A stretch of 33,585 bases of DNA from assembly GCA_028717345.1 (NCBI GenBank), contig JAQUNZ010000023.1:1-33585 (forward strand). The letters run 5' to 3'. This stretch comes from Candidatus Methanoperedens sp. (lineage in GTDB: Archaea; Halobacteriota; Methanosarcinia; Methanosarcinales; Methanoperedenaceae). A program made the position numbers and the translations under genes. Under the pieces are notes generated by a model. The model was not told the origin of the DNA and did no database searches. It worked only from the letters and a program-made list of their open reading frames with translations. Positions within the stretch are counted from its first letter, which is position 1, and each line of letters opens with the position of its first letter. This document shows positions 1 to 33,585 of the stretch, piece after piece.

Positions 1-358
1 ATTGCTTTTTGCAGGTATAGAATACTTTGCCATCCTCGAATTCAAGTTTAACTTTGAGATTCTTTATTACCTTCTTTGATTCCAGCTCAAGCTGGTTTTC
101 CAGGTTTTCAAGGTCAAGCCTCCAGAGATATGTAAGCCATCCGCTATCCGTGTCCCTGACCCTCCGGTAAACAGCAAGCCTGTTCTCGTATAATATGAAC
201 AAAGTCCTTCTTACTATATTCAAAAGTACACCTGTCACCTCTGCTATTTTTTCATCAGTGACCTCGTTTTCAGGCATCTTTTCGACAACTTTAAATCCTT
301 CTTCACCTACAAGATTTATAAAATACCCTCTGATAACAGGATCATTTGAATTAACCAA
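1..358 (-). CDS. tfe: Transcription factor E alpha subunit (TFE), 3' end outside window
   Basis: The minus strand is open from 358 to the window edge and gives about 119 residues. They match the N-terminal winged-helix domain of archaeal TFE/TFIIE-alpha, which helps open the promoter with TBP, TFB and RNA polymerase. Recognisable parts are the helix around VTDEKIAEVTGVLLNIVRR, the turn with YENRLAVYRRVRDTDSGW, and the start of the coiled linker (LENLENQLELESKK). The C-terminal zinc ribbon should lie beyond base 1. The start is TTG at 358, chosen because an AGGTGAT ribosome binding site lies about five bases upstream and the family motif NDPVIRGY follows. It is the last gene seen of the minus-strand operon, 36 bases after the ATP-grasp gene. 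The family call is firm; the exact start is likely. Confidence 0.9.
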   Translation of the reverse strand, partial: MVNSNDPVIRGYFINLVGEEGFKVVEKMPENEVTDEKIAEVTGVLLNIVRRTLFILYENRLAVYRRVRDTDSGWLTYLWRLDLENLENQLELESKKVIKNLKVKLEFEDGKVFYTCKKQ

Positions 359-394
359 AAAATATCACCTATCTATTTTAGCTTTAATACGTCA

Positions 395-1495
395 TTAAAC
401 TTCCGTTAGCCCTCTTATATACTGTGCAGATCTTTCAACTTTTTCTAGCGCCATTTCTCTCGTTCTCCCGGTTTCAAGCAGGGTGGTCAATGGCTCATCT
501 TCCCTGGCAGTCCATCCCTTTTCAGGAATATCTGCAGCGCGTCCCATCTTCATACACTTCATAAGCTTATTGAACAATCGCTCATTTACCTTGATTATAT
601 TACCAGCATACAGGATGTTCCTGACAGCGAAACGCTTATGCTTTCCAGGTTTTGGAAGTTTGCCTGAAAACGATCTAACATGCGCATCAAAGACATTTAT
701 CCCGCAAGAAAGCTCTATCGTATCCAGGCTTCCCTGGAAGCGCGGATTGACTTCTATCGCAACAATGCCCTTTTCTGTCTGGATAAAATCAACGCCATTA
801 GAGCCTTTAAGCCCGAAATCAAGCGATATCTGTTCAGAATATTTTATCATCTCATTCTTAAACTGCGTAACAAAAGGCGTAACATTCCCGCAGTAAGCAA
901 AAGGCAACCTCGTAAGACCGGGGGTCCCTATCAATTGTTCGTTCAGGGCTATAACACATGCATTATCTCCAGCCCCTATTATAGATGCGCTGCACGGGAT
1001 ACCATTCACAAATTCCTGTGCTATGAATTCCCTGGCATCAGGTCTTGATTGGATTGCAGCAAGCTCATCTTCATCATTCACTGTAAAATTCCGCATTCCC
1101 CCTGAGCCGCATTTTGGTTTTATCATCAGCGGTAACTTTAACCCTTCTGCCTTAGAAAGTTCCTCTGTTTCAGGATGAGGTATCCCCATAGTCTGGAGTT
1201 TCTTTGCAAGTCTTAATTTATCATTCACTTCTTCAGATACTTCAATTCTATTTCCCAGGACGTTTTCAAATTTCAATCTTTCAAAGCCAGTCCCCAGGAT
1301 CACTCCATCTATTTCCCCGAATGACAGGGCAAGTTCGTATATCCTGCTATCGGCATGCTCAAGATGCAAGGCAGAATCCGCACACAGCCGCATGTCAATA
1401 TCACAGAAATTATCAATACTAAAAACCGTGTATCCAGCCCTTTTTGCAGAGCATACTATGCTGCGTGTGCTGTTGCCTATCACAAGGATCTTCAT
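395..1495 (-). CDS. ATP-grasp superfamily carboligase-like protein (COG2232 type)
   Basis: This 366-residue cytoplasmic protein has an N-terminal Rossmann-like subdomain (MKILVIGNSTRSIVCSAKRAGY), then the ATP-grasp fold: MIKPKCGSGGMRNF (about 125-138) for the phosphate-binding loop and IAIEVNPRFQGSLDTIE (about 263-279) with the metal-binding Glu and Asn. ATP-grasp enzymes join a carboxylate to an amine or thiol using ATP. The substrate here is not known. I recall relatives of this type beside TFE and Trm56 in other methanogens, which would suggest a link to RNA modification or cofactor work, but that is memory plus inference. The start ATG overlaps the stop of the Trm56 gene in an ATGA arrangement, so the two are translationally coupled. 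Confidence 0.8.
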   Translation of the reverse strand: MKILVIGNSTRSIVCSAKRAGYTVFSIDNFCDIDMRLCADSALHLEHADSRIYELALSFGEIDGVILGTGFERLKFENVLGNRIEVSEEVNDKLRLAKKLQTMGIPHPETEELSKAEGLKLPLMIKPKCGSGGMRNFTVNDEDELAAIQSRPDAREFIAQEFVNGIPCSASIIGAGDNACVIALNEQLIGTPGLTRLPFAYCGNVTPFVTQFKNEMIKYSEQISLDFGLKGSNGVDFIQTEKGIVAIEVNPRFQGSLDTIELSCGINVFDAHVRSFSGKLPKPGKHKRFAVRNILYAGNIIKVNERLFNKLMKCMKMGRAADIPEKGWTAREDEPLTTLLETGRTREMALEKVERSAQYIRGLTEV

Positions 1496-2019
1496 TTTTC
1501 CCTGACCTCTTTTCCCCTGCTCTTCGGGACTATCTCAACCTCACCGCCGCTAAACTGCGATTTCAGAGGTTCAGTGCCTGAGGCTGCTGCCAGCCTGTCA
1601 AGAACTATTGCAAGCGCTGCGACCTCGGAGTGCGGCTGGTTTCCAGCAGCTACGTTCCAGTCGGCAAGCGTATAAAGTTCTGGCGGTACTTTTTCTGCAC
1701 CCACAACGACCAGAAGATCATCGGTAACGATCTCATTTATCACATCAGGAAGATTGACACCATACATGGTAAGATGAAGCACCTTGCCCCCGCTTTCCTT
1801 CCATTTTCTTATCTCGTTCTTCCAGTTCGTGATCCTGCGCACATAAAATGTTCCGCCCCATCTCCGGGCAACTTCGATTATGCTTTTCTCTATGCCGCTG
1901 TCATCAGAATGAAGAAGCATACCTTCTGCCCCCAGAGCGCGCGCTGTCAATGCCACATGGGTCGTGATCCGCTGGTCTCTCTGGATGCGGTGCCCGAGTC
2001 TTAATATTACAGTTCTCAT
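1492..2019 (-). CDS. trm56: tRNA (cytidine-56-2'-O)-methyltransferase Trm56
   Basis: This 175-residue protein matches archaeal Trm56, which uses SAM to methylate the ribose of C56 in the tRNA T-loop. The N-terminal strand and helix read VILRLGHRIQRDQRITTHV. The SPOUT trefoil-knot region carries LLVVVGAEKVPPELYTLADWNVA and GNQPHSEVAALAIVLDRL, the family signature for SAM binding. The length is near the normal 175-180. It starts three bases after the stop of the upstream nuclease gene and overlaps the next gene by four bases, so it sits in the middle of one operon with the nuclease, an ATP-grasp protein and TFE. Confidence 0.9.
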   Translation of the reverse strand: MRTVILRLGHRIQRDQRITTHVALTARALGAEGMLLHSDDSGIEKSIIEVARRWGGTFYVRRITNWKNEIRKWKESGGKVLHLTMYGVNLPDVINEIVTDDLLVVVGAEKVPPELYTLADWNVAAGNQPHSEVAALAIVLDRLAAASGTEPLKSQFSGGEVEIVPKSRGKEVREK

Positions 2020-2022
2020 AAT

Positions 2023-3261
2023 TCAGATATAAATGTTCTCCCCATTGATAGGGGCTTTTGATTCTACGCCTATTTCTTCTGTTATCCATTCTGCAAAACC
2101 CTGCGTATTATCCCCGTGGACAGGGAAGACAGTTTCAGTGCCGTTATCACAGAATTGTTTAACAAGTTCCTTTAACTGTGTATCCCCGCAGTGAGCTGAA
2201 AAATCATACAGTTCGAGCCTGCATTTCAAGTGAAATATCCTGTTTCTATCCTCAATATAACCGCTCTCTACCGCTGTTCGTCCGTTCGTGCCTTCTGCCT
2301 GGTAACCTGTCAGGTGGATCTTGGATTTTGCATCGTCATATATCTCGCTCAGATAGTACAACACAGGACCGCCATTTAACATGCCTGCGCTTGTGACTAT
2401 GATACATGGCTCTTTGATCAGATCCTTTCGCTGCTCGGTTTCAATGATATTTGATGATGTAAAAACACCATTTAACCGGTCAATGTCCCGGATGTATTCA
2501 GGCGCTCTTTTCATGATGCTGAAAACATCCGTGCCCATGCCGTCAACATATGCATGAAGCCCGTGCTTTTTTAGTATGAGCATTATTTCCTGCGTCCGTC
2601 CTATGCTGAAAGCCGGTATTATCGCTTTTCCTCCATTCTCAACGGTCTCTTTTATGGACTCGATAAAACGCCTTTCAAGTAGAGCCCTGGGCGTATGGTC
2701 TTTTCCGAAATATGTGCTCTCAGTAAGAAGAATATCGCTCCTGGGATAATCAGTGTCAGCCCCATTTAAGAGTTCGGTCTGGATTGTGTTTATGTCCCCT
2801 GTGTAAAAAAGGCTCTGCTTATCTTTTTCAAGATATACTGAAGATGAGCCGGGAATATGACCTGCATCATAAAAACATACATTAAAACCAGATGTCTCAA
2901 ATTCTTCCCTGTAATTCACAGGTCTGGCTCTTCGTTCAAAATCCTGGATCTCTTCGTTATAATACGGTATGTTGTGCCCCTTTTTCTCAGAGATATTAAG
3001 TGTGTCCCTTGCAAGAAGCCCTGCCAGCTTTGCAGTGATACTTGTTGAGTATATTTCAGGTTCAAGGTCCATGAGATTGGGCACAAGCCCGCAGTGGTCC
3101 AGGTGCCCGTGTGAGATTATCAGAGTCTTTGGACGAAGCCCGTTTTTGGGATAGCTCGGGGGGTCGGTGGGCTTGATGCCGTAATCAAGGAGCAGCTCTT
3201 CATTTATGATAAAAGCAGACCTTCCAACTTCTCCTGCCCCTCCTAAAAATCTTATATTAAT
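2023..3261 (-). CDS. Beta-CASP metallo-beta-lactamase ribonuclease (aCPSF2/COG1236-like), probable ATT start
   Basis: The protein is a metal-dependent RNA nuclease of the beta-CASP group without an N-terminal KH domain. Counting from ATT at 3261 it has 412 residues. The metal site is H51-G-H53-L-D55-H56, then DAGHIPGS near 135 and YTGDIN near 155. The beta-CASP part has AFSIGRTQE near 216-224, then SAHCGD and PVHGD near the C-terminus. An ordinary-start call at GTG 3084 would remove the first 59 residues, including the whole HxHxDH motif, so it is wrong. Upstream of 3261 there is an in-frame stop 9 bases away and no ATG, GTG or TTG in frame. The ATT sits seven bases after GAGG and gives the family-typical N-terminus NIRFLGGAGEVGRS. 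The protein probably processes or degrades RNA ends. Confidence 0.88.
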   Translation of the reverse strand: MNIRFLGGAGEVGRSAFIINEELLLDYGIKPTDPPSYPKNGLRPKTLIISHGHLDHCGLVPNLMDLEPEIYSTSITAKLAGLLARDTLNISEKKGHNIPYYNEEIQDFERRARPVNYREEFETSGFNVCFYDAGHIPGSSSVYLEKDKQSLFYTGDINTIQTELLNGADTDYPRSDILLTESTYFGKDHTPRALLERRFIESIKETVENGGKAIIPAFSIGRTQEIMLILKKHGLHAYVDGMGTDVFSIMKRAPEYIRDIDRLNGVFTSSNIIETEQRKDLIKEPCIIVTSAGMLNGGPVLYYLSEIYDDAKSKIHLTGYQAEGTNGRTAVESGYIEDRNRIFHLKCRLELYDFSAHCGDTQLKELVKQFCDNGTETVFPVHGDNTQGFAEWITEEIGVESKAPINGENIYI

Positions 3262-3330
3262 GTTATCGCCTCATATTATTTTCTTGTTCGACGGTATATT
3301 CGTGTCTAAGTTAATTAATTTTTATGCAGT

Positions 3331-3357
3331 TTTTAACTTGACAAAGTCAAGTTAAAA
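3331..3357. promoter_or_regulatory. Perfect 12-bp inverted repeat in the mtd / nuclease divergent promoter region
   Basis: The arm TTTTAACTTGAC (3331-3342) is repeated as its exact reverse complement at 3346-3357, around the spacer AAA. It lies 64 bases before the mtd start and 70 bases from the divergent nuclease start. A T/A-rich element at 3311-3325 could serve as a TATA box in either direction, which would put the repeat across the expected mtd transcription start. It could be an operator for a dimeric regulator or a hairpin at the 5' end of the mtd message. The symmetry is directly seen; the role is inferred. Confidence 0.6.
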
Positions 3358-3420
3358 ATGCCAGAACAATTTCAAAAACCTTATAACCATATCAAACGAA
3401 TCTCGACATGTGATCAAAAT

Positions 3421-4248
3421 ATGGTCGTTAAAGTAGGTTTTATAAAACTTGGAAACCTTGGGACCTCACAGGTAATTGATCTTTTACTTGATGAGATCGC
3501 AGCAAGAGAGGGAATTGCAGTGCGCGTATTCGGAACTGGCGCAAAGATGGGAAAAGACGAGGCAGCGGAAACGGCATCCTTCAAGAACTGGAAGCCTGAT
3601 TTCGTGGTCATGATAAGCCCCAACTCAAGCGCGCCAGGACCAACCGCGGCGCGGGATGTCTGGAAGGATACGCCAACAATAGTGGTATCGGATGGCCCGA
3701 CAAAGAAAGAGGACAGGGAAAAGCTGGAGCAGGCTGGATTCGGCTATATCATTCTGCCTGTTGACCCGCTTATTGGCGCAAAGAGAGAGTTCCTTGACCC
3801 CGTTGAAATGGTATCGTTCAACAGCGATGCAGCTAAGATATTATCAGTATGCGGTCCGATCAGGCTCGTTCAGACCGAGATCGATAAGGTTATTGATCTG
3901 GTAGCAGCAGGCACAAAACCCCTTGCTCTCCCCAAGATACTTGGAAAGCCGGAGAAATGCGTGGAAAGCGCGGGATTTACCAATCCATATGCAAAAGCAA
4001 AGGCGCTTGCGGCACTCCACATAGCCACAAAAGTCGCAGAAATTGACTTTCCGGCGTGTTTTGTCCTGAAAGAGGTTGACCAGATAGCAACAACGGCAGC
4101 GGCAGGACATGAAGCCATGCGCGCGGCAGCGAGGCTTGCGGATGAGGCGCGTGAGATGGAGAAAGCCAATGACTCTGTCTTAAGGAAACCACACGCAAAA
4201 GATGGAAGACTTCTGACAAAGACAAAATTGCTGGATAAACCCCAGTAA
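3421..4248 (+). CDS. mtd: F420-dependent methylene-tetrahydromethanopterin dehydrogenase
   Basis: The product (275 residues) interconverts methenyl- and methylene-tetrahydromethanopterin with coenzyme F420 as hydride carrier, a core cytoplasmic step of methanogenesis and of reverse methanogenesis. Family hallmarks are the N-terminus VVKVGFIKLGNLGTSQVIDL, the block SPNSSAPGPTAARD, GAKREFLDPVEM, NPYAKAKALAALHIA and the C-terminal NDSVLRKPHAKDGRLL. The frame is open back to an ATG at 3358, but that adds 21 residues absent from the family. ATG 3421 gives the usual N-terminus and has GTGATC, a good anti-16S match, five bases upstream. The gene is monocistronic, with a strong hairpin after its stop, and is divergent from the nuclease-TFE operon. 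Confidence 0.96.
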   Translation: MVVKVGFIKLGNLGTSQVIDLLLDEIAAREGIAVRVFGTGAKMGKDEAAETASFKNWKPDFVVMISPNSSAPGPTAARDVWKDTPTIVVSDGPTKKEDREKLEQAGFGYIILPVDPLIGAKREFLDPVEMVSFNSDAAKILSVCGPIRLVQTEIDKVIDLVAAGTKPLALPKILGKPEKCVESAGFTNPYAKAKALAALHIATKVAEIDFPACFVLKEVDQIATTAAAGHEAMRAAARLADEAREMEKANDSVLRKPHAKDGRLLTKTKLLDKPQ

Positions 4249-4249
4249 C

Positions 4250-4281
4250 TTTTTTTTAAAGGAAGTGTTTTTCACTTCCTT
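4250..4281. terminator. T-tract plus 9-bp hairpin between convergent mtd and aIF1 genes
   Basis: Directly after the mtd stop there is an eight-base T run (4250-4257), then AAGGAAGTG (4259-4267), a TTTTT loop and the exact complement CACTTCCTT (4273-4281), then another T run at 4285-4291. Archaeal termination mainly uses T tracts, and this element sits between two converging genes, so it may stop transcription from both sides. Confidence 0.65.
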
Positions 4282-4300
4282 CTGATTTTTTAAAACCAAT

Positions 4301-4609
4301 TCACATTTTGATCTGTTCAGGAGTGAAGCCTTTCTTGATCAGGACATCCTTCATCCTGTTCTTATGGTTTCCCTGAAGCTCGATAACATTATCTTTAATT
4401 GTTCCACCGCATGCGAATTTTGACTTAAGATAACTTGTCAATTCCTGCAGGTTGATCTCACCAGGGTTTAAACCCTCTATCACGGTGACCTCTTTTTTGT
4501 ATTTTCTCGTATCTACTTTGATCACGATTCGCTGCTGTTCTTTTGCCACTTCTTCGCAAATGCAAAGCTCTTTTGGCAATCCACACACGGTGCACATTTC
4601 TGAACTCAT
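4301..4609 (-). CDS. Translation initiation factor aIF1 (SUI1 family)
   Basis: This 102-residue protein matches archaeal SUI1/eIF1, which binds the small ribosomal subunit near the P site and guards start-codon choice. The core reads [33 protein letters not shown] and ends with [11 protein letters not shown], both family signatures. The N-terminus holds four cysteines, C6, C9, C16 and C18, in a knuckle-like arrangement ([13 protein letters not shown]) seen in many archaeal members. It faces mtd tail to tail. The neighbouring presence of genes with unusual start codons is worth noting because this factor controls start-codon stringency. Confidence 0.94.
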
Positions 4610-4664
4610 TTGTTAGGTTAATCCTCCAATCTTATATTACTCAAGAGTATTATATAGCTTCTTG

Positions 4665-5021
4665 ATGCTTCATACAATAAAATATAACAGCCTCGAAATA
4701 GCGAGGAATATCGAAACATGCAGGACAAAAATTAGCCAGATGTTCGGTTTGATGTTCCGAAGCAGTATCCCGTCTGATTATGCTACGATATTCGTCATGA
4801 AAAAACCATCATCGGTTGGGATACATATGCTCTTTATGCGTTTCCCAATAGACGTTATTTTTTTAGATGAGGAAAAAAATATCATCGGACTGTCGCATCT
4901 TAAGCCATGGACAGGGCATAGTTCAATGAAGAATGTAAAGTATGTGATCGAAACAAATCCTGGCGCGATAGGGAAATATAAATTATCCATTGGCGGTAAG
5001 ATGGAATTTGAGGATGTTTGA
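4665..5021 (+). CDS. DUF192 family protein
   Basis: This is a 118-residue cytoplasmic protein. The DUF192 pattern is clear: GLMFRSSIPSDYATIFVM, then MRFPIDVIFLDEEKNIIG, and a closing VIETNPGAIGKYKLSIGGKM. The family is a small beta-rich fold of unknown biochemical function. The ATG at 4665 is preceded by an in-frame TTG at 4662; ATG is preferred. It ends six bases before the endA start, so the two are likely co-transcribed. I see no signal peptide, although many bacterial members are exported. Confidence 0.85.
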   Translation: MLHTIKYNSLEIARNIETCRTKISQMFGLMFRSSIPSDYATIFVMKKPSSVGIHMLFMRFPIDVIFLDEEKNIIGLSHLKPWTGHSSMKNVKYVIETNPGAIGKYKLSIGGKMEFEDV

Positions 5022-5027
5022 GATAAT

Positions 5028-6074
5028 ATGACGTTATCAGGCGAATTAAAAGGAACTGTTGTGATAACAGGGAAACAGGGGATCGAAGAATTACATAGAA
5101 CAAGTTTTTACGGACGTCCGAGGGGTGATAATCTTGAGCTTTCCCTGGCAGAGTGCGCCTATCTTATTTACATGAAAAAGATCAATGTTCAATGCGATGG
5201 AGAAGAACTTGATTTTGAAAGGTTCTTTATCAAAGCATCAAACATTGTTAAGAATTTTGAGCTTTTCTATATCGTTTATAAAGACCTCAGGGGGCGTGGA
5301 TATTATGTCCAGCCATCTGATATAGGTTTCAGGGTATATCCCCGCGGAGGGCATCCCGGTAAGGGTCCAGCTGAATTTCTGGTATTTGTTACTTCAGAGA
5401 GGATACCACTTTTACTAACTGATATGAAAAAGCATCTTGACAATTCGGATAATAAAAAGAAACGTCTTATCCTTGCTATTGTTGATGAAGAAAGCGACAT
5501 CACCCACTATGAAGTAAGAAAGCTTACGCCGTCAGGAAGCTCTGTTTTTCCCCATGGAAATCTTCATTCTGCCGTAACACTGCTTGAGGATAGATGCATG
5601 GTCTGGGAACCTGAGAGTTCAAAAATGCTTCATAAAGAGGGTTTTTTTGGAAAGCCCATGGATGAAGGTCATCTGCAGCTATCGCTTATTGAATCATGTT
5701 ATCTCATGAACTGCGGGGTTCTAAAAATCGAAAAGCGCAACCATGAAAAACTGGATTTTGCAAAATTCTCGGAAATCGCCGCAAGGATCGAATCAGATTT
5801 CATGATAAAATATAAAGTATATGAAATGTTGAGGAACAGCGGTCTTGTCCCCAAGACCGGATTCAAGTTCGGGACGCATTTTCGTGTTTACAAAAGTTTT
5901 GATTCGATATCACATTCAGATTATCTTGTTCATGCTATTTCGCATGACCACATTTTTTCACTCCAGCAGGTCTCGCGCGCGGTCAGGCTTGCCAATAGTG
6001 TTAAAAAAGAGATGATATATGCAGTTGTAAGTGACAAAATTGATTTTATTGCAATAGGAAGAATGCGGTTGTAA
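5028..6074 (+). CDS. endA: tRNA-splicing endonuclease EndA, two-repeat (alpha2) form
   Basis: EndA cuts bulge-helix-bulge introns out of precursor tRNAs. At 348 residues this is the duplicated form that works as a homodimer, as in Archaeoglobus, rather than the short homotetramer form. The C-terminal repeat carries the catalytic set: Y288 in GTHFRVY, H296 in HSDYLVH, and K326 or K327 in ANSVKKEM. The N-terminal repeat keeps the same layout (LSLAECAYLIYMKK, GFRVYPRGG, FLVFV) but lacks the His, so it is structural. The matching motif LSLIESCYLMN marks the start of the second repeat. A small hairpin follows the stop codon. Confidence 0.93.
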   Translation: MTLSGELKGTVVITGKQGIEELHRTSFYGRPRGDNLELSLAECAYLIYMKKINVQCDGEELDFERFFIKASNIVKNFELFYIVYKDLRGRGYYVQPSDIGFRVYPRGGHPGKGPAEFLVFVTSERIPLLLTDMKKHLDNSDNKKKRLILAIVDEESDITHYEVRKLTPSGSSVFPHGNLHSAVTLLEDRCMVWEPESSKMLHKEGFFGKPMDEGHLQLSLIESCYLMNCGVLKIEKRNHEKLDFAKFSEIAARIESDFMIKYKVYEMLRNSGLVPKTGFKFGTHFRVYKSFDSISHSDYLVHAISHDHIFSLQQVSRAVRLANSVKKEMIYAVVSDKIDFIAIGRMRL

Positions 6075-6090
6075 TGATGAAAAATCATCA
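6075..6090. terminator. Small hairpin after endA
   Basis: TGATGA and TCATCA form a perfect six-base stem with an AAAA loop one base after the endA stop. The gene on the other strand ends 22 bases further on. It is a weak candidate for a shared terminator or mRNA 3' end structure. Confidence 0.35.
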
Positions 6091-6111
6091 CTACAGCCGA
6101 AAAAATAATTT

Positions 6112-6312
6112 TCAATCTTCTTTCTTCTTGCGTTTTACTGCTTTCTCAAGCTTCTTTGCCCACATGTCCTCAACCTGTGTATATTCACATTCAAGGTAAT
6201 GTGTCACTGCTTTTGCCAGAGCATCCTTTGTGCTCGTCTCGCCTGTCTTTTCTTTCAGCGCATCGATATCATCGACTGTAAGAACTGTCTGCGCATGCAT
6301 TATTTTAGCCAT
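6112..6312 (-). CDS. Small ribbon-helix-helix-like protein (DUF5371-like)
   Basis: This 66-residue protein reads like a ribbon-helix-helix fold: a short strand (MHAQTVLT), a helix (VDDIDALKEKTGE), a turn and a second helix (STKDALAKAVTHYLECEY), followed by a charged tail rich in lysine. I recall it as the archaeal DUF5371 family of Methanosarcinales, without a known function. DNA binding is inferred from the fold pattern only. The start ATG has AGGAGGTAA-like sequence just upstream on the minus strand (6316-6324). A shorter relative lies at 14276-14434. A cluster of purine/pyrimidine-rich sequence separates it from the surface-protein gene upstream. Confidence 0.75.
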   Translation of the reverse strand: MAKIMHAQTVLTVDDIDALKEKTGETSTKDALAKAVTHYLECEYTQVEDMWAKKLEKAVKRKKKED

Positions 6313-6391
6313 TTTACCTCCTACTTAAATAAAGCGATGCCGTAAAGTTACGGCCCCACCTTTTACATACCTCATCATCATAGGATACTAT

Positions 6392-7372
6392 TTAAACGTT
6401 ACGCAAAAGATTTCGAGATAATAACGTTATCAGCAGTGCAAACCCAAAAATATATGCTTCAAAACCAGGGGTTTTTACGGTAGCTTTCGGAGCCGCTTTT
6501 GCAGTAGAGCCAGTCAGGTTGTTTTCCGCCCTGTTAAGCTCATCATTGGCATATCCCGCATATTGTAAAGCTACTGAATAATCTTTTCCACCGAAAGAGG
6601 CGAATGCCTTGTTATTATTTTCATTTGCGCTTGCAAGATAGTTTTCAGCATCCTGTACTATTTTGCCCGCATCTTTTGCATTCTTTATGTCTGCCTTCAA
6701 TTTCCGCGCCCTGTCATCATTACCAACTATTTTAGCAAGAACATCGGAATATGCTGATTTGATGCGAATGGTGTCGCCAATGTGCAGTTTCTCAGGCGTC
6801 CATGTAGGTACCATGCGACCGTACTGGAACAAATTCCTGAACGGATCAGGCTGCACTGATATCAGCTCATATGATTTTGGAAGAAACACCTGGGCTCTGA
6901 TATCGGCATCAGTTGGGATGGATATATCAATCTTTTTCCCAGAAACAATAGCCTGCGGAGCATTCACCAGTATATCCAGGGAATAATCCGAACCTTCTTT
7001 AACTGCCATGTTCCCGGCAGTGAAACCAATCCGACCGCTCCATTTATCTCCGGGTTTTACAGATTGATTGAAATTAAGTTCGATCTTAGTTCCTCCTGAT
7101 ACAGCCTGCTGCTGATCCGTCTGACCATAAGAACTGAACGTGTGGGAAAAATCGTATATCATAGTCACTTTTGAAGACAGGACGATAAACGAAATACCAT
7201 CAAGAGGCAAAGAGCCAGCATTCTGTATCTCAACCTGTATGACCTCTTCAACAAGACCACTTTCATCAAGAGTAACATTCAACACCCATCTGGTAAGGGA
7301 CACTTCGCCCGCTGATGCAGGGTAAGCAGCCAGCAGCAGAATTAAGAAATAGACTAATATCTTTTTCAGCAT
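6392..7372 (-). CDS. Secreted PGF-CTERM surface protein of unknown function
   Basis: The protein has 326 residues from ATG 7372. An N-terminal signal peptide (MLKKILVYFLILLLAAYPASA) is followed by a beta-rich domain (EVSLTRWVLNVTLDESGLVEEVIQVEIQNAG and on), a helical stretch rich in Asn and Ala (about 220-290), and a C-terminus TPGFEAYIFGFALLITLLSRN. That end matches the PGF-CTERM sorting signal, which archaeosortase A processes to attach a lipid. The protein is therefore expected on the outer cell face. The longer start at 7399 adds nine residues before a clean signal peptide and is less likely. The helical region precedes the membrane anchor like a stalk. I do not recognise the domain. Confidence 0.85.
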   Translation of the reverse strand: MLKKILVYFLILLLAAYPASAGEVSLTRWVLNVTLDESGLVEEVIQVEIQNAGSLPLDGISFIVLSSKVTMIYDFSHTFSSYGQTDQQQAVSGGTKIELNFNQSVKPGDKWSGRIGFTAGNMAVKEGSDYSLDILVNAPQAIVSGKKIDISIPTDADIRAQVFLPKSYELISVQPDPFRNLFQYGRMVPTWTPEKLHIGDTIRIKSAYSDVLAKIVGNDDRARKLKADIKNAKDAGKIVQDAENYLASANENNNKAFASFGGKDYSVALQYAGYANDELNRAENNLTGSTAKAAPKATVKTPGFEAYIFGFALLITLLSRNLLRNV

Positions 7373-7455
7373 GGTTTTTTCACAGATAATATAGAACATT
7401 CATAATTAATATCCTTTGCGCTGGGTAATCATTAAGTAGTTTCCACCACAATAAA

Positions 7456-8439
7456 ATGGATATGTTCCCCATCACTCGCATGAGACGTCTTCGCATGGAT
7501 AAATTCCGCCCTCTTGTCCGCCAGACCGAACTGGAAGTGAATGACCTTATATGCCCCATCTTTGTGGATGAGACTATAAAAGAACCAGTTGAGATAAGAT
7601 CAATGCCTGGTTACTTCAATATACCTCCGGATATGGTCGCAGACGAGGTGGATTGCATATCCAGTCTTGGTATCCCGGCAATTATCCTTTTTGGAGTACC
7701 GCATGACAAGGATGAGGCAGGCACCCACGCATACGGTGACGATGATGTGATACAGGAGGCTGTGCGCTCCATAAAAAGCAAATGCGATAAAGATATCATT
7801 GTTATCACTGATCTTTGCCTGTGCGAATACACGTCTCACGGTCACTGCGGCATGGTTGACTTTGGCACACATGAGATACTGAACGATCCCACGCTTGATA
7901 TACTGGGAAAGACCGCAGTGAGCCATGCACGCGCCGGTGCGGACATAGTGGCGCCATCGGGTATGATGGATGGAATGGTAAGCGCAATACGAACCGCGCT
8001 TGATGATAATGGTTTCCCGAATATCCCCATCATGTCCTATGCTGCCAAATATTCATCAGGGTTCTACGGTCCGTTCAGGGACGCTGCCAAATCCAGTTTT
8101 TCCTTCGGGGACAGGGCTTCGTACCAGATGGATCCTGGAAATTCGGACGAGGCGCTTCGCGAAGTTGAGCTTGACATAGATGAAGGGGCTGACATCATTA
8201 TGGTAAAACCCGCAATGCCCTACCTTGATATTATTTACAGGGTAAAAAAGAGGTTCAAGATGCCAACAGCCGCATATCAGGTTAGCGGAGAGTATTCTAT
8301 GATAAAAGCCGCTGCACAGAATGGCTGGCTCGATGAGAAAAATGTCATGTATGAATCGCTGATTGCTATCAAACGTGCCGGGGCTGACATGATCCTTACT
8401 TATTTTGCCAAAGATATGGCTAAAATGCTCAATGAATAA
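7456..8439 (+). CDS. hemB: Porphobilinogen synthase (5-aminolevulinate dehydratase)
   Basis: HemB joins two 5-aminolevulinates into porphobilinogen, on the route to sirohaem, haem, B12 and F430. The 327-residue protein is full length. The zinc site is C121, C123 and C131 in DLCLCEYTSHGHCG, so it is a zinc enzyme. The Schiff-base lysines are K198 in AAKYSSGFYGPF and K251 in MVKPAMPYLD. The N-terminus MFPITRMRRLR is typical, so ATG 7462 is an alternative start to 7456. It overlaps the DUF2227 gene by one base (TAATG), which suggests coupling. No other tetrapyrrole gene is nearby. Confidence 0.96.
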   Translation: MDMFPITRMRRLRMDKFRPLVRQTELEVNDLICPIFVDETIKEPVEIRSMPGYFNIPPDMVADEVDCISSLGIPAIILFGVPHDKDEAGTHAYGDDDVIQEAVRSIKSKCDKDIIVITDLCLCEYTSHGHCGMVDFGTHEILNDPTLDILGKTAVSHARAGADIVAPSGMMDGMVSAIRTALDDNGFPNIPIMSYAAKYSSGFYGPFRDAAKSSFSFGDRASYQMDPGNSDEALREVELDIDEGADIIMVKPAMPYLDIIYRVKKRFKMPTAAYQVSGEYSMIKAAAQNGWLDEKNVMYESLIAIKRAGADMILTYFAKDMAKMLNE

Positions 8440-8876
8440 TGCCAGGATATAATACGCACAGGCGTTTCAATTATGCAGTATTATTAATAGTTATGACTTT
8501 ATTTTATTTCAGGGATATAAGGATATTTGATTTACTCCAGTTCATTATACTGGGTGCGGGTTTTTATGCAGGAACTGAATTCATAACTCCAGATCTTGAT
8601 ATTCAAAGCAGGGCGATAAAAAGGTGGGGCGTGTTCAAGATCCTGTGGTATCCTTATATGATCCTTTTCGAACATGGAAAAAGTTCCCATAATATCATTT
8701 ACGGGGCAGTTGTGAGGCTTCTGTATATCACTGCGATCATCCTTGGGGTGTATTATCTCCTTTTCAGGGCGCTTCCATCAGATGTGATGATACTGCCTTT
8801 GGGCTATGTCCTCACTTTCATTACCGGGATAATATTAGCCAATGCGCTGCATGTGATCCTGGATATGCTGTTTTGA
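8439..8876 (+). CDS. DUF2227 membrane protein, putative metal-binding
   Basis: This 145-residue membrane protein has about four hydrophobic segments (14-24, 33-49, 87-107, 115-135). It keeps polar residues typical of DUF2227: THRRFN near the start, the TPDLDIQSRAIKRWG stretch (about 49-63), HGKSSHNIIYG (about 77-87) and a C-terminal HVILDML. The His/Asp pattern suggests metal binding, and some relatives resemble membrane hydrolases, but no activity is established that I know of. It is coupled to hemB through TAATG. Whether it serves haem metabolism is not shown. Confidence 0.75.
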   Translation: MPGYNTHRRFNYAVLLIVMTLFYFRDIRIFDLLQFIILGAGFYAGTEFITPDLDIQSRAIKRWGVFKILWYPYMILFEHGKSSHNIIYGAVVRLLYITAIILGVYYLLFRALPSDVMILPLGYVLTFITGIILANALHVILDMLF

Positions 8877-8949
8877 TCTCAACAAATGGAATGACGGCAG
8901 GCTTAAATATTATATTTATCATGTATTATTCATCAACGGTGATCGAGAT

Positions 8950-9567
8950 TTGGGCATATATCAGTTACTGATAGTATTCATTTATGTTTTATTAGCAGGG
9001 TGCATAGCCACAGAGCCGGCATCTGAACAGCAACAACCCTTATATTCAGCCCCAGCTCCCACTGTTCCTGTGATCCCAGGGATAACAGCAACGCTCCAGC
9101 CCACTCCTGCTGCAAAGGAACAGTATAAAGAGCCCACACAGCAGGAAAATTATTCAACAGCAATAGAGGTGAATTACCGTGAGTATGTGGACTGGTTCTT
9201 ATTAAATAACAATAATATCAGGTATTACACCCCGGACGAATATGTATGCGGTCAGTACACCGTAGATATGATAAATGCGTCGGAAAAAGCCGGATTCAAG
9301 GCATATTTCGGAACTATCAGGTTCTCAGACGGCACAGGACATGCGCTTGTGGCGTTCAAATCTACATTTTCAGGTTATACTTCATGGTATTTCTTTGAAC
9401 CGCAGACCAATAAAATTATGACTGAACAGACAATAGGACATATCCTCCAGCAAAATATGGGAAAAAAAGTTACTGAAGTTACGGTGTACGGTTATTACGA
9501 TGATGCAGGGGATAAAGACCCAGCATCATGGCGCTTTGCTTACCCATTATATACTAAAAAGTATTAA
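8950..9567 (+). CDS. Secreted lipoprotein with transglutaminase-like Cys/His domain
   Basis: The frame starts at TTG 8950, four bases after a perfect GGTGATC ribosome binding site. The N-terminus is a lipoprotein signal (YQLLIVFIYVLLAGC) with the lipobox Cys at residue 17, followed by a Pro/Gln/Ala-rich linker to about residue 70. The C-terminal domain has a Cys in EYVCGQYTVDMIN, a His in GTGHALVAF about 36 residues later, and an acidic stretch at WYFFEPQT. That order resembles the transglutaminase/papain-like fold, where Cys, His and an acid form the active site. I would call it a surface protein with a possible peptidase or cross-linking role; this is inference. It seems to be transcribed alone. 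Confidence 0.7.
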   Translation: MGIYQLLIVFIYVLLAGCIATEPASEQQQPLYSAPAPTVPVIPGITATLQPTPAAKEQYKEPTQQENYSTAIEVNYREYVDWFLLNNNNIRYYTPDEYVCGQYTVDMINASEKAGFKAYFGTIRFSDGTGHALVAFKSTFSGYTSWYFFEPQTNKIMTEQTIGHILQQNMGKKVTEVTVYGYYDDAGDKDPASWRFAYPLYTKKY

Positions 9568-9609
9568 GTTAAAGTAATGCAGGGAATAGCAAAAACCAGG
9601 GGACAAATA

Positions 9610-9843
9610 ATGGAAATACATAAAGACAAACAAAAAGAAAACTTTACTCTTGTAATAACAAGAAATGAGCTAATAGAAATAAGAGATGCTCTTGGAGTTC
9701 GATGTCTTTATCTCGATGCGCTGCTCAGGAAGAAAGCTGCAATTGCAAGGTCAAAAGATTTGCCCGATGATCGTGGAGCACAAGAAATACACAAGGACAA
9801 ACCACGAAATATGTACCTTCAAATAGCAAAAGAGCTGGAATAA
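9610..9843 (+). CDS. Small hypothetical protein
   Basis: This 77-residue protein is not one I recognise. It starts at ATG 9610, six bases after GGGGAC; an upstream TAA-free extension to 9577 is less likely. It has a strand (NFTLVITRNEL), a helix (IEIRDALGVRCLYLDALLRKKAAIARS) and a tail in which the N-terminal hexamer EIHKDK recurs. The composition is charged and soluble. It follows the lipoprotein gene by 42 bases and may be co-transcribed with it. Confidence 0.5.
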   Translation: MEIHKDKQKENFTLVITRNELIEIRDALGVRCLYLDALLRKKAAIARSKDLPDDRGAQEIHKDKPRNMYLQIAKELE

Positions 9844-9870
9844 TGCCATTGCCGAAAAAAAATATTAGTG

Positions 9871-10302
9871 CTACTGGATGGTAGCTTTCAGTATCTTGTC
9901 ACCTTTTCTGATGCTTGAGACTACATTCTGTCCTTCAGTCACCTGTCCGAAGACTGCATAGTTCTTATCAAGGAATGTTGCATCCTCAATACAGATATAG
10001 AACTGCGAGCTTGCACTGTTAGGTTCCTGCGAGCGCGCCATGCCTACTGCGCCTTTCTTATGAGAGAGCGTGGGAGCGATCTCAAGCGGAATATTTTTCC
10101 CGGAGCCGCCAGTGCCGTTGCCTTTGGGGTCTCCGCCCTGGATGACGAATCCGGGCTCTACGCGGTGGAAGATGAGACCGTTGTAGAAGCCTTTATTTGT
10201 CAGGTCTATGAAGTTCTTTGTGGTTATCGGGGCTTCTGATTCCTTGAGTTCGAATTTTATCGTTCCTTTTGCGGTTTCTATGACTGCTGTTCGGTTTGGC
10301 AT
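9871..10302 (-). CDS. Peptidyl-prolyl cis-trans isomerase, cyclophilin type
   Basis: This 143-residue cyclophilin speeds proline isomerisation during folding. It has no signal peptide and is cytoplasmic. Visible family residues include [22 protein letters not shown] with the catalytic Arg, the [22 protein letters not shown] core, and [15 protein letters not shown]. The Trp of the cyclosporin site (usually W before LD) is replaced by a shorter [10 protein letters not shown] form, common in short prokaryotic cyclophilins. The length is close to the minimal cyclophilin. It lies downstream of the toxin-antitoxin pair on the same strand, with a 59-base gap. Confidence 0.95.
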
Positions 10303-10361
10303 AAGTATCGTGGGGACTTAGAGGGGGTTATTGTATATGTGCTTTTTTGAATAATAAAAAT

Positions 10362-10790
10362 TCACTCCCCAATCCTTTCCACAATCCCATCAAACCCGCC
10401 ATCAAAACTTGCCAGATATTCAATATCCCTGCTATTCATCAGTTCAATGGTCGTGCAGTCAGTAAAACTCAGCTTCCTGCTTGCATATTTTACAAAAATT
10501 TTCCATCCGTTTTCCAGCACTTCTTTATCCACAAAAAGCAAGTTCATGAATTTCTGGATATCTTCTTTCTCATTTCCAAGTATAAAATCCCTTATTTCAA
10601 TAGCCTTTTTGACATCTCCAGTTTTGTAATGTGCAAAAGTCACAGCCTCATCAAAAACCATGTTCGAGGTAAATGCAGCCCCATGCTTATTTTCTATAAT
10701 TTCATCAATAAAGCCTGTGGCTTGAGCATGGAGCTTGTCCTTCTCATTGGCATAGGCAATGAATATGCCAGCATCTATGAAAATACTCAT
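10362..10790 (-). CDS. PIN-domain ribonuclease toxin (VapC type)
   Basis: This 142-residue protein is a PIN-domain nuclease. The acidic active-site residues are D6 (MSIFIDAGIF), E48 (NMVFDEAVTF), D111 (KLSFTDCTTIELM) and D130 (LASFDGGFD). VapC toxins cut specific RNAs, often initiator tRNA or rRNA, and are held off by a cognate antitoxin. The upstream antitoxin-like gene overlaps it by four bases (ATGA), which is the usual TA layout with tight coupling. All catalytic residues are present, so it is probably active. The target is unknown. Confidence 0.88.
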   Translation of the reverse strand: MSIFIDAGIFIAYANEKDKLHAQATGFIDEIIENKHGAAFTSNMVFDEAVTFAHYKTGDVKKAIEIRDFILGNEKEDIQKFMNLLFVDKEVLENGWKIFVKYASRKLSFTDCTTIELMNSRDIEYLASFDGGFDGIVERIGE

Positions 10791-11065
10791 CTTCTGGCTC
10801 CATAAACCACGAAATCTATTTCTTCTTCGCAGGTTTCAATACCCCAATCGCTCTGGAGGCTTCTTATTTTCTTTTTTTGTTTCTCTGATAATGGCAGTTT
10901 GGAAACCCTGCCGAAGAAGTTATCTTTTCTCGAACTTACAAATTCGATGAGGTTTGAGAACAATTCCTGCTGTGTTATTTTCTTACCTGTCTTAAAAGTA
11001 AATTCAGCCTGAAGCATGTCGAATATATTCTTGTCTTTTTCATGGATCTTGATATTTTCACTCAT
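10787..11065 (-). CDS. VapB-like antitoxin, leaderless start
   Basis: From ATG 11065 the protein has 92 residues. A strand plus helix region (ENIKIHEKDKNIFDMLQAEF, then KKITQQELFSNLIEFVSSR) resembles a ribbon-helix-helix DNA-binding domain. The rest (about 50-92) would be the arm that covers the PIN toxin. A longer frame begins at GTG 11113, but a TATA box at 11086-11095 lies about 26 bases upstream of ATG 11065, so transcription should begin at or next to that ATG. Such an RHH antitoxin would normally repress its own promoter. The antitoxin call rests on order, overlap and fold pattern. Confidence 0.78.
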   Translation of the reverse strand: MSENIKIHEKDKNIFDMLQAEFTFKTGKKITQQELFSNLIEFVSSRKDNFFGRVSKLPLSEKQKKKIRSLQSDWGIETCEEEIDFVVYGARR

Positions 11066-11085
11066 AAATGGAAGGATAACTTTAT

Positions 11086-11095
11086 CTTTTATATA
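11086..11095 (-). promoter_or_regulatory. TATA box of the vapBC-like pair
   Basis: On the minus strand this reads TATATAAAAG. Its centre is about 26 bases before the A of ATG 11065, the standard archaeal spacing for a transcript that starts at the first codon. Confidence 0.6.
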
Positions 11096-11251
11096 CTTTT
11101 CTACAAACTGCACAATGGATAGGATTTTTCAGACAAATATAAAACCATCCAGGGCAAAGATGCCAATGAAGGAACAGAAAGAAACATATAATTATCAGAG
11201 AATCTAGTGTAGCAGCACATAAAAAACCAGTGGTTTGAAGGAGGAAATACA

Positions 11252-11959
11252 ATAGTCGAAGTTTCAATCGTTCTTCCAGCTTATAATGAAGCTGCAAGAA
11301 TAGAAAGCACTGTTGAAAGGACAGCCTCTGCACTTGGCAAATTCACATCTTCTTTTGAGATAATTATCGCAGAGGACGGAAGCAAGGACGGCACAGACCT
11401 GATTTCAGAGGCTCTTGCGAAAAAGCACGACTATGTGGTGCATCTTCATTCAATAGAAAGACAGGGAAGGGGGCGCGCCCTGAACCGCGCTTTCAAAGCT
11501 TCAAAAGGAGACATACTTGGTTATATCGATGTAGACCTTGCAACAGATATGAAGCACCTAAAAGAGATGATACAATACATCCGTGACGGCTATGATTTTG
11601 CCACAGGCTCCCGCATGCTTCCAGAGAGCAACGTGAAAAGACCCTTAAAAAGGGGATTTGCAAGCAAAGGCTTCAATTTTCTTACGCGTTTCATGCTTGG
11701 CTCAAAACTCTATGACCACCAGTGCGGATTCAAAGCCTTCAGGCGCGCCTCGCTTTTTAAATTACTGGACGATGTAAAAGATACTCACTGGTTCTGGGAC
11801 ACGGAATTATACGTCCGCGCCCAGCGCGCAGGCTTTCGGGTCATGGAATTCCCTGTGGAATGGAAACACGGCGGCACAACAAAGGTCAATCTTGTAAAGG
11901 ATGTCTTTGGAATGGGCTCGCAGATATTCAGGCTATGGTATGAGTTATTATGGCAATGA
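11252..11959 (+). CDS. Family 2 glycosyltransferase (dolichyl-phosphate sugar transferase-like), probable ATA start
   Basis: The GT2 fold is complete only if translation starts near 11252. VEVSIVLPAYNEAARIEST opens the nucleotide-binding domain, followed by IIIAEDGSKDGT, GYIDVDLATD (DxD metal motif) and DHQCGFKAFRR, typical of ALG5/DPM-like enzymes that load sugars onto a polyprenyl phosphate. The first ATG/GTG/TTG start in frame would be GTG 11435, which removes the first 61 residues. In frame upstream there is only ATA at 11252, and GGAGG ends seven bases before it. The stop bounding the frame is at 11210-11212. The 235-residue protein probably supplies lipid-linked sugar for protein or lipid glycosylation with the DUF2298 membrane protein downstream. 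Confidence 0.88.
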   Translation: MVEVSIVLPAYNEAARIESTVERTASALGKFTSSFEIIIAEDGSKDGTDLISEALAKKHDYVVHLHSIERQGRGRALNRAFKASKGDILGYIDVDLATDMKHLKEMIQYIRDGYDFATGSRMLPESNVKRPLKRGFASKGFNFLTRFMLGSKLYDHQCGFKAFRRASLFKLLDDVKDTHWFWDTELYVRAQRAGFRVMEFPVEWKHGGTTKVNLVKDVFGMGSQIFRLWYELLWQ

Positions 11960-12024
11960 ATTACTATAACAACTATCTGTGTTCATCTGCGGTTTTTTTT
12001 GGCGAGTAAAAAGGGAATGAGGAT

Positions 12025-14163
12025 ATGGGATTTGAACTGTTATCTGAGCTATTGTATGCAGCACAGTGGTACCTGTTTATAGTATTTCTCGGGATAATTT
12101 CACTGCCATTAACGATATCAATATGCAGCAGCCTTCCAGACCGCGGATATTCGGTCACGAAGATCCTTGGGATACTGCTTCTCGCCTACGTTTCATGGAT
12201 ACTGTCGTATGCTCTGGGTTACAGCAGGAACGAGATAATGCTTTCTTTATTGCTTATATGCGTTTTTTCTGCCATTATCTATGTAAAGAAAAAACCCGGC
12301 ATTGACAGGAAGCTGCTGCTCAGGAACGAGTTGATATTCGGCGCTATGTTCGTTCTATTCCTGATAATAAGAGCCTTCAACCCGGAGATACACGATGGAG
12401 AAAAAGTGTATGACTTCATGCTCCTCAATTCTATCCTGAAAAGCGCAAGTCTTCCCCCTCACGATTCATGGCTTTCAGGGTATAATATAAACATGTATTA
12501 TTATTTTGGCTCATTTACCATCGCTACCCTCACAAAACTCGCCGGGATCCCGGCAAATATAACATATAACCTGGGAATGGCACTTCTGCCGGCGCTCGCT
12601 GCGGTTGCTGCATTCGGTCTGGGCTACAATCTCACCACGGACAAAAAAGGAGGGATTGCAGCATTATTCCTGCTTGTGTTTGCCGGAAACCTGTACCCTG
12701 CCGGAGTAATATCAGCCCATGCTCTGAACATGACCACAAGTCCGTTTGGGAACATACCGCCCATAATGGATTACTGGGGACCGACGCGAATAATCCCGAA
12801 TACAGTCAATGAATTCCCGTATTTCAGCTTCATATTCGGCGACCTGCATGCACATGTCATCGCCATACCATTCGTACTGCTTGCTATTACATTTATTCTG
12901 AATGCTTATCTTTCAAAGAAAATCTCAAAAACTTCCCTCCTGTTAATTAGCCTTGCCCTTGGCTCTCTTTTCGTATTCAATGCCTGGGATTATGCCACAT
13001 ATGCAGCGCTTTTTATCTTTGTGATATTGATCCAGCCATGGAAGCTTGAAGGAAACATATCAACAAAAATATCCAGAGAATTGTCAAAACGGCTGGGTAT
13101 TGTTATTGGAGTGATCCTGCTCGGATTCCTTATGTTCATATTCTTCTTTATGGATTTTCATTCGTCAGGGATACAGGGGATAAAACCCGTCATTACAAGG
13201 ACTGCTCTTATCAATTTCCTGGCAATTTATGACCTGTTCTTATTCCTGATAATCTCATTCATGTTGTTGCATATACCTGAATTCAGGCATAAAAAATGGA
13301 TACTGGTTGCCCTGGCGTCATCTGGAGTTGTATTATATTTCGTTAAGGATTTCCAGACCCTTGCTGTGTTTGTTCCCCTGGCTTTTTTAACATGCACCGG
13401 CATTTACTTTTTTTACAAAAATAACGATATGAACAGGTTATTCATATCAGTCATGATAGCCATGGGGCTTGCCATCCTGGTATTTTGCGAGATGTTCTAT
13501 TTTGACGACCTATTTTCCGGTGAAAATGAAAGGTTTAACACGGTATTTAAATTTTATAATCAAGTGTGGCTTCTCTTTAGCATAGCTTCAGCCTGCGCTT
13601 TGCATGACCTTGTCAAAAAAAAGTACAGGCTGAAAAAGGCTGTGCTTGTAATTCTATCCATCCTGATCGTGCTCAATTCCCTGTATCTGTTTACAGGGAC
13701 ATTCGCAAGAACTGAAGGCTTCAACCGCAGTGCCAGCCTGGATGGGATCGATTTTTTGAAAAAGACGAACTACGGCGATTATGACGCCATATTCTGGGTA
13801 GACAAGAACCTCAACTGGACTACTGTGATCCTGGAGGCGCCGGGTGAGAGCTACGAGGATACTTCAAGGATTTCGTCCTATACAGGTATCCAGACAGTTG
13901 TAGGCTGGGCTGGTCATGAATTTGTGCTGAGAAATAGCTGGGGAGATGTAGCGGCTCGCATCAGGGACGTTGATGCGATATATGATACAGAGGATTATGG
14001 CGAAGCTATCAGACTTCTGAGAAAATATAATGTTTCCTATGTGTATGTCGGGAACGTGGAACAGAGGAAATATAAACAGAGGGGCTTACAAAAATTTGAG
14101 AATATCTCTTATTTCGAAAGAGCCTACAGGGGCATTTATGATATGTACCGCGTATTGCCATGA
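12025..14163 (+). CDS. DUF2298 (Chlor_Arch_YYY) multi-spanning membrane protein
   Basis: This 712-residue integral membrane protein has more than ten hydrophobic segments and a soluble C-terminal domain of about 140 residues. The family motif is NMYYYFGSFTIATL near residue 155, with EIHDGEKVYDF before it and FGDLHAHVIAIPF near 271. The architecture resembles GT-C glycosyltransferases, with acidic residues in early loops and a C-terminal domain facing outside (ending near EDYGEAIRLLRKYNVSYVYVG). The activity of DUF2298 is not established. The GT2 gene 65 bases upstream supports a role in sugar transfer from a lipid carrier. ATG 12025 follows GGGAATGAGGAT, a fair ribosome binding site. Confidence 0.88.
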   Translation: MGFELLSELLYAAQWYLFIVFLGIISLPLTISICSSLPDRGYSVTKILGILLLAYVSWILSYALGYSRNEIMLSLLLICVFSAIIYVKKKPGIDRKLLLRNELIFGAMFVLFLIIRAFNPEIHDGEKVYDFMLLNSILKSASLPPHDSWLSGYNINMYYYFGSFTIATLTKLAGIPANITYNLGMALLPALAAVAAFGLGYNLTTDKKGGIAALFLLVFAGNLYPAGVISAHALNMTTSPFGNIPPIMDYWGPTRIIPNTVNEFPYFSFIFGDLHAHVIAIPFVLLAITFILNAYLSKKISKTSLLLISLALGSLFVFNAWDYATYAALFIFVILIQPWKLEGNISTKISRELSKRLGIVIGVILLGFLMFIFFFMDFHSSGIQGIKPVITRTALINFLAIYDLFLFLIISFMLLHIPEFRHKKWILVALASSGVVLYFVKDFQTLAVFVPLAFLTCTGIYFFYKNNDMNRLFISVMIAMGLAILVFCEMFYFDDLFSGENERFNTVFKFYNQVWLLFSIASACALHDLVKKKYRLKKAVLVILSILIVLNSLYLFTGTFARTEGFNRSASLDGIDFLKKTNYGDYDAIFWVDKNLNWTTVILEAPGESYEDTSRISSYTGIQTVVGWAGHEFVLRNSWGDVAARIRDVDAIYDTEDYGEAIRLLRKYNVSYVYVGNVEQRKYKQRGLQKFENISYFERAYRGIYDMYRVLP

Positions 14164-14275
14164 TTAAATATATAATATACATTTAGATGATTCACATCAT
14201 ATATATGTAAAGATTTATTTTATACAGAATCATATAATTAATACTTGAAAGTAATAAACGAAGGAGAAAAACAAA

Positions 14276-14434
14276 ATGATGACAAAAATATTACATGTCC
14301 AATCTGTATTGCCCTATGAAATTACATTGGCATTAAAGGCAAAAACGAAAGAGTCTTCGAATAAAGAAGCTATTTCAAAAGCAATTTACCATTTTTTAAA
14401 ATGCCAAAATTCAGATGGAAGGTCTGCTATCTGA
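14276..14434 (+). CDS. Short paralogue of the RHH-like protein at 6112-6312
   Basis: A 52-residue frame begins at ATG 14276 (or 14279), nine bases after GGAG. Its sequence TKILHVQSVLPYEITLALKA and then SNKEAISKAIYHFLKC aligns along its length with the small protein at 6112-6312 (KIMHAQTVLTVDDIDALKE; STKDALAKAVTHYLEC). It lacks the lysine-rich tail of that protein. A TATA-like stretch (14231-14240) lies 36-45 bases before the start, giving a short leader that keeps the ribosome binding site. A DNA-binding ribbon-helix-helix role is inferred. The gene stands alone between the DUF2298 gene and truA. Confidence 0.72.
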   Translation: MMTKILHVQSVLPYEITLALKAKTKESSNKEAISKAIYHFLKCQNSDGRSAI

Positions 14435-14481
14435 GTATCCTGGTCATAAGGCAGGTAACTTAATATCCTTGACTTCATCGT

Positions 14482-15324
14482 TCAGGAATTCAGGGGTATC
14501 ATCCCTCTCTCTATCTCATCCAGCACTCTCGCAGCAGTTCCATGGCTGATAAAAAGCTCATGTATCTCCTCAACCGCTCTGGTTCTGGCGTAACCATCAA
14601 TATTCCATTTAATATCCGGGTAAACCACATCCTTTAAAATAAGACCGTTCGCACCTAGCGGCTGGAGATTATAATTTATGGAACAATCAAGAATTTTAGA
14701 AAGCTTCTCCCTGTCTATCTCTCCCTTTCCCGCAAGTTTGAGAGCTGCGGCGATCTTCCGGACCATGTGCTGCAGGAACCTGGTCGCAGTGATCTCAAGA
14801 TAGAACCAGTCGCCTTCGTTATGAATGGATATCCTCTTTATATCGCATAACGTTGCTTTTTCTTTATCTTCATCCGCAAAATTCCTGAAATCGTGCCTGC
14901 CTGGGAATATTGAAGCTGAATCCTTCATTTTTTCAATATCAAGTCCTTTCCCCCAGAAAATATAAAGGTACTCTCTCTCCACGGCAGAAGTCCTGGCATT
15001 GAAGTTAGCATCCACACACGCCCAGGCATAGACCCATATCTGAGCAAGAGCGCTGTTTATTGTCCCCGGCTTTGCAGCTTCGGCATTATCCGTATCAAAT
15101 GCTATCACCTGACCGAGGGCATGCACACCCCTGTCAGTTCTTCCTGAGGCTGCATATCTTGCTTTTGGTGTGTTCTTTAACGCACCGCAGTCCTTGAGCG
15201 CTTTCAGGAGTTTTCCCTCAATGGTGGGTACGCCCGGCTGTATCTGGTAGCCGTAATAATCATTACCAAGGTAAGCGAACTTAAGGGCAATCCTCACTTT
15301 TATTTCTCCAGGCTTTCTATCCAC
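14482..15324 (-). CDS. truA: tRNA pseudouridine(38-40) synthase TruA
   Basis: TruA turns uridines 38-40 of the tRNA anticodon stem into pseudouridine. The catalytic Asp is D64 in AASGRTDRGVHALGQVIAF. Other family marks are the N-terminal KFAYLGNDYYGYQIQP, VEREYLYIFWG, HDFRNFADEDKEKAT and FLQHMVRKIAAALKLAGKG. At 280 residues it is of normal archaeal size. It is divergent from leuS with a short shared upstream region. The start at 15324 is in keeping with the family; a few residues at the N-terminus are uncertain. Confidence 0.95.
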   Translation of the reverse strand: MDRKPGEIKVRIALKFAYLGNDYYGYQIQPGVPTIEGKLLKALKDCGALKNTPKARYAASGRTDRGVHALGQVIAFDTDNAEAAKPGTINSALAQIWVYAWACVDANFNARTSAVEREYLYIFWGKGLDIEKMKDSASIFPGRHDFRNFADEDKEKATLCDIKRISIHNEGDWFYLEITATRFLQHMVRKIAAALKLAGKGEIDREKLSKILDCSINYNLQPLGANGLILKDVVYPDIKWNIDGYARTRAVEEIHELFISHGTAARVLDEIERGMIPLNS

Positions 15325-15396
15325 TGTTCATAAAGTTTATCATCTTTTAATCTATTCAAGTACTCTGGAGGTATGGCACTTCATCTATATAATACT

Positions 15397-18252
15397 ATGA
15401 AAGAAAGGTACAACCCGCATGAAATAGAGGAAAAGTGGCAGAGCAGATGGACAGAATCAAAGATTTTCCAGCCGGAACCTGACAGCAGGGAAAAATTCTT
15501 TATAACTATCCCTTACCCTTATCTTAATGGCAACCTTCACGCAGGGCATACCCGCACTTTCACCATCGGGGACGTAGTGGCGCGTTATAAAAGGATGCTG
15601 GGTTACAATGTTCTTTTCCCTATGGGTTTTCATGCCACGGGAACCCCGATCGTAGGGCTTGCAGAACAGATACATAAAAAAGACCCGGAAACGATCAGAG
15701 TATATAACAAACTTCATGAGATACCGCTTGAAGTCCTGGACACGATACAGACGCCAGAACAGATAGTTGAATATTTTAGCATACAGGCAGAAGCCGCCAT
15801 GAAAATAATTGGTTTCTCAATTGACTGGCGGCGCAGGTTCACTACTACTGACCCGCACTACAAGAAGTTCATCACATGGCAGTTCAATCTTCTCCACAGT
15901 ATGAATAAGGTCGTAAAAGGCTCACATCCTGTGAGGTGGTGCCCGAACGACGAGAACCCGGTTGAAGACCATGACATCTTACGGGGTGAAGACGCAACAA
16001 TAATCGATTACACGCTCATCAAGTTCAAGCTCAGTGATGATTTACTTCCCTGCGCAACTTTACGCCCTGAGACCGTATTTGGAGTCACGAACCTGTGGGT
16101 GAACCCGAAAATAGTTCATGTCAGGGTTAAAGTTAACGGCGAATCGTGGATAGTCAGCAGGGAAGCCTACGAGAAGCTTCGGTTCACTGATAAAAAAGTG
16201 GAGCTGATAGCTGAGGTGAAAGGCGATGAACTGATAGGGAAAAAAGTAACCAATCCTGTCACGAATTCTTCAGTGCTGATATTACCTGCATCTTTCGTGA
16301 GCCCTGATAACGGCAGCGGCATCGTCATGAGCGTTCCCGCACATGCGCCGTATGATCACCTTGCCCTTCGCGACCTGAAAGGCGCGGATCTTACAAAATA
16401 CGGCATCAACGAAGATGTTTCGTCCATACCCCTCATATCTCTTATTAAAGTCCCGGAATATGGGAAATATCCTGCCGTGGATGCAGTGAAAGAACTTAAA
16501 GTGAAAGACCAGAACGACCCGAAAGCCGAAGAAGCCACCAAGCTTGTGTACAGGCGGGAGTTCCATGGCGGCGTGCTCACTGAAACCACTGGAAAATATG
16601 CAGGCATGGCAGTGTCTAAAATAAAAGACGTTCTGACGCGCGACCTTATCGAGAAAGGGGTTGCTGACGTATTCTATGAATTCAGCGAGTCGCCTGTAGT
16701 GTGCAGGTGCGGTGCAACATGCGTTATAAAGATGGTTGAGAACCAGTGGTTCCTGAACTATTCCGAACCTTCCTGGAAAGAGCAGGTTTACACATGCCTT
16801 AAGAACATGAATATTATACCGCCTGAGATCAGAGTGGATTTTGAGAACAAGGTGGACTGGCTAAAAGACAAAGCCTGCGCACGGCGCAAAGGTCTTGGAA
16901 CAAGACTGCCGTGGGATACTGCATGGATGATTGAGTCGCTTGGCGATTCAACGATTTATATGAGTTATTATATTATTGCCAAATATCTGGATAAATTCAC
17001 TCCAGAACAATTAAAAGAAGAGTTCTTTAATTACTGTCTGATGGGAAAAGGAACGCCAGAGAGTGTTTCTGAAAAAACAGGCATCGGTGTTGATGTCATT
17101 AGAAGAATCAGGAGTGATTTTGAATACTGGTATCCGGTTGACCTTCGCACTTCAGGTAAAGACCTTATTCCCAACCACCTGTTGTTCTTCCTGTTCCACC
17201 ATGTTGCGATATTCCCTGAAATGTACTGGCCGCGTGCCATTGCTATCAACGGTTTTGTATCGCTTGAAGGGCAGAAGATGAGCAAGTCAAAAGGACCCAT
17301 TCTAACACTTCGATCTGCAGTAAAGGAATATGGCGCAGACGTCACGCGGCTATATATCCTGAGCTCTGCAGAGCATGTCCAGGACGCAGACTGGCGTAAA
17401 GCTGATGTGGAATCCACAAGTAAGCAGGTTGAAAGATTTTACAAGCTTGCATACGACATTATCAAATCAGAAGATACAGGCGAAATAAAACTCATAGATA
17501 AATGGATGCTGAGCAGATTACAGTACAGGATACGTGAAACTGCGGATGCGCTCAACAGGATGCAGACAAGAAGGGCTGTCCAGAACGCTTTCTACATGCT
17601 CATGAACGATATGAAATGGTATGAGCGCCGGGGTGGGAGAGCTGCCTGCAAGCAGATATTAAATACCTGGGTACGTTTGATGGCTCCTTTTACACCGCAT
17701 ATTTGCGAGGAAATAGGTGAAGAAATGGGAATTGACATGGTATCTCTGGCAAGGTTCCCGGTGGCTGACGCTGCGCTTACGGATAAGGGGGCAGAACTCT
17801 CTGAAGAAATAATAGCAAATACACTGCGGGACATGGAAGAAATAATCAGGCTCATCAGGATAAAGCCCAAAAGGATCGTATTATATACCTCTGCGGAATG
17901 GAAAAAACAGGTACTTAAAAAAGCCATCGCAATGAAAAAAGACAATGCACTTGACATGAAAACGCTCATGAACACCCTTATGGGCGATCCAGCCATGCGC
18001 ACGTATGGAAAGGATATCCCGAAATTCGCGCAGAAGATCATAACAGATATCCAGGGGATGGAACCTGACCTCATGGATGCCCTGCTTGATGTTGATTTTG
18101 ATGAAGTTTCAGCATTGAACGAAGCTCGTGAATTCATAAGTGGGGTTGTGGAATGCAATATTGAAATATATAGTGCTGACGCTCCAGGATATGATCCGCA
18201 GAATAAAAGCCGTTTTGCATCTCCAATGAGACCTGCTATTTACATTGAATAA
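15397..18252 (+). CDS. leuS: Leucyl-tRNA synthetase, archaeal type
   Basis: LeuS charges tRNA-Leu with leucine. From ATG 15397 it has 951 residues. The class I signatures are HAGH (48-51, in NGNLHAGHTRTF) and KMSKS (627-631). The CP1 editing domain is in place, with TLRPETVFGVTNLWVNP and GSGIVMSVPAHAPYDH, the latter holding the editing-pocket Asp. The archaeal/eukaryotic form is shown by the zinc-like CRCGATCVIKM and the long C-terminal tail. ATG 15373 is eight codons upstream but touches a GGAGGT with no spacer; RYNPHEIEEKW right after 15397 is the usual family start, so I chose 15397 without being certain. Confidence 0.95.
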   Translation: MKERYNPHEIEEKWQSRWTESKIFQPEPDSREKFFITIPYPYLNGNLHAGHTRTFTIGDVVARYKRMLGYNVLFPMGFHATGTPIVGLAEQIHKKDPETIRVYNKLHEIPLEVLDTIQTPEQIVEYFSIQAEAAMKIIGFSIDWRRRFTTTDPHYKKFITWQFNLLHSMNKVVKGSHPVRWCPNDENPVEDHDILRGEDATIIDYTLIKFKLSDDLLPCATLRPETVFGVTNLWVNPKIVHVRVKVNGESWIVSREAYEKLRFTDKKVELIAEVKGDELIGKKVTNPVTNSSVLILPASFVSPDNGSGIVMSVPAHAPYDHLALRDLKGADLTKYGINEDVSSIPLISLIKVPEYGKYPAVDAVKELKVKDQNDPKAEEATKLVYRREFHGGVLTETTGKYAGMAVSKIKDVLTRDLIEKGVADVFYEFSESPVVCRCGATCVIKMVENQWFLNYSEPSWKEQVYTCLKNMNIIPPEIRVDFENKVDWLKDKACARRKGLGTRLPWDTAWMIESLGDSTIYMSYYIIAKYLDKFTPEQLKEEFFNYCLMGKGTPESVSEKTGIGVDVIRRIRSDFEYWYPVDLRTSGKDLIPNHLLFFLFHHVAIFPEMYWPRAIAINGFVSLEGQKMSKSKGPILTLRSAVKEYGADVTRLYILSSAEHVQDADWRKADVESTSKQVERFYKLAYDIIKSEDTGEIKLIDKWMLSRLQYRIRETADALNRMQTRRAVQNAFYMLMNDMKWYERRGGRAACKQILNTWVRLMAPFTPHICEEIGEEMGIDMVSLARFPVADAALTDKGAELSEEIIANTLRDMEEIIRLIRIKPKRIVLYTSAEWKKQVLKKAIAMKKDNALDMKTLMNTLMGDPAMRTYGKDIPKFAQKIITDIQGMEPDLMDALLDVDFDEVSALNEAREFISGVVECNIEIYSADAPGYDPQNKSRFASPMRPAIYIE

Positions 18253-18289
18253 CTGTTAAGTAGTGATAAGCGGATAAATACATACAAAT

Positions 18290-18655
18290 ATGAACACATC
18301 CAGGTTGCTTGAAAAAATATTGGACGATCTAAAACTTCCGGGTGGTATAGATGCCTCAATAGTGGCAAGCAGAGATGGTTTACTTATATATTCAAATACA
18401 GTTTTAAAGGAACATGCGCAAACCTTTGCAGCCATGTCGGCTACAATGCTGGGGGCTGCGGAAACTGCAACATTAGAACTCAGAAAAGGTATTCCAGAGA
18501 GAATAATAGTGGAATCGGTTAACGGGAAGATAATCGCGACCGGCGCAGGACCAAAAGCTCTGCTTGTAGTTTTGACCGAGCCCAATGCAAGTCTCGGGTT
18601 AATCCTTATCGAAGTGGCTAAAGCGTCAGAAAAGATTAGAGAAGTATTGGGGTAA
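18290..18655 (+). CDS. Roadblock/LC7 domain protein (MglB-like)
   Basis: This 121-residue protein has the roadblock/LC7 layout: helix (SRLLEKILDDLKL), strand pair with GIDASIVASRDGLLIYSN, a long helix (AQTFAAMSATMLGAAETA), then the strands ERIIVESVNGKIIATGAG and ALLVVLTEPNASLGLILIE, and a last helix. Such proteins dimerise and often act on small GTPases (MglB on MglA) or sit next to signalling ATPases. No Ras-like GTPase gene lies in this window. It begins 37 bases after leuS and ends three bases before the KaiC-like gene, so it heads a seven-gene run. Confidence 0.88.
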   Translation: MNTSRLLEKILDDLKLPGGIDASIVASRDGLLIYSNTVLKEHAQTFAAMSATMLGAAETATLELRKGIPERIIVESVNGKIIATGAGPKALLVVLTEPNASLGLILIEVAKASEKIREVLG

Positions 18656-18658
18656 TGT

Positions 18659-20101
18659 ATGAAACATGTGGTAACCGGAGTAAACGGGCTTGATGATGTA
18701 TTAGAGGGAGGTTTTTTAAGACCTTCTATCGTATTAATTGGGGGTGCGGCAGGTACAGGGAAGACCACAATGGCATTGCAATCCCTTTTTAATGCAGCAA
18801 AAAATGATGAAAACTGCATGTATGTCACGACCCTTACCGAGCCGATAGCTACGATCAACAATTTCATGTCCAGATTCTCTTTCTACAATGCCTCACTGCT
18901 GGAAAAAGGTAATATTAAATATCTCCCTCTTGATATTGAGATCATCCATGATAGCACAAATGCTATCATAAACGAAATGGAAAAAAACATTGATGTGATA
19001 AAACCTGACAGGATAGTTATCGACCCTGTTAACGTGTTGGCTATGGGGTCTGATGAAGAAGAGATGAGAAAATTCTTTTATGATCTCTTCATGAGTATGA
19101 AAGCATGGAACTCTCTAGTTCTGGTAACAGGTGAATTTACCTATGAATCGCTTATTCGAAGCTCTTTGAGCTATCTTGTGGATGGTGTAATCTATCTCAG
19201 TAACGAACCGTTCCATGAGCGAAATATCAGGTATCTCAGTGTGCTGAAGATGAGGGGACAGGATTTTTCAGGCGGAAAACATTCCTGCAAACTAACTCAA
19301 GACGGGTTTACAGTATACCCAAGAAAAATACCTGAAACAAGGACATCTATTCAGAAAGAACGCATTTCAACAGGAATAAAAGGGCTGGACAAGATGACAG
19401 ATGGAGGTTTCATGCGTGGCACATCTATCCTGCTCTCTGGTTCAAGCGGGACCGGTAAGACAGTGATAGGGACACAGTTCATTGTAAACAGTCTGCTAAA
19501 AAATGAGCCCGGAATTATAGTTTCATTTGAAGAAGATGCGGTACAGATACGGGAAAATTCAAGGAAGTTCGGATGGGGTCTGGAAGATTTTGAGAACAGG
19601 AATCTACTTAAAATAATATCACCCATTGAATTTGATACCAGCGAACTTGCACTCCAGATATATCATACAGCTGAAAAAATAAAAGCAAGATGCATTATGT
19701 TCGATGGAATTGCCAGACTTCAAAGTTTGATGCCCCCGCATATCCAATTCTCAGATTACATGGAAGGATTTGTCAGCACCTTGAAAAAAATGAATGTTAC
19801 CGCAGTTTATACGAATGAGACGCAGAACCTGACAGGAACTACAAAGGTCACAGGTACGGGTATCTCCCCTGCGATGGACACTGTAATCCTGCTAAGATAT
19901 CTGGAAATAAAAAGTGAAATGCGAAAAGCCATTTCTGTGCTAAAGATGCGTGGAAGCGATCATGACAAGGATATAAGGGAACTTATTATCAATAAAAAGG
20001 GTGTTGAGATAAAAATGCCGTTCAGTGAATATTCCGGGTTGTTATCAGGAAGTCCGGTAAAAGCACCGTCTGATGCTTTCATAGAAGCCTTTAGAAAATG
20101 A
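18659..20101 (+). CDS. KaiC-like two-domain RecA-fold ATPase
   Basis: The 480 residues hold two KaiC/RadA-type domains. Walker A motifs are GGAAGTGKT (28-36) and GSSGTGKT (261-268), and Walker B strands are DRIVIDPVN and CIMFDGIAR. In domain 2 the paired catalytic glutamates are kept as SFEED (E291, E292). In domain 1 they are replaced by TTLTEP (single E61, shifted one place). Compared with the cyanobacterial clock KaiC as I remember it, the Ser phospho-site is kept as S403 in GISPAMDT but the next Thr is Pro. It is therefore a KaiC-family switch, not a clock KaiC. No KaiA or KaiB is present. It overlaps the next gene by four bases. Confidence 0.93.
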   Translation: MKHVVTGVNGLDDVLEGGFLRPSIVLIGGAAGTGKTTMALQSLFNAAKNDENCMYVTTLTEPIATINNFMSRFSFYNASLLEKGNIKYLPLDIEIIHDSTNAIINEMEKNIDVIKPDRIVIDPVNVLAMGSDEEEMRKFFYDLFMSMKAWNSLVLVTGEFTYESLIRSSLSYLVDGVIYLSNEPFHERNIRYLSVLKMRGQDFSGGKHSCKLTQDGFTVYPRKIPETRTSIQKERISTGIKGLDKMTDGGFMRGTSILLSGSSGTGKTVIGTQFIVNSLLKNEPGIIVSFEEDAVQIRENSRKFGWGLEDFENRNLLKIISPIEFDTSELALQIYHTAEKIKARCIMFDGIARLQSLMPPHIQFSDYMEGFVSTLKKMNVTAVYTNETQNLTGTTKVTGTGISPAMDTVILLRYLEIKSEMRKAISVLKMRGSDHDKDIRELIINKKGVEIKMPFSEYSGLLSGSPVKAPSDAFIEAFRK

Positions 20102-20391
20102 CAGATATCATGGATTTAATATTGCTCCAGAAGATATTTAATATATATTCGTGGCTGGCAGCATGTATTATCATGGTTTTTATGGCTGCAATAGCACTAT
20201 TTTATCAAAAGAAATTCGGTAACCGGACGTTTTTTTATTTTTATATAATTCCAATAATTGTTCTTGTTATACCAGCGATACAGTTATTTCCCTTTTTTAC
20301 GTTTCAGGCAGAATTTATAGAATTCCTGGGGTCATTTATCTCTTTTCTGGCAAGTTATTTCCTGTATAGAAAGATGGTGGGTGTGAAATGA
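20098..20391 (+). CDS. Small 3-TM membrane protein (signalling operon, first)
   Basis: This 97-residue protein has three hydrophobic segments, about 18-37, 45-64 and 70-90, with short basic loops (QKKFGNR, YRKMVGVK). I do not recognise a family. It overlaps the KaiC-like gene by ATGA at its start and the next small membrane gene by ATGA at its end, so all three are translated together. It is similar in size and layout to that next protein, and the two may form a membrane complex with the sensor kinase or anchor the KaiC protein; that is inference. Confidence 0.75.
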   Translation: MTDIMDLILLQKIFNIYSWLAACIIMVFMAAIALFYQKKFGNRTFFYFYIIPIIVLVIPAIQLFPFFTFQAEFIEFLGSFISFLASYFLYRKMVGVK

Positions 20392-20684
20392 ATTTTGAAG
20401 TAATTGATACGGTCTCTTTTTTATTGTTTACATGCATACTTTATTTTTTAAGTGTTTTCAGTAAAAGGTTTGGGGATGTGATGGGTATGAAAAAATATTA
20501 CTATCTTTATTATGCAGGTATATTTTTCACATTTTCAGGTTCTGTCATAATGAGCCTGTCTGTGCCTGTTCTTGAACCTCAGGAATTGTTCGGGTATGTC
20601 TTCTTTTCAATTGGATTGACTCTTGGTCTTATAGCGTCGATAAAATATTGGGGATGGTTAATAAAAGAAATCATTAAGGGATAA
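20388..20684 (+). CDS. Small 3-TM membrane protein (signalling operon, second)
   Basis: This 98-residue protein has three hydrophobic segments, about 9-25, 38-58 and 66-88. A basic loop (SKRFGDVMGMKKYYYLYY) separates the first two, and PVLEPQELFGY lies between the last two. I do not recognise a family. The size, segment count and loop placement mirror the protein encoded just before it, so they may be distant tandem duplicates. It ends five bases before the binding-lipoprotein gene. Confidence 0.75.
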   Translation: MNFEVIDTVSFLLFTCILYFLSVFSKRFGDVMGMKKYYYLYYAGIFFTFSGSVIMSLSVPVLEPQELFGYVFFSIGLTLGLIASIKYWGWLIKEIIKG

Positions 20685-20689
20685 ACTCT

Positions 20690-21601
20690 ATGAAAACCAT
20701 TCTCTTAATTATTTTAACCAGTGCAATTATATCTTCAGGTTGTATTGAGAAAACGGAAATGCTAAACCTGAGCATAGTGAAGGAACCCGATATCAGGGGA
20801 AATGATACTGCTATTAAGGTCGCTATCTCCTCGGTGATATCTCCAAAAGAATCCATAAATTATTATGAAGGATTGATACAATACATTTCATCCAAACTTG
20901 GCAGACCGATAAAGATCATCCATAGACGCACATACCAGGAAATAAATGACATGGTAAAGAAGGGGGAGATCGATTTTGCTTTTGTCTGCAGTGGACCCTA
21001 TGTCGAAGGAAATGATGAATTTGGTATGAAACTTCTCGTGGTTCCAGAGTCATATGGAAAAAACACATATTATTCTTACATCATTGTCCCCCGGAACAGC
21101 AATTATACAAATCTATCCGACCTTCGGGGCAAAAGGTTTGCGTTCACTGACCCGTTATCTAATACAGGATGGTTGTATCCTGCATACAGGCTTTCTCTTA
21201 TCAATGAAACACCCGAATCGTTTTTTGGAGCGGATGAAAAATTCAGGAATAACTTTTTTTACACATACAGCCACGACAATTCCATCATTGCAGTGGCGGA
21301 AGGGGTGGCAGAAGGAGCAGCCGTCAACAGCAGGGTATATGAATATATGAAGTTTGAAAAACCCGATATCATACAGCAAACAAGAATAATCGAAGTTTCA
21401 CAGCCTTTTGCCAATCCTCCTGTGGTGGTATCAGGTGATGTAGATCCGTTATTTGAGCAAAGACTTAAAGATATTTTCCTGAATATGGATAAGGATGAAG
21501 AGGGAAAAAAGATACTCTCAAGGATCATGATAGACAGATTTGTAACTCTGAATGACAGCAATTATGACCCCATCCGTGAAATGAGGAATAGCATAAAATG
21601 A
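20690..21601 (+). CDS. PhnD-like periplasmic-type binding lipoprotein
   Basis: The 303-residue protein has a lipoprotein signal with lipobox ISSGC (Cys18) and then a type-II solute-binding fold of the PhnD/phosphonate class. Marks are KVAISSVISPKESINYYEGLI, IIHRRTYQEINDMVKKGEIDFAFVCSGPY, YSYIIVPRNSNYTNLSDLRGKRFAF and DPLSNTGWLYPAYRL. PhnD proteins usually feed an ABC importer, but no permease or ATPase gene is here. Its stop overlaps the start of the histidine kinase gene (ATGA). This pairing is known from other sensor systems where the binding protein presents a ligand to the kinase, so a co-sensor role is likely. The ligand cannot be read from the sequence. Confidence 0.88.
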   Translation: MKTILLIILTSAIISSGCIEKTEMLNLSIVKEPDIRGNDTAIKVAISSVISPKESINYYEGLIQYISSKLGRPIKIIHRRTYQEINDMVKKGEIDFAFVCSGPYVEGNDEFGMKLLVVPESYGKNTYYSYIIVPRNSNYTNLSDLRGKRFAFTDPLSNTGWLYPAYRLSLINETPESFFGADEKFRNNFFYTYSHDNSIIAVAEGVAEGAAVNSRVYEYMKFEKPDIIQQTRIIEVSQPFANPPVVVSGDVDPLFEQRLKDIFLNMDKDEEGKKILSRIMIDRFVTLNDSNYDPIREMRNSIK

Positions 21602-24276
21602 AAAGCCTGAGATTCAAGATAATTATATCCACAATGCTGATAGGATTATTTGTGATCCTGGGTTCATTTCTTGTTATTCAGGATATACAGAAAGGGATAA
21701 TTGAAGGGGAGTTTCGCGACAAGGGAATATTAGTGGCGGATCATTTGAGATTGGAACTCACAGACCCGGTGCTTGTAAATGATCTGATGGAAATAAAGAA
21801 CTACATTGAAAACCTGAAAAAAGGTTACTCTGATATAGAATATATTTTTGTGACAGATTCAGATGGGGTGGTGCTTGCGCATACCTTTGAGAATGGTTTT
21901 CCAAAAGCGCTTCAAAATATGAGCAAGCCTTCGAACGTTCAGGACGAATTCATATATTATTCTGATAGGGGGGTCATCCATGAATTCGATAGACCGCTTT
22001 TGAACAATATCGGCTATGTCCATTTAGGTTTATCTGAAACACGGGTCAGGACGCATATACAGGAGTCCTCAGACAGGCTGCTGTTGCTTTCGATATCGGC
22101 ATTCGTTCTATTGGGGATATTTATTTTCTTCACAGGAAGATGGCTTACCGAACCTGTGCTCAGGCTTACCGAAGGAGCAAAAAGAATCAATAAGGGCATA
22201 CTTGACCAGAAAATAGAGGTTGCATCAAAAGATGAACTTGGGGAGCTTGCTGCGACATTCAATGACATGTCAAAAACCCTTGATGAGAAAATTAAGGATC
22301 TTGTGACCTCAAAAGAACAGACCGAAACTGCACAAAAGTACCTTGAGACCCTGTTTAACAGCATCGACGATGGCATTATTGTTGTGAATATCAATCATGA
22401 AATCATTAAAGTCAATGAATCGCTGCTTAAAATGATGCGCCTGAGTGAGGAACAATTACTGGGTAAAAGCTGCCACGAGATGATCTTTAGCATCCAGCGC
22501 CCTCATGATAAAGAGGGATGTCCCGTCGGTATAATGCTTCGCACAAAAGAGCCCATGAGGCTTTTGCGTGAAGTACAGGTCAACGGCGATAAAAAAATCC
22601 TGGAAATAAACGGAACTTTGCTCTCAGACAGCAGGGGTGAAATCAACGTAATTTTAGTGCTGAGGGATGTAACAAAACAAAAAGCGCTTGAAGAAGAGAT
22701 AATTGCCAGGAACAGGGAACTGACTACGCTTAACGAAATATCAAAAAATGTCAGCGAGAGCTTTGAACTGGATAAAATATTGTCAAATACCCTGAATAGT
22801 CTGCTAAAACTTACAAAGATGGATTGGGGTGAAATATACCTGCTTGATGAAGGATCAGGGAACTTTGTCCTTGATATCCATGCAGGAAATGATGTTGCTC
22901 CCCCAAAAGTTCTTCCCTCCAATATTAACGTAAGAGATGTACTGGCGATCAATGATCCAGGAAAAAATCCATGGATCAGAGCTGATGGGGGTTCAAATGT
23001 TGATTCATCTTTCGTTGGAATTCCCCTTAAATTGAAAGATAAGGTTTTCGGGGTGATAACGCTTCGAAGCAGCAAGCAGTATAATTTTTCTGATAAAGAT
23101 AAGGACATTTTCACAGCGGTCGGCAATCAGCTCGGTGTTGCCATAGAGAACATCACATTTTATAACAACATCAAGTACCTGAAGGAATTCAATGAAGAGA
23201 TCCTGAATAATGTCAATCTTGCTATCCATGTTGTTGATAAGGACCTGAAAATCCTAGCTGTGAACGATGAATTGATAAAACTTAGCAAGGGCAGGTACAA
23301 AAAAGAAGATATGATAGACAGGGCTCTTTTTGAGATATATCCCTTCCTGAAAGAAAAAAATGTCGATAAAGAATATGAATACGTTAAAAAGACCGGTGAG
23401 ATATTCCAGAGTGAGGAAAAGATAGAATATTACGGGGATGTTGTTTATACTAGCACGAGCAAGATACCGGTCAGGGACCATACAGGGAGTGTCGTCAGGA
23501 TAATTACGGTAATGAAGGATGTAACCGAACAGAAAAGACTCGAAGAGGAATTGAAAGATTCGTATGAGGAGCTCAGATTGACGTATCTGAAGCTAAAGGA
23601 GCTTTTCAAGGTAAAAGAGAACTTCATCTCGAATATGTCGCATGAATTGAGGACGCCGCTTACCTCTATTATGGGGTATACCGAGCTTTTGCTTGATGAA
23701 AATATCCCTTCAGAACAGAAACACAAACTTGAAGTGATATATAGGAATTCTCAACGATTGTCAAGACTAATTCAAGGGCTGCTCGATACTGCAGTCATTG
23801 AATCAAAGAACCTTACGCTAAATATACAGACATTGTCGCTTTATGAGATGATGCAACATATCTCAGAGGATATGAAAGCGGTGACTCAAATAAAAAATAT
23901 TCCTGTGATATTAGATATCCCTGAGCAACTCAAGGTTGAGGGGGACAGGGAAAAATTGATGCAGTTATTCTCAAATATGCTGGACAATGCCATTAAATTT
24001 ACCCTGAAAGGTAAGATTAAAATTACAGCAAGTGAGGATAATGAGTGGGTCCATATTAAATTTGAAGATACGGGTATTGGCATACCGCAGGATAAGCTTG
24101 ATATAATCTTTGACAGGTTCTACCAGCTTGATTCTCCTGAAACACCGAACAGGGGAGGAGCAGGACTGGGTCTATGGATATCAAAAAACATAGTGGAGGC
24201 ACATGGTGGTAAGATATGGGCGGAAAGTAAAAATAGGGGAAGCACATTTCATGTTTTGCTGAAAAAGGAGAACTAA
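21598..24276 (+). CDS. Membrane multi-sensor histidine kinase (HAMP-PAS-GAF-PAS-HisKA-HATPase)
   Basis: The 892 residues run as follows: TM1 (about 8-27), an extracellular sensor of about 130 residues with YIFVTDSDGVVLAHTF as in Cache domains, TM2 (about 161-179), HAMP (180-235), a PAS domain (about 250-365) with two cysteines in SCHEMIF and EGCPVG, a GAF domain (about 375-530), a second PAS (about 535-650), then HisKA with phospho-acceptor H682 in SHELRTPL, and HATPase with N-box DNAIKFT, G1 DTGIGIP and G2 GGAGLGLW. All kinase boxes are intact. It is coupled to the binding lipoprotein upstream (ATGA) and the receiver downstream (TAATG). Confidence 0.95.
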   Translation: MKSLRFKIIISTMLIGLFVILGSFLVIQDIQKGIIEGEFRDKGILVADHLRLELTDPVLVNDLMEIKNYIENLKKGYSDIEYIFVTDSDGVVLAHTFENGFPKALQNMSKPSNVQDEFIYYSDRGVIHEFDRPLLNNIGYVHLGLSETRVRTHIQESSDRLLLLSISAFVLLGIFIFFTGRWLTEPVLRLTEGAKRINKGILDQKIEVASKDELGELAATFNDMSKTLDEKIKDLVTSKEQTETAQKYLETLFNSIDDGIIVVNINHEIIKVNESLLKMMRLSEEQLLGKSCHEMIFSIQRPHDKEGCPVGIMLRTKEPMRLLREVQVNGDKKILEINGTLLSDSRGEINVILVLRDVTKQKALEEEIIARNRELTTLNEISKNVSESFELDKILSNTLNSLLKLTKMDWGEIYLLDEGSGNFVLDIHAGNDVAPPKVLPSNINVRDVLAINDPGKNPWIRADGGSNVDSSFVGIPLKLKDKVFGVITLRSSKQYNFSDKDKDIFTAVGNQLGVAIENITFYNNIKYLKEFNEEILNNVNLAIHVVDKDLKILAVNDELIKLSKGRYKKEDMIDRALFEIYPFLKEKNVDKEYEYVKKTGEIFQSEEKIEYYGDVVYTSTSKIPVRDHTGSVVRIITVMKDVTEQKRLEEELKDSYEELRLTYLKLKELFKVKENFISNMSHELRTPLTSIMGYTELLLDENIPSEQKHKLEVIYRNSQRLSRLIQGLLDTAVIESKNLTLNIQTLSLYEMMQHISEDMKAVTQIKNIPVILDIPEQLKVEGDREKLMQLFSNMLDNAIKFTLKGKIKITASEDNEWVHIKFEDTGIGIPQDKLDIIFDRFYQLDSPETPNRGGAGLGLWISKNIVEAHGGKIWAESKNRGSTFHVLLKKEN

Positions 24277-24659
24277 TGGAAAAAAATGCTTCGAATAAAA
24301 CGGTTCTTATAGTTGATGATGAACCCGACACACTTGAACTTGTTAAACTTGTACTTGAGAGTGTAGGATTTAAAACTGTTTCGGCTGCAAGTGGAATAGA
24401 AGCATTGAGACAGGTGGATGTTTCAAAACCAGACCTCGTACTGCTTGATATAATGATGCCTGATATGGATGGCTGGGAGGTTTTCAGGAAAATCAAAGAG
24501 AAATATTCAACATTGCCCATTGCAATTTTGACGGCTAAAGCGCAGAACTTTGACCGGTTGCTTGGTCTGCATGTTTTAAAGGCTGATGATTATATTATAA
24601 AACCTTTTGGGAAGAATGAATTAATAAGCAAGGTAAGAAAATTATCGGGTCTTACATAG
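24276..24659 (+). CDS. Receiver-only response regulator
   Basis: This 127-residue protein is a single REC domain without an output domain. The acid pocket is D14-D15, the phospho-acceptor is D58 in LVLLDIMMPDMDG, and the signalling residues are T in AILTAK and K in YIIKPFG. It should accept phosphate from H682 of the kinase that overlaps it by one base. Without a DNA-binding domain, the signal must pass by protein contact; the KaiC-like ATPase or roadblock protein of the same run are candidate partners. That step is inference. Confidence 0.95.
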   Translation: MEKNASNKTVLIVDDEPDTLELVKLVLESVGFKTVSAASGIEALRQVDVSKPDLVLLDIMMPDMDGWEVFRKIKEKYSTLPIAILTAKAQNFDRLLGLHVLKADDYIIKPFGKNELISKVRKLSGLT

Positions 24660-24671
24660 GGTCGTTCGACC
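24660..24671. promoter_or_regulatory. Short dyad between response regulator and DUF2150-like gene
   Basis: GGTCG and CGACC are exact inverted copies around TT, starting one base after the response-regulator stop. An A/T-rich stretch (24672-24684) follows and could be the TATA region of the next gene. It could be a terminator stem or an operator. Confidence 0.4.
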
Positions 24672-24710
24672 AAAAATTAAATAATCAATACAGTAACAAT
24701 GGTGAAAATT

Positions 24711-25310
24711 ATGGCGGAATCAAAATTTGTAATCCCATTCTATACACAGGAACGATGGCAAAACTGGATAAATAAAGTCAAAGAAAGCGATTTCAAGATC
24801 GATGACCAGGAGAAAGGGGCGGTTTTTGTATATATGGAAGATGACGTGGTGCTTGCCTGTCTTAAGATAATTGCGAAATATGATAAGAACACCATATCAA
24901 AAGATGATGCTCTGGGTCATATTTCTGGAATAAAGGAGATAGTCCTTACAAAGATCGAACCCATAAATGAAGATGTTGATATTATGCTGGAATCAACCCA
25001 GCTTTCACTGATGGGTGTTTTTGCTTCGTGCGAATGCTATATTGAGAAGGCATTTGAAAAGACGGGTTCATTTGGCAAATTAATAAAGGGTGCCCTGACG
25101 GCAGAAAAAGAAGATAATATGGGAGCTGCAATGGGAAATATTGCAGAGATCGGCGCTAATATCCTTTCAGGCAAGAAGTTGAAGGAAAAAGATATTGAGG
25201 ATCTTCCGGAAGGACTTGTCGCAGAATGGCTTGACGGGATAGATTCAATAAGCGCAGCCATGGTGGGCGACACAAGTTATAAAGATGATGAACCTGATGA
25301 AGGGAATTGA
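24711..25310 (+). CDS. DUF2150-like archaeal conserved protein
   Basis: The protein has 199 residues from ATG 24711, which has GGTGA five bases upstream; an ATG at 24699 lies over that site and is less likely. The N-terminus FVIPFYTQERWQNWINKVKES and the following helices resemble an archaeal family I recall as DUF2150, of unknown function. The middle (about 85-150) is helical with ASCECYIEKAFEKTG, and the end is acidic (YKDDEPDEGN). It is soluble. The next gene, a methyltransferase, overlaps its 3' end by 14 bases, so the two are probably linked in translation. Confidence 0.72.
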   Translation: MAESKFVIPFYTQERWQNWINKVKESDFKIDDQEKGAVFVYMEDDVVLACLKIIAKYDKNTISKDDALGHISGIKEIVLTKIEPINEDVDIMLESTQLSLMGVFASCECYIEKAFEKTGSFGKLIKGALTAEKEDNMGAAMGNIAEIGANILSGKKLKEKDIEDLPEGLVAEWLDGIDSISAAMVGDTSYKDDEPDEGN

Positions 25311-26247
25311 TGTCATCTTGTTGATCCACGATATTCTGGGATTGAATGCAGGTGAAAATATATATTTTGTTGAAGATAGTTATGCGGCTATAAAACATAA
25401 TTCTATATCACTTGATTATCTGGAGAATATCCGGGAAGATCCTGAGGCTTATTTTGAGAAGATCATAGATGAAAACGGTAATACTCTTGGCATTGTCCTC
25501 TTAAATCCTGAAAATGAAGAATCGCCTGAATTCAGAGCAGTTTTTACCGACATTGTATCTTCAAAACTTGCGCCAAATGAGAGCAGTAAACATTTTTCTG
25601 ACATATCAGGGAAATTGAAAATAAATAAGACTTATAACACCACAATTAAAAAATTCAGTGAAGCGGTGTTTGAATATTTTTCCAATGCTCTTGTGAACAG
25701 GGAGTTTTGCGATAACTGCCTTAGCACAAAAGAGCCATACGAAATGGTATATATCAAGAGCAGGAATGCCAGATTGAAAGCATTGCTTGATAAATTCAAA
25801 TTAAAGGGCGACATCCTTGAGATATGCTGCGGGAACGGAATGTCCACATTGCCAATGCATGAGATGGGATACAACCCGTTAGCTACAGATATTGACAGGT
25901 GCCAGATATGCCAGGGTCTTGAGCATAAAGTTCTTGATCCTGCAAGAACAGTAATTCTTGATGCAACAAGGCTTAGTGATTTTTTTCCACAGAACAGGTT
26001 TGATACCATAACTGGTTTTATGCTGGGGACGATATATCAGTTCAATAAAGGGATATGGGAAAAAATGATCTTTGAAGCTGTAAATGTCCTTAAACCCGGG
26101 GGCATGATCCTGCTTACCGTAAATAAGAAGGAGGAGATGGAAATCCTTTATTCTGCCCTTAACAAAGCCCATATCACCGGGAAAATGATAGATAATACTG
26201 ATGAAATGGGTATATACGACCAGTGGGTGTATGTAGGAACAAGTTAA
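25297..26247 (+). CDS. SAM-dependent class I methyltransferase with N-terminal extra domain
   Basis: The product has 316 residues from ATG 25297 (25285 is an alternative). The C-terminal half is a class I methyltransferase: motif I DILEICCGNGMSTL, an acidic residue after the second strand (PLATDID), then FDTITGFMLGTIYQ and LKPGGMILLTVN. The first 150 residues hold a separate alpha/beta region and a pair of cysteines in REFCDNCLSTKEPY. I do not recognise that region. The substrate is unknown. It overlaps the DUF2150-like gene and is followed one base later by rlmE, so three genes form a unit. Confidence 0.82.
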   Translation: MKGIDVILLIHDILGLNAGENIYFVEDSYAAIKHNSISLDYLENIREDPEAYFEKIIDENGNTLGIVLLNPENEESPEFRAVFTDIVSSKLAPNESSKHFSDISGKLKINKTYNTTIKKFSEAVFEYFSNALVNREFCDNCLSTKEPYEMVYIKSRNARLKALLDKFKLKGDILEICCGNGMSTLPMHEMGYNPLATDIDRCQICQGLEHKVLDPARTVILDATRLSDFFPQNRFDTITGFMLGTIYQFNKGIWEKMIFEAVNVLKPGGMILLTVNKKEEMEILYSALNKAHITGKMIDNTDEMGIYDQWVYVGTS

Positions 26248-26248
26248 C

Positions 26249-27016
26249 ATGCCACGCGACCGCAGGGATTATTATTACCATAAAGCAAGGAAAGAGGGTT
26301 ACCGCTCGCGTGCCGCGTATAAACTCAAACAGATCAGCGAACGGTTTGACCTGATCCATAAGGGAAGCACTGTAGTTGACCTTGGCGCTGCTCCCGGGGG
26401 ATGGTGCCAGGTAGCGCAGGAAATATCAGGGGGAAAAGTTGTGGGTGTGGATATCCTTTCGATCAAGGAAATCGAAGGTGTGGAAACGATAAAGGGGGAT
26501 ATTCGTCTTGACGATACCATTGAAACGATACGAAATCTCATTAAAAAAGAAGGCGCAGATGTGGTATTGTGTGATGCTGCACCAAACCTCTCAGGGAACT
26601 GGAGCTATGACCATGCCCGCTCCATTGATCTGGCTTCATCCGCGCTTCTTTGCGCAAAAAATATCCTGAAACCAGGTGGGGGGTTTGCTGTTAAGGTGTT
26701 CCAGGGAGATATGTTCCCTGATTTCTTAAGGAAAGTAAAAGGCGTTTTTGAGAAAGTGCAGGCTTTTTCTCCTGAAGCTTCCCGCAAAGCCAGCGCTGAG
26801 ATATATGTTATTGGAAAGAAGCTGATAAATGACGCGGTAACACTGGGTCAGGTTTACACTGTCACCATAGATGATGTAGGGGCGGACGGCGACGGCATCG
26901 CGAAAATAAATGATCTTGTGGTATTCGTGAAAAGAGCGAAAAAGGGGGAGACGCTTAAGATACGGATCAGGGAAATCAAAACTAAATTCGCTTTTGGGGA
27001 AATCGTGCCGTCATAG
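26249..27016 (+). CDS. rlmE: 23S rRNA (uridine-2'-O)-methyltransferase RlmE/FtsJ with C-terminal TRAM domain
   Basis: RlmE methylates the ribose of a conserved uridine in the 23S rRNA A-loop using SAM. The catalytic set K-D-K-E is visible in RSRAAYKLKQI, VLCDAAPNLSG, FAVKVFQGD and ASAEIYVIG. The SAM loop is VVDLGAAPGGWCQVA. Residues about 198-255 form a TRAM domain (GQVYTVTIDDVGADGDGIAKI, then VFVKRAKKGETLKIRI), an RNA-binding extension typical of euryarchaeal members and absent from bacterial RlmE. The start ATG is one base after the methyltransferase stop. Confidence 0.95.
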   Translation: MPRDRRDYYYHKARKEGYRSRAAYKLKQISERFDLIHKGSTVVDLGAAPGGWCQVAQEISGGKVVGVDILSIKEIEGVETIKGDIRLDDTIETIRNLIKKEGADVVLCDAAPNLSGNWSYDHARSIDLASSALLCAKNILKPGGGFAVKVFQGDMFPDFLRKVKGVFEKVQAFSPEASRKASAEIYVIGKKLINDAVTLGQVYTVTIDDVGADGDGIAKINDLVVFVKRAKKGETLKIRIREIKTKFAFGEIVPS

Positions 27017-27030
27017 ATATTGCAACAACC

Positions 27031-27038
27031 ATATATAT
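27031..27038 (+). promoter_or_regulatory. TATA box of the SAM hydroxide adenosyltransferase gene
   Basis: ATATATAT is centred about 27 bases before ATG 27062, so the transcript should begin at or next to the start codon and be leaderless. No ribosome binding site is seen there. Confidence 0.55.
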
Positions 27039-27061
27039 CTTCATCACATATTTCTAACACT

Positions 27062-27844
27062 ATGATCATAACGCTGCTTACCGATTTTGGGGATGTGTAT
27101 CCTGCATCCATGAAGGGGGTGATACTTGGCATATATCCCGCGGCGAACATCGTTGATATCTCCCATACTGTCCCCAGACACGACGTGCGCGCAGGGGCGT
27201 TCATGTTAATGGCATGCGCGCGGTATTTTCCATCAGAAACTGTGCATATTGCAGTGGTTGACCCCGGAGTCGGGACAAAGCGGCGCGCAATTGCCATAAA
27301 GACAATTTCAAAGGATTATGGCTTCCATTACTTTATCGGTCCTGATAACGGTATTTTAATTCCGGCTGCAAGGAGCTTTGGGGAGTTCGAGGTATATGAG
27401 ATAACAAATAAAGGATTGTTCAATGAAGAGGTATCTTCGACTTTTCATGGCAGGGATATATTCGCTCCGGTTGGAGCACATATCTCAAGAGGGATCGAAA
27501 TTTGCGATGTGGGAAAGAGAATCTATGATCATACTGGCATGGATTTTGGCAAAGTAAAGAAAATGGAACATTCTATTGAGGGAATGGTGATATTCATTGA
27601 TGATTTCGGGAACATAATTACAAACATCCCATCAGATGCCATTGATTTAAAATCCGGGGATTTCATGCAAATAGAAAATAAAAAAGTTCAGTTCCAGAGG
27701 TCTTATGGCTTTTGTAAGGAAGGAGAGCCGCTTATACTGGCTGGAAGCCACGGGTATCTTGAAATAGCTGTTAACCGGGGGAATGCGGCAAATTTTTTTA
27801 ATAAAAAACCGGGCGATGAGATTATTATAAGCACACATCCATAA
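27062..27844 (+). CDS. SAM hydroxide adenosyltransferase (DUF62 family)
   Basis: This family breaks S-adenosylmethionine into adenosine and methionine with a hydroxide taken from water. The 260 residues carry the family triad D67 (AVVDPGVG), R74 or R75 (TKRRAIA) and H129 (FHGRDIFAP), at nearly the same places as in the Pyrococcus enzyme as I recall it. Other marks are the N-terminal LLTDFGD and FIGPDNG. A longer frame to 27020 adds 14 residues not found in the family, and the TATA box points to 27062. It comes just after two SAM-using methyltransferase genes. Confidence 0.93.
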   Translation: MIITLLTDFGDVYPASMKGVILGIYPAANIVDISHTVPRHDVRAGAFMLMACARYFPSETVHIAVVDPGVGTKRRAIAIKTISKDYGFHYFIGPDNGILIPAARSFGEFEVYEITNKGLFNEEVSSTFHGRDIFAPVGAHISRGIEICDVGKRIYDHTGMDFGKVKKMEHSIEGMVIFIDDFGNIITNIPSDAIDLKSGDFMQIENKKVQFQRSYGFCKEGEPLILAGSHGYLEIAVNRGNAANFFNKKPGDEIIISTHP

Positions 27845-27931
27845 TGTACATTACCATCATTATTATGGTGAATCTTTTTATAGTTAGAGGATTATAACTC
27901 AATATTACAGTCAAATAATCTGGAAAAAAAT

Positions 27932-28804
27932 ATGGTAGTTGCAGAAGAATTCATCAAATGTTGTACGACATCGCTCGAAGGTAATTTCGGGCAGCTATCA
28001 CATGAAATTATCAATAAAATATTAATAAAGAAAAATATTACGAATGATGCGAAGTTAAACGATCTGAAAGAATTTATAGATCTTATCGAAAAAAATATCA
28101 GCGTGTTTTCTGGAAAACATAAGGCAGCAGAAATATGCAATTCTATTCGGGCAAAGGCAATACCCAAGTCCGTAGGGATAACAGAAGAGGTAAAAACGGT
28201 CGATATGACCTTAAGTCCTGAACTTGATACAGAGATCCACACATTCCTGGCAACTCATTCCCTTCCGAACGAAGCTGATATTTCAGACTATGCAAAATAT
28301 CTGACAATGAAATATGGAGGAAATACCAGGACTCTTGAAAAAGATATCGTAGAAAAGGTCAAGCAGCACGTGAGAGAAGGCATCATGAAAAATATTCTCT
28401 CCGGAGAAATATCCAAATTCCTTGAAAGATATCCACAGCCAGAGAAGTCAGATGTTGATGATTTTATTAAATATATGGGTCTATTGAAATTGAGCCTTGA
28501 TGATAACCTTATTAGAGATGAGCTTGAAAAAGAGAGACTTTACCGTAAGTTCCACGAGCCAACATCCTCCTCAGATAAGAGTGAACTTTCTGAATTCATT
28601 ACTTTTGTCAAATCAAACAATGATAAAGAATCTGTAGGAAAATTGATGCAGACCCAGGGGCTAAGCTATCTTATTAAAGATGAAAAAGGCGTTTCTGATG
28701 AATCACTCACAGAATTCATGGGAATCGTGACACCAAGTGAAAGTGATATGAAAGACGCTCTTGAAGGAATGGGTCTTAAGCATCTTATCAAGGGCAAAAA
28801 ATAG
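27932..28804 (+). CDS. Helical protein of unknown function, first of a tandem paralogous pair
   Basis: I do not recognise this 290-residue soluble protein. It is highly helical and charged. Residues 1-75 form a small helical unit (SLEGNFGQLSHEIINKILI; LKEFIDLIEKNISVFSGKHK) that I associate with archaeal signalling proteins, from memory only. Residues about 96-210 contain ISKFLERYPQPEKSDVDDFI and LIRDELEKERLYRKFHE. The next gene's protein aligns along this stretch. The C-terminal 80 residues hold two short repeats, of the form LMQTQGLSYLIKDEKG and LEGMGLKHLIKGKK. It is preceded by a T/A-rich stretch near 27876. Confidence 0.7.
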   Translation: MVVAEEFIKCCTTSLEGNFGQLSHEIINKILIKKNITNDAKLNDLKEFIDLIEKNISVFSGKHKAAEICNSIRAKAIPKSVGITEEVKTVDMTLSPELDTEIHTFLATHSLPNEADISDYAKYLTMKYGGNTRTLEKDIVEKVKQHVREGIMKNILSGEISKFLERYPQPEKSDVDDFIKYMGLLKLSLDDNLIRDELEKERLYRKFHEPTSSSDKSELSEFITFVKSNNDKESVGKLMQTQGLSYLIKDEKGVSDESLTEFMGIVTPSESDMKDALEGMGLKHLIKGKK

Positions 28805-28811
28805 GATAAGT

Positions 28812-29543
28812 ATGAATATGACACGTTCACTTGAAAAACTCAGAGACCATCTTGAAAAAAATGCCGGAGAAACAGGCGTTAAGATCTTCCAGACATCGGT
28901 TGCAAGACTAAAAATAGGGGCAAATCCTTCCGCAGATCAAATTAAAAAATTAACAAAGGAAATAGATAAAAACCTTGTTCTTTTTTTTGGAAGTACAAAG
29001 ACTAAAGAGATATTAGATAGATTAGAAGAGGAAGACTGTAAAACACAGGCGCATTTTGAGTCAGAACTCGAACAGGCTCTTGAGTTCAAGTTCATGAAAA
29101 AGGGTATCCCTGGAGAATCAGACATTGAGGAAATTACCACATATATTTTTTCAAAAGGTTATTACGGGGATAAGAATAATTCTATCGAGATACTAAAACA
29201 GCTTTCCAAAAAAAAAGTACTTCTTGCATTGAATGACAGCATTATCAGAGGCGATATTCGGCGTTTTCTTGACAGGTATCGGTCGTACACGCAGGAAGAC
29301 ATAGAAAAATTTGTCGATTATTTAAGAAGTAAAAAGCTCGAAGTGGATTCAGAAAATGTATTGGATCTAATAGAGAAAGAAAGGCTTTGCCTGAAGTTCG
29401 AGGACACCAGGGAAGAAACATGGCAGGAAAAAATATCCCGTGAGTATATCAGTTTGTTCAATTCTCCAAAAAGTTGCGATTATAAATACCTGATGAATGA
29501 TGAAGAATTGACTTGCCAGCTTTTGAAAAAGATCTCAAAATAA
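28812..29543 (+). CDS. Helical protein of unknown function, second of a tandem paralogous pair
   Basis: This 243-residue protein follows its paralogue by seven bases and begins at ATG 28812 (the frame is open to 28761 inside the previous gene). Matching parts include LTKEIDKNLVLFFGSTKTKE against LKEFIDLIEKNISVFSGKHK, GDIRRFLDRYRSYTQEDIEKF against GEISKFLERYPQPEKSDVDDF, and LIEKERLCLKFED against ELEKERLYRKFHE. It lacks the C-terminal repeats of the first copy and ends in a different acidic helix with three cysteines overall. The function is unknown. Confidence 0.7.
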   Translation: MNMTRSLEKLRDHLEKNAGETGVKIFQTSVARLKIGANPSADQIKKLTKEIDKNLVLFFGSTKTKEILDRLEEEDCKTQAHFESELEQALEFKFMKKGIPGESDIEEITTYIFSKGYYGDKNNSIEILKQLSKKKVLLALNDSIIRGDIRRFLDRYRSYTQEDIEKFVDYLRSKKLEVDSENVLDLIEKERLCLKFEDTREETWQEKISREYISLFNSPKSCDYKYLMNDEELTCQLLKKISK

Positions 29544-29560
29544 GAATACTGTTCATGTTC

Positions 29561-30334
29561 TTATTTAAGTTCCTTGTGCAGGAAGTAGAAATCACCAGTA
29601 TTTTTCATCCCGGGAGAACCTTTCAGTTTGAACAACTGGAATATCCCTATGATGGACAGTGTTATCAATACCCCTGTCAAAGTGCGATAAACTACAACAG
29701 GAATGCCCAGTATCCTGACATCACTATCCAGAATACCGCCGAACACCGTATATAAAGCAAAACAGAATGCAACATAGATAAATCGTCTCTGTTCTTTTTC
29801 TCCTACGATTATTCTTATCTTTGTTGAAATGTCAAAAAATGAATATGCAGAAATCAAAGCGCCCAAAAAGCCCAGCGTATATCTCTGGACAGTGTCAGCA
29901 ACAGTGTAATTTATTCCTGCATTATTATTTGTAAAGTCAATCCCGATGAATATTAACATCCATACATACATCCATAAAGCTCCAAAAGGCATCCCGCGAA
30001 GCCACCTGTACTCTTCAACTCCGGCAGAAACGACATTAACACCAAATGCGAGCAGCGCTGTAAAAGAAGAAGTTGCAAGCAACAGTTTTATTAGATCAAA
30101 AATCCAGGAAGGCTGCCATCCAAGGATCCTGAATATTTCAATGTATTCAGTAAGCCCGTGCAGCAACGCAAAAATGGCCAGATATTTAAAATCTGCCAGT
30201 AATTCTATATGGCTCATCCTGTGTTTCCATAATGCCATTACCAGGAACATTACAATAAAACTTGTTCCATATAAAAGATAAACAGCCAGTTTTACAGAGG
30301 TGTTGTCCCAGTCGAAAAGATCAATGTTTATCAT
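29561..30334 (-). CDS. Seven-TM membrane protein without output domain
   Basis: This 257-residue protein has seven hydrophobic segments at about 14-36, 46-68, 76-100, 112-134, 148-170, 182-201 and 211-236. Polar pockets inside include HGLTEYIEIF in TM2 and FDLIKLLLATSS in TM3. The layout resembles the membrane sensor modules of archaeal histidine kinases, but the protein ends about 20 residues after TM7 with no PAS or kinase part. It may be a partner sensor or a transporter-like protein. It faces the tandem helical genes tail to tail, and a TATA box at 30361-30368 suggests a very short leader. Confidence 0.75.
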   Translation of the reverse strand: MINIDLFDWDNTSVKLAVYLLYGTSFIVMFLVMALWKHRMSHIELLADFKYLAIFALLHGLTEYIEIFRILGWQPSWIFDLIKLLLATSSFTALLAFGVNVVSAGVEEYRWLRGMPFGALWMYVWMLIFIGIDFTNNNAGINYTVADTVQRYTLGFLGALISAYSFFDISTKIRIIVGEKEQRRFIYVAFCFALYTVFGGILDSDVRILGIPVVVYRTLTGVLITLSIIGIFQLFKLKGSPGMKNTGDFYFLHKELK

Positions 30335-30360
30335 CTTAAGTTTCCCTTAGTTTATTTAAT

Positions 30361-30368
30361 TATATAAA
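30361..30368 (-). promoter_or_regulatory. TATA box of the 7-TM gene
   Basis: On the minus strand this reads TTTATATA, about 30 bases before ATG 30334, which fits a transcript with a leader of a few bases. The rest of 30369-30490 shows no clear feature. Confidence 0.5.
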
Positions 30369-30490
30369 AGCTCTCTTTAATTTGTGCCCAAGTCCATAGT
30401 GATTTAAAATTTTTCCACAGGTGCGGAGCCAAACAGCCAGTTTAGCGATTGGAATAATTGAAACTATCAAGAATATTGCTATAATCAAAA

Positions 30491-30564
30491 TGGGCCCGCG
30501 GAGACTCGAACTCCGGATCTCCGCTGTGTAAGAGCGACGTCATAGCCGACTAGACCACGGGCCC
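30491..30564 (-). tRNA. tRNA-Val (anticodon UAC)
   Basis: The minus strand folds into a full cloverleaf. The acceptor stem GGGCCCG pairs with CGGGCCC, followed by discriminator A. T8 and G9 are followed by the D-arm GTCTAGTCGGCTATGAC. The anticodon stem TCGCT/AGCGG encloses the loop CTTACAC, so the anticodon is TAC, for valine. The T-arm is CGGAG-TTCGAGT-CTCCG. There is no intron and CCA is not encoded. Confidence 0.96.
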
Positions 30565-30634
30565 AGCCCTGGCTTACATGTCGTTTGGTGTATATAGTTT
30601 TTGTCTGTTTTACTTAAGTTTTCAAAATAGCAAG

Positions 30635-30642
30635 TTTTAAAT
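30635..30642 (+). promoter_or_regulatory. TATA-like element before the PPC/DUF296 gene
   Basis: TTTTAAAT is centred about 25 bases before ATG 30664, which points to leaderless translation from that ATG rather than from the in-frame TTG at 30643. Confidence 0.4.
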
Positions 30643-30663
30643 TTGGCAGGATGTACTCTGTGC

Positions 30664-31095
30664 ATGGATTATCGCAAGGGTTCAATTGGCATGATATTTG
30701 TGGCAAGGATCGATCACGGTGAAGATCTTTTGAAAGAGCTGAACTGGCTGGCTGTCCGAGAAGACATAAGGTCAGCCTTTTTCATGATACTGGGCGCGGC
30801 AGGAAAAGCACAACTGGTCACAGGACCAGAGGAAAAATCAGTCCCACCCGTAACAGTATGGTCAGCATTTGATGACGTGCGCGAGATAGTGGGCGCAGGG
30901 AACATATTCCTTGAGAACGGGGCGCCAAAGATACACCTGCATGCGGTTGCCGGAAGCAGCAGGGGGCTTACGATGGGGTGTATCAGGAAAGAAGCGGAAG
31001 CATTCATGGTTCTTGAGGTTTTCATAATCGAGACTGATATAAAGGCTGAAAGGGTAGTTAATGAAAATATGGGATTTTCGCCGATAACATTCTAA
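30664..31095 (+). CDS. PPC/DUF296 domain protein
   Basis: The 143-residue product is a PPC (DUF296) domain, a trimeric fold found alone in archaea and bacteria and fused to AT-hook domains in plants. Marks are FVARIDHGEDLLKELNWLA, FFMILGAAGKAQLVTG, and the metal-site-like PKIHLHAVAGSS with GLTMGCIRKEAEAFMVLEV. It has no AT-hook, so DNA binding is not implied. Its role in archaea is unknown. It ends with a four-base tail-to-tail overlap with the RNase P subunit gene. Confidence 0.87.
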   Translation: MDYRKGSIGMIFVARIDHGEDLLKELNWLAVREDIRSAFFMILGAAGKAQLVTGPEEKSVPPVTVWSAFDDVREIVGAGNIFLENGAPKIHLHAVAGSSRGLTMGCIRKEAEAFMVLEVFIIETDIKAERVVNENMGFSPITF

Positions 31096-31391
31096 TACGG
31101 TATTCTCATCTGTTTCCCACACGCAAGGCATGTTGTAGCAATATGCGTCCCCTGAAGCCTTGTGCGCGCCGTAGTGCCCTGGACTAAATATGAGTGGCAG
31201 TGCCTGCAAATCCGATGTTTGAGCTCTCCTGGCATCCTGACACGGTATCTCATCCCGATGCGTCTAGCTAACTGCACGTACCTGTCGCTGCGCTCAGGAT
31301 GCATCCTGAATTCCATATCTGCAAGCTCGAAAAGCCGGAGTATGCGCTCATATGCCATATCCTTTGCCCAGTCTTTCTGTTTTTTGCGCAT
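31092..31391 (-). CDS. rnp4: RNase P protein component 4 (Rpp21/Rpr2 family)
   Basis: This 99-residue protein is the zinc-ribbon subunit of archaeal RNase P, which trims the 5' leader of pre-tRNAs. Two N-terminal helices (KDWAKDMAYERILRLFELAD; RSDRYVQLARRIGMRYRV) come before the zinc site made by C61-x2-C64 in RICRHCHSYL and C88-x2-C91 in TTCLACGKQM. The length and layout match the family. It is divergent from the unknown gene at 31472. Confidence 0.93.
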   Translation of the reverse strand: MRKKQKDWAKDMAYERILRLFELADMEFRMHPERSDRYVQLARRIGMRYRVRMPGELKHRICRHCHSYLVQGTTARTRLQGTHIATTCLACGKQMRIPY

Positions 31392-31440
31392 GGCTGGATA
31401 ATGGAAGAGATAAGTAAAATACTTTGGCGTACTGGAAACG

Positions 31441-31449
31441 TTTATATTT
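31441..31449 (+). promoter_or_regulatory. TATA box of the gene at 31472
   Basis: TTTATATTT is centred about 27 bases before ATG 31472, so the message is probably leaderless. Confidence 0.55.
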
Positions 31450-31471
31450 CTTCAAACGTAAGAAATAGAAC

Positions 31472-32131
31472 ATGGCAGAGCTTGGAAAAATCGAGAAACC
31501 TGAAGCAGGAAGCTTCAAGGAAAAAAGAAAACTCTTCGTGGTGCCAACGCTTCCTTTTGAAGAGCTTTCAGTGGAAATGGATATTGATAAGGCAAAAGTG
31601 GAAAGGTTCTGGGGCGAGGTGAAGGAAAAGATAGAATATTTCAGGTCAACATACGGTAACATCAGTGTGGTATTCATTGAAGGCATGAGCGAGGACGAGG
31701 CAAAAGGCATTGAATTCTTTGACAGGTTAGGGAAAGAAAGCAATCATTACAAATTCCTGAAAAGCCTGACCGAGGCTGGCGCAAAGCTAAAAGGGATCGA
31801 TAAAACAGGAATTCTCATGCAGGGAAAGCTTCTTTTTGATGAATATTCAAAATCGTTCTCTCATGAGGTAATGGACATCCATAAGGGCTTCTATGGCAAG
31901 GACATAGACTTTGATAAATGGAGAGAGTACCTGGTCAAAAGGATACAGGAGACACAGGAGGATATAAGCAAACATGCGACAGGGATAATAAGCGGACTTC
32001 CTGAGAATACAAACGGGGTTCTAATATTCACGGATGGCAGACCATTAGAATACCCGCAGGGCATTGATGTGTTCCAGATAAGACCTCCTGCTTTTGACGA
32101 GCTTTCAAAGTTGTTACGGGATAAAATGTGA
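31472..32131 (+). CDS. Conserved-looking archaeal protein of unknown function
   Basis: This 219-residue soluble protein is not one I can name. It opens with LGKIEKPEAGSFKEKRKLFV, then an acidic helix region (DIDKAKVERFWGEVKEKIEYF), a strand-rich part with ISVVFIEGMSEDEAKGIEFF and LTEAGAKLKGIDKTGILMQG, and a closing region with GVLIFTDGRPLEYPQGIDVF. The alternating strands and helices suggest an alpha/beta fold. There is no signal peptide or membrane segment. The TATA box directly upstream supports ATG 31472. Confidence 0.7.
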   Translation: MAELGKIEKPEAGSFKEKRKLFVVPTLPFEELSVEMDIDKAKVERFWGEVKEKIEYFRSTYGNISVVFIEGMSEDEAKGIEFFDRLGKESNHYKFLKSLTEAGAKLKGIDKTGILMQGKLLFDEYSKSFSHEVMDIHKGFYGKDIDFDKWREYLVKRIQETQEDISKHATGIISGLPENTNGVLIFTDGRPLEYPQGIDVFQIRPPAFDELSKLLRDKM

Positions 32132-32170
32132 AGTAATCTTTATCACATTACGGGTTCTTCTGTCTATTCT

Positions 32171-32590
32171 ATGAACTGGATCATTTATGCTCTTGCATGC
32201 GTTGTCCTGTATGGGATAATGCAGTTTTTCATCAAGTTATCGTCCACTGGCAACAATCCTATCGCATCCTCCATGGTCTTTATCACAGTACAATTCATTG
32301 CGCAGATCATCCTTGGGGCATATTTTATCACAAAAAGCGATTTTAATATGGATGCTAACAGCATAAAACTCGGGATCGCAGGAGGCATCACAGCCGCGGT
32401 GGCGACGATAATTTTCTTCCTCGCGCTTGAGAGCGGACCTCTATCAAAGGTCGTACCGATAGCGAATATGAGCCTTCTTGTTAGTGTTCTTCTGGGCGTA
32501 TTGATTCTGGGTGAAGCTGTGAATATCAGGATCGCTGCGGGGGTTGTTTTTGCTATTGCGAGTATATTCCTGCTCACGAATGGGAATTAA
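32171..32590 (+). CDS. EamA/DMT family half-size transporter
   Basis: The 139-residue membrane protein has four to five hydrophobic segments and ends with the EamA pattern PIANMSLLVSVLLGVLILGEAVNIRIAAG split over TM4 and TM5. Full EamA transporters have two such repeats in about 300 residues; this has one, so it should work as a dimer, as single-repeat members do. The substrate is unknown. It lies 40 bases after the previous gene and 85 before thiC; thiamine-related transport is possible but not shown. Confidence 0.87.
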   Translation: MNWIIYALACVVLYGIMQFFIKLSSTGNNPIASSMVFITVQFIAQIILGAYFITKSDFNMDANSIKLGIAGGITAAVATIIFFLALESGPLSKVVPIANMSLLVSVLLGVLILGEAVNIRIAAGVVFAIASIFLLTNGN

Positions 32591-32612
32591 ATCAACTTTA
32601 CTTGTTCTAAAT

Positions 32613-32625
32613 TCAATTTAATTGA
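32613..32625. promoter_or_regulatory. Inverted repeat upstream of thiC
   Basis: TCAATT and AATTGA are exact inverted copies around one T, 50 bases before the thiC start. It could be an operator for a thiamine-pathway repressor, but AT-rich sequence makes chance symmetry fairly likely. Confidence 0.25.
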
Positions 32626-32675
32626 TTAAACACATTTATCTATAATCCCATCCCTCCAAAAGCCAGGTAATACTT

Positions 32676-33585
32676 ATGAGCCTTATTTCAGAAGCAAAAA
32701 AAGGCAGCCTGACAGAAGAAATGAAACAGGTTGCAGCGGAAGAAAGAGTTGAGCCGGAATTCGTGCGCCGCGGGATAGTAAGCGGCAGGATGGTAATCCC
32801 CTTGAGCCCATACCGCCAAACAAAGCCCTGCGGCATCGGGAAAGGACTTCGCACCAAAGTGAACGCATCCATCGGAACATCCTCTGACATTGTGGATATC
32901 GATATGGAGATAGAAAAAGCCCGCGTGGCAGAAGCAACTGGCGCAGACACGCTCATGGAACTTTCAACAGGCGGGGATTTTTATGAGATACGGAAAAAGA
33001 TTGTCGATACCACAACACTTTCAGTCGGAAGCGTGCCGCTTTACCAGGCATTCATAGAAGCTATACGCAAATACGGTAGCGCCGTTGACATGAAAGAGGA
33101 CGAACTCTTCAGGATAACGGCAGAACAGGCAAAGCTGGGGACGAATTTCATGGCTATCCACACAGGCATCAACCTCGTCACTGTGGAGCGGCTCAAGAAC
33201 CAGGGGCGTTTCGGGGGATTATGCTCCCGCGGCGGGGCGTTCATGACAGCCTGGATGATGCATAACGAGAAGGAAAATCCGCTGTACAGCGAGTTCGATT
33301 ACCTGCTTGAGATCATGAAAGAGCACGAAGTGACCCTGAGCATGGGGAACGGCATGCGCGCAGGGGCGATACATGATTCCACTGACCGCGCCCAGATACA
33401 GGAACTGATTATGAATTCCGAGCTTTCTGACAGGGCGCATGAGGCAGGCGTGCAGACCATCGTAGAGGGACCGGGACACATACCCATAGACGAGATAGAC
33501 GCCAATGTGAAGCTCATGAAACGGTTGAGCGGTGAGAAGCCGTTCTATATGCTCGGACCGCTTGTTACTGACATTGCTCCAGGAT
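32676..33585 (+). CDS. thiC: Phosphomethylpyrimidine synthase ThiC, 3' end outside window
   Basis: ThiC is a radical-SAM enzyme that rebuilds aminoimidazole ribotide into the thiamine pyrimidine HMP-P. About 303 residues are seen, with no stop before the edge. Family marks are [95 protein letters not shown] and [12 protein letters not shown]. The CxxCx4C cluster motif lies at the C-terminus, beyond this window. The start ATG 32676 is preceded by AGGTAA (spacing five). Confidence 0.96.

Follow-up and report, generated by a model that had tools for sequence, protein, structure and literature searches.

A candidate membrane-associated KaiC signalling module with an ArrX/AioX-type sensor in Candidatus Methanoperedens

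Introduction

How signals from outside the cell might reach the KaiC proteins of archaea is the question raised by the locus described here. A role for archaeal KaiC-like proteins as signal transduction hubs was put forward by Makarova et al. 2017 (cited in PMC5847659). The inputs and the cellular location of these hubs are so far little established. The window (the whole stretch of DNA analysed, 33,585 nucleotides of contig JAQUNZ010000023.1, assembly GCA_028717345.1) carries seven closely spaced genes, which suggest a way in which archaea connect external signals to KaiC switches of their own. We consider it somewhat better than even (probability about 0.55) that they encode a KaiC signalling module associated with the membrane and fed by an oxyanion sensor of the ArrX/AioX type. 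This reading is built on comparative sequence analysis, and it is weighed below against four alternatives.

Results

Organisation of the locus

The seven-gene run spans positions 18290-24659 (Table 1). A preliminary description had reported gaps of 3-5 bases and overlaps of 1-4 bases, and the ORF coordinates agree with it to the base (+3, -4, -4, +5, -4 and -1 bases from 5' to 3'). Pfam confirmed the families named there (roadblock, tandem KaiC, PhnD-type binding protein, multidomain kinase and receiver), and structure prediction gave three helices, as claimed, for each of the two small membrane proteins TM1 and TM2 (mean pLDDT 88). The run is without a sharp end; the leucyl-tRNA synthetase gene (LeuS) lies 37 bases upstream of the roadblock gene (Robl), the DUF2150 gene lies 39 bases downstream of the receiver gene (REC), and overlapping methyltransferase and FtsJ/TRAM genes are located 3' of DUF2150.

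Table 1. Genes of the run and its flanks in the window.
Feature	Coordinates	Strand	Evidence and remarks
Leucyl-tRNA synthetase (LeuS), upstream syntenic flank	15373..18252	+	Named via sequence and synteny
Robl, roadblock/LC7 protein, 121 aa	18290..18655	+	Pfam Robl_LC7 E 3.4e-15; KaiC neighbour
KaiC-like ATPase, two-domain, 480 aa	18659..20101	+	Pfam KaiC E 4e-91, two ATPase domains
TM1, 97 aa, three helices	20098..20391	+	Profiles, structure prediction; signature I-A-x-F-Y-Q-x-x-F...T
TM2, 98 aa, three helices	20388..20684	+	Profiles, structure prediction; signature L-S-x-R-x-G...Y-Y...K-Y-W-x-W-L
PhnD-fold lipoprotein, ArrX/AioX-type, 303 aa	20690..21601	+	Phosphonate-bd E 2e-65, lipobox SSGC
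Sensor histidine kinase (HK), 892 aa	21598..24276	+	sCache-like (about 28-160), HAMP-PAS-GAF-PAS-HisKA (H682)-HATPase
Receiver-only regulator (REC), 127 aa	24276..24659	+	D58 phospho-acceptor; signature G-L-H-V-x-x-x-D-Y-I-x-K-P-F-G
DUF2150 protein, family-syntenic flank, outside module	24699..25310	+	Pfam DUF2150 E 2.6e-67

Conservation within Methanoperedenaceae

The neighbourhoods of relatives were fetched and their genes labelled by match to the window proteins. Conservation of gene order had been suggested earlier as a check on the run, and the order Robl-KaiC-TM1-TM2-PhnD-HK-REC was indeed uninterrupted in 16 further Methanoperedenaceae genomes. The KaiC of the closest named relative (contig labelled Candidatus Methanoperedens) is 92% identical to that of the window, and the full order persists even where KaiC identity falls to 65-72%.

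As judged from gene content, the PhnD lipoprotein is an optional front end; six otherwise complete genomes (L073, L079, L080, L083, L090 and L096) keep all of the genes but this one, which counts against the favoured reading. At L079 and L080 the HK is 368-374 aa long and has lost its membrane and sensor part, and at L075 both PhnD and HK are fragmented. Strict dependence between PhnD and the HK sensor, considered as a case of correlated loss, was rejected because four of the six PhnD-less genomes retain the sensor domain; both are gone only in G001 and G003. In two further genomes (L097 and L098; G016 and G032), Robl to TM2 are gone from the locus while PhnD-HK-REC is kept, which is a second point against the favoured reading; both carry a KaiC at a second locus. 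This second locus, with the order KaiC-TM1-TM2-REC-HK, is present in the window's own genome and in most relatives. The remaining relatives' loci were interrupted by contig ends.

The KaiC-membrane protein core in other families

TM2 profile matches were detected in 62 of the 186 genomes of the order, and a distant family of the phylum yielded a few more. KaiC was located immediately 5' of TM1-TM2 in 16 of 20 loci fetched from three further families, and also at L190; Robl leads the core in two of these three families. Genome comparison shows (Robl)-KaiC-TM1-TM2 to be a conserved core unit whose gene order holds across four families of the order, the chromosomal sites being unrelated. In a genome of family f5 (inferred to be Methanosarcinaceae), the core sits between an NadE gene and an Nob1-like gene with no HK behind it, and an f5 relative carries TM1-TM2 at the same NadE/Nob1 site without KaiC. 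Since the core and PhnD-HK-REC each occur without the other, they are separable.

Kinases and receivers are, by the same kind of comparison, frequent partners of the core in many lineages. KaiC, TM1, TM2, HK and REC occur together in family f3, while in the distant family a single-domain KaiC is followed either by TM1-TM2 or by TM2 and a REC of the window type (window-type REC in two of three distant-family loci).

The seven genes might have stayed together without being functionally linked, simply because the genomes are related and broadly syntenic. LeuS on one side and DUF2150, the methyltransferase and FtsJ on the other are indeed syntenic across Methanoperedenaceae as well. Against this, the core order is kept in families with wholly different flanks, as with the f5 core between NadE and Nob1 genes, and at the second locus of the own genome; DUF2150 was absent from the paralogous loci and from the other-family core loci examined, and the family flanks are not tied to the core there. 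This explanation is thus largely refuted and we regard it as very improbable. The run is more than a chance arrangement, because its order persists despite KaiC identities of 65-72% and because the core order recurs at unrelated sites in other families.

TM1 and TM2

Both small membrane proteins track KaiC across genomes, in line with the link to KaiC drawn in the preliminary description. Foldseek found no PDB relative of either model below E 0.001, and no Pfam family matched the TM1 and TM2 relatives. A match of TM1 to MASE3 was discarded (it was under the Pfam cut-off and was not repeated in three TM1 relatives tested), and the two proteins aligned as mutual duplicates with an hhalign probability of only 48%. 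No description of the TM1/TM2 pair with KaiC was encountered in the literature searched, which did not include Makarova et al. 2017. By these profile and structure searches, TM1 and TM2 are conserved, undescribed families of putative KaiC-linked membrane proteins. More tentatively, at rather less than even odds, they may be a dedicated membrane receptor or anchor for KaiC rings in methanogen-related archaea, a general socket for varied kinase-receiver front ends; here the front end would be a shuffled-in ArrX-type oxyanion sensor, so that an anion outside the cell would act across the membrane on a KaiC switch.

An ArrX/AioX-type lipoprotein

The preliminary description had named the lipoprotein after PhnD, and comparison changes this assignment. 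Its top PDB matches are ArrX (E 3.6e-55) and then AioX (E 1e-35), most of the pocket residues are kept, and it is more likely an ArrX/AioX-type oxyanion sensor of the PhnD fold than a phosphonate binder. Phosphonate sensing as the default function was set aside given this kinship. The AioX pocket residues, including Y88, C106, Y131, S161, S163, H192 and D210 (PMC5908839), were used as the mapping reference. The mapping is sound because ten AioX positions align at one constant numbering offset. The window pocket (Y82, C100, Y127, S157, N158, T159, H195, N213 and P243) keeps Y, C, Y, S, N, H and P, and is changed at S163 (Thr), D210 (Asn) and Y212 (Arg). Five of seven AioX pocket positions are retained in the window; most KaiC-linked relatives keep all seven, and L094, L100 and L191 lose four. 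The relative L098 is one with a complete pocket. An arsenate- or phosphate-like oxyanion is the more likely ligand, ahead of phosphonate; the three departures make the ligand of the window protein itself unsure and weigh against the favoured reading.

KaiC-linked PhnD proteins form one clade (support 97/95; 100 in a second tree), which indicates that PhnD joined the KaiC run once. Eight relatives contain a second PhnD-HK cassette. In most of those with context an HTH-bearing regulator, an ArrA-like molybdoenzyme and iron-sulphur genes adjoin, as in the arrXSR arrangement; scores of the ArrA-like proteins stay under the NCBI ArrA cut-off. Reductases of the ArrA/ArxA type have been described in Methanoperedenaceae (PMC7327174). 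Arsenic molybdoenzyme genes were found only at these paralogous cassettes of relatives; neither the seven genes nor the two that follow include one.

A composite histidine kinase

The two parts of the HK point to different relatives. Its sensor (residues 1-175) is related to the HKs of arr-linked cassettes (72-85 bits), and PhnD adjoins 16 of 20 sampled loci with HK-sensor relatives outside the family locus, as well as all of the arr-linked loci. PhnD and the HK sensor domain are thus inherited together. Comparison shows PhnD and the HK external domain as a sensory cassette that occurs order-wide without the core and is combined with it only in Methanoperedenaceae. The HisKA-HATPase core scored 158-199 bits against every KaiC-linked kinase, compared with at most 151 bits against PhnD-linked and 65-84 bits against arr-linked kinases. 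In the HK-core tree, arr-linked cores are excluded at 100/100; the grouping of the window core with that of the second KaiC locus is weak (81/59), which we count against the favoured reading. Within the own genome, the second KaiC locus supplies both the closest HK core and the closest REC. The simplest reading is that domain shuffling built the HK from a PhnD-linked sensor and a KaiC-type core, the exact parents not being fixed by the trees.

The receiver and its plausible target

The residues for phosphotransfer are intact in both the kinase (H682) and the receiver (D58, with D14, T86 and K109 completing the phosphorylation residues). By Pfam the REC is a receiver alone, with no DNA-binding or other output domain, and it shares the G-L-H-V...D-Y-I-K-P-F-G face with its relatives. 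It scored 133-166 bits against REC genes beside KaiC-TM loci versus 40-53 bits against arr-linked regulators. The REC family was found in 110 of the 186 genomes of the order, 56 of the 62 with TM2 and 54 of the 124 without (raw counts, uncorrected for phylogeny). REC as a marker exclusive to TM2 genomes was accordingly rejected, which is a further count against the favoured reading; the association remains. In two f5 genomes that have Robl-KaiC-TM1-TM2 elsewhere, a REC of the window family adjoins an iKaiC-REC fusion and PhnD-HK; this fusion is similar to published KaiC-REC fusions of Methanosarcinaceae (PMC5847659). Other lineages have members of the REC family beside KaiC-TM1-TM2 or beside an iKaiC-REC fusion, which makes KaiC a plausible partner. 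Of the indirect evidence that the REC may address a KaiC-type protein, the two f5 genomes and the published fusions are the strongest.

The same data bear on the possibility that two independent units share one transcript, an ArrXSR-like three-component sensor with a REC that has its target elsewhere, and a Robl-KaiC-TM1-TM2 unit that receives a separate input. That the halves occur apart agrees with it (the f5 core without HK, PhnD-HK without the core, and G016 and G032 with only PhnD-HK-REC at the locus). The REC and the HK core are nevertheless nearest to KaiC-linked and not arr-linked counterparts, the second locus and family f3 likewise unite KaiC, TM1, TM2, HK and REC, and in the genomes without the core the REC could serve the second KaiC locus, which they retain. 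We consider such independence unlikely.

KaiC and the roadblock protein

The KaiC Walker A (K35 and K267) and Walker B (D122 and D349) residues and the CII glutamates (E291/E292) are present. Ser403 aligns to cyanobacterial S431, a conserved Ser, and Pro404 occupies the T432 position. Autophosphorylation of KaiC is possible because these motifs, the glutamates and the Ser are kept, Ser403 being the candidate site. A search for a defence function gave two matches only, both within the KaiC P-loop region, and this candidate was dropped.

The two KaiC domains, their intact Walker motifs and the Ser at the S431 position also bring a circadian-type oscillator to mind. The protein scored 230 bits against the circadian KaiC equivalog (NCBIfam TIGR02655), for which the cut-off is 546, Pro stands at the T432 position and no clock partner gene lies in the locus. 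In the own genome (96% complete) no KaiB match was over the cut-off; the best reached 17.7 versus 27 bits, and a control showed that sub-threshold KaiB matches are common. A clock is unlikely because KaiB is lacking at this cut-off, and on the whole of this evidence we give the oscillator almost no weight.

Cyanobacterial KaiC acts on the kinases SasA and CikA. By this precedent signalling could run in reverse, with KaiC (together with Robl and the TM pair) controlling the HK and the REC, which without an output domain could diffuse to any protein, serving as a free output to other targets. The HK has its own external sensor and, by Pfam, no KaiB-like SasA domain, no KaiB over the cut-off is encoded in the genome, and REC proteins fused or adjacent to KaiC-like proteins elsewhere favour the direction from REC to KaiC. 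Reversed signalling is distinctly unlikely on these grounds.

The own genome contains four additional Robl genes, one of which overlaps a gene fusing a KaiC-like domain to a Ras/Arf-like GTPase, so that Robl and KaiC are paired there again. Robl is probably a dimeric platform or partner of KaiC.

Discussion

For the membrane-associated KaiC module that we favour, the steps would be as follows. The lipoprotein would bind an arsenate- or phosphate-like oxyanion outside the cell and contact the sCache-like domain of the HK, which would autophosphorylate at H682 and pass the phosphate to D58 of the REC. The phosphorylated REC would dock on a KaiC ring that TM1/TM2 would anchor to the membrane and with which a Robl dimer would associate; the docking would shift the ATPase or autophosphorylation state of KaiC (candidate Ser403). 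The preliminary description had drawn a similar pathway. It is supported in part, by the conserved order, the tracking of KaiC by the TM pair, the HK and REC residues and the co-inheritance of PhnD and sensor; it changes in that the lipoprotein is more likely an oxyanion sensor than a phosphonate binder, that this sensor is optional and that the core is separable.

A complete candidate chain can thus be named, from external sensor through kinase, receiver and KaiC to the membrane pair and the roadblock protein, and with its conserved neighbours and mutable residues it lets the hub idea be put to the test using a few purified proteins. Neither KaiC hubs nor ArrX-type sensing are new in themselves; the novelty lies in joining them to the undescribed TM1/TM2. 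The literature searched, which did not include Makarova et al. 2017, contained no mention of Methanoperedens together with KaiC and no description of a PhnD-type sensor joined to KaiC. In this locus of methane-oxidising archaea, some of which may respire arsenate, an ArrX-type sensor is also paired with a receiver other than a transcription factor.

The locus resembles the AioXSR/ArrXSR systems (PMC5908839) in its binding protein, nearest to ArrX in the PDB with most pocket residues kept but departures at S163 and D210, in the X-S-R gene order, and in a membrane kinase beside X whose external sensor domain is related to that of the ArrA-linked kinases of relatives. It differs in that the REC has no DNA-binding output, unlike arr-linked regulators, no arsenic molybdoenzyme adjoins, the kinase core is nearest KaiC-linked kinases and the set is joined to Robl-KaiC-TM1-TM2. 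With the archaeal hubs, as far as PMC5847659 relays the proposal, the locus shares a KaiC-family ATPase linked by conserved genome context to two-component proteins, whereas it has separate genes, a two-domain ATPase with intact Walker motifs, the TM1/TM2 pair and a PhnD-type sensor. Cyanobacterial KaiC differs in the residue at T432 (Pro in the window), in the membrane partners of the window protein and in KaiB, for which no match was over the cut-off; the tandem domains, Walker motifs, CII glutamates and Ser at the S431 position are common to both. MglA/MglB-type pairs differ in that the partner here is KaiC, with no GTPase among the seven genes or the two downstream, but in both cases a roadblock gene lies next to the gene of its presumed nucleotide-binding partner.

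Variation in PhnD and its neighbouring genes

Mapping of the reported AioX-type pocket onto the PhnD proteins revealed that four positions were changed in three relatives (L094, L100 and L191), with Tyr replaced by Ser, Cys by Asn or Asp, His by Gln and Asp by Ser. These changes suggest that the three proteins recognise a different ligand or have lost binding. In the closest relative (L073), PhnD was cleanly missing, with 5 bases between the TM2 end and the HK start; the sensor domain of the kinase was retained (81% identical) despite this absence. PhnD and HK both appeared fragmented in L075, reflecting either gene decay or an assembly error.

Loci of relatives and of the own genome
Locus	Positions	Feature
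L206	1521-5996	PhnD-HK / iKaiC-REC / REC
L211	3468-7923	PhnD-HK / iKaiC-REC / REC
L073	9832-9836	TM2-HK junction without PhnD
L075	3424-4693	PhnD and HK apparently fragmented
L009 (own genome, C36)	203-2446	KaiC/DUF7504, KaiC-GTPase fusion and roadblock operon
L163	3271-17863	two tandem PhnD-HK-regulator cassettes
L187	4931-9095	putative ABC transporter set, then KaiC-TM1-TM2

The L163 cassettes were bordered by two sets of ArrA-like molybdoenzyme and iron-sulphur genes, an archaeal arrangement resembling arrXSR. In L206 and L211, PhnD-HK was divergent from an iKaiC-REC fusion and a REC of the window's family, and both genomes carried Robl-KaiC-TM1-TM2 at another site.

Other KaiC loci

The L009 operon, whose genes overlap by 1 base, is a second pairing of roadblock with KaiC, GTPase included: one product is a KaiC/DUF7504 protein, inactive in appearance, and its fusion protein joins a Ras/Arf-like GTPase to a KaiC-like domain. 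In the distant family (L187), a putative ABC transporter set including a substrate-binding protein preceded KaiC-TM1-TM2, perhaps providing ligand input of another kind.
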